Source: a virus
DNA: 49,869 nucleotides
Virus record (IMG/VR): IMGVR_UViG_3300030329_004896
Coordinates: 1 to 49,869 of that record
Direction: 5' to 3' (one strand)
Each line of letters starts with the position of its first letter. Position 1 is the first letter of the stretch. Shown here piece after piece: positions 1 to 49,869 of the stretch. Below the pieces are notes generated by a model. That model was not told the origin of the DNA and did no database searches. It worked only from the letters and a program-made list of their open reading frames with translations. The translations under genes and the position numbers were made by a program.

Positions 1-870
1 GTGCTTACAGGTTCCGATACTAATGATGAAGTAGATGTAACTATAGGGGCTGGTGCTAATTCATTAACTACTATTGCGGGCAACATAGATATTGATGGAA
101 ATGAAGTTACAAGTGCAGGAGGATTAACATTCGATATTCCTGGAGATATAACTTTTGACACTAGTAGTGGAAGATTTCATTTTCAAGACAACGGGGATTC
201 CGATGATGCGTTTGCAATTTTAGTTGCAGAAGGTACAGGAGCTACAAGTTTAATGACTTCAAGTGCTGCTGATGATGGTCATTTAACATTAAGTTCTGAT
301 GGAGATTTAATTTTTAAGAGTGGTACTGGTAAATTTATAGCTAAAAATGCAGGGACGGAATTTAGTGCTGCAAATAGTGCCTATGCAGGGATGATACTAG
401 GTGCAACTGAAATAACGTATACTACTGGAAGTTATCTTGCAACAACAACTTCTCATGCCAATATTATGAAAAACTTTAATAGTGCTGACCATTATTTAAA
501 AGTATCATTTGTAGTGCCTCCAAGCAATAGAGTTAAGATAAAAGTATTCTTGCCATATTGTATATCATGTGATGGTACTTTAGAATTAGGGTTGGCAACT
601 GATACATCAGCTACAGCATTAGATACTAAGTACAATCATTATGTATGGGATGTTGATGAGAGTGATGCTATTCAGATAAATCAAGAATGGAATATTAATG
701 GAGCAGACCATAGTTGGAGTGCTGGAGAATCAAAGACATTATATTGTACGGTAAAAGAAGGGACTGCTGGAGGAAGATTGTTTTTTGGTAAAAGTATAAG
801 TACAACATATTATGGTTCTTGGATAATGGAAGCTATAGCTTTGCCAACTACTATAGCAGATGGAACATAA
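1..870 (+). CDS. Tail-fibre or appendage-like virion protein, 5' end probably cut off
   Basis: The reading frame is open from base 1 (GTG) to TAA. Because no upstream sequence is available the true start may lie outside the window, so the 289 codons may be a C-terminal part. The first ~120 residues are rich in Gly, Asp, Thr and Ser, with repeated short strands such as DGDLIFKSGTGKF. This composition is common in phage fibres and appendages with beta-helical or beta-prism repeats. The remaining ~170 residues look like a compact beta-rich domain. The next gene begins 68 bases later in the same direction. The fibre role is inferred from composition and position only. Confidence 0.5.
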   Translation: MLTGSDTNDEVDVTIGAGANSLTTIAGNIDIDGNEVTSAGGLTFDIPGDITFDTSSGRFHFQDNGDSDDAFAILVAEGTGATSLMTSSAADDGHLTLSSDGDLIFKSGTGKFIAKNAGTEFSAANSAYAGMILGATEITYTTGSYLATTTSHANIMKNFNSADHYLKVSFVVPPSNRVKIKVFLPYCISCDGTLELGLATDTSATALDTKYNHYVWDVDESDAIQINQEWNINGADHSWSAGESKTLYCTVKEGTAGGRLFFGKSISTTYYGSWIMEAIALPTTIADGT

Positions 871-938
871 GAATTAAAATAATGGTTGCATATATAGAGA
901 GATGTATGTAAATTGCAAGGTTTTCCAAGGAGTATTTT

Positions 939-1718
939 ATGAGTAATAGATTAAATGCGGTTTATGCAAAAGTCCATGGGGGTGCAAAACATATTGCATC
1001 TCAGAATAGTTTGCGTCGTGATAAAATAAGAATACTTAATGAAATTGAAGCAATAGAAGACGAATTATCACAGTTATCGGAAGATGTGACAGAGGAAAGA
1101 GGTACTTATAATACATGGGCTAAAGCAGGAGGTTGTGTTGTCGGAGGTATACTGGGTAGTGGTGGCGGAGTAGCTGGAGTAGTAAGTGGTTGTAAGCTAG
1201 GTTCTGAGCTAACTGGACTTGCTGCGGATTATGCGTATGATGGATCTATAATTCAAACACAATTAGAAGATGAGTTGCTAGCTAAAAAGAAAGAATTAGA
1301 AGATTATGAAATAGAATTAGATGCCCTGTCAACTAGATTTCCACAATATCAAGCTGTAGAATGGGTAGAAGACAGAGAGAGTAGATTAGATAAGAGTTTA
1401 GAAGATTTTGAAAAATGGCAAGATGGTTTTTATGGAAAAGAAGATGTTGATTATCTTATGGATCTTGTTAATGTAGGTATAACTTATGCAGGGACTAAAG
1501 TTGGTGAAACTGTCTTGAATAACTTATGGGATCAGACTTTCGATACTGATTTTAGCAAAACTATTACAGGTGAAGGTACTGATCCTGGAGTAATAAATCC
1601 AACTTCATCATATGACCCTTATTCGTTTCCACTTCCAGATTATTCAGATCCATATGACATGTCAAATATTTGGCAAGAATATTTGCGTGAGAATTATCAA
1701 ATGCAGGGTGGTTATTAA
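939..1718 (+). CDS. Internal virion/ejection-type protein with glycine zipper and coiled coils
   Basis: The 259-aa product starts behind a good SD (CCAAGGAG). Residues ~30-55 and ~108-155 are charged heptad-like helices. Between them (about 66-98) lies a hydrophobic Gly-rich stretch, GGCVVGGILGSGGG..., resembling a glycine-zipper membrane-inserting segment. The C-terminal ~60 residues are rich in Pro, Tyr, Asp and Ser. The gene opens a run of seven head-to-tail virion-type genes, and its stop overlaps the start of the next gene by one base. An ejected protein that inserts into the cell envelope, as small internal virion proteins of podoviruses do, fits but is inferred. No family is recognised. 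Confidence 0.5.
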   Translation: MSNRLNAVYAKVHGGAKHIASQNSLRRDKIRILNEIEAIEDELSQLSEDVTEERGTYNTWAKAGGCVVGGILGSGGGVAGVVSGCKLGSELTGLAADYAYDGSIIQTQLEDELLAKKKELEDYEIELDALSTRFPQYQAVEWVEDRESRLDKSLEDFEKWQDGFYGKEDVDYLMDLVNVGITYAGTKVGETVLNNLWDQTFDTDFSKTITGEGTDPGVINPTSSYDPYSFPLPDYSDPYDMSNIWQEYLRENYQMQGGY

Positions 1719-3121
1719 TGCCTATTTCTGATTTATATAGTTATTTAGACGTTGAAGAAACTGGTAGTGGCGCTGATTGGAACATTGCAGGAGGAGGTCT
1801 TCCTACAGGAGAGGGTGGTGAAACTGATTGGCTTGCTTTTATGCAGCAATTTACTACAGATGCGGATGAAACTAATCTTATACCTGGTTTATCTGGACAA
1901 GAAGATGTGAGTGGTTATGAAGGTACTCAAACTAATCCATGGGAAGCTAGTTTTTATCAAGTACCTTTTGATCCTACTACAGCTACTGGTGCAGAAATTG
2001 CAGAATGGATAGCTATGCAAGGGTTTATGGGAAGTGGTAATACATTTTCCGATAATATGGATGACGTTAATTGGTTTGTTGACCAATATGCTGGTGCCTT
2101 TGAAAATCTTACTTGGGGAGATCCAAATGACCCATTAGGATTCTATGCCGAGATGATGGGAGCACAACAAAGTTATGCTCAGCAAGAATCTCAAATGTGG
2201 GCAGAGTATGGATTATGGCAAGGTCAAGCAATGTCTGAATTAGAGCAAACTTTAAGCGATTTAAGTACAGGCTACACAGAAGGACTTGCAAATATTGAAC
2301 AAAATAAGAGAGATCAACTTGCAAGTTTAATAGCAGAAAGACGAAGCGCTGAAACTGCATCTGTAGCTTCATTAACTGATCTTAGAAGACAGGCAGGACG
2401 TTCTGGTTTTGGAGCTAGGGGATTAGAGTCTGCCATGGCTGGAATACAGGGGTCGCTTCAAGGATATAGTAGTTCTGCTTCTCAAATTCAAGAAATGACT
2501 GATCAAGCTCTTGCAGATATGGATATAGATTTTAGTCTTGAAACAGAAGCAGCTTATACTACTTATACAGATGAGGCAGAAATGGAATGGACTAGTATGC
2601 AGGGAGATTTAGCATTATGGCAATCACAATTTGAGAGCGAAATAGAAGGTATTTATTATGATTGGTCTAGTGGCATTATGGATCAGCTATCTGATATATT
2701 GGATGAAGGTTTTGGAACTGGTTCAGGAGTTCCTGATATACAAGATTTTAATCTAGAGAGTCAATGGGGTCAGCTTGGCCAACCTGGAGCATCAGGTATG
2801 GTGTGTCCTCCTGGAGAATCTTTTAATTGGGATACAGGGCAATGTGAAGCACCTGGTGAAGGTGGTGGAGATAATGGTGGGGATATTGGTGGAGATACTG
2901 GTGGAGATGATACTCCTTGGGATGAGGCAGGTGAGTGTGATACTCCTCCAGCAGATTGTGGTCCAAACAGTGTATGGGATGCTGTATTATGTCAGTGTGT
3001 TTATACAGGTGGTGATGGAAGAGAAACGTATCTTGCAGGAACCGCAGAATCACTTCAATGTGGACCTGGATATGTAGTAGGACCTAATAATGAATGTATT
3101 TGGACTGGAGAGGACGCATAA
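1718..3121 (+). CDS. Virion-associated protein with helical core and Cys-rich C-terminal tail
   Basis: The product has 467 aa. The N-terminal ~130 residues are acidic and low-complexity. Residues ~145-330 are helical and Gln/Glu/Ala/Ser-rich, with a basic patch (LTDLRRQAGRSGFGARG) often seen in phage structural or internal proteins. After a linker of four GGD repeats the last ~100 residues hold three Cys-containing units (CPPGESFNWDTGQC, CGPNSVWDAVLCQC, CGPGYVVGPNNEC). They look like small disulphide-bonded modules of extracellular type. The start codon overlaps the previous stop (TAATG), so translation is probably coupled. A role in the ejection or tail complex is inferred from the neighbours. 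Confidence 0.55.
   Translation: MPISDLYSYLDVEETGSGADWNIAGGGLPTGEGGETDWLAFMQQFTTDADETNLIPGLSGQEDVSGYEGTQTNPWEASFYQVPFDPTTATGAEIAEWIAMQGFMGSGNTFSDNMDDVNWFVDQYAGAFENLTWGDPNDPLGFYAEMMGAQQSYAQQESQMWAEYGLWQGQAMSELEQTLSDLSTGYTEGLANIEQNKRDQLASLIAERRSAETASVASLTDLRRQAGRSGFGARGLESAMAGIQGSLQGYSSSASQIQEMTDQALADMDIDFSLETEAAYTTYTDEAEMEWTSMQGDLALWQSQFESEIEGIYYDWSSGIMDQLSDILDEGFGTGSGVPDIQDFNLESQWGQLGQPGASGMVCPPGESFNWDTGQCEAPGEGGGDNGGDIGGDTGGDDTPWDEAGECDTPPADCGPNSVWDAVLCQCVYTGGDGRETYLAGTAESLQCGPGYVVGPNNECIWTGEDA
2864..2911 (+). repeat. Four 12-bp tandem repeats encoding a GGD linker
   Basis: Four in-frame 12-base units of the form GGT GGA GAT NNT (2864-2875, 2876-2887, 2888-2899, 2900-2911) encode GGDN, GGDI, GGDT and GGDD. 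They form a flexible acidic linker between the helical body and the Cys-rich tail of the 467-aa virion protein. Confidence 0.85.
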
Positions 3122-3122
3122 T

Positions 3123-4472
3123 ATGGCAACTATAGATTATACAACGTATGACCCTAATGATATTCAAACTGCCTCTGGTGGCCTATTTGGTGTCTTTGAT
3201 AGTATTATGAGTGAATATAATAATCCTCAATGGTTTAAAAAAATTATATTTGATCCTTTTGCAAGTATTACAGGTGGCTGGCAGGATCCTTATGCTAAAA
3301 TAGGCTATAGAACAGCTTCTGGTTTAGAAGAGCAAACTAAAGGGAGGATACATGAGTTTAATCCTTCTGATTGGGAATCTATGGATCATATTGTAGATGT
3401 TGGCATGGAAAATATAGATGATAGATTAGATTTATTGCTAACACAAACTGAAGAATCAAAACAATTAGCTGAAGAGCAATTTGCTCATGAAAGAGATAAA
3501 ACTATTACTGCTGCTGAAAATCAAATGGAGAGTACATTAGAAGCGCAAGATGCAAGTAAGTTCCAATTGAGACAAAAAGCATTGCAGACAATCAGTCAAA
3601 TTGATAGCATGATAGCTCATGGAGGATTAACCTCTGGATCTTATGATGCAAAAAGAAAGATTGCTTTAGATACTGTACAATCTGATTTAGAAAAGGCAAA
3701 TTTCTCTAAGGCAATGTCAGTTAAAGAATATAACCAGGCTAAGATAATGGCAGAGGAAGAATATTCTTCTAATATCACATCAAGCAATATGGCAAAAGAT
3801 GCACAATACCAGACAGCATTATTATCTGGAGAGCAAGAAAAAGAGAATTTAGGTTTAGGAGCTGTACAAGATAAAATTAGTATATATGAAGAATGGAAAG
3901 CTGATCAAGTGGCTAGCGCCTCTACTATTATAACTGGGGGAGAGCATTTATATACTACTTTAGAGCAGAGAGAAGAAGAATATGAGGCTGGAGGAGAGGA
4001 ATATAATTGGCTGGCTGATCAATATCACAGTTTTGAAGGTGATAACTGGGAGACTTGGAAAGCAGAAAATAGCGAATTATATCAAGATATGTTGTCTAAT
4101 CCTTATGATTATGATTTGGATTATGTACATACATATCAATCTAGAACGGGTTCAGGAGGACCAGGAGGTGATCAGCAGGGAGAAAGAGCTCAATCTCAAG
4201 ATACTACCTCAACCAGAATCTTATCAGAGGCTGAGAAAGATCATTTGATAATGAATTATGTATTTTTCCATAATGCTGGAGAAGGTTCTGTAGCTGAAGC
4301 ACAATCTGCAATGTGGGAAGAGCACTTTGGAGATGAATTTGATGGAGACCCTATGAGTAATCTGGCAATAGGTTATGATGACGACCAGTCTTATTATGAT
4401 TTCTTTGAGAATTTTGCTTTTACTAGCCAATTAGGCTATGATGACACGTTTTTACATAGTACATGGATTTAG
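3123..4472 (+). CDS. Virion-type protein of unknown function, acidic and helical
   Basis: Translation most likely starts at 3123 (ATG, MATIDYTTYD), one base after the preceding stop, giving 449 aa. An in-frame ATG 33 bases upstream lies inside the previous gene and is less likely. The middle (about residues 95-260) is helical and rich in Glu, Gln, Lys and Ser, with the motif MIAHGGLTSGSYDAKRK. The C-terminal third is very acidic with many aromatic residues. It belongs to the same gene run as the ejection-type proteins and resembles its 467-aa neighbour in composition (helical, Gln-rich). Function is not recognised. Confidence 0.5.
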   Translation: MATIDYTTYDPNDIQTASGGLFGVFDSIMSEYNNPQWFKKIIFDPFASITGGWQDPYAKIGYRTASGLEEQTKGRIHEFNPSDWESMDHIVDVGMENIDDRLDLLLTQTEESKQLAEEQFAHERDKTITAAENQMESTLEAQDASKFQLRQKALQTISQIDSMIAHGGLTSGSYDAKRKIALDTVQSDLEKANFSKAMSVKEYNQAKIMAEEEYSSNITSSNMAKDAQYQTALLSGEQEKENLGLGAVQDKISIYEEWKADQVASASTIITGGEHLYTTLEQREEEYEAGGEEYNWLADQYHSFEGDNWETWKAENSELYQDMLSNPYDYDLDYVHTYQSRTGSGGPGGDQQGERAQSQDTTSTRILSEAEKDHLIMNYVFFHNAGEGSVAEAQSAMWEEHFGDEFDGDPMSNLAIGYDDDQSYYDFFENFAFTSQLGYDDTFLHSTWI

Positions 4473-4481
4473 GAGGAAATT

Positions 4482-5783
4482 ATGGGTTTTGAAGCACCAA
4501 CATTAAAAAATTACAGAGATCAATCGTTAGATAGATTGTTAAATGGATTAGATCAATTATCTAATAAGGTAGTCGCTAATAATGAAAGAGCTATCTTAGA
4601 TTCTATCAATGTTTTAGTTAGAGATTCGGGTAACTTTGATTCTCAGGAAGATTTTGATAATGTAAATAATCTCATTGATAGTATTGATGATAATTGGCTG
4701 TTTAACAATTCTGTTGTAAAGTCAAATGTATATGCTTATAAAACTGCCTTGGATTCTGTTGAGAAAAACTTTCAAGTAAATAATGAATTAAATGCTATGC
4801 TGGATAGTACAAAAGTAAAATTAGTCAATCTTAATGAAGAGACTAGTACAGGATTGCCAGCAATACTTCAGTCCCTAGAGCAGTTTAATAGCTCTTATTT
4901 AAAGCATGCTAATCATGCCACTATAAAAAGATTAAACGATACCAAAGATGATATTAGAGATGCTATTTGGTCTAGCCATAGATTAAATATAATGGATCTT
5001 TCTCCAGATGATCCAGGATATGAACTTGCTGAAGCTAATACTGATACTGAAGTTGGATTGTTTTATTATCTTAATGGAGACCATAAAGAAGCTCGTAAGT
5101 ATTTAAATAAAGGTATAAGATTAGACGAAAGAGAACTGTTTAAAAATGCTGGCACTAATTATCATAATGCTGTTAAAAAAGTTGTGCATAGTATTTCGAA
5201 TGCAAATAGTGCATTTAAAAGGGATTTAGATATGGACGATTATCAGATTGTTCGTAGCAGTGGTCTTTATTCTCACATGGTATATATGCCTCAAACAGGT
5301 GCATATAAAATGAATCAAAATAATATTGGACGTCGTAAAGATGAATGGACTCAATATATAGCTAATATCATGTTAGATGATTCTATCAAATGGTCTGAAG
5401 ATGGTGAGAAGTTGCTTACTGCTTATAGAGGTACAGCTGATCCTGCTACTGGTGGGGTAGGAGCGTTTTATGATATGTTAGAATTTCTTGTTGCTGAAGA
5501 GTTGGGTTTTGTAAAAGATGGTAAATATAATCCAAAATTAGTAACTGAAGCGGATAAAATTAATTATCTAAATAAGAATGTAACATGGAGTAAGCCTGTT
5601 GGCTTGTTCGGGAAGGAAATCACACCAGGCATTAACTTTAGTGGCAGCACTTTGTTTAATGATGTTATAAATACATGGCGTACTTTAGATAATGAAATAG
5701 CTCTGATAAATAAATATAGAGATAAAGGTCTTAGTCATGACTTTGGTTCTGGTACAAGCGGTTTGTTTGATGAGTTTGATTAA
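4482..5783 (+). CDS. Virion-type helical protein of unknown function
   Basis: The product has 433 aa and starts behind a strong SD (AGGAGG). It is almost entirely alpha-helical in composition, with many Asn, Leu and Asp. Around residues 195-235 (FYYLNGDHKEARKYLNKGIRL) it resembles a single TPR-like helical hairpin, but no repeat series is visible. It sits between smaller virion-type proteins and the three giant genes, with gaps of about 10 bases on each side. It is likely part of the virion or ejectosome, with no recognised family. Confidence 0.45.
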   Translation: MGFEAPTLKNYRDQSLDRLLNGLDQLSNKVVANNERAILDSINVLVRDSGNFDSQEDFDNVNNLIDSIDDNWLFNNSVVKSNVYAYKTALDSVEKNFQVNNELNAMLDSTKVKLVNLNEETSTGLPAILQSLEQFNSSYLKHANHATIKRLNDTKDDIRDAIWSSHRLNIMDLSPDDPGYELAEANTDTEVGLFYYLNGDHKEARKYLNKGIRLDERELFKNAGTNYHNAVKKVVHSISNANSAFKRDLDMDDYQIVRSSGLYSHMVYMPQTGAYKMNQNNIGRRKDEWTQYIANIMLDDSIKWSEDGEKLLTAYRGTADPATGGVGAFYDMLEFLVAEELGFVKDGKYNPKLVTEADKINYLNKNVTWSKPVGLFGKEITPGINFSGSTLFNDVINTWRTLDNEIALINKYRDKGLSHDFGSGTSGLFDEFD

Positions 5784-5795
5784 TAGGGGAAGATT

Positions 5796-8700
5796 ATGTC
5801 AAGACAATTATCTATTGATGAATTTGCCACACATATTTTAAGTCAAGGCAATAATGCTACTAGATATAAGGATAAAAATAATTTTCAAATAACCCAAGAT
5901 TGGTTAAAAGAAAATCCTGGAGATAGAAAATATCTTCTTCCAGACGAAATTTCAAAACTTAAAGTTAATAATTTAAGTACTGATGGAAATCTTAAATCAG
6001 CGCCTGCTTCTCTTAGTCTAAATAAGACAGTTGAAAAAGAAAAGCCTGAAGGATGGCAGTTTTGGGATACATCTTTATACCCTGAATTGTATGGTAATAA
6101 TTGGGCTGAAAATACAATAGAAGGTAGTTATCAATTAATTAGTGGGGGATTAGAGAAAAAGCTTTTTGGAGAGGCAGATCATTCAGCATTTGCTTTTCCA
6201 GAGGGAACAGGAATAAGCCCTGGGGGAATTGCAACAGGATTGTTTGGCTCGGGTGGCTTAGCAACGCCTTCAGGAAACCCTATAGTAAGATTAGCTAAAA
6301 CTATACCTTTCGCACATCAAGCTCTTGAAACTGCAGGAGCTGAAGATGCTGCTAAATTCTTTTATGATTATAAACCTATTGCTACTTCTATGATGAATAG
6401 TTTAAATCTCATGTTTGACAATCATGCCCATATGAGAAATATAGTTAACGAGATAAATGTTTTGCAGAACCAAGTAGATGATCCAAATTTTATGGGGAAT
6501 AAAGAATATATATTATCTCATAGTATACCTCATAAAAGAAGAATGCTTGATAATATGATTGATCAATATGACCCTGATAATCCTAAAAGCTTAAGACGAC
6601 TTATTTATGAAGATTATACTTTACCTGTAAGTATTGCTATGAATGAAGAATATGGTCAATGGTTTGCAGATTATATGAAAAATAATAAAAGATATGCAAA
6701 AATTGCTAAATGGTATGAGGGTGAGGAAATAAATAGTTGGGGAGATTTAGTTAATCCACATTTATGGGCAGCTGCATTTGGCGATTTTATACCTTCTATT
6801 GTTGCCTCAAGATTACCAGGAGGTCAAACTCGACTTATATCTGGAACATTGAAAGCTGTTAGTGGAGGCAAAAAAGCTAGTGGCTTAACAAAAACTGCAA
6901 AAGTATTAGATAATGTTGCAGATTATATGGATCCTATTTTTGGAACTGGTATGCTGTATATGATGGAATCTTTAGATCTTCAGCAAAATGCTTTTGGTTA
7001 TTTAAAAGATGAATTTGAATGGGTAGATGCAGACGGGAATAAACAAGTTGGACTACCAATTGAAGATGCTTTAATGATATCTAGTCAAGTAGGTTTTGTA
7101 TATGGTCTTATTTCGTCAGCTCTTGAAAAAGCACAAATGAATCGTTTTGCTGATTATGTAGGAGCAACAAAAAATGCTAGAAGATCTTTAATACATAATT
7201 TAGTATCTAATGCTTACAATACAATACCTAAAAGTAGAACAGGTAGATTGATATATGAAGGATGGGATTTTTTAGGTATCGCTGCTCAAGAGGGCTGGAC
7301 AGAAGGAGTTCAAGCTTATATGGGAGTTATATCTATAGAAGCATTGAAAAATGGTTATGATATAAATGATCCTATAGGATTTAAGGCTTTAGTAGATGAT
7401 ATGGGTATAGAAATGAATGAAGCAGGTATTGGTTCATTGTTATTTCCCTGGGGTTCTGATAATCCAGAAATACAACAATCAGCTCGTAAAGGAAGCATGG
7501 GAGGTGGTACTGGTGGTGCTGTTAACGTCATTAGGCACACTAGTGGATTAGCAGTAGAAAATGACGTCGCATCGTTCAAAGCTGATATGGCTGACGGAGA
7601 CGATGTGATAGCAGTTGATGTTGGAGGTGGGGTTATTGTCCATAATTTTGATTCAGACCAAAGTACTGTTATTCCTACAGGTAATCAATTGGAGACAGAC
7701 GAAGTGCTAAATTCATTTCAAGATGATGCCGATGATTTAAATACTTCTATTAAAATAATTAAAAAGATTAATAATGTAGATGATTATCTTACGTCTATCA
7801 TAAATAATACTTTAGATAGAAAGGGATATCAGAATCAAGATATTATTAGTAATAATCCTGATGATTGGAGTGATTATAAAGCATTAAATGCGGTTCAAAA
7901 GCTATTTGTAAAAGATTCTAAAGGAAGAAAAGGCAATGAAGAATATGATTGGGTAAAAATTGCAAACTTAATTCAATTAACAGGCGATAAAGATTTATTA
8001 AATCGTGCTATGAACGATGGGAAATTAGACAAAGAAGATATATCTAAATTGAAAATATTACACTCTTTAACTATCAAAGAAATAAAGAAAAGAGCTGTTA
8101 AAATATTAAATAATCAATATGTTGAAAGCGATTTAATTAATGATGTAGATGCTCAAAATCAATTAATCAGCCTTTTAAACAATAAAAACTTTATGACCGA
8201 TAAGGAAATAATAGAAAGTTTTGCTGCAGGACAGAATATTCTAGAGGAAGTAATAGCTCAAAAAGTTAATCAATTAGAAGATCCTGATATTACTATAGCA
8301 TTTAAAGAAGATTTCATACAAACCTTAATTACACCAGAGATAACTCAAGATGATATCAATCAAAGTATAATAGATGCTAATCAAGAAGAGATTCAATCAG
8401 CTCTTGGAGGCTTAGACTCTCAGTCTGGTGAAATTAATAAAATTGAAGCTTTGCGAACTAATAATAAGATTGTTGATTTGAAAGCTAAAAGCGCTACAGG
8501 AGCGCAACTATATGGACACATAGGCGGTATATTCCTTGATACGTTAGACGATGGTGGAGACCCTGTTTTGGCCGTTAAAAAGGTATTAGAGGATACCATT
8601 GATGCTACAAGGTTAAGAAGATTGCTTGATGAGCTAGGGATTAAATATAAAAATGCACAAGAACTAGGAACTCCTAAAGGTAAGAAAAAATATATCAATC

Positions 8701-10700
8701 TTATTGCAAAAGAAATGAATCAAAGAATTGTAGAGGGTCAGAATCTAAAATTAGATAAAGTTAAAAAGAAAAAAGTAACTACAGTTGTAACTCCGAAAAC
8801 TAAGATGGAAAAAGATATTATCAAGGAAGAGCAAGTAGATAAGAAAAGGTCAATGAAAATTGAAATACCATCTGGAGAGGATGCAGGTGAAGTTGTTTCT
8901 TTAGGGGAGGTTATTGATCTAGCAGATCAGTTGTCACGTGTAATAAATAGAGTTGATAATGCTACTGATGAAGAGCTTAGAAGGATGTCGAAAGAACAAA
9001 TGGATTCCATACAAGATTTGAGGGATATGTTGCCCATGTTGAATGAAATAATAAAAAATCCATTAAATTTTGTTCCAAAAACAAAGAAAAAGAAAGTTAA
9101 AAAGAAGAAAGTTGAAAAGAAGATTGATGCACCTGAAGGTTCACCAGAAGCTATAGTTCAAGATATCATTGAACGTATTAAAGAATTAGATAAAAAAGCT
9201 CAAAAGCTTGACTATGATACCGTCTTGCAACTCAGTTTAAATAGAGGTAATAAAAGAGCTCAAACAAAAATAGCCAAGAAGATACTGGAAGCATATGACG
9301 CTATAGTAGTAGAAGCTGAGAGTTTGGATTGGTATACAGCTAGATTGCTACCTCAAGAATTATTTACACGATGGGCGTATCCTAGAGGTGGTAGCATGCC
9401 AAATGCTGGTATGGCTGAGTTGATTTCTTTATATGCATATTTGATATCAACGGACAATGTAGAGAATTTCGAAGAAACTACTGGTCAGAGTCTACCTTCA
9501 GAAGTAGGCAGGCAGGACACGCTTGAAGAAAAGCTAGAGGGGCTTAAAAGGCAATATATGGAAAGAGCTGGGACTGACGAAGAAGCTAATAAAGAATATC
9601 ATGATAACACATTAAAACTTATAGAACAAGCTATTGATGCTGGTATTCAGCGTGGAGAACAAGAAAAACGTGGAGAAGGGGGCGTAACTGCGGAAGACTT
9701 GAAATCGGATTTACAAACTGTATTCTCAGCTATTATGGAAGGGGGCGGTGACAGAAGGGATGTTATTGCCACAATGATAGCATTATCAAAAGATTTTATT
9801 AAAGTGTATAAGATACCTAGAAAGACAGAATTAAAGATTAGAAATAAAGTTAAATGGAAGAAAGATAAGACATATAATAAGTATAAAATTAGAGGTTTGA
9901 CACTTAAGCAAGCTGAACAATATTTAAGTGAGATCATAGACGAAGCAGCTAAAACAGTCAAGCTCTTTAAAGATGAAGATATACCTAGATGGAGTGAATT
10001 GAGTGAGATGGAGGCTGAAGCAACTGAGAGAACGGGGGAGCCTCTTGATGATAGTGACCCGATTAAGTATGAACATTTGCTTAAAAAACATCGTGGAACT
10101 GCTGAATCACAAGAGGCAATTGAGCAGTATATGGCATATCTAGAGAGTTTGGAGGGCGAGCGGCTTCAGGATCATATTGATAAAATTAATCGTGTAAAGG
10201 CTGGTATAGAAGAAGCAATGTCTGACAGAGGTTTAGAGATGATGGAAACTATAGCGGAAAGTGTTGAATATAAAAATTTCATTAAAGCCTTAGAGAAACC
10301 AGACGAGATGTTAGAAGTTACTATAATGGGTGAGACTGAAACTATGACTAGAGCTGAGGCTGAGAGACAGCTTGCTGCATTAAAAAAAGCAGGGCCTAGT
10401 GTTGCCGAAGATGTGGGAGCTGAAGCTGCTGGTATGGAAGATATAGCAACTGCTGAAGAAATAAGGGGATTAGAAGCAGCATTAGGTGTAGAGATAGCTC
10501 CAGATCCAGCGGCAGAAGAGCTTGATATAGAGACTCCAGAAGTCAATATAGAGGATATACAAAAGCATTTCAATGACCAACTTCCTGATGATATAGATAG
10601 CAGGGATACAAAAGATGAGGCCGCTACATTTGAGATTAGTAATGATAGGCTTAATGATTTAACAGATGGCTTAGAAGAAGATTTAGAGAATTGCGATTAA
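5796..10700 (+). CDS. Giant virion-type protein (1634 aa), putative ejection protein
   Basis: This is the first of three giant genes in a row. Residues ~1-600 are mixed helical with Gly/Ala-rich hydrophobic patches, for example ALMISSQVGFVYGLISSALEK near residue 430. Residues ~600-1000 are helical and Asn/Ile/Asp-rich. Two lysine clusters (around residues 985-1012 and 1095-1112, e.g. KTKKKKVKKKKVEKK) look like basic linkers. The C-terminal ~250 residues are strongly acidic and Glu/Ala-rich. No enzyme motif was found. Size, position and neighbours match large internal virion proteins that are injected with the DNA. This is inference, and cleavage into smaller proteins is possible. Confidence 0.5.
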   Translation: MSRQLSIDEFATHILSQGNNATRYKDKNNFQITQDWLKENPGDRKYLLPDEISKLKVNNLSTDGNLKSAPASLSLNKTVEKEKPEGWQFWDTSLYPELYGNNWAENTIEGSYQLISGGLEKKLFGEADHSAFAFPEGTGISPGGIATGLFGSGGLATPSGNPIVRLAKTIPFAHQALETAGAEDAAKFFYDYKPIATSMMNSLNLMFDNHAHMRNIVNEINVLQNQVDDPNFMGNKEYILSHSIPHKRRMLDNMIDQYDPDNPKSLRRLIYEDYTLPVSIAMNEEYGQWFADYMKNNKRYAKIAKWYEGEEINSWGDLVNPHLWAAAFGDFIPSIVASRLPGGQTRLISGTLKAVSGGKKASGLTKTAKVLDNVADYMDPIFGTGMLYMMESLDLQQNAFGYLKDEFEWVDADGNKQVGLPIEDALMISSQVGFVYGLISSALEKAQMNRFADYVGATKNARRSLIHNLVSNAYNTIPKSRTGRLIYEGWDFLGIAAQEGWTEGVQAYMGVISIEALKNGYDINDPIGFKALVDDMGIEMNEAGIGSLLFPWGSDNPEIQQSARKGSMGGGTGGAVNVIRHTSGLAVENDVASFKADMADGDDVIAVDVGGGVIVHNFDSDQSTVIPTGNQLETDEVLNSFQDDADDLNTSIKIIKKINNVDDYLTSIINNTLDRKGYQNQDIISNNPDDWSDYKALNAVQKLFVKDSKGRKGNEEYDWVKIANLIQLTGDKDLLNRAMNDGKLDKEDISKLKILHSLTIKEIKKRAVKILNNQYVESDLINDVDAQNQLISLLNNKNFMTDKEIIESFAAGQNILEEVIAQKVNQLEDPDITIAFKEDFIQTLITPEITQDDINQSIIDANQEEIQSALGGLDSQSGEINKIEALRTNNKIVDLKAKSATGAQLYGHIGGIFLDTLDDGGDPVLAVKKVLEDTIDATRLRRLLDELGIKYKNAQELGTPKGKKKYINLIAKEMNQRIVEGQNLKLDKVKKKKVTTVVTPKTKMEKDIIKEEQVDKKRSMKIEIPSGEDAGEVVSLGEVIDLADQLSRVINRVDNATDEELRRMSKEQMDSIQDLRDMLPMLNEIIKNPLNFVPKTKKKKVKKKKVEKKIDAPEGSPEAIVQDIIERIKELDKKAQKLDYDTVLQLSLNRGNKRAQTKIAKKILEAYDAIVVEAESLDWYTARLLPQELFTRWAYPRGGSMPNAGMAELISLYAYLISTDNVENFEETTGQSLPSEVGRQDTLEEKLEGLKRQYMERAGTDEEANKEYHDNTLKLIEQAIDAGIQRGEQEKRGEGGVTAEDLKSDLQTVFSAIMEGGGDRRDVIATMIALSKDFIKVYKIPRKTELKIRNKVKWKKDKTYNKYKIRGLTLKQAEQYLSEIIDEAAKTVKLFKDEDIPRWSELSEMEAEATERTGEPLDDSDPIKYEHLLKKHRGTAESQEAIEQYMAYLESLEGERLQDHIDKINRVKAGIEEAMSDRGLEMMETIAESVEYKNFIKALEKPDEMLEVTIMGETETMTRAEAERQLAALKKAGPSVAEDVGAEAAGMEDIATAEEIRGLEAALGVEIAPDPAAEELDIETPEVNIEDIQKHFNDQLPDDIDSRDTKDEAATFEISNDRLNDLTDGLEEDLENCD

Positions 10701-10709
10701 GGGGATATT

Positions 10710-13700
10710 ATGGCATGTGATATAAATGATTTAAAAAGTATATTTGCAAAAAAGTTAAGAAACTTAAATCGCATATTTCAACGAAGGGAGTTATTAGACC
10801 CTGAAGATACCATGCGTTCAATTAGAGCTAGAATTATATCCAAAGATAATCCTGGATTGCTTGAATTATTTGATATAGTTTTAAGAGAGCAATTCCCTAA
10901 AGAATCTAAATCTATTTTAAATGATATGGAGATTAAGTACGAAAAGTTTCTTCCAAAAATGGCTCAAATTAGTATTATGCAGACTGGAGATGAGTTCTCT
11001 GAAATGCATAGTATAGCCAATACTGATCCAGATACAGTAGGTGATAGCACTATGGAAGATGGAGGTAATAGCACTGGAGATCTTCAGGGACATAATCAAT
11101 TTGATAAAAAGATCAGCGAGTTAGGTACTGGAGCATTTGATGATTTATTCAATAGATATACAGGTCTCGAGCATAGCAAAGAAGAAATGGTAGCAATCTA
11201 TGAAAAGATTAAAAGATTAGATTCTTTTGCAGATTTTGTAACATGGCTAGATGAAAAATATGATATAATCGGGCGTACTCAAGAGTTAGGAAAGAATTTA
11301 GATGCTAGACAGCGTGATTTATTAACATTTTATGTAATGCATAGACCTGTTAATGAGATAAAGAGAAATGAAAGATATGAATTGGTATATCTGAATATAG
11401 ACCCTACACATCTTATTAATGATTATTCTTCTGATATCCCTAAAGCTGTTGTCGAAGGCAAGGAAGGGAGGAAGGTTGCAATATTACAGAGTAGGCCTGC
11501 ATATGATTTACAGAATAAGTCAGATTTAAGTGCTTATGTTGCAAAAAACTTTATTGACGAAACTCCAGTCAAGATAAGAGGCAATGTTAAAGTAAGTAGA
11601 GCAACTGGATATTTTAATTTAAGTCAATCTGGAGAAGTTGTTGTTTATGGTGAGGATTATGCTAATGACGGTACAACAACAGATGCTAAATGGTACTTCA
11701 AGCCCTCTGGCACTAACTTTACCGAATGGGAATTAGGTAAATTAGAATATAATATTGCAACTATGAGAAGTACGAGTACTGGAAACAATATTCCATGGGT
11801 TCTTGTTGCGCCAACACCAGGAGATACTGGTACATTTTTTATGTCTAGGATATTAAACTCTCAAGCCAATGAAATGTTTTCAAAAGAAGAGGTAATAGAG
11901 GAATTATTAAGATTTGGATTTACTAGCTATGCAAATCAAGTGAGGGAAATACCTGATAATCAAACAATTTTAAATTGGTTTTTAGACAAGCAAAATATAT
12001 ATGAAGCTATATATAGAAAAGTAACAACCAAGCTTGATAATGGCAAAAATCAATACCAAGAAGAACAAGAAGCAGCAGGTAAAAATTGGGAGAAGAATTG
12101 GAATAATATTAAAAACAATTTTGAAAAAATCGAATTAATTATTCAAGGTATCGGGCTAAAAGCATTCGATAGATATTTAGGAGAGCAGGTAGATAAAGGA
12201 TTGATGACTCCAAAACAGCGTGAAATGCAAATGGAATCAGCTAATTCTATTGAAAATATGCCTAGATCTAAAAATTCAGATGGCGTACCTTATCATGTCG
12301 TTCCAGTCACGCATCATATAAGTGGTATGGTAGCTAGACATGAATGGTTACAAGCTGTAAGAGGCAATGATTATATGTTGCATTCTGATGGAAACTTTTT
12401 CCACCTTAGTACAAGATTGAAGATTAATAAATCAATGGGTATTGTCCCCGAAGGTATTGGTCCTGCTGATAGAATCGCATATGATGAAAGGAATCCTGAT
12501 TTAAAAATTATTCACACTGATAGAGAAGGAAATGAAACAGAAATTAATCAGTTGATAGATTTATATGATACTGGTGAATTAGATAATAAATGGGATGGCG
12601 CATCTTTTAATAGTACCGAAAGAATGGAAGAAATGGCTGATAGAGTAGGAGCGTCTCCCCTATTAGATGCAAATGGAGACCCTGTTCCAGGAGAATTTCA
12701 TCCAAAACAAATAAAGACTGTTGTCTCAGAAATGCAACTTGATGATGAAGGTAATTTTGTAGGATATATAGAGAAAAAACATGCTGTATTTGAAGTCAAG
12801 CCTGGATTAAAGTTTTACGATGGTGATAATTTAATGTTTGAAACTAGACTTGAGAACGGTAAGGTTAGAATATATTCTGGAACTAAACAGTATGATAGTA
12901 TTGGAGATTTAGATGCAATAAAAACTACAAGTGGAGAATTTAATTTTACAGGTAGAGAAGATCCATTTATGACATATGAAACTCAAGAAAATTCTGAAAG
13001 AATTATCATTACTCCTCACTATGGTTCCAATAGAACAGTTTATGGCTACGTATCCTATTTAAACTCGTTAAATTATAGTTTTGAGGAAGGTTCTAAAGAA
13101 GGGAAGGACTTTGCTGAATTTACAAAAGCATTAACAGATTTAGCTAAAAATCAATCGGGTATTTATGTAGATGCTTTGATTCAAGCGGATTTAGATCCTC
13201 GTGTTATGAGAGATTTATTGCAGCATATTTATGATACAGTTGGAGAAAGGCGTGATAGCTTTTCTGACAAATTAAGAAATACACTTGGTATGGGTATTCA
13301 TCATCCAGATTTTTCTACTCAAGCAAGACAGATGATTGTAAATTCTTTATTAGCTAAAGGTGCGATGCAAGGCAGAACCAGTACTGATAAAATAGGCAAA
13401 TATAATAAAGATGCTCTTTTTGGATCTACTTATATTATGGAACCTGATACTTTGGATGAGGTTAAAGATGATAAGCATGTGATATTGTCGTCAGATAATA
13501 AAGCTATTTACAATCAAATATTATTTAAGATTTTATTTTTGAATGGACGAAAGCATAATAAGATAAGCGATTCTGCTGCAAGAATAGTTGAAGACGTTAT
13601 ATACAACGAGATGAAACGTGCTGGGGAGCTTGATCATCTTAAAAACTATGAATTAGGGGCGAAGGAAGGTGAAAGCGTGATTGGTGGGGCTTTGATGATG

Positions 13701-15467
13701 GTCGATTTTGACAATAAAACTCACCAAAAAATATTAAATTCAGATGCAGTATTAGAGGCTTTAAATGAATTTTTAGAAAAGAATCCCCAGAAGGTTTTAA
13801 CATATCGTGCTCCAATACTTCATGCTAATGCTGTTCAAGTTAGAACTATCCAAAAATTTGTAAAAGGAGGAGCTAATGCTGTATATCATCATCCTATTGA
13901 TGTCTTTCTGAGATTAGTTGGAGACCACGATATAGATGAATCTGGTGTAATGTTGATACCCGCAAAATATGCAGAGAAGATTGAACCGTTTTATGAGACT
14001 AAATTCTTTGAGCGTATTTCAAGTTATAATGCTAATTATGATATGTTTGAAACTATTGACGGATATAATGTAGCTAATCTTAAAGATACTAAAGACGGTT
14101 GGTTAAATGTTGTACAGGGCATTGGAATACAGGGGATGGCTACTAATATGAAGAGTATTGCCTCTACATTATCAATGAGATTTGGTAAAATTACTTTCTC
14201 TGATGGAACAGTGGTTTCTCCTAAGAAATTAGATGATATGATCGTTATGGATTATGCTCCATTAAATAAAGACTTTGTTAAAGCATATAATAAAAATAAG
14301 AATTTATTGCCTGAAGGATCTACTATTGTTAAAAAAGGAAATGAATTTTATTTGAAAACTACTGTAGCTCATGAATATCTTATAGTTGTAAACGTTGCTA
14401 CTGATTACAGTAACAAGAAAACACAAGGTATGATTTTCAATAAATGGGGTATGACTGATGTGAGCTGGATGATAGATAGAACTTTTAAAGTAGAATCTGG
14501 TTCTTTAACTAAACAACATTATCAATTGTTACAAGACTTAAGAAATAAATATAATTATTCAAATACTAAGAAACTACGTACTCCTAATGCTAATAAAAAA
14601 ATGAATTTAGGATTAGCCCTACATCATTTAGAAAATTTATATGTTAGCTTAACAGCTCCATTGGAGATTCAAGCACGAGAAATTACAAAAATGATGCAAC
14701 TATATGTAGAAACTACTGGTACTGGAATTGAAAATGCAATACAATTAGGAGTGACTGATTTAGAAATGTATGAAGTTCTGACTCCAGAAGAAGAGATTAT
14801 ATTAAATACTCCTAGAACAATTTTCGAAGATTATGCGCAAGGTGAAGGCGGTATATATCCATTAATTTCACCTAAGAATAGATACGAAGTAACGCATCAT
14901 AGAGCTAAGCAAGTAATGAGAGAAAGTTATATAGATAAAAGAAAATATACAGAGGACGAATTATTAGAAGGTATCAGGATAGCTGAGGAATATTCAACAG
15001 AATTCTATGAAGTACCAGAAACTATGCAAACTATACAAAATAACCATACAGCTGATCCAGAAGATTCTGTAAAAGTAGATGATTTTGTAAAGCAAAAACG
15101 CCCTGAATGGAATGAAGAGATATTTAAACTAAATAATAAATGGTCTCAAGAAATTGAAGATGCTGTAGATAAGTATGGAGAAGGAGTAAGAGAAGTATTT
15201 ACTATATATATGATATCTGGTATCGATTTCAGACAAAATATTGCATATCTTCCTGTTTTAAAACATGGAAATAGGTTTATATTATCACCTAAGATACATA
15301 AAGAATATATGGAAATATGGGAGCAATTCTTTTTTGAAATGGATGCTACTGGTGAATCTACATGGAGAGAACATGAAGCTCATCTTAAAACCTATAGAGA
15401 TAGAAGAATACCTAATTTAGAGGCTATGAAAGATATTATTAATAAAAGAAATATAAAGGACTGTTAA
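10710..15467 (+). CDS. Single-chain two-barrel (DPBB) RNA polymerase, putative virion RNA polymerase
   Basis: The product has 1585 aa. Two signatures of the double-psi beta-barrel RNA polymerase superfamily appear in the expected order. Around W628-D629-G630-x-x-F633-x-S635 the sequence resembles the W-N-G-x-x-F-E-D-x-x-x-S segment of bacterial beta and the DG-x-x-x-x-S of RDR/QDE-1-type enzymes. It is followed by lysines in HPKQIKTVV (K666, K669). About 400 residues later comes R1033-A-P-I-L-H, then D1072-x-D1074-x-D1076 with a hydrophobic stretch ending in Pro, like R-A-P-T-L-H...D-F-D-G-D of beta'. Only the Gly of DFDGD differs (Ile). Lying among giant virion-type genes, it is probably packaged and ejected to transcribe early genes, as in crAss-like phages. 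The family call rests on motifs read by eye. Confidence 0.72.
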   Translation: MACDINDLKSIFAKKLRNLNRIFQRRELLDPEDTMRSIRARIISKDNPGLLELFDIVLREQFPKESKSILNDMEIKYEKFLPKMAQISIMQTGDEFSEMHSIANTDPDTVGDSTMEDGGNSTGDLQGHNQFDKKISELGTGAFDDLFNRYTGLEHSKEEMVAIYEKIKRLDSFADFVTWLDEKYDIIGRTQELGKNLDARQRDLLTFYVMHRPVNEIKRNERYELVYLNIDPTHLINDYSSDIPKAVVEGKEGRKVAILQSRPAYDLQNKSDLSAYVAKNFIDETPVKIRGNVKVSRATGYFNLSQSGEVVVYGEDYANDGTTTDAKWYFKPSGTNFTEWELGKLEYNIATMRSTSTGNNIPWVLVAPTPGDTGTFFMSRILNSQANEMFSKEEVIEELLRFGFTSYANQVREIPDNQTILNWFLDKQNIYEAIYRKVTTKLDNGKNQYQEEQEAAGKNWEKNWNNIKNNFEKIELIIQGIGLKAFDRYLGEQVDKGLMTPKQREMQMESANSIENMPRSKNSDGVPYHVVPVTHHISGMVARHEWLQAVRGNDYMLHSDGNFFHLSTRLKINKSMGIVPEGIGPADRIAYDERNPDLKIIHTDREGNETEINQLIDLYDTGELDNKWDGASFNSTERMEEMADRVGASPLLDANGDPVPGEFHPKQIKTVVSEMQLDDEGNFVGYIEKKHAVFEVKPGLKFYDGDNLMFETRLENGKVRIYSGTKQYDSIGDLDAIKTTSGEFNFTGREDPFMTYETQENSERIIITPHYGSNRTVYGYVSYLNSLNYSFEEGSKEGKDFAEFTKALTDLAKNQSGIYVDALIQADLDPRVMRDLLQHIYDTVGERRDSFSDKLRNTLGMGIHHPDFSTQARQMIVNSLLAKGAMQGRTSTDKIGKYNKDALFGSTYIMEPDTLDEVKDDKHVILSSDNKAIYNQILFKILFLNGRKHNKISDSAARIVEDVIYNEMKRAGELDHLKNYELGAKEGESVIGGALMMVDFDNKTHQKILNSDAVLEALNEFLEKNPQKVLTYRAPILHANAVQVRTIQKFVKGGANAVYHHPIDVFLRLVGDHDIDESGVMLIPAKYAEKIEPFYETKFFERISSYNANYDMFETIDGYNVANLKDTKDGWLNVVQGIGIQGMATNMKSIASTLSMRFGKITFSDGTVVSPKKLDDMIVMDYAPLNKDFVKAYNKNKNLLPEGSTIVKKGNEFYLKTTVAHEYLIVVNVATDYSNKKTQGMIFNKWGMTDVSWMIDRTFKVESGSLTKQHYQLLQDLRNKYNYSNTKKLRTPNANKKMNLGLALHHLENLYVSLTAPLEIQAREITKMMQLYVETTGTGIENAIQLGVTDLEMYEVLTPEEEIILNTPRTIFEDYAQGEGGIYPLISPKNRYEVTHHRAKQVMRESYIDKRKYTEDELLEGIRIAEEYSTEFYEVPETMQTIQNNHTADPEDSVKVDDFVKQKRPEWNEEIFKLNNKWSQEIEDAVDKYGEGVREVFTIYMISGIDFRQNIAYLPVLKHGNRFILSPKIHKEYMEIWEQFFFEMDATGESTWREHEAHLKTYRDRRIPNLEAMKDIINKRNIKDC

Positions 15468-18400
15468 ATGCCATGCAATTTAGATAAAGACTATTTAGAT
15501 TTTAATAATGCTATTTTGACTAAAAAAGAAGAGGTTATAAAAGCATATTGGGAAGTATTTAAAAATAGTTATGGACTGAATGATGAACAAGCTGGAGCTT
15601 TAGAAGAGAGTATCAATCAAATACAATTAAAAATACGTCGTCTGAAAAGAGCTATTAATAAAGGTACTGGTGGAAGAACAGTAGTATCAGAGAATAAAAA
15701 GAAATATGATAGTCTGCAACGACAATTGGTAGAGCTTGAAAAGAAATTTGCTGAATATGCCCCTAAAAGAAAGATTATTAAAAGAATAGAGAAGATGATT
15801 GTAAATCATGTTATGCATGTTCAGGAAAATGGATTATTTAAAGAGATGGTTGATCCTGTTACATTGATGAAAGTAATGAAAGATACTATGCAATTACCTA
15901 GGTCAATTATGTTTGATAAACTTTCAGATTTAGACAATAGCACTTTATTATCGATAGAAAGTCAAATGGCAAGCGAGCTTCATACATTGAAACAACTATC
16001 TGAGAAAGAAAGTAAATTAACATGGTATCAAGACCAAATAATGCATCCTTTAGCTATATCTAGAATGCTTGATCCAACAGGTAATTCTTATAAAGTAATT
16101 AAAAGCACTATTGATTTAGCTACTAATGCTTATTCATCGAGATCGCAATATGAAGTAGTCGTAAGCGAGGTCATGCAGAGTATTGCAACTTTAGTTGGTG
16201 GAGATAAGAATGGAGATTATCCTTTCATGTTTATGCATGATGTAGGAGATTTAAAACCAACAGAAGAAGATCAAGCTATTTCAATGGACAATATAGTAAA
16301 ATTCTTGCATGAGATAGGAGATAAAGAATTAGTTAAGCTAATACCACGACCTATAGTCGGATATAATGCTGCAGGAGAGCTCACTTACACTAAAGACTTT
16401 TTAACAAAGAGAGAACAGTCAGATGGTTCAATTAAGTCAGATTATACTCTTTGGAGAGAAGCTATACAAAGACAAATTGATAGTGGTTTAGAGGCAAGTG
16501 GTGATATACAAAAATATACACATAGAGTTGGAGATCAAGAAAGAACCTATTATTACTTAATGATTGAAAGAACCGATGAAGAAGGAAGAGTTTTTAATGT
16601 AGCATATGAAGTGCCTTTTGAAGAGTTTGAGACTAAAAGTGGTGATAAAGTCGATAGATTAACATTTCCTCCTAATAAAAAAAATGTAAAAAAATATCAA
16701 GAATGGTTCCAAAGAAATCCATCTGAACATTTAGGAGGAGTATTTAAATATGATGTTAAGACTGGGGAAGCAGTTTTAGAGCCTGGAAGAATGATACCAG
16801 GTTGGTATAGAGCGAGAGATTATAAAAACTTTACAGGACTTAAATCTGGTAAAAAGCAAAGAGAAAAAGGAGAGAAGTTTACGGGCCAAACATATATAGA
16901 TTATCAAATTGATGAAGATATGAATAATCAGGAAAGAAAATCTGGCTATGGGAAGAAATCTGTATTTGGCATGCCTGCAGAACTATTCGATTTACATCAT
17001 AAGCTGAATGAAATGTTCCAACAAGTAGCTCAAGATATTATAGAGAATAATAAAAAAATAGAAGCTAGGATGAAGATAGTTTTAAAGAATATTGTAGGTG
17101 GAGATGAAGAAAAGATTGACTTGCGAAAGATAAATATTAATGAACTTATAGCAGAAAAAATGAATGTCGATATTGATTTAATAAATATGAATATCAATGT
17201 AACTGGTAATACATTAAAAGACGCTAGGATATGGACAGTTAATAGTGAATTTAGCGAAAGAAGAAATTATATGCCTATAATATATTCTGATCCTGATAAA
17301 ATTAGCATGTTACTAAAATCAAGACAAAAAGCTATAAGTATGCGTGATAAAGTGCAGAAAGATTATGATAGAGTAAAAAATGAAGTAGCTACTGAAGAGA
17401 ATGTTAAAGAGAAGAATAAACTTAAAGATAGACTTAAAGAATTAAATACATTAGTAGTTCATGAAGATGCAACAGTAAAGCGTGTTTTAGGCATGTCTCC
17501 TAACGTACCTAAAGTTAATCAAATTACAGCTGTTAAAGCAGCTAAGCATCGTAGTAGCCAATCAAATCCTCTTGAGCAAACTACTGAAGTAACAGTAAAC
17601 GGAGAAACAACCACTGAAGTAACAAACCATGGAAGGCGAAAAGATTCTGGAGTATTCAGTGATTATCTTCAGCAGACATATATCTCAATGGAGCAAAATG
17701 AAGTTAAAATGCAATTACTAGAAGCTTTAGATAAAGGCATGAGTGAGACAATGAAGGAATATACTATTGATCAAGTAAAAGCATCATTTGGAAGAGATGA
17801 TGTTAAAGCAGGATTTCTGTTTTTAGATTACAGCGATGTTAAAATGATGCTGAATGAGACTGGCACATTGAATGACGTAGGTTATTTACTAGATGTGAAT
17901 AATAAATTATTAAGTGCCAACTTGTTAAAAAGCCCTGTTACTGCTTTAGTCAATAATTTTCAAAGAATAGGATATGGGATAGTTAGTGATATGGGTCTTG
18001 TTTTAGATGCAATGGAATGGAGGACTAATCCTGCTAATGCTAAAGAAGTAAGAGATGCCGCTGCTTTTGCAGGTATAACAGATGAGATTACTACAATAGC
18101 TGATGGATTGATTCCAGGAAACTTAAGCGCTGAAGGACAAGAACATTGGCTAAGTGGCTTTTGGAATAAGGCTATTATGGGTGCCTTAGTTCTATCTAGT
18201 AGTAGAAGTGACTTTATAAAGAAGACATTAAGGGGAAGTGGTATGGTTGCTACATTCTGGCAGAAAACAGCTGACTTCCTAGTATATCAAGATGTATCTA
18301 GGTTTGGAATAGATATAAAAAAACCTTTGAGTGAGCAACAACAACAATTATTTGAAGCAAGAGAAGAGGCTCTTTCTGATATGTGGCTGTTAACAAGAGG

Positions 18401-19370
18401 CTTGGCTATAGTAGATGAAGATACAGGGGAAGTTATTGATTTGATTCCTAAAGAAGAACGCCCTTATTTAGATAAAAAACTAGGTAGAACATTTGCAAAC
18501 AATATTATTAATAGTCATTTACAATTCTCGTTACAAGGAGGAGCTCTTATGCATTTATGGGGTGCTCGTCCTGGAATGCTAAAATTTACAGAATCAGAAA
18601 AAAATATGAGAATAGAATCTTTATATATTGCTGCTGAAGAATTGAAAAGAAAGGGGACAATAGATCCAGAATTGAAAGGTATAAACTTGTATAAGCATCC
18701 AAAAGTTGTTGCTCATGCAAGATTGCTAGTTAATAATGTAATGTTCTCTATGAGTACTGCAAATTTACCAAAAATGTTTAGAGGAAAAATAGGTAAAACA
18801 TTATTTAAATTTAAACCCTATATGTGGAATCAAATGGGAGCAGAATACAATATAATGCAATCATGGTGGTATAATGTTGCAAATGAAAATTTAAATATAG
18901 CAGATAGAATGAATGTGATTAAAGATACCTTGATAAATCCTAAAGGACCAGAGCAGAAACAAATGAGAAGTTTATTTGTGACAAGAGGATTGGCTACGGC
19001 AGTCACTACAACTGGTACTCATATGATATTTGGAGCTAAGTTTGCAAGGACAATCATGAGGAGAATGTTTGGCTATGCAGGTGTTAATGTAGCAACCAGA
19101 GGTGCTGATTTTCAGATTATGAAAGTATTAATGAATGCGTTTTTGACTGGGCTTATGTTTTCAGGAGCTTGGGGAGATGAAGATGAGAAGGTATATCAGG
19201 AATTTAGGAGGAACTTCTATCCTATATTTGTAAATATCATATTAGATACCTGGCGTGGAGAAGATCCATGGAGAGGAGTAAGAGTATATTCTACTGGTTT
19301 ATATAATATGATAGATATGATTAGAGAATTTAAAAACAGTCAAAAGGTAGCAACAAGAGGAATGTATTAA
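15468..19370 (+). CDS. Giant virion-type protein (1300 aa) with hydrophobic C-terminus
   Basis: The gene starts immediately after the stop of the RNA polymerase-like gene, behind an SD (AAAGGA), so the two are translated together. Residues ~1-110 are coiled-coil-like, ~180-560 mixed alpha/beta, and ~620-680 strongly charged helical. The last ~450 residues are helical with hydrophobic segments, for example TRGLATAVTTTGTHMIFGA and a stretch near 1220-1240 rich in Leu, Phe and Met. Aromatic, basic patches such as FKFKPYMWNQMG occur between them. This suits a large internal virion protein that enters the host membrane. It is the last gene of the rightward block and ends 2 bases before a convergent minus-strand gene. 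Function inferred. Confidence 0.5.
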   Translation: MPCNLDKDYLDFNNAILTKKEEVIKAYWEVFKNSYGLNDEQAGALEESINQIQLKIRRLKRAINKGTGGRTVVSENKKKYDSLQRQLVELEKKFAEYAPKRKIIKRIEKMIVNHVMHVQENGLFKEMVDPVTLMKVMKDTMQLPRSIMFDKLSDLDNSTLLSIESQMASELHTLKQLSEKESKLTWYQDQIMHPLAISRMLDPTGNSYKVIKSTIDLATNAYSSRSQYEVVVSEVMQSIATLVGGDKNGDYPFMFMHDVGDLKPTEEDQAISMDNIVKFLHEIGDKELVKLIPRPIVGYNAAGELTYTKDFLTKREQSDGSIKSDYTLWREAIQRQIDSGLEASGDIQKYTHRVGDQERTYYYLMIERTDEEGRVFNVAYEVPFEEFETKSGDKVDRLTFPPNKKNVKKYQEWFQRNPSEHLGGVFKYDVKTGEAVLEPGRMIPGWYRARDYKNFTGLKSGKKQREKGEKFTGQTYIDYQIDEDMNNQERKSGYGKKSVFGMPAELFDLHHKLNEMFQQVAQDIIENNKKIEARMKIVLKNIVGGDEEKIDLRKININELIAEKMNVDIDLINMNINVTGNTLKDARIWTVNSEFSERRNYMPIIYSDPDKISMLLKSRQKAISMRDKVQKDYDRVKNEVATEENVKEKNKLKDRLKELNTLVVHEDATVKRVLGMSPNVPKVNQITAVKAAKHRSSQSNPLEQTTEVTVNGETTTEVTNHGRRKDSGVFSDYLQQTYISMEQNEVKMQLLEALDKGMSETMKEYTIDQVKASFGRDDVKAGFLFLDYSDVKMMLNETGTLNDVGYLLDVNNKLLSANLLKSPVTALVNNFQRIGYGIVSDMGLVLDAMEWRTNPANAKEVRDAAAFAGITDEITTIADGLIPGNLSAEGQEHWLSGFWNKAIMGALVLSSSRSDFIKKTLRGSGMVATFWQKTADFLVYQDVSRFGIDIKKPLSEQQQQLFEAREEALSDMWLLTRGLAIVDEDTGEVIDLIPKEERPYLDKKLGRTFANNIINSHLQFSLQGGALMHLWGARPGMLKFTESEKNMRIESLYIAAEELKRKGTIDPELKGINLYKHPKVVAHARLLVNNVMFSMSTANLPKMFRGKIGKTLFKFKPYMWNQMGAEYNIMQSWWYNVANENLNIADRMNVIKDTLINPKGPEQKQMRSLFVTRGLATAVTTTGTHMIFGAKFARTIMRRMFGYAGVNVATRGADFQIMKVLMNAFLTGLMFSGAWGDEDEKVYQEFRRNFYPIFVNIILDTWRGEDPWRGVRVYSTGLYNMIDMIREFKNSQKVATRGMY

Positions 19371-19372
19371 TT

Positions 19373-19558
19373 TTAATAATTTAAATCGTCCATTAATAAA
19401 CTATCTACTTCACGATTCAATTGCTCTATTTTGTCATTAATATCTTTAATATGTTTAAGCATATGTCTGAATTTTAAATTCTTATGTTTATGGCGTGCAT
19501 GCCTGCAAAGCTTTTCTCTACAGGCAGTACACATTACGTTATCTTCAAGCTCTTTCAT
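19373..19558 (-). CDS. Small zinc-finger-like protein
   Basis: The product has 61 aa. The N-terminal half holds C10-x-x-C13 and a further C18/H20/H23 cluster (CTACREKLCRHARHKHK) that could bind one zinc. The rest is a charged helix. It is the last gene of the leftward module, directly following the nuclease gene with no gap, and converges on the giant rightward gene. Function unknown. Confidence 0.6.
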   Translation of the reverse strand: MKELEDNVMCTACREKLCRHARHKHKNLKFRHMLKHIKDINDKIEQLNREVDSLLMDDLNY

Positions 19559-19894
19559 TTAATCCTTTATTAACCTTATAAATTCTTCTACAGGAATAAC
19601 AGCATAAGGATCTATTCTATTCCTTTTTATAATAACAATAGGAACTCTATCATCGCAATTAGTTTGAGCCTGATCGATAGCTTTCCATATATTCAATCTT
19701 TCTACATTTTTACATTCAAAACTATAGGGGATGCTCTTGCGAGCTTGAGGAGAGAGAATGATGTCCTCCCCCGTCATTCCCATTGTCTGGGACTTAATAT
19801 CGTCTGGATGTAAGAAGGAGAAGGTCTTTCTTAGGAGATCACGAATGTAGTTTTGTAACCTTCTCCCCTTTGCTTTAGAACTTTTAGTCGACAT
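19559..19894 (-). CDS. PD-(D/E)xK nuclease, Holliday-junction-resolvase-like
   Basis: The 111-aa product has the core of small phage resolvase-like nucleases. A basic helix (KAKGRRLQNYIRDLL) is followed by a Gly-Glu-Asp turn with D44 (MTGEDIILSP), then E60-C-K62 in the strand YSFECKNVE, and finally a helix and strand carrying QAQ and VPIVIIKRN. D44, E60 and K62 would be the metal-binding and catalytic residues. It probably resolves branched DNA made by recombination or before packaging, working with the ERF protein encoded in the same leftward operon. The start overlaps the previous gene by 11 bases. Confidence 0.82.
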   Translation of the reverse strand: MSTKSSKAKGRRLQNYIRDLLRKTFSFLHPDDIKSQTMGMTGEDIILSPQARKSIPYSFECKNVERLNIWKAIDQAQTNCDDRVPIVIIKRNRIDPYAVIPVEEFIRLIKD

Positions 19895-20108
19895 CTATAC
19901 TGATGCTAAATTTAGCAGCTTTAATTGTCGCTGGAAAGATTTCTTTAGCATGTTCTTTCAATTCAGCTATCTTTTCTGAAGTAATATTATCTATGTCTAA
20001 TTTTAATACTTCTCTTGCTAGCTTGGCAGCGATCTTTCTCATTTCAGCATTATATTCTTTGCTTAAACCTGCATCAATTACCGTATCTAATAATTCATTT
20101 TCATTCAT
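19884..20108 (-). CDS. Small helical protein of unknown function
   Basis: The product has 74 aa, is Glu/Lys/Ala-rich and is predicted mostly helical by composition. Its start codon overlaps the upstream stop (ATGA), indicating translational coupling within the leftward early operon. No family is recognised. Confidence 0.6.
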   Translation of the reverse strand: MNENELLDTVIDAGLSKEYNAEMRKIAAKLAREVLKLDIDNITSEKIAELKEHAKEIFPATIKAAKFSISIDVD

Positions 20109-20242
20109 TCTCTCTCCTTTTTTAATGGCCTTACTCCGAAGTTACACTCATTTCGCAGTCTTTTCAAAGCATTTTTTATTATTTTATTCATTTCTTTTTG
20201 GGTTGGCATGTTAATATCATTGCACATTGGGCATCTTTTCAT
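20105..20242 (-). CDS. Tiny protein with CPMC knuckle
   Basis: The product has 45 aa and begins MKRCPMC. One CxxC pair sits at the N-terminus and a lone Cys near residue 33; the rest is a basic helix. It overlaps the downstream gene by ATGA and the upstream gene by 26 bases, which is typical of this compact operon. Upstream SD is weak (GGAGCG). Function unknown. Confidence 0.5.
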   Translation of the reverse strand: MKRCPMCNDINMPTQKEMNKIIKNALKRLRNECNFGVRPLKKERE

Positions 20243-20420
20243 TTTCGCTCCTAACTATAGCTTCCAGGATCTTTATTCTTTGATCCATATCTTGAATTTT
20301 TTCAGTAGCCCATTGTAATGAATTGGCAGTATTTTCTTGAAAATCTCTATCTCTACCTAGTTTATCGGTAGCAGGGTTTAAGTTACGCATAGCCTCGTAC
20401 TCATCTATGTGGTTTTTCAT
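20217..20420 (-). CDS. Small coiled-coil protein
   Basis: The product has 67 aa. The C-terminal two thirds form a probable coiled coil (NSLQWATEKIQDMDQRIKILEAI). The start overlaps the preceding stop by 4 bases, and an SD-like AAAGGA precedes it. Function unknown. Confidence 0.6.
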   Translation of the reverse strand: MKNHIDEYEAMRNLNPATDKLGRDRDFQENTANSLQWATEKIQDMDQRIKILEAIVRSENEKMPNVQ

Positions 20421-20761
20421 AGCGATCCTTTCTGTTTATATCCTAACTCTTCTTTTACTTTATCTTCTTCTGCATGTCTTTCTTTCCATACATTACCTCT
20501 TAATTTAGGGTACTCTTCTTGTAATTTACGTCTAGCTCTCATGATTCCACTGGGGTGAGATAATTTACGATCTTTCAATAATCCTAAAAGATTTAAGACA
20601 TTAGTTCTATCAAAATTTAATGGATTATCAGACAATCCGTAATCTAATGCATCAAATTCGCTTTTCCATACCCAATACATAAGATAAAAATCATTATCTC
20701 TTGTTTCTGGCTTAAGAGTCATTATTTCAGCTGCTTTTTTCTTTACTGTGTTTATTTTCAT
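20417..20761 (-). CDS. Phage protein of unknown function, possible DNA-binding helical domain
   Basis: The product has 114 aa. The central and C-terminal part (DRKLSHPSGIMRARRKLQ..., then Pro, Leu-Arg-Gly and ERH) looks like a winged-helix-sized domain with a basic recognition-like helix (RARRKLQEEYP). Similar small proteins are common in phage replication modules, but a DNA-binding role is inferred only from shape and charge. It overlaps its upstream neighbour by 35 bases. Confidence 0.55.
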   Translation of the reverse strand: MKINTVKKKAAEIMTLKPETRDNDFYLMYWVWKSEFDALDYGLSDNPLNFDRTNVLNLLGLLKDRKLSHPSGIMRARRKLQEEYPKLRGNVWKERHAEEDKVKEELGYKQKGSL

Positions 20762-20921
20762 CGATTCTCTCCTCGATTTGTTTAAGTTTTTTCTCTATCT
20801 TTTTTATTCTAGGTTCGAGTCCTTGAAATAGATCAGTTATTTCATCTATTATCTTAAACTTTTTGCCAATAGTATTATCTACCACTTCTAATACTTTTTT
20901 AATAATTACTTTCTGTATCAT
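20727..20921 (-). CDS. Small lysine-rich coiled-coil protein
   Basis: The product has 64 aa, with a helical C-terminal half of heptad type (EPRIKKIEKKLKQIEERID). It starts 4 bases inside the previous gene (ATGA) and its 3' end overlaps the next gene. Function unknown. Confidence 0.5.
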   Translation of the reverse strand: MIQKVIIKKVLEVVDNTIGKKFKIIDEITDLFQGLEPRIKKIEKKLKQIEERIDENKHSKEKSS

Positions 20922-21301
20922 AATAAGCTTTCGGTTTTACCATTTGCAAATTTCTTTTGATAACTTGATATAATTGGCTCTTTTATAGCATCTAACTCTC
21001 TTTGCCCATCAATCATCGCCCATAACAAGAAAAGATAAACAATCGCATCTTTTATCCTTCCAGATACATCTTCTCTTTGAGATTCATGTCCCTCAATATA
21101 TGAGCTTATTCCATCAATATGCTTTAAAAGATAAACCATTAAAGCTTTTTCACTAGGAATTTTAAGACAATCAGCTACTCTATCGAAATTTGCAAAAACA
21201 TTATCTTCTGCTCGAGCATATTCTTTTTGTCCATCATCCCTTGTTTCTTTAACTTGATTTAGCATATAGTCAAAATATGCATTAAAATGCGTTCTTTTCA
21301 T
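20918..21301 (-). CDS. Nucleotide-modification-associated (DUF1599-like) domain protein
   Basis: The product has 127 aa. The arrangement YARAEDNVFANFDRVADCL, then LLKHIDGISSYIEG, then IKDAIVYLFLLWAMID, is like the all-helical nucleotide-modification-associated family seen in phages, where NF, KH and a conserved D-x-x-x-Y-L recur. Members often lie near DNA replication or base-modification genes; the precise activity is unknown. Here it lies directly downstream of the primase-helicase with a 20-base overlap. The family assignment is by motif memory and moderately sure. Confidence 0.5.
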   Translation of the reverse strand: MKRTHFNAYFDYMLNQVKETRDDGQKEYARAEDNVFANFDRVADCLKIPSEKALMVYLLKHIDGISSYIEGHESQREDVSGRIKDAIVYLFLLWAMIDGQRELDAIKEPIISSYQKKFANGKTESLL

Positions 21302-23036
21302 AATATATCCTTGTATTATCTACTTTTAAGTTAACATTCATTGTTTCACGCTCTCTATTAGCTTCACATTTAACATTTATAGCTTCTATTTCACCAGTAG
21401 ATATACTTTTTAATGGCTTAACAGATAATAGTTTATTAGTATTATATGCGACTCTAAATGAGCCTTTAGCGGACGCAACATTCATACCTTCATGGAAGGC
21501 TTGCTTAGTAATTTCAGAGACAGTAAACACTATTATATTGTGTTTAACAGCTATTTCCATTAAAGCTTGTGACGCTTCTTCTATCTTCATATTAGGATCT
21601 CTATGTTTAGATTTAAATAAGCCCATATGATCAACAACTAATATTTCAGGTTTCATAGATAACATAGATAGTTTTTTATCTATTTCATGAGCATAAGGAG
21701 TAGAATAATCTACAGTTAGCCACTCAAATCGTTTATCTATACCATTTTTAGATTGCATATAGTGCTTTTTAAGGTCATTTTCATCCCATTGCATTTCCAT
21801 TTGAACAAATCTAGTCCATATTTGTCTTGGAGACATTTCCATTTCTATAAAAAATGTAGGTTTTTTAAATCCGTTCATCCAGTTTTGCAATAACATAGTT
21901 TTCATGCTCTTTGGTGGAGCTTGTAGAATCACAACTTCACCTGGATATATAGGAAAATTACAATCTTCATATATTTCACTGAAATTAATACCTTTTTGGT
22001 CTGAATTTAAGAAATTGATTAGATTCATTTCCATATCAGCAGAAGACATTAATGTTTGATTCTTCTTAGATTTATATAATTTACAAGTATTTTTACAATA
22101 TTCGTCCATTACAGGATCTTGACAACCATATCTATATCCTTGTCCATCATGACCATCATAGCAGCTATTAACTATACTCTCCATTTCTTCTTCTTTAAAT
22201 CTAGAAGTAGCATTATCAACCTGTTCTCTCCAATTTTCCATTATCAATCTTACTGTATCTTCTGGATATAGCCATCTCAACCAAGCTGCAAGTCTTAATG
22301 CAACTGTATGTCTTCTACCTACAGGATTTGATTGTAACATCCCACTTATACACGGATAATTAACAGGGTCAGGATTTCTGCCTTTAGATATAAATTTAGG
22401 AGCTTCTTCTTTTTTTATATTTTTAGTTTTTGATAAGATATCAAATACTGGATTACATTCCAACAATGTATCGTTCAGTTCTCTTGGAAATTTAGCATAT
22501 TCTTTTAATTTATCTATATCATTTAACATATCTTCACGAATTTGTACTTTATATAGATTAGATTTACTATTCTTTGTATTAGGCACTCTTATCAATCTAA
22601 CTTTGTCAGTAACAGAAGGATCTGCATAATCGAATATACCAGCATTAGTTAAGGCATGTTTTACTTTTATATGCAAATTAGGTGAAGGTTTCCATCTAAA
22701 TGCTTCTGAAGGTATATGTAAATGAAATCCAGTACCACTAAAGAATAATTTAAATGGTACATCTAAGTCGTTTAATAATATAATTAAGCCTTTTGTTTTA
22801 TTGATAGCAGATTCTATAGCTTCTCCATCTACATCTAATATAAATTCATCAGGCATATATATATTACCTTTATATCCAGATAGTTTTTTTGTTTGACTGA
22901 AATGTGTTTTAATATCATCATCATATTCATATAAAGACATAAAAGTATCACTATCCATATTCATAAATTCGCTAACATCATTTGCATCTCTGAAATAATG
23001 TCTATTGGCTAGTCCTAGAGCAAATTCTTTTATCAT
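21282..23036 (-). CDS. Primase-helicase: archaeo-eukaryotic-type primase domain plus RecA-like helicase
   Basis: The product has 584 aa. The N-terminal primase domain shows D68-x-D70 (EFILDVDG), the S-G-x-G-F-H-x-H motif (100-107) and a basic motif III (RLIRVPNTKNSKS, ~147-159). A PriCT-like linker follows (~229-290), with a cysteine group (C292, C305, C314, C318) that may hold zinc or an Fe-S cluster. The C-terminal ATPase has Walker A APPKSMKT (373-380) and Walker B ILVVDH with D468. It would make primers and unwind the fork. The SD AAAGGAA lies just upstream. No DNA polymerase is found in the window, so the host enzyme is presumably used. Confidence 0.85.
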   Translation of the reverse strand: MIKEFALGLANRHYFRDANDVSEFMNMDSDTFMSLYEYDDDIKTHFSQTKKLSGYKGNIYMPDEFILDVDGEAIESAINKTKGLIILLNDLDVPFKLFFSGTGFHLHIPSEAFRWKPSPNLHIKVKHALTNAGIFDYADPSVTDKVRLIRVPNTKNSKSNLYKVQIREDMLNDIDKLKEYAKFPRELNDTLLECNPVFDILSKTKNIKKEEAPKFISKGRNPDPVNYPCISGMLQSNPVGRRHTVALRLAAWLRWLYPEDTVRLIMENWREQVDNATSRFKEEEMESIVNSCYDGHDGQGYRYGCQDPVMDEYCKNTCKLYKSKKNQTLMSSADMEMNLINFLNSDQKGINFSEIYEDCNFPIYPGEVVILQAPPKSMKTMLLQNWMNGFKKPTFFIEMEMSPRQIWTRFVQMEMQWDENDLKKHYMQSKNGIDKRFEWLTVDYSTPYAHEIDKKLSMLSMKPEILVVDHMGLFKSKHRDPNMKIEEASQALMEIAVKHNIIVFTVSEITKQAFHEGMNVASAKGSFRVAYNTNKLLSVKPLKSISTGEIEAINVKCEANRERETMNVNLKVDNTRIYYEKNAF

Positions 23037-23054
23037 TGTATTCCTTTCTTTGCG

Positions 23055-23111
23055 AAAGGGGGTTTTTATATAGCAGAAAGGAAATTAAATGCACATATAA
23101 TCGCCCCCTTT
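23055..23111 (-). promoter_or_regulatory. GC-rich hairpin in the leader of the primase-helicase gene
   Basis: An 8-bp perfect inverted repeat (AAAGGGGG at 23055-23062, CCCCCTTT at 23104-23111) encloses a ~41-base AU-rich loop in the 85-base gap between the SSB-like gene and the primase-helicase. There is no T-run after it in the minus direction, so an RNA processing or leader structure is more likely than a terminator. Confidence 0.5.
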
Positions 23112-23121
23112 TGGGTTAGAA

Positions 23122-23673
23122 TTAGAATGGCATATCAGCCACTTTATTAAGTTCGTTTACATCAACTTCTTCAATAACTTCATCGATAGAAAGTTTTGGC
23201 TTAACATATTTATCAAAATATTGCAAAGCTTTACCTTTCCAGAAATCTACATCTTTATCTGTAAACTCTTCTACTACATTCTTAAATGGCACAGGTGCAA
23301 TTTCTTTCAAAACTCGTGAATATTCCCCATCTTTATATAGAAAGATATTGACATCTTTACCTATTAAATGATCGGGACTATCATCCATTTTAATAATCAT
23401 ATTTCCTTCACCATCATCAAGAGCGTCAGTGATACCAGCATTAGCAAACCTAAATAGCTTACCAATTGCAAACTCTTCTCCGTTTTGATTCTCTTTAGCA
23501 TATACTCTCAGGTTCATTTTATCTGAATATCCATCAAAATATACATCTATATATTTAACAGGACCATCACTACCATCCCATTCTCCATATTCAGCATTAC
23601 TTATATTAACAGTATGCCAACCTTCACTGTATGGACTAGGTCCACCTTTTTTGATTGTGAGTGTTCTACCCAT
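23122..23673 (-). CDS. Single-stranded DNA-binding-like protein with acidic MPF tail
   Basis: The product has 183 aa. Residues ~1-120 look beta-rich (alternating hydrophobic strands, WHTVNISNAEYG...YIDVYFDGY), as in OB-fold phage proteins. The end is acidic and finishes ADMPF, like the D-x-P-F tail with which SSBs recruit partners. It sits between the ERF annealing protein and the primase-helicase, sharing one base with the ERF stop region, which fits a role coating single-stranded DNA. The OB fold itself is inferred. Confidence 0.62.
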   Translation of the reverse strand: MGRTLTIKKGGPSPYSEGWHTVNISNAEYGEWDGSDGPVKYIDVYFDGYSDKMNLRVYAKENQNGEEFAIGKLFRFANAGITDALDDGEGNMIIKMDDSPDHLIGKDVNIFLYKDGEYSRVLKEIAPVPFKNVVEEFTDKDVDFWKGKALQYFDKYVKPKLSIDEVIEEVDVNELNKVADMPF

Positions 23674-24149
23674 TATTTACTCCTTTTATTAACTGTTGCA
23701 TTACCATCATCATCCACTTGAGCTAAGCCTACCATTGCAGCTAAACCATATCTTCTACCATATGTGCATGCAGAACCTATTTCTTGTGCATCTTTTTTAT
23801 TTGTCAGAGGTATTCTTATCTTGCTTTTAAGCCACTGACCTGACTTATGTATTAACATAGTAGTTATAAAATATCCTTCTACTCTGTCAAATTCATTTCC
23901 TTGAGTAATAGCTAATCCATTACTGCTTAAAGCAGGTATTGCAGCCTCCAAACAATCATTTATATCTGCATATTTGCTTTTATAAAAAGGATTAGTACTG
24001 GTTTTCTTTACTCCGCCCATTTCTCCTTGAGCCTTAGCTAATGCTTCGGCTAACTTATCTATTTTATTGGACTTCCAATCATCTATAGATATATATTCAG
24101 GGGACAGAATATCTTCTTCAACAGGTTGTTGAACTTCATTTTCGGACAT
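23673..24149 (-). CDS. erf: ERF-family single-strand annealing recombinase
   Basis: The product has 158 aa and carries the hallmarks of the ERF family: LAEALAKAQGEM, then NPFYKSKYADINDCL, LSSNGLAITQ, a strand with HKSGQWL, and GSACTYGRRYGLAAMVGL followed by DDDGN. These proteins form rings that anneal complementary single strands in phage recombination and genome circularisation. The gene is followed immediately by the SSB-like gene, and its SD (AAGGAG) precedes the ATG at 24149. The protein ends soon after the DDDGN motif, so it has the core only, without a long C-terminal tail. Confidence 0.93.
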   Translation of the reverse strand: MSENEVQQPVEEDILSPEYISIDDWKSNKIDKLAEALAKAQGEMGGVKKTSTNPFYKSKYADINDCLEAAIPALSSNGLAITQGNEFDRVEGYFITTMLIHKSGQWLKSKIRIPLTNKKDAQEIGSACTYGRRYGLAAMVGLAQVDDDGNATVNKRSK

Positions 24150-24176
24150 ATTTTCTCCTTTGATTAGGGTTATAAT

Positions 24177-24851
24177 TTACGAAATCATTGACGACTTTTG
24201 CAATAACATTGTTGGGAAATTAAAGGAAAATTTCTCATTATATGGTTGCTCCATCACGACTTTTCTTACAGCGTTTGCTATAAAACTTCCACTCATATTT
24301 GAACAATAACTTGTAGCTTTTGCATTACAAGGTTCTTCGCTACCAGACTCATCTGTATACCAATATTTCTTATATCTAGATATTGTAGGTTTGCTTATAA
24401 TATATTGTTGATAATGCTCTGCTCCCATTCTACCGTCTATAATGCATTTAGGTTGATACTCCTTAGGAATTATTTTGCTACATATTATATTAACGGCTTC
24501 TAATCTAGCTTCCATGCTATCGAATCCTAATATAATAATATCTCTATAGTCTCCAGTCGGAGCATATTGTTTGAATCTTTCATTATTTGTATTTATTAAT
24601 GCAGAAGGAGAAATATCAATAAGACGATCTTCTAAAGCATTAACTTTATATTCACCTATATCATTTTGAGTGTATTCAGAAACTCCTATATTTGCTTCTT
24701 CAACTATGTCGAAATCATAGAGATTGAATTTTTCTCCTCCCATTCTACATAATTGGACGGCTGCAGAGCTTCCAATAGCTCCGCAACCAAGTATATGATA
24801 TACATATTGATTCATTTTATTTACTATACCTTCTGATCTTTGATTAATCAT
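24177..24851 (-). CDS. E1/ThiF-like activating enzyme for the ubiquitin-like protein
   Basis: The 224-aa product is a Rossmann-type adenylating enzyme. It has the nucleotide loop G22-x-G24-x-x-G27 in YHILGCGAIGSS, an acidic strand YDFDIVEEANIG, a D-I-G-x-x-K motif (NDIGEYKVNAL), and IIDGRMG, matching the order in ThiF/MoeB/E1 proteins. Two cysteines, C175 and C183 (EEPCNAKATSYCSNMSG), lie where the E1 catalytic Cys is expected. Paired CxxC zinc sites of ThiF/MoeB are absent, and the protein is short. It follows the JAB gene by 3 bases and would activate the GG end of the 69-aa protein and pass it to the E2-like protein. Confidence 0.82.
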   Translation of the reverse strand: MINQRSEGIVNKMNQYVYHILGCGAIGSSAAVQLCRMGGEKFNLYDFDIVEEANIGVSEYTQNDIGEYKVNALEDRLIDISPSALINTNNERFKQYAPTGDYRDIIILGFDSMEARLEAVNIICSKIIPKEYQPKCIIDGRMGAEHYQQYIISKPTISRYKKYWYTDESGSEEPCNAKATSYCSNMSGSFIANAVRKVVMEQPYNEKFSFNFPTMLLQKSSMIS

Positions 24852-24854
24852 TGT

Positions 24855-25733
24855 TTATATCCCCCATCTTGAATGATACCCGAGTGTATCATCTGTATCT
24901 ATTATATGATTAGAAGGAGTGCTTGTCATCAAGGAATCTTCCCAAGATTTCATATCTAACCTTCCTATCAATACTCCTGTGTCTTGTTCTGTAGCTTTAT
25001 CATTAAACTCTTTAATAGCATCTACATAATCTTTATATTTAACTGTTCCTGCACATGCTCCGTTGATTAAGTTTTGCATTAATTGATAAGCCTTAGTATA
25101 ATCATATATTTCAGGCTCATCTTCAATTAAAGAGTCTAAGTCTATAGGCTGTCTCCATATAGTTGTTTGATTTTTCATGTTCTTTATTTTATTATAATTC
25201 CATCGAGGCATTGTCGTAGTTGGAGCTGGTTTACTACATAATTCATTAACTTCATTAACCAATTTTTTAGGAAATTTCTTTTCATTTTCCATTATACAAA
25301 TTTCGACATCTTTATGTATTTCAAATGGTTTCCACACTGACACTCTGAATTTATATTCTTCTTTTAGATTTACTACTAATGCAAAGCTAAAATCACCTTC
25401 ATTAAATTCGTCTATTGTATCGGTATCTGTTCCAGACCAGAATGCACCCATAGTATGGTGACTATGCCACCAGCAGAACCTGAAGTTCTTATTTTTATAT
25501 TTCTTAGCAGCATTAGTATAATATATAGCTAATTCATCTTTGTCTAAATGAGTATTAGTAGCTGTAATTACTTGCTTGAGTATAACAGGGTCTTTTATCT
25601 CCCAATCTCCTTCCTTATCTTCAACTACTACAGACATTCCTCCTATTTCTGCTTTAAACTCATCATAAGCTATACCTGCATAATTGATTATTTTATTCCA
25701 ATTGCTTTTACTTATATAAAAATCATTATCCAT
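24855..25733 (-). CDS. JAB/JAMM metalloprotease, putative processor or remover of the ubiquitin-like protein
   Basis: The zinc motif is complete: E29 (KAEIGG), then H90-S-H92-x7-S100-x-x-D103 in WWHSHHTMGAFWSGTD. This is the canonical JAMM pattern of Ubl isopeptidases. The ~150 residues after it are helical and of unknown role. The start at 25733 (MDNDFYISK) is chosen because AAAGGA lies 6 bases upstream; two in-frame ATGs at 25748 and 25739 have worse spacing. The gene overlaps the E2-like gene by 8 bases and precedes the E1 gene by 3. It would cut the final two residues off the 69-aa protein to expose GG, or remove it from targets. Confidence 0.88.
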   Translation of the reverse strand: MDNDFYISKSNWNKIINYAGIAYDEFKAEIGGMSVVVEDKEGDWEIKDPVILKQVITATNTHLDKDELAIYYTNAAKKYKNKNFRFCWWHSHHTMGAFWSGTDTDTIDEFNEGDFSFALVVNLKEEYKFRVSVWKPFEIHKDVEICIMENEKKFPKKLVNEVNELCSKPAPTTTMPRWNYNKIKNMKNQTTIWRQPIDLDSLIEDEPEIYDYTKAYQLMQNLINGACAGTVKYKDYVDAIKEFNDKATEQDTGVLIGRLDMKSWEDSLMTSTPSNHIIDTDDTLGYHSRWGI

Positions 25734-27246
25734 TTTCATTCCTTTCATTATTTGCTATGTTAAGAGCTCCACCTTGTTGTGCAGCCCATATTATCATTCT
25801 TTCTTCTACTGATACTTCTTCACCATCATCAGTCAAACCAAGGTCTCTATTGATTCTATTAGCTTCTTCTATAATAGATTCTTCATGATTAGGATGTATT
25901 TCCCTAATTGCTTCCGCTGTTTCTGGAAAACGATCTGCTTGAGTCATTATATTCTCTGGATTCCATTGTGCATCTTCTATTATATCTTCAGGAGAATCAG
26001 CAACAGCTTTATCTGGATCATAATTGTAATAACTGCATTCTGATCTATTAAGACATTCATAGTCATCACAGTATGTTTTAGGACCACTAATAGATTTACT
26101 TTTTATTTGGCAATCATTAACTGTAGTAGGTATTACATTTTGAAATTCCTTTGTATCCATTCCTTTATGCATACCAAAGAACATGGTTTTAGGAGAATTC
26201 ATTGGATGAGTAGATGTAGCATTAAATACAGTATGCCAATTATAAAAATAAGCATATATCTCTCCCAATGCCAATTTGCTTAAACTATTTGATATATTAC
26301 GTTGAAAATTACCAAGACAAGCATAAGCCATTTTATATTTCTCCGTAAAGTCCTCTCCATCTGCTACAATTTCAAAACTTTGATTACTTCTATAAAATTC
26401 GTCATTAGATATATATGGATGTAATAATTGATTCCATCCATTCATATCCTCACCATCAACTTCGTTAATATATTCTCTATGATAAGCAGCTTGCCATTGA
26501 TTAAGATGTGGCATATAACCTCCATATCTTATATAAGAAGAATTATTATCTATGATATTTTGAGATTTGTCTTCTAACCAATCCATATTTCCGCTTACCC
26601 TACATAAGAAATCATCTAGATCCATAGCATATATTAGGGTAGTTTCATATATAGGAATAGAATAAGGAGTTTCACCTATATAATAATTGCATGTGGTAGT
26701 TGGCAAAGAATACTTGAATACTATGCATTTTTTATCTATCTCTTCATGATCAGTCCTCCATACTTCATTGAATTCAAATTTATAATGTCCAATATATACA
26801 TTGAAATAATCTTTTTTGCCTTCTAGCTCTTCATTGAATTTTGCCATAAGAGCATCCCATACTTTTTGTATTATATCAGTATTATTTTGAAAAACTGCTT
26901 TTCTTCTTCTCATATTAAGCATTTTATTGTCAATTGTATTAAGCCTGTCTCTAAAATTGTTATACATCCAAATTTTGCCGTCAATTTGATTGAAATAGGT
27001 TGATATTTTACGTTTCATATGAGGTTCTAGATGTTTAGTGGCCATATATTCTTTTATTTGATCCATATATCCAGATTTCCATCTGTAAGTCTTTGTTATT
27101 CCTAGACTTAAACCATACATACTGTTGATGTCTTCAATTCTTTGAAGAACATCTTTTTGAGGCCCCATTATCAATCTTTCTCCTAATTCAGCAATATTGG
27201 GTGTCCAATTTGTTAATTCGTCTGTTATGATTAATGTTTCTTGCAT
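25726..27246 (-). CDS. E2-like (UBC-fold) protein with long N-terminal extension
   Basis: The product has 506 aa if translation starts at 27246 (MQETLIITD), with GGGAGAGAA just upstream; an ATG 24 bases earlier is poorer. The region ~150-345 resembles bacterial E2-like proteins. A strand-rich start (YIGHYKFEFNEVWR) is followed by H276-P277-Y-I-S, then C310-L-G-N in YACLGNF, then a helix and FYNWHTVFN. HP...CLG is the E2 signature, with C310 as candidate catalytic Cys; the H-to-C gap of 34 residues is longer than in eukaryotic E2s. A Cys-rich patch (CDDYECLNRSEC) and an acidic tail follow. Placement directly before JAB and E1 genes supports the call. The fold is inferred. Confidence 0.65.
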   Translation of the reverse strand: MQETLIITDELTNWTPNIAELGERLIMGPQKDVLQRIEDINSMYGLSLGITKTYRWKSGYMDQIKEYMATKHLEPHMKRKISTYFNQIDGKIWMYNNFRDRLNTIDNKMLNMRRRKAVFQNNTDIIQKVWDALMAKFNEELEGKKDYFNVYIGHYKFEFNEVWRTDHEEIDKKCIVFKYSLPTTTCNYYIGETPYSIPIYETTLIYAMDLDDFLCRVSGNMDWLEDKSQNIIDNNSSYIRYGGYMPHLNQWQAAYHREYINEVDGEDMNGWNQLLHPYISNDEFYRSNQSFEIVADGEDFTEKYKMAYACLGNFQRNISNSLSKLALGEIYAYFYNWHTVFNATSTHPMNSPKTMFFGMHKGMDTKEFQNVIPTTVNDCQIKSKSISGPKTYCDDYECLNRSECSYYNYDPDKAVADSPEDIIEDAQWNPENIMTQADRFPETAEAIREIHPNHEESIIEEANRINRDLGLTDDGEEVSVEERMIIWAAQQGGALNIANNERNENG

Positions 27247-27421
27247 TTCTCTCCCTTTCGCATGATGCACATATTTGCCGATCTAATTTATATGAAGATA
27301 ATTCTTTATATTTGTATATTGTAGAACGTCTATTGCTTAAACAATAAAAAGATTCCCATACATATTGGCATTTAGTGCAATATTTTAGTTTAAAGTGTCC
27401 ATGATTTACTTTTTTCTTCAT
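27188..27421 (-). CDS. Small zinc-ribbon-like protein preceding the E2-like gene
   Basis: The product has 77 aa, with two knuckles, YCTKC (C15-x-x-C18) and ICASCE about 35 residues later, giving a four-Cys zinc ribbon or treble-clef-like arrangement. The rest is basic. Its 3' end overlaps the E2-like gene by 59 bases, so the two are translationally linked. An adaptor or E3-like role is conceivable because of its position, but nothing in the sequence proves it. Confidence 0.55.
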   Translation of the reverse strand: MKKKVNHGHFKLKYCTKCQYVWESFYCLSNRRSTIYKYKELSSYKLDRQICASCERERNARNINHNRRINKLDTQYC

Positions 27422-27429
27422 ATTTAGCC

Positions 27430-27951
27430 TTAACTGATGATAAATCCGCCAGATTCTTCACAAAATTTGGCAAATTTTATTATATTTTCTTTATTGAATG
27501 GATAATTTCCCATAAAAGACTGTTCTTTATCATCAGATTCAGCTATATTTTTACGATATTCTTCATAAGCGCTTGAATATTGATCTACAGTTTTATCTAG
27601 TAATAAAGTATTAAGTTTTACAGATATTTTAACTGCTTTATCAGCACTGATTTCATGATGATCGTTAAAACATCCGCTTTTTATATCTTCTCTAGTTAAT
27701 ATATCATCACAATGCGTGCAAACGAACTCCCATAAAGGTCTCCAAAACCATACACTGTTACGAAAATATATACCTGGATTATCTTCTTGTCTTTGCTCCC
27801 ATTGATCCCAATAAGCTTCTTTTTCGCCATTTTTTTCCATATCTTTCTGCCTTGTATCATAACATTCATAGTTATCCCAGCTATATTTATCTAATAGTGG
27901 ATAATCTGTTTTATGCATTTTAGGATTAACTCCTGATATATCGAAACCCAT
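27430..27951 (-). CDS. Conserved phage protein of unknown function (FRNSVWFWRPLW motif)
   Basis: The product has 173 aa and opens MGFDISGVNPK. Its centre is GIYFRNSVWFWRPLWEFVC, and it ends FAKFCEESGGFIIS. These three landmarks recur in a family of small phage proteins of unknown function found in replication modules of environmental phages. One CxxC (CTHC) follows the Trp-rich motif. It lies 8 bases upstream of the zinc-ribbon gene and behind an SD (AAAGGAG). The family resemblance is from memory. Confidence 0.65.
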   Translation of the reverse strand: MGFDISGVNPKMHKTDYPLLDKYSWDNYECYDTRQKDMEKNGEKEAYWDQWEQRQEDNPGIYFRNSVWFWRPLWEFVCTHCDDILTREDIKSGCFNDHHEISADKAVKISVKLNTLLLDKTVDQYSSAYEEYRKNIAESDDKEQSFMGNYPFNKENIIKFAKFCEESGGFIIS

Positions 27952-27984
27952 GTCTCTCTCCTTTTATATTAATTGTTAGTTGCA

Positions 27985-28008
27985 AGGGGCTGAAATTAAT
28001 CAACCCCT
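27985..28008 (-). promoter_or_regulatory. Leader hairpin in the gap after the ubiquitin-like gene
   Basis: AGGGG (27985-27989) pairs with CCCCT (28004-28008), and an inner TGA/TCA pair closes around AATTAA. The hairpin lies in the 89-base gap between the 69-aa Ubl gene and the 173-aa gene. It resembles the other GC-rich hairpins of the leftward operon and has no T-run. Confidence 0.4.
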
Positions 28009-28040
28009 CGCTCTGTACTGTATTCAACCCGTGGTCAGGC

Positions 28041-28250
28041 TTATACTATACCGCCAGTTTTGTCATTATGTACTGCGGCAACCATATCTCCATCTGATAG
28101 AGCATGTCCATCGCGCACATTTTGACCATTCACTGAAATAACAGCTCCCGCTGCTATATTTAGTTCAGTTCTTAAATCACCAACTGTCTCCGAAGATACT
28201 GATTGATCTACGAATCCACCACCTGATAATAGTTTTATATTTGCGGCCAT
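28041..28250 (-). CDS. Ubiquitin-like beta-grasp protein with GG-IV C-terminus
   Basis: The product has 69 aa. After a first strand (NIKLLSGGGF) and a helix with TVGDLRTELN, the segment AVISVNGQNVRDGHALSDGDMVAAV has the V-N-G...L-x-D-G-D-x-V pattern of ThiS/MoaD/Ubl beta-grasp proteins. It ends KTGGIV, so a di-glycine (G66-G67) is capped by two residues that a protease must remove. The JAMM, E1-like and E2-like genes lie downstream in the same operon, completing a conjugation set. A plain sulphur carrier is less likely because ThiS/MoaD end in GG and no thiamine or molybdopterin genes are present. Confidence 0.85.
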   Translation of the reverse strand: MAANIKLLSGGGFVDQSVSSETVGDLRTELNIAAGAVISVNGQNVRDGHALSDGDMVAAVHNDKTGGIV

Positions 28251-28252
28251 TT

Positions 28253-28492
28253 TTATTTCTCCTTCTTTATTTTATTGTTAACAACTTCATTGACTATTTG
28301 TTCGTCAATTCTTCTTATATTAAATAATCCCATTACTTCTGTTCGCTTAGCATTGCCAGTATGGTTTAATATAGCATCCATATAACCATCTCTATATGCT
28401 TGAGCTTCCATTTCGGTGTCTAAAGTATCTAGTGGGATTTCATTTAATTTTTTATCTTCATCTTTAAATGTAAAATAGACTATATATTTCAT
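28253..28492 (-). CDS. Small protein of unknown function next to the ubiquitin-like gene
   Basis: The product has 79 aa from the ATG at 28492 (MKYIVYFTFKDED), which follows GGGAGGAAC; an ATG 57 bases upstream lacks an SD. It has an alpha/beta composition with two or three strands and an Asp/Glu-rich middle. Its stop is 2 bases before the Ubl start, so the two are probably co-translated. Function unknown. Confidence 0.6.
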   Translation of the reverse strand: MKYIVYFTFKDEDKKLNEIPLDTLDTEMEAQAYRDGYMDAILNHTGNAKRTEVMGLFNIRRIDEQIVNEVVNNKIKKEK

Positions 28493-28734
28493 TATAAGTT
28501 CCTCCCTGGGTTTCTTCGATGTCTTGGTTGTGGCATACAATAAACACAATCAATAATATCAAATAGATCTTTCGCTAATTTGCCTCTCTCAGTATTTATA
28601 TGATGTAGTAAATTATATATTCTACTTTTTATCTTGTCAATTTCATCATTTAGATCTTTATTTTTCTCTGTTAATACTTTGATTTGTTTTAACGCATCGT
28701 TTAATTCTAATTGCGCTGTAGTTTTTTTAGCCAT
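28492..28734 (-). CDS. Small coiled-coil protein
   Basis: The product has 80 aa. Residues ~5-40 form a likely coiled coil (LNDALKQIKVLTEKNKDLND). The C-terminus contains a CVYC pair and ends in basic residues. It shares one base with each neighbouring gene. Function unknown. Confidence 0.6.
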   Translation of the reverse strand: MAKKTTAQLELNDALKQIKVLTEKNKDLNDEIDKIKSRIYNLLHHINTERGKLAKDLFDIIDCVYCMPQPRHRRNPGRNL

Positions 28735-29087
28735 TATTGGTCCCTCCTGTCATCTTCATCTCTCATGTAATCATGTAATCGTTCTCCTGCTAACATATAA
28801 TGACAATGAAAACATAATAATCCTGGTTCGCCATCTGGTGCGGCTGACCCCATAGAAAAATAAACTTCTTCCATTGTATGTCTACCACATTGAGGACAAT
28901 CCCATAAATCTTTACCTAACTCTTGCTCTATTTTATCTTTATTGTTTAATATTTTTCTATTGACAACATCAATTGCCAATATTTTTGATTTTTTTTGTTT
29001 ACTACTAGCCATTAATACTCCTTTCTTATAATAATCCCAGCTAAATTCAGTTATTTTTCCTGTTATACTATCTTTAATCTTCACCAT
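28734..29087 (-). CDS. Zinc-ribbon protein of unknown function
   Basis: The product has 117 aa when started at 29087 (MVKIKDSITG), the ATG best spaced from GAAGGAG; two more ATGs lie 3 and 6 bases upstream. After a basic N-terminal half come WDCPQCGRHTMEEV and, about 25 residues later, LLCFHCHYML, forming a four-Cys zinc ribbon. Such proteins often bind nucleic acid or other proteins, but the role here is unknown. It overlaps the next upstream gene by 14 bases. Confidence 0.65.
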   Translation of the reverse strand: MVKIKDSITGKITEFSWDYYKKGVLMASSKQKKSKILAIDVVNRKILNNKDKIEQELGKDLWDCPQCGRHTMEEVYFSMGSAAPDGEPGLLCFHCHYMLAGERLHDYMRDEDDRRDQ

Positions 29088-29226
29088 CATCATCTCCTTC
29101 TATAAAGTGTGTATGATCTTGACATTCACTGCATATTCCAAGTGGTTCATTATTCATAAATGAATCAAATTGGAATCTATAATCTGGTGGTGCTCCACAA
29201 CATGCGCTTAACCATTCATCGTCCAT
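29074..29226 (-). CDS. Small zinc-ribbon protein
   Basis: The product has 50 aa: MDDEWLSACCGAPPDYRF..., then GICSECQDHTHF, and an acidic tail. The C-C-G-A-P and C-x-x-C pairs form a compact zinc ribbon. An SD (AAAGGAG) precedes the ATG. One of five tiny Cys-pair proteins in this module. Confidence 0.65.
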   Translation of the reverse strand: MDDEWLSACCGAPPDYRFQFDSFMNNEPLGICSECQDHTHFIEGDDDGED

Positions 29227-29250
29227 TATTTCTCCTTTATTTAATTATAA

Positions 29251-29282
29251 GGGGCCAGTAGAAAGAGCTTAAGACTGACCCC
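29251..29282 (-). promoter_or_regulatory. GC-rich leader hairpin upstream of a zinc-ribbon gene
   Basis: GGGG-C-CAGT (29251-29259) pairs with ACTG-A-CCCC (29274-29282) around a 14-base loop, with one C/A mismatch. It lies about 25 bases upstream of the start at 29226 on the minus strand. There is AU-rich sequence but no strong T-run after it. Confidence 0.45.
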
Positions 29283-29285
29283 TAT

Positions 29286-29297
29286 GGTTATATAACC
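29286..29297. promoter_or_regulatory. 12-bp perfect palindrome
   Basis: GGTTATATAACC is a perfect palindrome in a gap between two leftward genes, next to the GC-rich hairpin. It could be an operator or a transcript hairpin; nothing shows which. Confidence 0.3.
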
Positions 29298-29310
29298 TGA
29301 GCAAACAAAC

Positions 29311-29487
29311 TTAATAATGTTCCTTTGTTCTTTTCATCATAGTTAGAGCTATTTCGTGACGATTTATAATTTGATCAACGTTTGCTTTATTGTCAGAGCC
29401 TAATAATTCAGGTTCTAACTGTTTTAAAACTTTAACTATTGATTTAACTGTCTTTGTTTGCAATATGTTAGTGTCTAGTTCTATCAT
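29311..29487 (-). CDS. Small helical protein of unknown function
   Basis: The product has 58 aa (MIELDTNILQTK...), alternating helical segments, ending RTKEHY. It starts behind AAAGGAGAG, with its ATG overlapping the upstream stop (ATGA type overlap with the 53-aa gene). No recognised family. Confidence 0.55.
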   Translation of the reverse strand: MIELDTNILQTKTVKSIVKVLKQLEPELLGSDNKANVDQIINRHEIALTMMKRTKEHY

Positions 29488-29645
29488 TTACTCTCCTTTT
29501 CCTTGTCGTTCTGTTTAATTAATGTTAGCTTTAGTACTCCACAATTCATACAATATTCATCTAAGCTTTTATCATCTTCTACGAATATATATCTATTGTC
29601 TTCACAAGCATCACATCCATTATCTAAAAATTTTATTAAATCCAT
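29484..29645 (-). CDS. Small zinc-knuckle protein
   Basis: The product has 53 aa: MDLIKFLDNGCDACEDNRY..., then EYCMNCGVLKL. The two CxxC pairs can form a zinc ribbon. The SD is GGAG, and the last codons overlap the next gene. Function unknown. Confidence 0.6.
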   Translation of the reverse strand: MDLIKFLDNGCDACEDNRYIFVEDDKSLDEYCMNCGVLKLTLIKQNDKEKESK

Positions 29646-29660
29646 ATTATCTCCAAATTA

Positions 29661-29750
29661 ATGAGAGAGACCACGCTTAGTCATAGGGTATGGTTATTCA
29701 TAAAGGCCGTAACTATTAACGAATGGTGGTTTTAGCCGTAACTCTCTCAT
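29661..29750 (-). ncRNA. Candidate structured RNA element between small early genes
   Basis: ATGAGAGAG (29661-29669) pairs perfectly with CTCTCTCAT (29742-29750), and the adjoining ACCAC (29670-29674) pairs with GTGGT (29726-29730). The 9-base direct repeat GCCGTAACT occurs inside (29706-29714 and 29735-29743). The element fills most of the 117-base gap upstream of the gene starting at 29645. It has no tRNA T-loop and no T-run, so it may be a leader or small RNA. Confidence 0.4.
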
Positions 29751-29762
29751 TTATGACACCAA

Positions 29763-30041
29763 TTATAGTTCTTCTTTATACTTAGTTGTATAATCATTAC
29801 CTTTCCAGGTAAATATATAATCTGGCCCTTGAAGTTCTCTTGCTAATTTAAATGCGGCATGAAAACATTCTTGGTCCTCCCATATATACCATGGTTCAAT
29901 AACATGAACATGTTCTATATCTTGGCCAGTTCCCTCAGTATTAACATAGTTATATAAAGAGAGTATTAGTGGTGTCATATATAATACTAGTAATAAATTA
30001 ATAAATATTGTTTCTCTTTTATTCAATTGTATCTCCTTCAT
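29763..30041 (-). CDS. Small membrane-anchored protein
   Basis: The product has 92 aa. Residues ~10-33 are a hydrophobic helix (ETIFINLLLVLYMTPLILSLYN), followed by a ~55-residue soluble part rich in aromatic residues (HVIEPWYIWEDQECF). It is probably anchored in the inner membrane. Its start lies directly against the stop of the upstream membrane protein. Function unknown. Confidence 0.6.
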   Translation of the reverse strand: MKEIQLNKRETIFINLLLVLYMTPLILSLYNYVNTEGTGQDIEHVHVIEPWYIWEDQECFHAAFKLARELQGPDYIFTWKGNDYTTKYKEEL

Positions 30042-30233
30042 TTATATTCTAAAATAATTTAGTGGCCAAAATAACATATCAAGTATTCGAGGAAAATAGT
30101 AATATAACCCTATCATTATGTATGATGAGAATAAGACATAAATAAGGAAGAGTGAATAAAACATTCTGTCTCTTTCATCACACCAATTGTTGGGATTGTT
30201 AAGATATGTATATATTTTGACCAATGTATCCAT
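30042..30233 (-). CDS. Small membrane protein
   Basis: The product has 63 aa from the ATG at 30233, which follows a strong SD (AAAGGAGG); longer in-frame starts would overlap the upstream gene. Residues ~24-45 are hydrophobic (FYSLFLIYVLFSSYIMIGLYYY) and make one transmembrane helix. Function unknown. Confidence 0.6.
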   Translation of the reverse strand: MDTLVKIYTYLNNPNNWCDERDRMFYSLFLIYVLFSSYIMIGLYYYFPRILDMLFWPLNYFRI

Positions 30234-30246
30234 TATATTCCTCCTT

Positions 30247-30525
30247 TTATTCACCTCTAGGGTTTGTAAATTCATCTCCAAAGCATTCTTCGACTGTATC
30301 GTAGACTTGACTGTTTGCCTCTTCAAAGGCTGCCTGTCTTTGATACCATTCACATGCCTCATCAAAGTCCATCATATTACTTGCATATTTAGGAATTGGT
30401 GGCTCAGAATAATACATTTTGCGCATTTCATGCACATTTAAGGCTTGCGCCTCTTTTCTTGGCCAATTTTTATATTTAACTAACCAATTAACAAATTGTT
30501 TATGAGTTCTATAAGGACAAGACAT
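30247..30525 (-). CDS. Small protein of unknown function
   Basis: The product has 92 aa, with basic N-terminal and acidic C-terminal halves. The segment FVNWLVKYKNWPRKEAQAL may be a small helical domain. SD GGAAGGGG comes from the end of the upstream gene. No family recognised. Confidence 0.55.
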   Translation of the reverse strand: MSCPYRTHKQFVNWLVKYKNWPRKEAQALNVHEMRKMYYSEPPIPKYASNMMDFDEACEWYQRQAAFEEANSQVYDTVEECFGDEFTNPRGE

Positions 30526-30526
30526 A

Positions 30527-30679
30527 TTATTTCCCCTTCCATGGTTTATTTTTAACTATTATTATTGGCTTAACATTCTTGACTGAGTTTAATATATTTC
30601 TAACCATTGATTCATCACTATCAGAGTGAACAGTTACTTTGCTTATTAATTCTTCAAATTTAATTGCTTGTTCTTTCAT
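30527..30679 (-). CDS. Small protein of unknown function
   Basis: The product has 50 aa (MKEQAIKFEELISKV...), a short helix followed by strands VKPIIIVKN. The start overlaps the upstream stop (ATGA). SD AAGGAG. Function unknown. Confidence 0.5.
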   Translation of the reverse strand: MKEQAIKFEELISKVTVHSDSDESMVRNILNSVKNVKPIIIVKNKPWKGK

Positions 30680-30798
30680 TTTAATTGCTCCTTGTTTTTG
30701 TTATACCATAAGTATGATGTAACTTTGGGTTGATTATGATGCTGATAAGTTTTATATAACAGTATTGCACCTAATATATAGAATATTGTAAGTATCAT
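30676..30798 (-). CDS. Tiny single-span membrane protein
   Basis: The product has 40 aa with an N-terminal hydrophobic helix (MILTIFYILGAILLYKTY) and a short basic tail. SD AAGGAG 11 bases upstream. It is the first protein-coding gene after a 470-base gene-poor stretch. Confidence 0.5.
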   Translation of the reverse strand: MILTIFYILGAILLYKTYQHHNQPKVTSYLWYNKNKEQLK

Positions 30799-30829
30799 TT
30801 TTATTTACTCCTTAGTTAATTTGATGAGA

Positions 30830-30901
30830 GGACAGGGACCTGACATTCATTATGACAGCGATATAGAAATCATCTGCTAGTAATGCCAGGTTAAAATGTC
30901 C
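30830..30901 (-). promoter_or_regulatory. Long structured leader hairpin
   Basis: Two nested stems: GGACA (30830-30834) with TGTCC (30897-30901), and ACCTG-a-CATT (30838-30847) with AATG-c-CAGGT (30882-30891). It lies directly upstream of the leftward gene starting at 30798, like the other GC-rich leader hairpins of this operon. Confidence 0.45.
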
Positions 30902-31073
30902 CCTAATAAACAGTTGCAACAACACAGACTTTTACAGCTGATACTGCGGTTATTGTTTTTATAATTATGTATCCATAATCACAACTGTATTCTAGAATTA
31001 TTTGTTTAAAGTTTAGTTAATCTTTTGCGTGCCATATGACACAAGCTAGAGAAGACCCTTTTTGGTGGCGGTA

Positions 31074-31102
31074 GGACGACGTGTCCATTAAGGGATTGAA
31101 AC
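31074..31102 (+). other. Single CRISPR-repeat-like unit
   Basis: A small hairpin GGAC-gacgt-GTCC (31074-31086) is followed by ATTAAGGG and then ATTGAAAC (31095-31102), the typical 3' handle of many class 1 CRISPR repeats. Only one copy exists in the window, so there is no array. It may be a solitary repeat mimic or a coincidence. Confidence 0.25.
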
Positions 31103-31199
31103 CGCATCAACATAGATTATGAGTATCATATAACTCCTTGTTGTTTGCTATAAGTTTATTGTAATACTGCGCTTTTATATCTAATCACAGAAAGATGCT

Positions 31200-31232
31200 G
31201 GCGTCCCCTCTCAGGGAAGAGAGGAGAACGCC
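31200..31232. promoter_or_regulatory. Strong GC-rich hairpin after the first leftward gene
   Basis: GGCGT (31200-31204) pairs with ACGCC (31228-31232), and CTCTC (31208-31212) pairs with GAGAG (31219-31223) around a 6-base loop. It lies 35 bases past the stop of the 89-aa gene in the minus direction. With no T-run, it could be a processing site, an attenuator, or a factor-dependent stop. Confidence 0.5.
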
Positions 31233-31266
31233 CAAGGAAAGAAAGGCAAAGCGGTGTTGCTTTAAG

Positions 31267-31536
31267 TTAAGCGTCAAGCAAATCGCTAGGCAAAGCGAAA
31301 GTTGCTGGCTCTGAAGGTGCAGGCAACGCTTTGATGATTGTCTTCAAAGACATCGTTTGCTTAAAGGGATTGGATGTCTTTGAGATGAAGTTGAAGAACT
31401 CGGTACCGTTGATAGTGCGTTTGGTGCCGAGGAATTCAAAGGTGATATCGACGAGGTTACCTTTAATGTTAAGGACTAAGTCGATAGTATCACCTTCTTG
31501 AAATTTAGTTAGTTTTTGCTTTTTAGTTTGTGCCAT
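31267..31536 (-). CDS. First leftward gene: small soluble protein, likely strongly expressed early
   Basis: The product has 89 aa and is beta-rich by composition (GDTIDLVLNIKGNLVDITFEFLG), ending ALPSDLLDA. A strong SD (AAAAAGGAG) precedes it. Its codons end in G or C much more often than in neighbouring genes, so the stretch is visibly less AT-rich. It heads the leftward module next to the divergent control region. A high-level early protein acting on the host is possible. No family recognised. Confidence 0.6.
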   Translation of the reverse strand: MAQTKKQKLTKFQEGDTIDLVLNIKGNLVDITFEFLGTKRTINGTEFFNFISKTSNPFKQTMSLKTIIKALPAPSEPATFALPSDLLDA

Positions 31537-31645
31537 AGTTATGACTCCTTTTTTTGAATTGAATTTAACGTAAAAGTAAATAAATAAATTTACTCAAGGC
31601 GACTGGGGACAATTCCTTTAGCCATACGATAAAATGCTATTATTT

Positions 31646-31674
31646 TTGAAAGTTAACCTTTTTTGTTGTATATT
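31646..31674 (+). promoter_or_regulatory. Sigma70-like promoter for the rightward genes
   Basis: TTGAAA (31646-31651) and TATATT (31669-31674) are separated by exactly 17 bases, about 25 bases before the first rightward start at 31699. It lies in the 162-base gap between divergent gene blocks. Confidence 0.6.
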
Positions 31675-31698
31675 ATAGTATTAAAAAGGGGGCCTTTT

Positions 31699-31782
31699 AT
31701 GGAGTCGATATACATTTTTATTTTATTTTTAGTTTTTTTCATATTGACTGTAGCAGCCTTTTTCACAATAGACGATATGTAA
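31699..31782 (+). CDS. 27-aa single-span membrane protein
   Basis: MESIYIFILFLVFFILTVAA then FFTIDDM: one hydrophobic helix fills most of the peptide. A GGGGG stretch 4-8 bases before the ATG may act as the SD. It is the first of five consecutive tiny membrane genes. Confidence 0.5.
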   Translation: MESIYIFILFLVFFILTVAAFFTIDDM

Positions 31783-31790
31783 GGAGAGAT

Positions 31791-31883
31791 ATGTTAATAG
31801 ATTTATTATTTTATTTAGTAGTATTACCGTTTGGATTAGCATTTGCTTATTTAGCTTGGGATACATGGCGTAATTTAGATTGA
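31791..31883 (+). CDS. 30-aa single-span membrane protein
   Basis: MLIDLLFYLVVLPFGLAFAY forms one transmembrane helix, with a short tail WDTWRNLD. The SD AGGAGAG lies 4 bases before the ATG. Function unknown. Confidence 0.55.
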   Translation: MLIDLLFYLVVLPFGLAFAYLAWDTWRNLD

Positions 31884-32008
31884 TAAAAGTATTCTTATTT
31901 ATATTATGTTTATTTATATTTAAAGCTGGAAGAGCAATAAATAAATTTGATATAAGTGAGAATATAGGCCATTCTCATAAACAGAGAAAGGAACAACAAC
32001 ATGATTGA
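31880..32008 (+). CDS. 42-aa membrane protein with TTG start
   Basis: A frame opens with TTG overlapping the previous stop and encodes a hydrophobic start (IKVFLFILCLFIFKAGRAI) and a basic tail ending KEQQHD. There is no SD of its own, so translation would depend on the upstream gene. It overlaps the next ATG by 8 bases. Less certain than its neighbours. Confidence 0.4.
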   Translation: MIKVFLFILCLFIFKAGRAINKFDISENIGHSHKQRKEQQHD

Positions 32009-32078
32009 TCCGTTTGGAAGTTATGTGGCGATTTTGATACTGATAGGGTTAGGGTACTGGTTCTATTGGAACACATAG
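32001..32078 (+). CDS. 25-aa single-span membrane protein
   Basis: MIDPFGSYVAILILIGLGYW then FYWNT: a single hydrophobic helix ending in aromatics. SD AAAGGA 9 bases upstream of the ATG. Function unknown. Confidence 0.5.
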   Translation: MIDPFGSYVAILILIGLGYWFYWNT

Positions 32079-32227
32079 AGCAACAACCATCACCCAAGAA
32101 ATTTAAAATTGAAACTCCTATGGGCTCATTAGAGAGTGATAGTGGTAATCACTTAGTAGATGTATTTTCTATAGTATTTGCAGTCTTGATTATTTATTTA
32201 GGTAAGAAGTTAATTGACAAAAAGTAG
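32066..32227 (+). CDS. Small membrane protein, start uncertain
   Basis: The frame can start at TTG 32066 (53 aa, overlapping the previous gene) or at ATG 32120 (35 aa, no SD). The C-terminal part is a transmembrane helix (DVFSIVFAVLIIYLGKKLID). The fifth tiny membrane gene in a row, which suggests a membrane or lysis-related role for the cluster. Confidence 0.45.
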   Translation: MEHIEQQPSPKKFKIETPMGSLESDSGNHLVDVFSIVFAVLIIYLGKKLIDKK

Positions 32228-32314
32228 TTTGGATTAGCAATCGAGTTTTGATTGATAGTTTATGTAAAAATATAAGTGCTTGTTTTTATAGCACTTAGCA
32301 TTAAAAAAAAAGTA

Positions 32315-32343
32315 TTGTTTATTTATTATATTTCTATTAATAT
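32315..32343 (+). promoter_or_regulatory. Weak sigma70-like promoter candidate
   Basis: TTGTTT (32315-32320) and TAATAT (32338-32343), spacing 17, lie in the 142-base gap before the gene at 32370. The surroundings are very AT-rich, so chance matches are likely. A 7-bp hairpin (AAGTGCT/AGCACTT) lies about 40 bases upstream. Confidence 0.3.
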
Positions 32344-32369
32344 ATTACAGTTTAAATAAAGGAGTTATT

Positions 32370-32570
32370 ATGGCGCTTAATGGTAAGAATAAGATATATT
32401 TATTAACAATTGAGTTCAACTCCGAAACTGAAGAGATTGAATATATAGCTGAAGAGCTAGTAGATGATAGAGATGTTAGCGAGCTTGGATATTTAGAATT
32501 AGATGAGGCTGGTTGGGATATAGATGCGTTAGAGATAATGCGAGATCATTATATAACAGGGAAATCATAA
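32370..32570 (+). CDS. Small acidic protein of unknown function
   Basis: The product has 66 aa, with many Glu and Asp residues (FNSETEEIEYIAEELVDDRD). SD AAAGGAG 7 bases upstream. It is followed at once by a terminator-like hairpin. Small acidic phage proteins often act as inhibitors or DNA mimics, but no evidence for that is present. Confidence 0.55.
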   Translation: MALNGKNKIYLLTIEFNSETEEIEYIAEELVDDRDVSELGYLELDEAGWDIDALEIMRDHYITGKS

Positions 32571-32589
32571 ATCACTTCGTGATTTTCTT
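32569..32589 (+). terminator. Rho-independent terminator-like hairpin
   Basis: AAATCAC (32569-32575) and GTGATTT (32579-32585) form a 7-bp stem with a TTC loop, followed by TCTT. It overlaps the stop codon of the preceding gene. The T-run is short, so partial termination is likely. Confidence 0.55.
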
Positions 32590-32630
32590 ACCTCGCTTCG
32601 CTCGGCGCATGAACTTCGAAAGGATTAATT

Positions 32631-32765
32631 ATGGGATTTTTAGAAATTATTTTACAAAATAGAGCTAAAGATGGTAAGCGAAAACCATTTGAAAAACGCT
32701 ATCATACCAGGAAGGAAGCTTATCAGATGACAGAAAAATTTATGGGTGATAAAAAGAAGAAATAA
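32631..32765 (+). CDS. Small basic protein
   Basis: The product has 44 aa, with a central KRKPFEKRYHTRKEAYQM and a Lys-rich end (DKKKK). SD AAAGGA. It overlaps the next gene by one base (TAATG). Function unknown. Confidence 0.55.
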   Translation: MGFLEIILQNRAKDGKRKPFEKRYHTRKEAYQMTEKFMGDKKKK

Positions 32766-32914
32766 TGGATATTATAGAAGCAAGGCAAAGTATACAAAAG
32801 ATTTCAATAGATATGGAAAATATGTCTTATCAGATAAATAAATTGCAAGATGATATTGCATCTTTAAATGCTACAGTATCAGAATTAAAAGGAGCTGTAG
32901 ATGAGCGAGAATAG
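32765..32914 (+). CDS. Small coiled-coil protein
   Basis: The product has 49 aa and is a nearly continuous heptad pattern (MENMSYQINKLQDDIASLNA). It shares one base with the previous stop and overlaps the next gene by 14 bases. Function unknown. Confidence 0.55.
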   Translation: MDIIEARQSIQKISIDMENMSYQINKLQDDIASLNATVSELKGAVDERE

Positions 32915-33695
32915 AGCAAATGTAACTGATTGGCTAACCGATAAATGGGCAAATATAGAGAAAGATGTTGGAAGCGGAGTTATACCGCCTCTAGAAGAAG
33001 GTAGAAAGCTTGAAGCTCCGATAAGCGCCTCAATAGATGAAGAAATTGCTGATGGTAAAAAAAGAACTGAAACTCATTACGATAAGAATGGGGTTATTCT
33101 CAAAAAAGTTTTCTATGATATAGATGGTAAAACAGTAGCAAGAGAACGAGTTTATACTGATGGAGAAGTAACAAGCTGGAATGAAATACAATATGATGGA
33201 CATGGAAATATTGAATTAGAACTTAATGTAGTTGATGGGGAGTATCACGGTCTTCAGACGGAATATGTAGATGGAATTCTACAGACTACTATTGAATATG
33301 ACAAAGGCAAAGCTAAAGGTGAATGGATACAATACGATATAGAAGGAAATATAAGAGACGTAACAATATTAGCAGGAGACGGAAAAGGGGCTGGAGGAAT
33401 TAATATAGGTGGAGGTACTACTGCGAGAATGAGTTCCGATTACCAGGATAAGATATTTGGTGTTACTGAGGGAAAAAGAAGGGGAGCAAAAGGAACTCAA
33501 ATATCCTCACATAGCTACTGGCCAGATGGAGAATTAAGGAATTCTAAAACTTTTGATAAACACGGAAATGAAGTAACTGTAATTTATACAAAGGATGGAC
33601 AAGTTAGAAAGCGAACCGTGTTTGCCCCAGATGGAAGTGTTATTGAAAGATATAGAAATGAAGAACTTGGCAGAAACTTATTGAAAAATAAATAA
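32901..33695 (+). CDS. MORN-variant repeat protein
   Basis: The product has 264 aa. From residue ~50 onward there are repeated units of the form Y-x-x-x-G-x-x-x-x-x-x-x-Y-x-x-D/G-G, e.g. YDKNGVILKKVFYDIDGK, VDGEYHGLQTEYVDG and KGKAKGEWIQYDIEG. These match the toxin-antitoxin/MORN_2 type of repeat. Two further units follow a Gly-rich break (~165-185). Such repeats give beta-hairpin scaffolds that bind proteins or membranes. It belongs to the rightward accessory cluster before the terminase genes. SD AAAGGAG. Function unknown. Confidence 0.6.
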   Translation: MSENRANVTDWLTDKWANIEKDVGSGVIPPLEEGRKLEAPISASIDEEIADGKKRTETHYDKNGVILKKVFYDIDGKTVARERVYTDGEVTSWNEIQYDGHGNIELELNVVDGEYHGLQTEYVDGILQTTIEYDKGKAKGEWIQYDIEGNIRDVTILAGDGKGAGGINIGGGTTARMSSDYQDKIFGVTEGKRRGAKGTQISSHSYWPDGELRNSKTFDKHGNEVTVIYTKDGQVRKRTVFAPDGSVIERYRNEELGRNLLKNK

Positions 33696-33706
33696 AGGAG
33701 AGAATA

Positions 33707-33883
33707 ATGACTTTAGATGGATGGTCACTGAATAATAAGATAGATAAATTAAGAGATGAAATTCAACATGAAATGAGAGAGTTGAAGATAAATTTTGCAA
33801 TGCTATATGATTATTTGAAGCAAGCAGAAGCTGCTAAAAAAAGTGATACAAAAAAGAAAACTAAAAAAACAGTTAAAAATTAA
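33707..33883 (+). CDS. Small helical protein with Lys-rich tail
   Basis: The product has 58 aa: a helix (NNKIDKLRDEIQHEMRELK) and a C-terminal run of Lys and Thr. SD AAAGGAGAG. Function unknown; it may bind nucleic acid through its tail. Confidence 0.55.
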   Translation: MTLDGWSLNNKIDKLRDEIQHEMRELKINFAMLYDYLKQAEAAKKSDTKKKTKKTVKN

Positions 33884-33894
33884 GGAGGCTTATT

Positions 33895-34065
33895 ATGCCA
33901 AAAGGTAATTTAAGTTATACAAGCAGAGAGGCTTGTATAAAAGATGCAAAAAATAAAGGAATGTCTGATGCTCCTTGTATGAATTTGCCAAGCAGTGGAG
34001 CTGGTAAGAAAAAAGGACCAGGAACATTTCAACCTAAAAAATTAGATGATGCAGCGACTTATTAA
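33895..34065 (+). CDS. Mini-protein with CI-x-D...GMS motif (copy 1)
   Basis: The product has 56 aa: ACIKDAKNKGMSDAPCM in the middle and a Gly/Lys-rich end. The same pattern appears in the gene at 34265, so the two are paralogues. SD AAGGAGG. Stop overlaps the next ATG (TAATG). Confidence 0.55.
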   Translation: MPKGNLSYTSREACIKDAKNKGMSDAPCMNLPSSGAGKKKGPGTFQPKKLDDAATY

Positions 34066-34265
34066 TGGCTAAGAAGGATAAAATTCCAGCTGGTCATCAT
34101 AGGTGACCTTTTGATGGCGATATACACCCAGTTGGGGATAAGCATAAAGTGACAGGCAATTTGGCAAAAGCATGGGATGTTCCATCTGGAACAGAATTTC
34201 ATGGTGAGGAAACTGAAAGTATATATTATCGATATCAACCTGGCAAATATAAGGAAGGTAAATAA
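34065..34265 (+). pseudogene. Small gene interrupted by one in-frame TGA (readthrough or broken)
   Basis: The frame starts with ATG at 34065, overlapping the previous stop, and would encode 66 residues up to the stop at 34263-34265, but codon 14 is TGA (34104-34106, ...GHHR-stop-PFDGD...). Both sides keep a coherent protein-like sequence, and the frame ends by overlapping the next ATG by one base as in its neighbours. The TGA is followed by C, the context most often linked with leaky UGA. Other genes here use TGA as a normal stop, so a recoded genetic code is unlikely. It may be TGG mutated to TGA, or a sequencing error. Confidence 0.5.
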
Positions 34266-34435
34266 TGGCAAAGAATAATAAATGTATTGTAGATAAAATA
34301 AATCAAGGGATGAGCAGAACTGATGCAGAGAGTATGTGTGAAGTTGCTCCTCCAGCTGTTGGGAAAAGAAGAGGTAGAAAAAGAAGAAAAGGAAGAAGTC
34401 TGCGGGAACAACGGATGCTAGATAGGGAGTTGTAA
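34265..34435 (+). CDS. Mini-protein with CI-x-D...GMS motif (copy 2), basic tail
   Basis: The product has 56 aa: KCIVDKINQGMSRTDAESMC, then a strongly basic tail (GKRRGRKRRKGRSLREQR). It resembles the 56-aa product at 33895 in its first half. It starts within the stop of the interrupted gene. The tail suggests nucleic-acid binding. Function unknown. Confidence 0.55.
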   Translation: MAKNNKCIVDKINQGMSRTDAESMCEVAPPAVGKRRGRKRRKGRSLREQRMLDREL

Positions 34436-34442
34436 ATATATA

Positions 34443-35168
34443 GTGAGGGTTTATAAAGTAAACTCAATCGAGCATACAGTTTATGAGCCAGATGATACTT
34501 TGCCTCAAGGATTGATACTGCAGGATGATTGGAGAAATGGTCAAGTAGGAGAATGGGTACGAACTGATGATGATTGTATTATTGAAGTATTAAGACGCGG
34601 TACCATGAAGAAAAAAATGGGTAAAAATAAGATTGTTGAATACATAGGTACTTGCACTGGTACCTTTGTTGTATCTAAGAGCGTAAAGATGGATGCTTCA
34701 AAAAGAGAGAATATTTATTCTTTTGGAGGTAGGAAAGTTGATGAAGTTGTGCAAGACAGGACGAAATTAAATAATTTTGAAACCTTATTTGTAACGTATG
34801 TAGCAAAAGGTATTGATCCAGTAGAGGCTTATTTAAAAGCATTTCCTACTAATAGTCCTGGATACGCACAAATTAAGTCAAATCAATTATTAAAAATGGA
34901 GAGGATTAAAACAGCTATGAAAGAAGAGCTTAAACCAGTTTTAGAAGAATTAGGTATAGATGAAAATTATGTACTTGAAACAATAAAGGGGGTAATCGAC
35001 TCTACTGATAAGGACGAGACTAAATTGAAAGCCTTATTTAAGTTGGCAGATATTATGGATATGGAAGATAAAAATCAAACTAAAATTACACAAGTGTCAG
35101 GAGCATTATTTAAAGGATTTAGTCAAGAAGCTCTTGAAGGAGCTACTAGACCTAAGGAGATAGAATGA
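34443..35168 (+). CDS. terS: Terminase small subunit
   Basis: The product has 241 aa from a GTG start at 34443. A possible SD (AGGGAG) is about 13 bases upstream, so a later start cannot be excluded. Residues ~110-165 hold the helix-turn-helix pattern of small terminases: FETLFVTYVAKGIDPVEAYLKAF, then YAQIKSNQLLKMERIKTAM. The C-terminal part (NYVLETIKGVID...TKLKALFKLADIM) is typical of the oligomerisation and large-subunit-contact region. It would recognise phage DNA for packaging. It precedes the large terminase gene by one gene. The ~95-residue N-terminal extension is unusual. Confidence 0.72.
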   Translation: MRVYKVNSIEHTVYEPDDTLPQGLILQDDWRNGQVGEWVRTDDDCIIEVLRRGTMKKKMGKNKIVEYIGTCTGTFVVSKSVKMDASKRENIYSFGGRKVDEVVQDRTKLNNFETLFVTYVAKGIDPVEAYLKAFPTNSPGYAQIKSNQLLKMERIKTAMKEELKPVLEELGIDENYVLETIKGVIDSTDKDETKLKALFKLADIMDMEDKNQTKITQVSGALFKGFSQEALEGATRPKEIE

Positions 35169-35785
35169 TAGGAAAAAAAGATTATGAAAGCGTAAATATA
35201 GCTAAAGAAAGAATATATTCGCAAAAAACTGAAGATAAAATATTAGATGATATGCTTGCTGAAAGAAAGATCATTATTGATCCTGTTGCTTTAAAATATA
35301 GCAAATATGCAAATGTAGAAGGCATTGAGAAAGATAAGCTTTCTTTACAAGCTTTCGATATTATATCAAAACAATTTGATAAAGAATTAGAAGATCATCC
35401 TAGAGGAGCAGAAGCTTTTGGAATTTTAAATTTTATTAAAACTTTTAATAATTCTGGTGAATGGAGTAAGCAGTTAGCTAGTAAGTTAGGAGCTCCAAAG
35501 GGAAGTGAAGCAGAATTTTTTGATTCTATCTTTGGCGGTGACAATGGTTTATTTGTTCAAGCTGCATTAGAAGGATTTCAATTATTTATTGAAAATAGTC
35601 CAGGAGCCATGGAAGTAGGAGCAATAGCTGGTGGAGCACAAAATGTAATGCGTGGCGTAATAAATCCTGCTCAAAATAATACGTTGCAGGAAGCTATTAA
35701 AAAAGGAGCACAAGAAGGATCTTCTGAGTCTAGTCAAGATGTTATGGACTTTATAATAGATTCTGAGTCTGATCTTAAATTTTAA
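35165..35785 (+). CDS. Protein of unknown function between terminase genes
   Basis: The product has 206 aa. It starts 4 bases inside the preceding gene (ATGA) and its stop overlaps the terminase start by one base, so it is made with the packaging proteins. The N-terminal half is charged and helical; the rest contains GAMEVGAIAGGAQNVMRGVI and an Asp/Ser-rich end. It may be a packaging accessory protein, from position alone. Confidence 0.5.
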   Translation: MIGKKDYESVNIAKERIYSQKTEDKILDDMLAERKIIIDPVALKYSKYANVEGIEKDKLSLQAFDIISKQFDKELEDHPRGAEAFGILNFIKTFNNSGEWSKQLASKLGAPKGSEAEFFDSIFGGDNGLFVQAALEGFQLFIENSPGAMEVGAIAGGAQNVMRGVINPAQNNTLQEAIKKGAQEGSSESSQDVMDFIIDSESDLKF

Positions 35786-37335
35786 TGGCAGAATATATTC
35801 AGAATATTTCGAAAGTAGAGCAGGATCTTTTGCTTGCGAAAAATGATTTAGTTGCATTTGGAAAGTTATTTCTCCCAGATGATTTCATGAGGAGTGAATC
35901 ACCATTTTTTCATTATCAAGTATGTGATGCTTTAAATGATTTAAATATTAGACAGCTTGCAGTGATATTGCCAAGGGGTCATGGTAAGACGGTTTTAACT
36001 AAATGCTCTATATTGCATGATTTTGTATTTGCTACAGAACCATTGTTTTATGGTTGGGTTGCTGCTAGTTCAAAAATATCAGTACCTAATCTTGATTATA
36101 TTAAATATCATTTAGAGTATAATGATAAATTTACTTATTATTTTGGTGATTTAAAAGGAAGGAAGTGGACAGAAGATGATATCGAACTTAATAACGGATG
36201 TAAACTCATCAGTAAAAGTAATTTATCAGGAATTAGAGGGGGAGCTAAACTCCATAAAAGATACGATCTTATCGTCTTGGACGATTTTGAGGATGAAAAT
36301 AATACCGTTACACCTGAATCTCGCTCTAAAATCGCGAACCTTGTTACGGCTGTTGTTTTCCCTGCTCTCGAGCCTCATAGTGGTAGGCTCCGCATTAATG
36401 GTACTCCCGTTCATTTTGATGCTTTCATTACTAATATTCTTAATGGATATGAAAAAAGTAAAAAAATGGGTGAAAAGTATAGTTGGAATGTCATAACTTA
36501 TAAGGCTCTCCAGCCAGATGGAACACCACTTTGGCCAGATTGGTTTGGTGCGAAAGAGATGGAGAGAAAGAAAAAGTTTTATGCTGATTCAGGTCAGCCA
36601 CAGAAGTTTTATCAAGAGTATATGATGGAAGTTCAGAATGAAGAAGATGCAATCTTTACTAGAGATCATATAAAAAGTTGGGAGGGTCGCTTTTCTTATG
36701 ATGAAGAAAGCGGAATATCATATGTCCATTTGGAAAACGGAGATGTTAAACCGATTAATGTCTTCGCGGGCGTTGATCCTGCTACTGACTCCACTAGGAG
36801 GGATAGTGATTTTAGCGTTCTACTTTTTGTGGGTGTTGATGTTGATAATAATATTTATGTACTTGATTATGTACGAAAGCGTTCATTGCCTGTTCTCGGT
36901 ATACCAGGCGATGCAAAGAAAGGTATTGTAGATTATGTATTTGATTATAACAAAATATATCAACCTAATCTTTTCGTTATTGAAGACACTACTATGTCAA
37001 AGCCTGTCTTTCAGTCTATCAATGCTGAAATGCGTAGGAAAAATGATTTTGGAATTAAGTATACGGCTGAAAAGCCTGGTACTAGAATGTCTAAAAGGGA
37101 TAGGATTCAAGAAATTTTAGCTCAAAGATTTGCTATTGGAGCTATACATTTAAAAAAGGAGATGTATGATCTACATAGAGAGATTATTACATTTGGTCCG
37201 AGGATGGGGCATGATGATACTATTGATGCCTTGGCTTATGCATGCAAATACGCACATCCTCCAAAAGGATTTAAACAAGAAAAAGGCAAATGGTATAAGC
37301 ATAAACCAAGAGCTAAAAATTGGGTGGTCGCATAA
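35785..37335 (+). CDS. terL: Terminase large subunit
   Basis: The product has 516 aa. ATPase domain: Walker A PRGHGKT (63-69) and Walker B DLIVLDDFE (161-169). Nuclease domain: D331 in FAGVDPATDS, E400/D401 in FVIEDT, and D477-D478...D481 in GHDDTIDALAYA, the metal-binding triad of RNase H-fold terminase nucleases. It pumps DNA into the procapsid and cuts it. It is translationally coupled to the upstream gene. Length is normal for the family. Confidence 0.93.
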   Translation: MAEYIQNISKVEQDLLLAKNDLVAFGKLFLPDDFMRSESPFFHYQVCDALNDLNIRQLAVILPRGHGKTVLTKCSILHDFVFATEPLFYGWVAASSKISVPNLDYIKYHLEYNDKFTYYFGDLKGRKWTEDDIELNNGCKLISKSNLSGIRGGAKLHKRYDLIVLDDFEDENNTVTPESRSKIANLVTAVVFPALEPHSGRLRINGTPVHFDAFITNILNGYEKSKKMGEKYSWNVITYKALQPDGTPLWPDWFGAKEMERKKKFYADSGQPQKFYQEYMMEVQNEEDAIFTRDHIKSWEGRFSYDEESGISYVHLENGDVKPINVFAGVDPATDSTRRDSDFSVLLFVGVDVDNNIYVLDYVRKRSLPVLGIPGDAKKGIVDYVFDYNKIYQPNLFVIEDTTMSKPVFQSINAEMRRKNDFGIKYTAEKPGTRMSKRDRIQEILAQRFAIGAIHLKKEMYDLHREIITFGPRMGHDDTIDALAYACKYAHPPKGFKQEKGKWYKHKPRAKNWVVA

Positions 37336-37336
37336 T

Positions 37337-38014
37337 ATGGCTAATAATATAGGAAAATACGAAAAACATGCTAGAGATATTGGGGGAAGCCCAATGTTAG
37401 TGGATAGATCTAGAGCTATTGATTTATGGGGACATAATCAAACTACTGAATTATATAATCAGTTGCTCAGCAAGGCATCTTCTCATTTAGGTATTGATCA
37501 AGGTACAATGGAAGAATTTATGAATATTATCATGTATCATGAATCTGATAGAACTATGGATCCTACTTTAGTGCATCCTAATGCTGGCAGAGGAACGTTT
37601 GGGTATGAAATAAGTGAAGAATCTGATGTTGATAGCGAATATGAATTTGCTAGTGGGTCTGCAAGAACTGCTATGAATAGAGTGTATGCGCAGATTGGAG
37701 GGGTTTTAGCAAATGAATCAAATCCAAAAGGCAGAAGTCCTGTAAATTTACCAAAGATGATTGAGCCATTTTTTGATGGAACTAATCCATCAGGCGATGT
37801 AGATGCTAGTCAATTAAGTTTAGAAATGCAAAAAATTTTATTTTTAGCAGATCATTTAGAAGCTGGTGATTTTAATAATATAGGTCGACATTTTATTAGA
37901 ACAGGAGAATATGCTAAATGGTGGGGGCAGTTTCATCATAGAGGAGAAGACCCTGATATAGAAATATTTTTAGGTAATATGAAAGATTATTATAGACAGA
38001 AAAAGAATAAATAA
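37337..38014 (+). CDS. Putative lysozyme/transglycosylase-like virion or lysis protein
   Basis: The product has 225 aa from ATG 37337, one base after the terminase stop; an in-frame ATG at 37166 lies inside the terminase gene and is rejected. The pattern E-F-M-N-I-I-M-Y-H-E-S (E as candidate catalytic acid), then GRGTFGYE, ARTAMNRVYAQIGG and WWGQFHHRG resembles a family of phage muramidase-like domains with H-E...G-x-G-x-F-x-x-E. The call is by pattern and moderately weak. It could serve in DNA entry or lysis. Confidence 0.4.
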   Translation: MANNIGKYEKHARDIGGSPMLVDRSRAIDLWGHNQTTELYNQLLSKASSHLGIDQGTMEEFMNIIMYHESDRTMDPTLVHPNAGRGTFGYEISEESDVDSEYEFASGSARTAMNRVYAQIGGVLANESNPKGRSPVNLPKMIEPFFDGTNPSGDVDASQLSLEMQKILFLADHLEAGDFNNIGRHFIRTGEYAKWWGQFHHRGEDPDIEIFLGNMKDYYRQKKNK

Positions 38015-38026
38015 AAGGAATTAGAT

Positions 38027-38524
38027 ATGGCAAGTACAATAACAGCCTCAACTTTAAAAGTTACTATTAGTGAAAATATTAGTTTAAATGGAAGACAGCA
38101 GGGAGGTTCTCAGACTTTTAGTATTGCTAGTATTAACGAGATTTATAAAAGGATAGTGACATGTCCATCAGGCGTAGATACTACGGTTGCACGATTTGGT
38201 GTAAGTACTGATGTTACTGATGCTAGCCTTGATATTCAAGATACAAAATATATTAGAGTAACAAATTTAGATGATACTAATTCAGTGAATGTAAATTTAC
38301 AGATAGATGTTACTGAAAGTGGTAGTGGCGCTAGTGCTGTAAATGAGACGGCTACTATATTATTAGCCGCTGGTCAAAGTTTATTAATGGGCACTGGTCA
38401 TGATTCTATAGCTGTATATGATGCAGATGGCAGTGTTCAAACTACATTACATGACTTGGAAAGTATTTTAATAGATCCGTCTAGTAATGCTGTTGATATA
38501 GAAGTATTTATAGCTAGTGTATAG
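38027..38524 (+). CDS. Small virion protein, beta-rich
   Basis: The product has 165 aa, rich in Thr, Ser, Asp and Val with alternating hydrophobic positions, as in jelly-roll or Ig-like capsid and tail decorations (e.g. NVNLQIDVTESGSGASAV, ILLAAGQSLLMG). SD AAAGGAA. It lies between the lysozyme-like gene and the portal gene. Structural role inferred. Confidence 0.5.
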   Translation: MASTITASTLKVTISENISLNGRQQGGSQTFSIASINEIYKRIVTCPSGVDTTVARFGVSTDVTDASLDIQDTKYIRVTNLDDTNSVNVNLQIDVTESGSGASAVNETATILLAAGQSLLMGTGHDSIAVYDADGSVQTTLHDLESILIDPSSNAVDIEVFIASV

Positions 38525-38532
38525 GGAGTAAT

Positions 38533-40848
38533 ATGGCCAAAAGAAAAGATAAGACCGCTGAAAGAGTTAGAGATTTATTTAATAAGGTAAATACTAGAAC
38601 CAGAACTCAATGGGAGTATATCAACCAAAAAGGTTTTGATTTTTCTAATGATAATCAGTTAACAGATGCAGAGAGGCTTTCTTTAGAAGAGCAAGGTATG
38701 CCTACTTTTACTATTAATAGAATTATGCCAGTTGTAGAGATGCTAAATTTTTATGCAACAGCACAAACACCAAGATGGCAAGCTATAGGTGCAGAAGGTA
38801 GCGATATAGATGTTGCTGCTGTATTTTCTGATATTGCTGATTATATATGGTATCAGTCAGATGGTGGTACATTGTATGCTAATGCTATCAATGATTCTAT
38901 TACTAAATCTATAGGATATTTAATGGTGACAGTCGATCCTGATATGGACAATGGAATGGGAGATGTGATTATTAAGCAACCTGAGCCATTTGATGTATAT
39001 GTAGATCCCAAATCTAGAGATATGTTATTCAGAGATGCAGCATTTATATTGATACGTAAAGTATTACCTGAAAATCATTTAATTAAATTATTCCCAGACC
39101 AAAAAAGTAAAATTAAAAAAGCTTCATCTAGCGAAAATATAGACTATGTTTATACTGAAAAATCAATAGATAATTACCAAAAAGATTTCGATTATAAAGA
39201 TATTGACTCTAGTGAGTCTATAGATCCAGATAGTACTGAACAAGGTAAATTATTAGAGTATTTTGAACTTTATGAGAAAGAAAAAATACCTTATATGAAC
39301 GTATTTTATAAAGTTCCTCCTGATGAAAAAGCTATTGAAATGATAAAACAACAAGTAGATGTTGCTATAAAGGAGATGTCACGAGAATTAGATGTAAGAG
39401 TAAAAGAGCAAACTTTGCAATTGCAACAGCAATTACAACAGGGAGCTATAATAAAAGAAAGATATGATTTAGAGGTTAAAAAAATACAACAACAAGCGAT
39501 GGAGCAGATTAATCAAGCTAAACAGCAATATATGAGTGAGATGCAGGCTGAAGCAACTAAAATAGAAAATAAAGTAATTACTGAAAAAGAATTTAATATT
39601 TTAGCAAAAGATGGTACTTTTCAGCAACTTATTGTAGATCAAATAAAATTTTATGGAACAAAAATTAAAATTTCTACTGTTGTTGGAGACAAAACTATTA
39701 GTACTAAATATATGCCTGATATGATTACAGAGTATCCAATTATACCATTTCATTTTAAATGGACTGGTACTCCGTTTCCAATATCAGCTGTATCTCCATT
39801 AATTGGAAAGCAAAGAGAGATGAATAAAGCTCATCAACTTATGATACATAATGCATCTTTAGGAAGTAGTTTGAGATGGATGTATGAAGAAGGTTCTGTA
39901 GATACTGATTATTGGGAAAACTATGCTAGTTCTCCTGGGGCCTTACTTCCTATTAGGCCAGGATCTGCTCCACCAACAGCTGTTCAGCCTGCTCCGCTAT
40001 CTAATGCTTTTTTTGGTATAGTAAATGAAGGCAAACAAGATATGGAGTATTTAGCAGGTATTTTTGGTGCAATGCAAGGAGATACTAGTAGTCAGCATGA
40101 TACTTATAGAGGAATGTTGGCAATGGATGAATATGGTACGCGTAGAGTTAAGAGGTGGATGAAAAATTCTATAGAACCATCATTAAAGCAGTTAGGAATA
40201 TTAGTATCTCAATTTTCAAGAGCAGTATATACAGCACATAAAGTATTTAGAGTAGTTCAGCCTAGTTCAATTATTGAAGAGAAAGAGGTTGAAATTAACG
40301 TTCCAATGTATAATGATTTAGGGGAGTCTATTGGCAAGTGGAAAGATTATGGAGCAGCAAAATTTGATGTGAGAATTATTTCAGGTTCTACATTGCCATT
40401 AAATAGATGGGCATACTTAGATGAAATGAAGCAATTAATGCAGTTAGGTGTCGTTGATGATATCGCTGTGCTTTCTGAGACTGATGTTAGAAATAAGGAG
40501 GCTATCGTGAAAAGAAAAAGCGTATATTCGCAATTACAAGGTCAAGTTTCTAGCATGGAGGAACGAATTAAAGATCAAGAAGGTACAATTGAAACATTGC
40601 AACGTCAATTAGTTCAAGCTGGCATTAAAGGTAAGGTAATGCAAGCAGAAGTAGAGATTAATAAACGTAAGCATGATGTACAGTCTAAGGTTACAAATGA
40701 GGGCTTAAAAACTCAAGCTCAAGAAAAATTATTAAGAGATTCACGTAACTTAACAGCTGCTCATAAGAATAAGCAACTTAGTGATGTGATTGATAATGAA
40801 ATAAAAAACTTGCGTAAGAAAGAAAAAGATACTAATTTACGCAAATAA
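38533..40848 (+). CDS. Portal protein, P22-like
   Basis: The product has 771 aa, near the length of P22-type portals. Typical landmarks are the N-terminal FTINRIMPVVEMLNFYATAQ, then SIGYLMVTVDPDMDNGMGDV, QPEPFDVYVDPKSRD, and later PIIPFHFKWTGTPFPISAVSPLIGKQREMNKA. A long Gln-rich coiled coil (~260-350) and a charged helical C-terminus (~660-771) form the barrel/crown-like extension. The portal is the dodecameric DNA gate of the head. SD GGGAG just before the ATG. Confidence 0.88.
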   Translation: MAKRKDKTAERVRDLFNKVNTRTRTQWEYINQKGFDFSNDNQLTDAERLSLEEQGMPTFTINRIMPVVEMLNFYATAQTPRWQAIGAEGSDIDVAAVFSDIADYIWYQSDGGTLYANAINDSITKSIGYLMVTVDPDMDNGMGDVIIKQPEPFDVYVDPKSRDMLFRDAAFILIRKVLPENHLIKLFPDQKSKIKKASSSENIDYVYTEKSIDNYQKDFDYKDIDSSESIDPDSTEQGKLLEYFELYEKEKIPYMNVFYKVPPDEKAIEMIKQQVDVAIKEMSRELDVRVKEQTLQLQQQLQQGAIIKERYDLEVKKIQQQAMEQINQAKQQYMSEMQAEATKIENKVITEKEFNILAKDGTFQQLIVDQIKFYGTKIKISTVVGDKTISTKYMPDMITEYPIIPFHFKWTGTPFPISAVSPLIGKQREMNKAHQLMIHNASLGSSLRWMYEEGSVDTDYWENYASSPGALLPIRPGSAPPTAVQPAPLSNAFFGIVNEGKQDMEYLAGIFGAMQGDTSSQHDTYRGMLAMDEYGTRRVKRWMKNSIEPSLKQLGILVSQFSRAVYTAHKVFRVVQPSSIIEEKEVEINVPMYNDLGESIGKWKDYGAAKFDVRIISGSTLPLNRWAYLDEMKQLMQLGVVDDIAVLSETDVRNKEAIVKRKSVYSQLQGQVSSMEERIKDQEGTIETLQRQLVQAGIKGKVMQAEVEINKRKHDVQSKVTNEGLKTQAQEKLLRDSRNLTAAHKNKQLSDVIDNEIKNLRKKEKDTNLRK

Positions 40849-40867
40849 ATATTAGGGAGAATATAAT

Positions 40868-41719
40868 ATGAATACAGAAAATAATCAAAGCAACCCAGTA
40901 AAATCTGGCTCTTCTGATGATTTTTTTGATGCAATGGATCGCTCTGTAAATGGAGGGATTTTAGATGAAGATCAACAGATACAGGACAACCCTCAGTATA
41001 GTGGCCCTTCCGAGGTAACCCACAATGATGCTGCAGGCCCCGATAATAATCAAGTTGATTGGGAGAAAAGGTATAAGGACTCCAGTAGAGAGGCTACTAG
41101 GATCGCGGCAGAACTTAAAGAACTGAAACCGTTTGTACCCCTTCTCAAAGTGATGAAACAAGATAGTGGTTTAGTGGATACGGTTAAAGGTTATTTGACG
41201 AATGGTGGAAAACCTGCAAAGAATATTAAAGAGCAGTTAGGCTTGGATGAAGATTTTATCTTTGATCAAGATGATGCTTTTAATGATCCAAATTCTGATT
41301 CTGCGAAACTTCTTAATTCTCATGTTGATGGATTAGTTAATTCAAGGGTTTCTAAAATGATGAACGATGAAAGAACTAGGACTCAAACGGCAAAATTACA
41401 AGCCTTGAGAGGTAAAGAAGAGCAGCTTTTTAAAGAAAAGCATAATATGAGCGATGAAGATTTTAGTGCAATGGTTGAACAGGCTAAGCAGAGAAGAATG
41501 ACATTAGATGATGTACATTATTTAATGAATAAAGATACAGCGCAAGCTAATATCGCTAATTCTACAAAAGCTGACATGAGGAATCAAATGAAAAATGTAC
41601 GAAATATCCCAACAACTGCTAGTGGAGTCAATAGTCCACGTGCCGAGAAGTCTAGTGATGATCAAGTTTTTGATGATTTATTAGATGCTGGTGGTGGAAT
41701 GGATGAGTTGTTCGGATAG
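40868..41719 (+). CDS. Scaffolding protein
   Basis: The product has 283 aa. It is acidic and hydrophilic, with a disordered N-terminus, a helical middle (EKRYKDSSREATRIAAELKEL) and a Gly-Asp-rich C-terminus ending GGGMDELFG. Its position between portal and major capsid genes is the classic scaffold place. SD GGGAGA. Confidence 0.75.
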   Translation: MNTENNQSNPVKSGSSDDFFDAMDRSVNGGILDEDQQIQDNPQYSGPSEVTHNDAAGPDNNQVDWEKRYKDSSREATRIAAELKELKPFVPLLKVMKQDSGLVDTVKGYLTNGGKPAKNIKEQLGLDEDFIFDQDDAFNDPNSDSAKLLNSHVDGLVNSRVSKMMNDERTRTQTAKLQALRGKEEQLFKEKHNMSDEDFSAMVEQAKQRRMTLDDVHYLMNKDTAQANIANSTKADMRNQMKNVRNIPTTASGVNSPRAEKSSDDQVFDDLLDAGGGMDELFG

Positions 41720-41741
41720 GAATATTTTAAATATAAGATAA

Positions 41742-41818
41742 CCTTCCGAACTGTTAATGATAAATGGTCCTACTTGAAGGCGCTCGCGCGCAGTTGATAG
41801 AGGATTAAATAAGGAAGG
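41742..41818 (+). promoter_or_regulatory. Structured leader of the capsid gene that can mask its SD
   Basis: CCTTCC (41742-41747) is complementary to GGAAGG (41813-41818), which is part of the ribosome binding site of the capsid gene. Just inside, AACTG (41749-41753) pairs with CAGTT (41791-41795). A short GC-rich string (GGCGCTCGCGCGC) sits in the loop. The 107-base gap is one of the longest in the late region. Confidence 0.4.
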
Positions 41819-41826
41819 AGATTCCA

Positions 41827-43404
41827 ATGGCTGATTTATTTAACGTTGGTGTCTACGGCGGAACAGGATCAAAAGATCTGACAGTCGCCGATCATGACAA
41901 TGCTCTGGGTCCTGGTACTCCGTCGAATTATAAGACGGGTGATCTTCGTAGAAAGTATAACTTTGGAGATCGTGTGTCTGAATTAAATTTGACACAAGAC
42001 CCTTTTTTTAGATTCTTATCTAAAGTGAGCAAAAAACCCACAGATGATCCAACATTTAAGTGGGCAGAAAAAAGACCATCATGGAATAAGCGTTATGGCT
42101 ATGTGATGGGTTATATTGGAAGTGATGGAGTTGATGATTTTACCGATGGTATTCTTGAAGCATATAATGATGGTGGAACTGGAGCTAATGTAGTGGCTGG
42201 TGATACTGTTAAATTGTATATGGCTGGAGATATTAAGACTGAAGGTAATATACAAAACATTTACGGTAATACAGCAAACCATCACGATGTAGGTGCATCT
42301 GGCACAAGACCTCTGTTTTTCTTACCAGGTCAAATAGTTAAAATTCCTACAATGACAGCTGATCAAGATTCGGCTGCTAGTTGGGGTAAAAGCTATATGC
42401 TTGTAAGAGTAACTGCAGTAGCTGATCCAGGTGAAAAAGATAGTAAATTCCCTACATTAGTAACTGCAGAAGTAGTTAAAGCTTCAAATTCATCTTACGT
42501 AGATTATGCTGGATTTTTCACTAATGATTTTAGTCCTAGTGGAACTGATGGTGAAGAAAGCGTATCAGATGTAAGTATTGCTGAAACTCTTGAAAAATGT
42601 AGATCTTATGTAGTTGGTACGGCACATGCTGAAGGATCTGGTTATCCTGAAACATGGAAAGATCAACCTTACTCAACAAATCATGGATTAACTCAAATCT
42701 GGAAAACTTCAATGGCTATGTCTAACACAGCTAGAGCAACGTCTCTAAAGTATGATTCTAGTGAGTGGTCTAGAGTTTGGCGAGAAAAGTTGGTTGAGCA
42801 TAAATGGGATATTGAAACATCATTATTATTTGGATCGCAATATACTGATACATCTAATGATATTCAATATACTCAGGGTGCTGTAGATTATATTAGCGAT
42901 TATGGTAATCAGTTTAGCCTAAGTACTACTACTAAGACTGCTGATGACTTTCTCGATGATATGTCTAATTACTTAGATCCTAGGTATAATAATAGTACTG
43001 GCAGTGTTTTCTTTGTAAATACAGCAGTATATAATTGGATGCATAAATTAGGTGGTTACTTCAAAAATAATGTTGAAGTTTCTTCTAACTTTAGAGCAGA
43101 CTTTGCTATGACTGGTAAAAAGAAAATACTTGGAGTAGATATTACTGTATTCTCAACACCTTATGGTGATATGAATGTAGCAAGAAATATTCACTTAGAT
43201 GGTACTCAAGTTAAAATGCTAGGCATAAATATGAACAATGTGAAGTATCGTCCTCTTGTAGGCAACGGTCTCAACAGAGATACATCTGTTTACGTTGGTG
43301 TTCAAACGTTAGAAAACAGTGGTATTGACCGAAGAGTTGATTTAATCTTAACAGAAGCTGGGATGGAATGGTCAATGCCTGAATCTCATGCTATCTGGTC
43401 ATAA
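41827..43404 (+). CDS. Major capsid protein
   Basis: The product has 525 aa and directly follows the scaffold gene behind a strong SD (GGAAGGAG). Content suits a capsid subunit: mixed alpha/beta, few Cys, with patterns such as FRFLSKVSKKPTDDPTFKW at the N-terminus and KILGVDITVFSTPYGD near the C-terminus, as in HK97-fold proteins. The first ~50 codons are richer in G and C at third positions, which fits high expression. Identification rests mainly on position and size. Confidence 0.8.
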   Translation: MADLFNVGVYGGTGSKDLTVADHDNALGPGTPSNYKTGDLRRKYNFGDRVSELNLTQDPFFRFLSKVSKKPTDDPTFKWAEKRPSWNKRYGYVMGYIGSDGVDDFTDGILEAYNDGGTGANVVAGDTVKLYMAGDIKTEGNIQNIYGNTANHHDVGASGTRPLFFLPGQIVKIPTMTADQDSAASWGKSYMLVRVTAVADPGEKDSKFPTLVTAEVVKASNSSYVDYAGFFTNDFSPSGTDGEESVSDVSIAETLEKCRSYVVGTAHAEGSGYPETWKDQPYSTNHGLTQIWKTSMAMSNTARATSLKYDSSEWSRVWREKLVEHKWDIETSLLFGSQYTDTSNDIQYTQGAVDYISDYGNQFSLSTTTKTADDFLDDMSNYLDPRYNNSTGSVFFVNTAVYNWMHKLGGYFKNNVEVSSNFRADFAMTGKKKILGVDITVFSTPYGDMNVARNIHLDGTQVKMLGINMNNVKYRPLVGNGLNRDTSVYVGVQTLENSGIDRRVDLILTEAGMEWSMPESHAIWS

Positions 43405-43415
43405 GGAGGTTAATT

Positions 43416-43961
43416 ATGGCAATTCCAATGTATGGACAAAATAAAGATGGCGATTCGCTAGATAGATTAGCAACTCAAGATCAAACAATGAAGACTGTAA
43501 CTTATATGGAGCAATCTGGAACTGTTGCAGTTACTCATAGTACAGATACTGAAGTTAGTTTTACACAACCTGCTGGAACAGTAATTAAAGATCTTATCTT
43601 GGTTCCTCAAGGAGATCTTGTTACTGGAGGAAGTTCTGGTAATGACCTAGACTTCAAAGTAGGTACTGCTAGTGCAGGAGCTCAAATAGTAGCTTTAACT
43701 GCTATCTTAGATGATGGTGGCAGTGCTGTTACTTGGAAAAAAGGAATACCTTGTGCTGTTATATCTAACGGTTCGGGAAATGTAGCCAATGCCTTTGCTG
43801 GTGGTGGTCCTGCAACTTCTGAAGCAACAGATGAGGCTAGTGCTGGTATTTTTTATTCCGCAGCTTCAAGAAGTGTATATGTGGCATTAAGACCACTTAG
43901 TACTAATCTAGCAACTGCTGCAACTACGTATAAAGCGTTTATAACGTTTTTATACGTATAA
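43416..43961 (+). CDS. Capsid-associated or decoration protein
   Basis: The product has 181 aa, beta-rich and full of Gly, Ala, Ser and Thr (PAGTVIKDLILVPQGDLVTGG). It sits just after the major capsid gene with SD AGGAGG. A head decoration or cement protein is the likely role, by position. Confidence 0.6.
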   Translation: MAIPMYGQNKDGDSLDRLATQDQTMKTVTYMEQSGTVAVTHSTDTEVSFTQPAGTVIKDLILVPQGDLVTGGSSGNDLDFKVGTASAGAQIVALTAILDDGGSAVTWKKGIPCAVISNGSGNVANAFAGGGPATSEATDEASAGIFYSAASRSVYVALRPLSTNLATAATTYKAFITFLYV

Positions 43962-43973
43962 AGGAGGTAGCTG

Positions 43974-44360
43974 ATGGCTAAAGTAGGCGCAAGTGCTGGA
44001 TGGGTTGAAAACTATGTTGAAGAAATAACCGCAGATAAAACTCTAAGCTATGGTGATAGTGGAAAAGTTTTTCTTGTAGGTACTGATGCATTGACAATCA
44101 CATTACCAGCTACTAAAGCAGGAGTTCGATATACTTTTATTAATTCAGGTGCCGATGACGCAGTATTAATTACTGTTAGTCCGAATGCAAGTGATGCAAT
44201 AATGGGTACTATCGCAGCTGTTGTGATGACTGGTTCAGATAATGGTGACCTTACAAATACTAAAAGTGGAGCTAATAAAGGCGATTGGGCAACAATCGTT
44301 GGAGATGGTGATGCTGGATGGTATATTACAGGTGGCGATGGCGTATGGGCTGGAGCATAA
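43974..44360 (+). CDS. Small head or tail decoration-like protein
   Basis: The product has 128 aa. The core DSGKVFLVGTDALTITLPAT...GVRYTFINSGADDAV resembles a beta-helix-like unit common in phage decoration and fibre proteins. SD AAGGAGG. Role inferred. Confidence 0.6.
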   Translation: MAKVGASAGWVENYVEEITADKTLSYGDSGKVFLVGTDALTITLPATKAGVRYTFINSGADDAVLITVSPNASDAIMGTIAAVVMTGSDNGDLTNTKSGANKGDWATIVGDGDAGWYITGGDGVWAGA

Positions 44361-44378
44361 TCACAGTATAATAAAATA

Positions 44379-44430
44379 AGTCGCCCCCTTACCCAGGGAC
44401 ATTCTCTCCCCGTGGTCGGGGGGTTGGCTT
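44379..44430 (+). promoter_or_regulatory. GC-rich hairpin in the late region
   Basis: AGTCGCCCCC (from 44379) pairs with GGGGGGTTGGCTT (44418-44430), with G-U pairs and a small bulge. It lies in the 83-base gap before the gene at 44444. With no T-run, a processing site or partial stop is likely. Confidence 0.5.
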
Positions 44431-44443
44431 AATAAGGAGATAA

Positions 44444-45400
44444 ATGGCAACATTTCATGTACAAATAGAAGGCTTAACATCACTAGCATTAGATGGCAGC
44501 AGTAGTCCTAGTGAGGATGAATTAACTCAATATTTAAGAGATGGAGTTAAAGAAGTTGCTAGTCGTATTATAGTTATTAGGCCTCAAGACACATTTAGAT
44601 TTTGTGATACTACCAATGATACTAATAATATTAATCAAACTGGTACTATAGTTTCGGTTGCAAGAGAGCATGATAGCGATTCTATTTTAAGACCATGTGA
44701 ACAGATTGATGCTGGTTTAAGAACTGAAGCCACAGATGTTGATAGTCTTCATTATAGGTCAAAATACAATCCAGGTTATTATATTTTAAATGGAACTATT
44801 TATACTGTGCCTGCAGCAGGTGGTTCAAATAATGATATCGTAGTAACTCAAGTTAGATATGATACTTCAGTCGCTCATGGCTCAAGTAGTATTTCTTATT
44901 TCCCTGATGAATATGAGTATTTAGTTGTCTTATATGCAGCTTGTAAAACTTTATTACATGCTATGGGTGATGTTATCTCTAATGTTTCAGATTATGTAGC
45001 TCCTGTAATTAGTGATAGCGGGACAGATTTAACTACAATGACAAATAGTAGCTGGACAGCATTAGATTATGATTTTGATGATGAGAATATTGATTACAGA
45101 ACATGGTTTCAAGCTGCTGGCGATATGATACAAAGGCAAGAAGATATTGAATTAGGAAAAGCTCAATTAGATAAAATTAATACATATATCACTGCATATC
45201 AAAATTCCGTCAATAATTCTGGAGCTGTATTTGATAAAAAACTTGCAAAATATCAAGCTGATTATCAATGGATGGCAGATAGACATCAAAGATTATATGG
45301 GGAGTATATGGATCATTTTGGTACAATGATAGGCCAACAACAAGCGAGACAGGCTCAAGCTCAACAAGCTCAAGAAGCTCAGAGACAAAGGAGGAGATAA
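44444..45400 (+). CDS. Putative head-tail adaptor protein
   Basis: The product has 318 aa. The N-terminal half (EDELTQYLRDGVKEVASRII and YFPDEYEYLVVLYAACKTLL) resembles the helical adaptor proteins bound to the portal of podoviruses. The C-terminal ~80 residues are an extended Gln/Arg helix ending QAQQAQEAQRQRRR. SD AAGGAG. It shares one base with the next gene. Role inferred from position and motif. Confidence 0.55.
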   Translation: MATFHVQIEGLTSLALDGSSSPSEDELTQYLRDGVKEVASRIIVIRPQDTFRFCDTTNDTNNINQTGTIVSVAREHDSDSILRPCEQIDAGLRTEATDVDSLHYRSKYNPGYYILNGTIYTVPAAGGSNNDIVVTQVRYDTSVAHGSSSISYFPDEYEYLVVLYAACKTLLHAMGDVISNVSDYVAPVISDSGTDLTTMTNSSWTALDYDFDDENIDYRTWFQAAGDMIQRQEDIELGKAQLDKINTYITAYQNSVNNSGAVFDKKLAKYQADYQWMADRHQRLYGEYMDHFGTMIGQQQARQAQAQQAQEAQRQRRR

Positions 45401-45687
45401 TGAAAGTAAAAGAATTTTCAGAAAGACTTGGGGGCGAAGCTATTCCTACTGGAAGATTGATAGCTTATATAAAAGATGGGTTAGAGGAAATAAATATGAT
45501 AACTGAAACTCATATAAATTTAGAAAGAATTGATATAACAGAGGATCAAAGATTTTATGATCTGCCTCATGATTATATTAGAATTATAGATATTAGATGT
45601 AAAAATCATTTAAATAGTAAAGATGAATATAGAAGCATACCAAGAGGTATAGGCTCAGTAGCTAATAAGGATTCAGATGGCGTCTAA
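45400..45687 (+). CDS. Connector-type protein, N-terminal half of a possibly split gene
   Basis: The product has 95 aa. LIAYIKDGLEEINMITETHI, then QRFYDLPHDYIRIIDIRCKN, is the typical start of phage head-completion or tail-connector proteins. The frame ends at 45687 while a protein that looks like its continuation begins 11 bases earlier in another frame. Confidence 0.5.
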   Translation: MKVKEFSERLGGEAIPTGRLIAYIKDGLEEINMITETHINLERIDITEDQRFYDLPHDYIRIIDIRCKNHLNSKDEYRSIPRGIGSVANKDSDGV

Positions 45688-46789
45688 TAAAGAGTACTCA
45701 TATCAAATAAGAGGCAAGCAAATAGCATTGTTGGAAAAAGATGTAATTTCAAGCGATGCATTAAATTATACATTCCCACGCACTGGTACTGCTGGAGATG
45801 GATTAGTACATGGATCTAATGCAGGTTCGACATCGTGGAAGAGTCCTATATCTACTGTAGCTGATGGATTGGAAATAGAATATGTATATAGCCCTACTTA
45901 TTCTGTAGAATCTACAGGGTCTATTCAAATAAATAAATTTTATATTAATGGATGGACAGTTATAGATGGTTATTTAACATTTGTAAGGAGCCATAGTGCT
46001 TCTGTTCCAAATTGGACATCTGCTCCTTATAGCACTGTTACATCTGGTTCTGAAGGTGATACTGGTGGACAATCATTAGATTATATTGTAGTTCAAGGGA
46101 GCTCAAGGTGGAATGGATTGCATAGAGTTCAAACAGCAGGTACTGATGGTACATTAAAAACTTATACTAAAGTTAATAAAACAGTAGAAAGAGTTGAAGG
46201 GAGTAGCAATATAGATATTACTGCAGAAGAAGATACTGATAGCGATGGAGTAGCTGATAGATCTAGAATTGCAGCTAATAATAGTAGTAATATTTGGTTA
46301 AATAATATATTTTCTACTAACGATTATATATTTATAACTGGGTCTGAACAAGCAGTTAATAATGGATTTTGGCAGGTAAGTGATGTGCAAGGAGATTCTT
46401 CTAATGAAATAGATTCAGGTATTTATATTAAGAATAGGTATTATTGTTATAATACTGGTAATACTCTTTCAACTGAAGGTGAAGATACTATTCCTGATAC
46501 TTATGCAACTTATGATGAAAGTGTTAAGATATATAAAGTATATAGAGATTTTAGTTATATTCTAACAGATGTAAATGTATTAAATGATGAAGATGATGAG
46601 ATTGATTTACCATTATATTTAATTAAAGCATTAGTATTATTTGTTAAAGCTAAAATAGCAGAAGATAGTATGAATATAGAGATGAAAGAGTATTTCATGA
46701 AAGAATTTAGGAAAATGGTGGAGAAACACGAAAGTGGTAAGATTTGGGGCGGCCGACAAATAATGGCTGGCTCTGGTGCAATAAGATAA
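45677..46789 (+). CDS. Connector or tail protein, C-terminal partner of the preceding frame
   Basis: The product has 370 aa and starts within the previous gene (ATG with AAGGA five bases upstream). Its first residues EYSYQIRGKQIALL match what normally follows the Y-x-L-P domain in single-chain homologues. The middle is beta-rich, and the last ~70 residues are helical (LYLIKALVLFVKAKIAEDS). Translation by re-initiation is possible; a past frameshift is another explanation. Confidence 0.5.
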   Translation: MASNKEYSYQIRGKQIALLEKDVISSDALNYTFPRTGTAGDGLVHGSNAGSTSWKSPISTVADGLEIEYVYSPTYSVESTGSIQINKFYINGWTVIDGYLTFVRSHSASVPNWTSAPYSTVTSGSEGDTGGQSLDYIVVQGSSRWNGLHRVQTAGTDGTLKTYTKVNKTVERVEGSSNIDITAEEDTDSDGVADRSRIAANNSSNIWLNNIFSTNDYIFITGSEQAVNNGFWQVSDVQGDSSNEIDSGIYIKNRYYCYNTGNTLSTEGEDTIPDTYATYDESVKIYKVYRDFSYILTDVNVLNDEDDEIDLPLYLIKALVLFVKAKIAEDSMNIEMKEYFMKEFRKMVEKHESGKIWGGRQIMAGSGAIR

Positions 46790-46799
46790 CAATAAACAA

Positions 46800-46829
46800 G
46801 CCCATTCACGCACAGCCAGTGCTTAGGGC
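46800..46829 (+). promoter_or_regulatory. Two-stem hairpin before a late gene
   Basis: GCCC (46800-46803) pairs with GGGC (46826-46829), and inside it GCAC (46810-46813) pairs with GTGC (46819-46822). It lies just upstream of the SD AGGAGG of the gene at 46841. Confidence 0.4.
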
Positions 46830-46840
46830 AGGAGGTAGAT

Positions 46841-47200
46841 ATGGCAAGAGGATTACATAATTATTCTGTACAGCAAGCACAGAATGCAGGATTAGGTCAA
46901 GCAGGTTCAATACATGTAAGAGGAACAGGTGCTGTTACAGCAAGCGAAGGCGCATTTGTTGCAATAACTTTTTTAGAAGAAACAGCTTTTGCAGATGATA
47001 CAGACGGTTTGATTCCAGAAACTTTAGGATATTATCCAGATTCTGATAGAGGTTCAGCGGCAATAGGAGAAGGTAGTTCAGATATTAGTGCTAATGGTGT
47101 TAAAACAGGCACAGAAACATTCCCTGCTGGATTAACTATATATGGTAGATGGACTGCATTTAAATTAGCATCTGGTGGCGTAATTGCCTATATAGGTTAA
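46841..47200 (+). CDS. Small virion protein
   Basis: The product has 119 aa, Gly/Ala/Thr-rich and beta-rich (GSIHVRGTGAVTASEGAFVA, YGRWTAFKLASGGVIAYIG). It looks like a small tail- or head-surface protein. SD AGGAGG. Function unknown. Confidence 0.55.
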   Translation: MARGLHNYSVQQAQNAGLGQAGSIHVRGTGAVTASEGAFVAITFLEETAFADDTDGLIPETLGYYPDSDRGSAAIGEGSSDISANGVKTGTETFPAGLTIYGRWTAFKLASGGVIAYIG

Positions 47201-47201
47201 T

Positions 47202-47666
47202 ATGCTAGGATTAAGTTCAGCTATTAATACAAATAGGGGTTATGCTCCTGCAGAACGATTTAGACAGAGATTGAGAAGTGCAGGTACAGAGCTAGGTACT
47301 GTTACTGATATTACTGGATTTACATTAGTTCAAACATCAGGCACTAATGGAGCTCAAGTTATTCAATCTGGAGATTTAAGACTTACAGGTACAGGATATA
47401 CGTCTATACAGGCATCAGTATCTCCTGGAACAAGATATACTTGTATAGTAAGAGCTGTTGGCTATCAAAGTAGCAATAGGGGACAGATAAGTATAGGTAA
47501 CTCAGTAAATGATACTACATATCATGGTAGTGGAAACTTAACTTCAGAAAGCACTCAAACAGCTCATTTTATACCAACTCAATCAACGATATATATTACC
47601 GTAAGTTCTGTAGTTGATAATAAATGGGCACGTTATGATAATTTTAGCTTAAAGAGAAAAGCATGA
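47202..47666 (+). CDS. Virion surface protein with carbohydrate-binding-like fold
   Basis: The product has 154 aa. The C-terminal ~110 residues (GFTLVQTSGTNGAQVIQSGD, SPGTRYTCIVRAVGYQ, and the closing KWARYDNFSLKRKA) resemble beta-sandwich carbohydrate-binding modules in which a final W-x-x-Y-D-N-x-x-L strand is common. It would decorate a tail or capsid. Stop overlaps the next start (ATGA). Confidence 0.45.
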   Translation: MLGLSSAINTNRGYAPAERFRQRLRSAGTELGTVTDITGFTLVQTSGTNGAQVIQSGDLRLTGTGYTSIQASVSPGTRYTCIVRAVGYQSSNRGQISIGNSVNDTTYHGSGNLTSESTQTAHFIPTQSTIYITVSSVVDNKWARYDNFSLKRKA

Positions 47667-47809
47667 TGGAAGATACATTGAAAACAGTCGGCACTAGTAC
47701 AGGAACATTAATGGTTAATTTTTGGAATTTAGTGCCTGATGCATTAGGTATTATATTGATTATTATGAATATTATATATGTATATTACAAGATTCAAAAA
47801 GTAAAATAG
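47663..47809 (+). CDS. Small single-span membrane protein, holin-like
   Basis: The product has 48 aa, with a short soluble N-terminus, a hydrophobic helix (DALGIILIIMNIIYVYYK) and a basic end (KIQKVK). ATGA overlap with the previous gene. A holin or spanin-like role is possible by size and place. Confidence 0.4.
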   Translation: MMEDTLKTVGTSTGTLMVNFWNLVPDALGIILIIMNIIYVYYKIQKVK

Positions 47810-47818
47810 GAGAGACAT

Positions 47819-48601
47819 ATGTCTAAGGACACGGGGGTGGTAAAAAGAGCCATAGCCACACCAGACAAGCATTTCCCATTAGCGGATATGCCTGCTATAA
47901 AAGCTCTTTGCAGTGCGATTAATATCGTAAAACCAGATATTTATATCGATTTAGGAGATGTGGGAGAATGGTCAGCTTTTTCTCATTGGAAGTGGAAACG
48001 TAAGAAAGCACCTCCATTAGAATTTTTAATTAAGGACTTTGATAAAGATGTCAAAGATGTTAATAAGGGTATGGATATTATAGATGAGGCACTTGATAAA
48101 GCAAATTGCAAGGAAAAGCATATTACTGAAGGAAATCACGATGATTGGCTTAATATGGCTGTCGAGAAATATCCTTATATTCCACAATACAAATTTGCTA
48201 ATGCCGTTCATTTGGCTGATAGGGGATACAAATATCATCCATTTGGTAAGCATCTAAAGATAGGGAAGCTATACTTTTATCATGGCCATCAATATGGTGG
48301 TCAATATCATACATCAAATCATTTAAGGAAACTTGGATGTAATGTTATGTATGGACATTGGCATGACTTACAACAAATGTCTGCTACTCATATGGACGGA
48401 CCTAAATCTGCCTGGAGTATAGGATGTTTAAAAGATATGAAGGCAGAAGCTAATGAATGGCTTTCAAATAGAAGAATAAATTGGGCCCATGCATTTGCTA
48501 TAATAGATTTTTATGGCAGGGGTTTATTTACAGTAGATGTAGTACAAATAATCAACGGTAAATGCTGTGTATGGGGGGAAATGATAGATGGGAATAAATA
48601 A
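47819..48601 (+). CDS. Calcineurin-like metallophosphoesterase
   Basis: The 260-aa product has the full metal-site set: D16-x-H18, G46-D47, G105-N106-H107-D108, H155 in YHGH, and G179-H180-W-H182. These bind two metal ions in phosphodiesterases and protein or nucleotide phosphatases. It lies in the late region between two holin-like genes, so it may act late in infection or be packaged. The substrate cannot be told from the sequence. SD TAGGAGAG. Confidence 0.85.
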   Translation: MSKDTGVVKRAIATPDKHFPLADMPAIKALCSAINIVKPDIYIDLGDVGEWSAFSHWKWKRKKAPPLEFLIKDFDKDVKDVNKGMDIIDEALDKANCKEKHITEGNHDDWLNMAVEKYPYIPQYKFANAVHLADRGYKYHPFGKHLKIGKLYFYHGHQYGGQYHTSNHLRKLGCNVMYGHWHDLQQMSATHMDGPKSAWSIGCLKDMKAEANEWLSNRRINWAHAFAIIDFYGRGLFTVDVVQIINGKCCVWGEMIDGNK

Positions 48602-48861
48602 TGGATCCTATAGCGATATTACAAGAGTTTGGCTTTCCAGTGTTAATAGCATTATCTTTAGGCTATTTACTTTGGAAACAGCAACATTGGATACAAGATG
48701 AATTAATCGAAGAACTTGAAGAAAAGTTCAAACGTATCGAAATGATAGTAATAAAGCTAATTGATCAGCAAAAGAAAATGCAGATTGAACAAAGGGGTAT
48801 ATTAAAATCTTATCAGTCATTAGTAAATATAGTAACTAAGTTAATGAAAAAGGAGAAGTAA
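48601..48861 (+). CDS. Holin-like protein: N-terminal membrane helix plus coiled coil
   Basis: The product has 86 aa. FGFPVLIALSLGYLLW is the single membrane helix; the rest is a charged coiled coil (DELIEELEEKFKRIEMI) with a Lys-rich end. This layout is like BhlA/holin-type lysis proteins. It shares one base with both neighbours. Confidence 0.5.
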   Translation: MDPIAILQEFGFPVLIALSLGYLLWKQQHWIQDELIEELEEKFKRIEMIVIKLIDQQKKMQIEQRGILKSYQSLVNIVTKLMKKEK

Positions 48862-49058
48862 TGGGTTTTTTAGATGGTGTAAAAGATAATATAATAGATG
48901 AAGTTTTTAATGAAGAACTTCAAGAAGAAGTTGTAAAAGCATTAAATGATAATATAGATATTCCTTTCTTGTCTGAAAAGACAGAAGAGAAAATATTAAA
49001 TTCTTTATATGATACTGTAGAAGGTGTTATCAAAAATGCGATCAAAAAGAAACTTTAA
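48861..49058 (+). CDS. Small helical protein
   Basis: The product has 65 aa, charged and helical (DNIIDEVFNEELQEEVVKAL), ending KNAIKKKL. SD AAAGGAG comes from the end of the previous gene. It may be a lysis- or virion-associated accessory protein. Confidence 0.5.
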   Translation: MGFLDGVKDNIIDEVFNEELQEEVVKALNDNIDIPFLSEKTEEKILNSLYDTVEGVIKNAIKKKL

Positions 49059-49152
49059 AGACGAAGCTGATTCTCAGGGGAAGGTTAAGTTTTCATGGTT
49101 AAAGAAAAAAGGAAAGCATAAACGTGCCAAAAAAAGTAGCAACGATAAATAA
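49036..49152 (+). CDS. Tiny Lys-rich protein
   Basis: The product has 38 aa: MRSKRNFKDEADSQGKVKFS then a stretch of Lys, Arg and His. It overlaps the preceding gene by 23 bases and the following frame by 29 bases. No convincing SD, so it may depend on upstream translation. Weakly supported. Confidence 0.35.
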   Translation: MRSKRNFKDEADSQGKVKFSWLKKKGKHKRAKKSSNDK

Positions 49153-49869
49153 GTTTAAAGCAGGAGTTAATAGCGTTCAGGATCCTAGAGATTTACCTGA
49201 AGATAATATTGCTGATGGTTTAAATATTATGACTGATATTGAAGGTAAGGTCAGGCAGATGGGTCGAGATATTGCTCATCCATTAACAGGACAGATAGAT
49301 GATGCTACTCATACTACCCCTGGATATGGATTTTTTGCATTTACTGCTGATAATAGGATTTTTGAAAATATTGATCAGAATTTAGGTTTAAAGGATATAG
49401 AAACATCTATTTTAGTTTATCAGACAGAAAATAAACTTGGATTTTTTGATACTGTTAGCAATAATGATGTGATAACCTTGGGAAATATTGAAGTTGGAGT
49501 GATTCCTGCGTTTTACTATTCATCTGTTGATGGAGCATTAAGAATATGTGATGCAAATTTTAATAATCTCTCTATTGATTCAGATAATATATTTATTATG
49601 GATGAGTCAAATATATTTACAAAGTATTTTAAATATATGAATAAAGCATGGTTTAATAATACTTCTATAACAAATTTTGATGCTGATCAAACTCCTATTT
49701 ATCATCAAGGATGGATTACAAATAATGGAAATGGTTTAGATAATTTTATATATCCGCCTACTATTCCTACTGCAACTACTGCATTAACTGGCAGTGCAAA
49801 TAATACTCATAATTTAATTTATCATCATGCTACTAATGCAGAAACTGATTTTAGTGATACTATTAGAGG
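49124..49869 (+). CDS. Virion-type protein, 3' end cut by the window
   Basis: An open frame runs from a GTG at 49124 (PKKVATINKFKAGVNSV...) to the last base, at least 248 codons without a stop. The start MPKK...KAGVNS-x-QDPRDLPEDNIADGLNI is typical of phage tail or stopper proteins in which D-R-x-L-P/x-N-x-A-x-x-x-N-x recurs. The later part is beta-rich, with many Asn, Asp and Thr. The SD is unclear. The remainder lies beyond the window. Confidence 0.6.
   Translation, partial: MPKKVATINKFKAGVNSVQDPRDLPEDNIADGLNIMTDIEGKVRQMGRDIAHPLTGQIDDATHTTPGYGFFAFTADNRIFENIDQNLGLKDIETSILVYQTENKLGFFDTVSNNDVITLGNIEVGVIPAFYYSSVDGALRICDANFNNLSIDSDNIFIMDESNIFTKYFKYMNKAWFNNTSITNFDADQTPIYHQGWITNNGNGLDNFIYPPTIPTATTALTGSANNTHNLIYHHATNAETDFSDTIR

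Follow-up and report, generated by a model that had tools for sequence, protein, structure and literature searches.

A probable virus-encoded ubiquitin-like conjugation and deconjugation cassette in a phage replication operon

Introduction

Most of what is known of ubiquitin-like (Ubl) conjugation in prokaryotes comes from defence operons of bacteria and from cassettes on plasmids. The Bil defence system consists of four components, Ubl, E2, JAMM DUB and E1, with a Ubl that requires JAB processing, and BilB carries a CEHH motif in which a Cys is followed by Glu at +6, His at +8 and His at +13 (PMC11354881). Bil tags phage tail fibres (PMC12948488). The PRTRC plasmid cassette, with a B protein that has been described as E2-like, probably corresponds to the type 6d operon of Iyer et al. 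2006.

A phage-encoded Ubl conjugation set was not found described in the literature searched. Such a set had been predicted in IMG/VR virus record IMGVR_UViG_3300030329_004896, positions 1–49,869 of which form the window considered here. No DNA similarity between the window and known phages was detected.

Gene Layout and Replication-Operon Setting

The prediction comprised four minus-strand open reading frames (ORFs), of which those for E2, JAB and E1 overlap or nearly so. Coordinates and strand agreed for all four: they form a single operon in the order Ubl, E2-like protein, JAMM protease and ThiF/E1, followed by genes for an Erf recombinase and a primase-helicase. The E2 and JAB genes overlap by 20 nt, and gaps of 3 nt and 27 nt separate JAB from E1 and E1 from Erf, respectively. 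The features are as follows:

28041–28250, minus strand: Ubl modifier precursor, 69 aa, beta-grasp (Pfam ThiS, structure model, Foldseek, GG conservation)
27188–27951, minus strand: two small ORFs between Ubl and E2, at 27951–27430 (173 aa) and 27421–27188 (77 aa)
25729–27246, minus strand: E2-like (E2-slot) protein, 506 aa, predicted active Cys310 (conserved residues; weak links to PRTRC_B and the crAss-like slot protein)
24855–25748, minus strand: JAMM (JAB) metalloprotease, 297 aa, E34/H95/H97/S105/D108 (invariant residues; match to an archaeal Rpn11 homologue)
24177–24851, minus strand: E1-like ThiF adenylating enzyme, 224 aa, single adenylation domain (Pfam ThiF; UBA5 match; Cys175/Cys183)
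23673–24149, minus strand: Erf-type single-strand annealing protein adjoining E1, context (Pfam ERF, 4.9e-24; PHROG, 2.6e-39)
23122–23673, minus strand: conserved 183-aa protein of the same operon, function not assigned, context (family in 67/109 distinct loci)
21282–23036, minus strand: primase-helicase, context (Pfam DnaB_C, 6.2e-8; PHROG primase, 2.1e-23)

The predicted phage replication-operon setting extends to the relatives described below, where the primase-helicase family lies downstream of E1 in 100 of the 109 distinct loci. The 183-aa protein family lies ~1.3 kb past the E1 start, and some loci carry an AAA_24 ATPase in the position of Erf. Replication or recombination genes stand beside the cassette in marine phages, crAss-like phages and Flavobacterium phages alike. 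The two small ORFs, for which no family match was found, are an inconstant part of the cassette, the family of the 173-aa ORF being present in 18/109 distinct loci.

Relatives and Conservation

Scanning IMG/VR with single sequences returned no relatives of E2 and one of E1, whereas profile scans returned hundreds. The relatives, which belong to a family of uncultured bacterial viruses, amount to 150 loci, with E1 in 109 distinct sequences. The order Ubl-E2-JAB-E1 is kept in 89 of the 90 loci that have all four genes, and dN/dS was ~0.08–0.5 in sampled pairs; from these observations, the four-gene set recurs far beyond chance. The E2-slot protein is present in all loci with enough sequence except one (L030), in which JAB and E1 lie directly behind structural genes with no E2 upstream; this may be a true exception or a joined contig end. 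Upon rechecking of loci that seemed to be without a Ubl or an E2, L139 was found to carry a divergent Ubl, and L112 to contain the end of E2 followed by an inserted gene. No copies of the cassette were detected by the E1 and JAB profiles in 84,980 bacterial and archaeal genomes.

The Ubl, JAMM Protease and E1

The 69-aa protein had been described as a beta-grasp protein ending in GG-IV, and both the structure model and Foldseek agreed. The predicted structure (pLDDT 83.6) has a clear beta-grasp fold, Foldseek returned ThiS and ubiquitin, with a ThiS-like protein as the best match, and the Pfam ThiS match (E = 1.3e-4) lies above the curated cut-off. The sequence ends in NDKTGGIV, that is, K64-T-G66-G67 followed by the tail IV. 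GlyGly is found in 71/71 distinct relatives. The cassette thus has the beta-grasp modifier generic to Ubl conjugation, ending in GG or made as a precursor of such a form. The tails past GlyGly are unconserved and range from 0 to 103 aa; since most Ubls (55/71 distinct sequences) extend past GlyGly, by 1–103 residues, they would need trimming.

The JAMM protease was correctly taken to be complete. It has the full motif (E34, H95-S-H97, S105 and D108), conforming to E...HxH-x7-S-x2-D, and these residues are invariant in 111–112 distinct relatives. The match to Pfam Prok-JAB (1e-3) is under the cut-off and that to PADLOC JAB reached 1.1e-4, while the closest solved relative is an archaeal Rpn11 homologue (6.3e-5).

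The E1-like protein matches Pfam ThiF at 1.5e-18 and contains GCGAIG, in keeping with the GxGxxG originally noted. Both candidate cysteines, Cys175 and Cys183, are kept in 110/110 sequences, as expected of an adenylating enzyme of the E1 type; the thioester would most likely form on Cys175. The nearest profile match in the PDB is UBA5 (3.5e-11), nearer than ThiF or MoeB. UBA5 passes its modifier to an E2. Locally, the protein also resembles CBASS E1-E2 proteins.

The E2-Slot Protein

The E2 assignment is the weak link in the reading of the cassette. The protein contains HPYIS (276–280) followed by C310-L-G, and Cys310 is kept in 97/98 relatives, with Pro277, Trp337, Pro348 and Cys398 conserved as well (Cys398 near-invariantly). 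Of the proposed E2 motif HP...CLGN, the Pro and Cys are near-invariant, but the His position varies (H/F/Y, 62/29/7), as does that of the Gly (G/D/S, 71/18/9). The model includes a helical N-terminal region (18–141) and a beta-meander (148–209), and a UBC domain would be consistent with the order of the motifs and with the secondary structure. No UBC match was found by sequence, nor did Foldseek find one in the PDB with the AlphaFold model, in which the stretch immediately preceding the predicted active Cys is of low confidence.

This is the fastest-diverging of the four members, with 15–34% identity to relatives, and the 506-aa protein itself matched no family. A Pfam/NCBIfam scan of 47 E2-slot proteins gave scattered chance matches only and no family assignment, and no match was found among annotated phages. 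Full-length hhalign gave nothing usable. Profile comparison restricted to the core, in contrast, yielded weak but top-ranked matches to PRTRC_B and the crAss-like slot protein, and weak fold links join the same proteins. The profile links, with E values of 0.022 and 0.069, are not significant alone. The match to PRTRC_B is colinear, falls on the same Cys and beats 30/30 controls. The claimed E2 identity is thus supported by the invariant Cys, the fixed synteny and these weak profile and fold links, but not by a UBC match in the PDB.

Cassettes in crAss-like and Flavobacterium Phages

The same order, Ubl-E2 slot-JAB-E1, occurs in phiCrAss001 (gp79–gp76) and Flavobacterium phage FpV4 (ALN97166–ALN97163), where the genes are annotated, in order, as hypothetical, hypothetical, metalloprotease or hypothetical, and ThiF/thiamine biosynthesis. 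Profile matches to these blocks reached 1.8e-26 or better for E1 and 1.2e-6 or better for JAB, and the match between the Ubl profiles beats 30/30 controls. A related set has thus far gone unnoticed in crAss-like gut phages that are in culture, filed under "thiamine biosynthesis" and "metalloprotease".

These blocks share the replication-gene context of the IMG/VR cassette but differ in detail. Unlike the Ubl in the window, theirs ends in KxxSG with an extension of ~100–200 aa; the E2-slot protein has 388–444 aa with HSH...CxG, as opposed to 506 aa; and E1, which often has an N-terminal extension, forms its own group. A comparison of the crAss-like E2 slot with PRTRC_B did not beat the controls. 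In the crAss-like phage cr106_1, the Ubl gene is interrupted directly behind KIKSG by a gene for an HNH endonuclease, so that the free Ubl has 92 aa; like the unconserved tails, this speaks for the conjugation reading.

Proposed Mechanism and Alternatives

We consider it probable that the four genes constitute a virus-encoded, self-contained cassette for Ubl conjugation and deconjugation, tied to the phage replication and recombination operon. The gene content and order, invariant catalytic residues, beta-grasp fold, identity of E1 and the JAMM protease and wide conservation are observed; in the best reading, the cassette is also virus-specific and reversible. From the anatomy of the proteins, the JAMM protease would trim the variable Ubl tail and expose ...K-x-Gly-Gly. 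By homology, the ThiF-type E1 would then adenylate the Gly carboxylate with ATP and hold the Ubl in a thioester bond, for which Cys175 is the most likely residue. The Ubl may next pass to Cys310 of the 506-aa protein, which may join it to target lysines. No E3 or target was visible, and the extra helical region of the E2-like protein may itself select substrates, so that no separate E3 would be needed. Because the gene neighbourhood is fixed, the targets are most likely proteins that act on phage DNA, such as the primase-helicase, the annealing protein or the host replisome. The JAMM protease could finally take the tag off again.

It is unlikely that the E2-slot protein is something other than an E2, so that activated Ubl has another acceptor, whether a small molecule or the 506-aa protein itself, and "four-component ubiquitin system" is wrong in its third part. 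The missing UBC match, rapid divergence and lack of a family match in any of the 47 members argue for this, but the slot is shared with PRTRC_B, the colinear match falls on the same Cys, and the motif order and secondary structure suit a UBC domain. Less likely still, E1 and Ubl could make a Ubl-thiocarboxylate, of the ThiS/MoaD or JAB-trimmed QbsE/CysO type, with the Cys310 protein thiolating a nucleotide, tRNA or DNA base. This would fit the ThiS-like best matches of the Ubl in Pfam and Foldseek, the near-invariance of both Cys310 and Cys398, and the ThiF, ThiS-like and JAB sets known from sulfur pathways (PMC1779556). However, the window ORFs and conserved neighbours that were scanned contained no recognisable rhodanese, desulfurase, PAPS reductase or base-modifying enzyme, the E1 profile is closest to UBA5, and the E2-slot protein is obligatory, as in conjugation operons.

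Disturbance of host Ubl immunity (Bil, Bub or CBASS type II) by the cassette, or by the JAMM protease and Ubl, for instance by stripping virion proteins of tags or by competition for enzymes of the host, appears quite improbable. In its favour, Bil tags phage tail fibres (PMC12948488), a deconjugating protease would profit phages, and E1 has its local likeness to CBASS proteins. A deconjugase alone would be enough for this, whereas E1, E2 and Ubl have been retained together, with invariant catalytic residues. The cassette is also conserved across very different phages, and its fixed place is a replication operon, not a variable anti-defence region.

If the conjugation reading is true, phages use ubiquitin-like tagging in their own life cycle, in a virus-restricted version bound to replication operons across very different phages. 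More tentatively, and on balance doubtfully, lytic phages including Crassvirales may run their own full Ubl cycle on replication and recombination proteins, with the E2-slot protein as a divergent E2 that has a built-in substrate-choosing region; with the same reservation, the cycle may be the phage equivalent of PCNA ubiquitylation or SUMOylation. Because a related set is present in cultured crAss-like gut phages, the idea is open to laboratory test, with phiCrAss001 in Bacteroides intestinalis as a phage-host pair. The cassette also offers a few enzymes, predicted to conjugate and deconjugate, for reconstitution, and adds a lineage to the question of the origin of E1-E2-DUB cascades.

Comparison with Known Ubl Systems

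Sulfur carriers of the ThiS/MoaD type have GG at the very C-terminus, unlike the tailed majority of the Ubls described here. No sulfur-donor or acceptor enzymes were recognised among the neighbours scanned, although host genes could supply them. Lambda/T1 tail assembly likewise pairs a phage Ubl (TAPI) with a phage JAB domain (TAPK), but without E1 or E2, and acts in tail assembly rather than replication (PMC1779556). CBASS type II (Cap2/Cap3) and Bub share a ThiF-type E1 and a JAMM protease with the cassette. CBASS type II, in which E1 and E2 are fused in Cap2 and a CD-NTase is the partner, was rejected, since the cassette E1 is a separate 224-aa protein and no CD-NTase was found among the neighbours scanned.

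The original prediction had likened the cassette to Bil and PRTRC, which holds for gene order, but defining features of both are missing. The four components and a Ubl requiring JAB processing are common to Bil and the cassette. However, Bil is a bacterial rather than a viral system, BilA has two tandem Ubl domains as opposed to the single 69-aa domain, and BilD combines inactive and active adenylation domains with a Cys domain, where the 224-aa E1 has one ThiF domain. The CEHH motif is missing, Cys310 being followed by Arg316, Ile318 and Ser323 at the corresponding positions. Membership in Bil was rejected on the single Ubl domain, the lack of CEHH and the one-domain E1.

PRTRC has ParB, E and F proteins, none of which was seen among the cassette neighbours scanned (some small ORFs lay outside the scan). 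The scores fall far under the curated PRTRC cut-offs (ThiF, 31.4/144.75 bits; A, 14.5/101.8 bits), and on these two grounds, the scores and the lack of a ParB-related neighbour, PRTRC membership was also rejected. The PRTRC B model did not match the E2-slot proteins, and PRTRC_C ends in TKG and has a profile that shows no resemblance to that of the phage Ubl. Nevertheless, the PRTRC order C(Ubl)-(F)-B(E2)-A(JAB)-ThiF(E1) matches Ubl-(0–2 ORFs)-E2-JAB-E1 in the cassette, and the E2 slots of both share Cys-x-Gly followed by a (T/N)-H/N-P-x-N-like segment.

Organization and conservation of the cassette

The window is one complete IMG/VR virus record (49,869 bases) of a tailed phage, with genes for an SU10-type capsid protein, large terminase and portal. 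No close cultured relative was found, the terminase being at best ≈26% identical among the matches listed. The ORFs found in the window agreed with the original prediction in both the coordinates and the gene content of the ubiquitin-like (Ubl) cassette. In transcription order, the genes are:

28250–28041, minus: Ubl, 69 aa
between Ubl and the 506-aa protein, minus: two small ORFs
27246–25729, minus: E2-slot protein, 506 aa
25748–24855, minus: JAB protein, 297 aa
24851–24177, minus: ThiF (E1) protein, 224 aa
after the ThiF gene, minus: Erf annealing protein, then a 183-aa protein, then primase-helicase

Elsewhere on the genome (5796–19370, plus strand), three giant ORFs of 1634, 1585 and 1300 aa, without Pfam match, occupy more than a quarter of the sequence.

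Profile scans of IMG/VR yielded 254 E1 and 166 JAB relatives, and 80 of each were kept. The locus set comprised 150 loci plus the window, with 109 distinct E1 sequences, some loci being overlapping cuts of one contig. Iterative profiles detected Ubl in 94, E2 in 121, JAB in 150 and E1 in 147; in nearly all loci lacking Ubl or E2, the contig stops close to where the absent gene would lie. The order Ubl-E2-JAB-E1 was found in 89 of the 90 loci with all four genes, the exception (L101) having Ubl between E2 and JAB. Sampled pairs gave dN/dS values of 0.08–0.49. At L112, an inserted gene separates the end of E2 from JAB; in some loci, namely L112 (223–1092) and L123 (3–722), the gene inserted at this position is radical-SAM-like, with a CxxxCxYCY motif. 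L030 alone has structural genes directly ahead of JAB; either the locus genuinely departs from the pattern or the contig was joined in assembly.

A primase-helicase lies downstream of the cassette in 100 of 109 distinct loci, and the gene directly after E1 encodes Erf in 40 of these 109 and an AAA_24 ATPase in 35 + 28. Where the slot occupied by Erf in the window (23673–24149) holds the AAA_24 (Sak4-like) ATPase instead, the Ubl cassette is retained. That the recombinase is exchanged while the cassette is retained speaks for a tie to the entire replication/recombination module and not to a single partner.

The Ubl, E1 and JAB proteins

The 69-aa protein, originally proposed to be a Ubl, matched Pfam ThiS (E = 1.3e-4), and its AlphaFold model (pLDDT 83.6, 43-sequence alignment) supported the assignment: the top Foldseek match was the archaeal ThiS-like Mth1743 (E = 3.3e-4, TM 0.75), followed by C. 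subterraneum ubiquitin (8.5e-4) and, lower in the ranking, numerous ubiquitin, SUMO and MoaD chains. Gly66-Gly67 is present in 71/71 distinct Ubls and Lys64 in 70/71. The GG is followed by no residues in 16 sequences, 1–4 in 39 and 5–103 in 15, while one further sequence (L001) ends in GGQ; no conserved sequence was found in these tails among distinct relatives. With an invariant GG and a disposable tail, the Ubl has the signature of a processed modifier. L139, in which Ubl at first seemed absent despite 8 kb of upstream sequence, has a divergent Ubl ending in NNKVGG.

The 224-aa protein matched Pfam ThiF (1.5e-18); in profile comparison with the PDB, UBA5 (3.5e-11) and MccB came closest, with ThiF and MoeB behind. 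Cys175 and Cys183 are invariant (110/110 distinct sequences). Cys175 is the preferred candidate thioester residue, because it lies in the segment PC175NAKATSYC183, which we take to be the counterpart of the UBA5 catalytic Cys segment. The JAB protein has a complete set of JAMM residues, invariant among distinct sequences, and its best PDB relative is a Caldiarchaeum Rpn11 homologue (6.3e-5). It (24855–25748, minus) also has an invariant Cys171 (114/114) outside the JAMM site and a variable C-terminal extension.

The E2-slot protein and proposed mechanism

No family match was found for the 506-aa protein. Pro277 and Cys310 are each present in 97/98 distinct sequences. The model (pLDDT 76.7, poor at 249–300) has a helical N-terminus and a β-meander (148–209), after which come the HP motif and Cys310, followed by two helices. 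This order is compatible with a UBC domain, but Foldseek matched the model to no UBC structure in the PDB. In a viral structure library, six strong matches were followed by A0A1B0WLX5 (420 aa, prob 0.99), A0A8S5TL76 and A0A7M1RZ27 (435 aa, crAss-like phage cr128_1). Since lengths and organism agree with the E2-slot genes of Flavobacterium phage FpV4 (420 aa) and cr128_1 (L171:2285–3592, 435 aa), A0A1B0WLX5 and A0A7M1RZ27 are probably these slot proteins themselves. By hhalign, the E2 core matched PRTRC_B at E = 0.022 and, at E = 0.069, the slot protein of crAss-like phages, neither significant alone; both align on the same Cys-x-Gly and beat 30/30 control families (0.2 or worse).

In the proposed mechanism, the Ubl precursor would be matured by JAB, activated by E1 and then passed to the Cys310 protein; conjugation would follow, and JAB would reverse it. 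Activation and maturation follow from the membership of E1 and JAB in well-identified enzyme families, and conjugation via the predicted active Cys310 is likely. The weak link is the E2 identity, which rests on the invariant Cys, the fixed position of the gene and low-level similarity. Chief among the rival readings are that the Cys310 protein does something other than E2 work and that the cassette acts as a sulfur-carrier system. If Ubl is conjugated, the neighbourhood suggests replication/recombination proteins as targets.

The cassette in crAss-like and Flavobacterium phages

E1 searches of annotated phages gave matches in crAss-like and Flavobacterium phages. In phiCrAss001, gp79-78-77-76 have the same order as the cassette, next to the DNA primase gp80 and with the uracil-DNA glycosylase gp74 two genes beyond gp76. 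gp77 matched the JAB profile (7.8e-8) and gp76 the E1 profile (4e-31); gp78 has the motif HSH...CTG, and gp79 has an N-terminal Ubl-like domain ending in KKIKSG, followed by ≈135 aa more. The crAss Ubl profile matched the marine (window-type) Ubl profile at E = 0.001, narrowly ahead of 30/30 controls (best 0.0036). The block also occurs in Kolpuevirus, cr128_1, DAC15, Dulem virus 41, bajarodcaudo virus 1 and FpV4.

In cr106_1 (L173, 671–1874), an HNH endonuclease gene interrupts the Ubl gene directly after KKIKSG, precisely where processing is predicted to part the Ubl domain from the extension. The first ORF thus encodes a free 92-aa Ubl ending in KIKSGKF, and the extension has an ORF of its own; nature itself demonstrates here that the Ubl ends after KKIKSG.

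At L154 (phiCrAss001 75502–88035) and also at L152, L153, L155, L171, L172 and L174, genes labelled thiamine biosynthesis (ThiF), metalloprotease and hypothetical appear to be the E1, JAMM, E2-slot and Ubl genes of one cassette; the "thiamine biosynthesis" label on the ThiF genes of these phages is probably wrong. No relatives were found in 84,980 prokaryote genomes by E1 or JAB profiles, using a method that needs short exact peptides and would miss distant homologues.

Comparison with known systems

The arrangement matches that of PRTRC on plasmids (ParB-E-C-F-B-A-ThiF), but the phage proteins fall far below the PRTRC model cut-offs and, unlike in PRTRC, no ParB was found among the neighbouring genes scanned. 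E1 trees separated marine, crAss and PRTRC sequences into three groups, with PRTRC on a long branch (bootstrap not fully settled). The cultured Burkholderia phage BgVeeders33 (L169, 2243–5780) carries a PRTRC-like B-A-ThiF set, so that E2-JAB-E1 genes occur in a second lineage of phages. Membership in Bil was ruled out, as the number of Ubls, the motif of the E2 and the architecture of the E1 differ from Bil as described in PMC11354881. Iyer et al. 2006 (PMC1779556) covers operons of bacteria and, from the lambda tail, a Ubl-JAB pair, and a viral E1-E2-JAB-Ubl set is not among them; no description of such a set was found in the literature searched, which excluded subscription journals and preprints. 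The cassette is a new, virus-specific variant of the prokaryotic Ubl systems.
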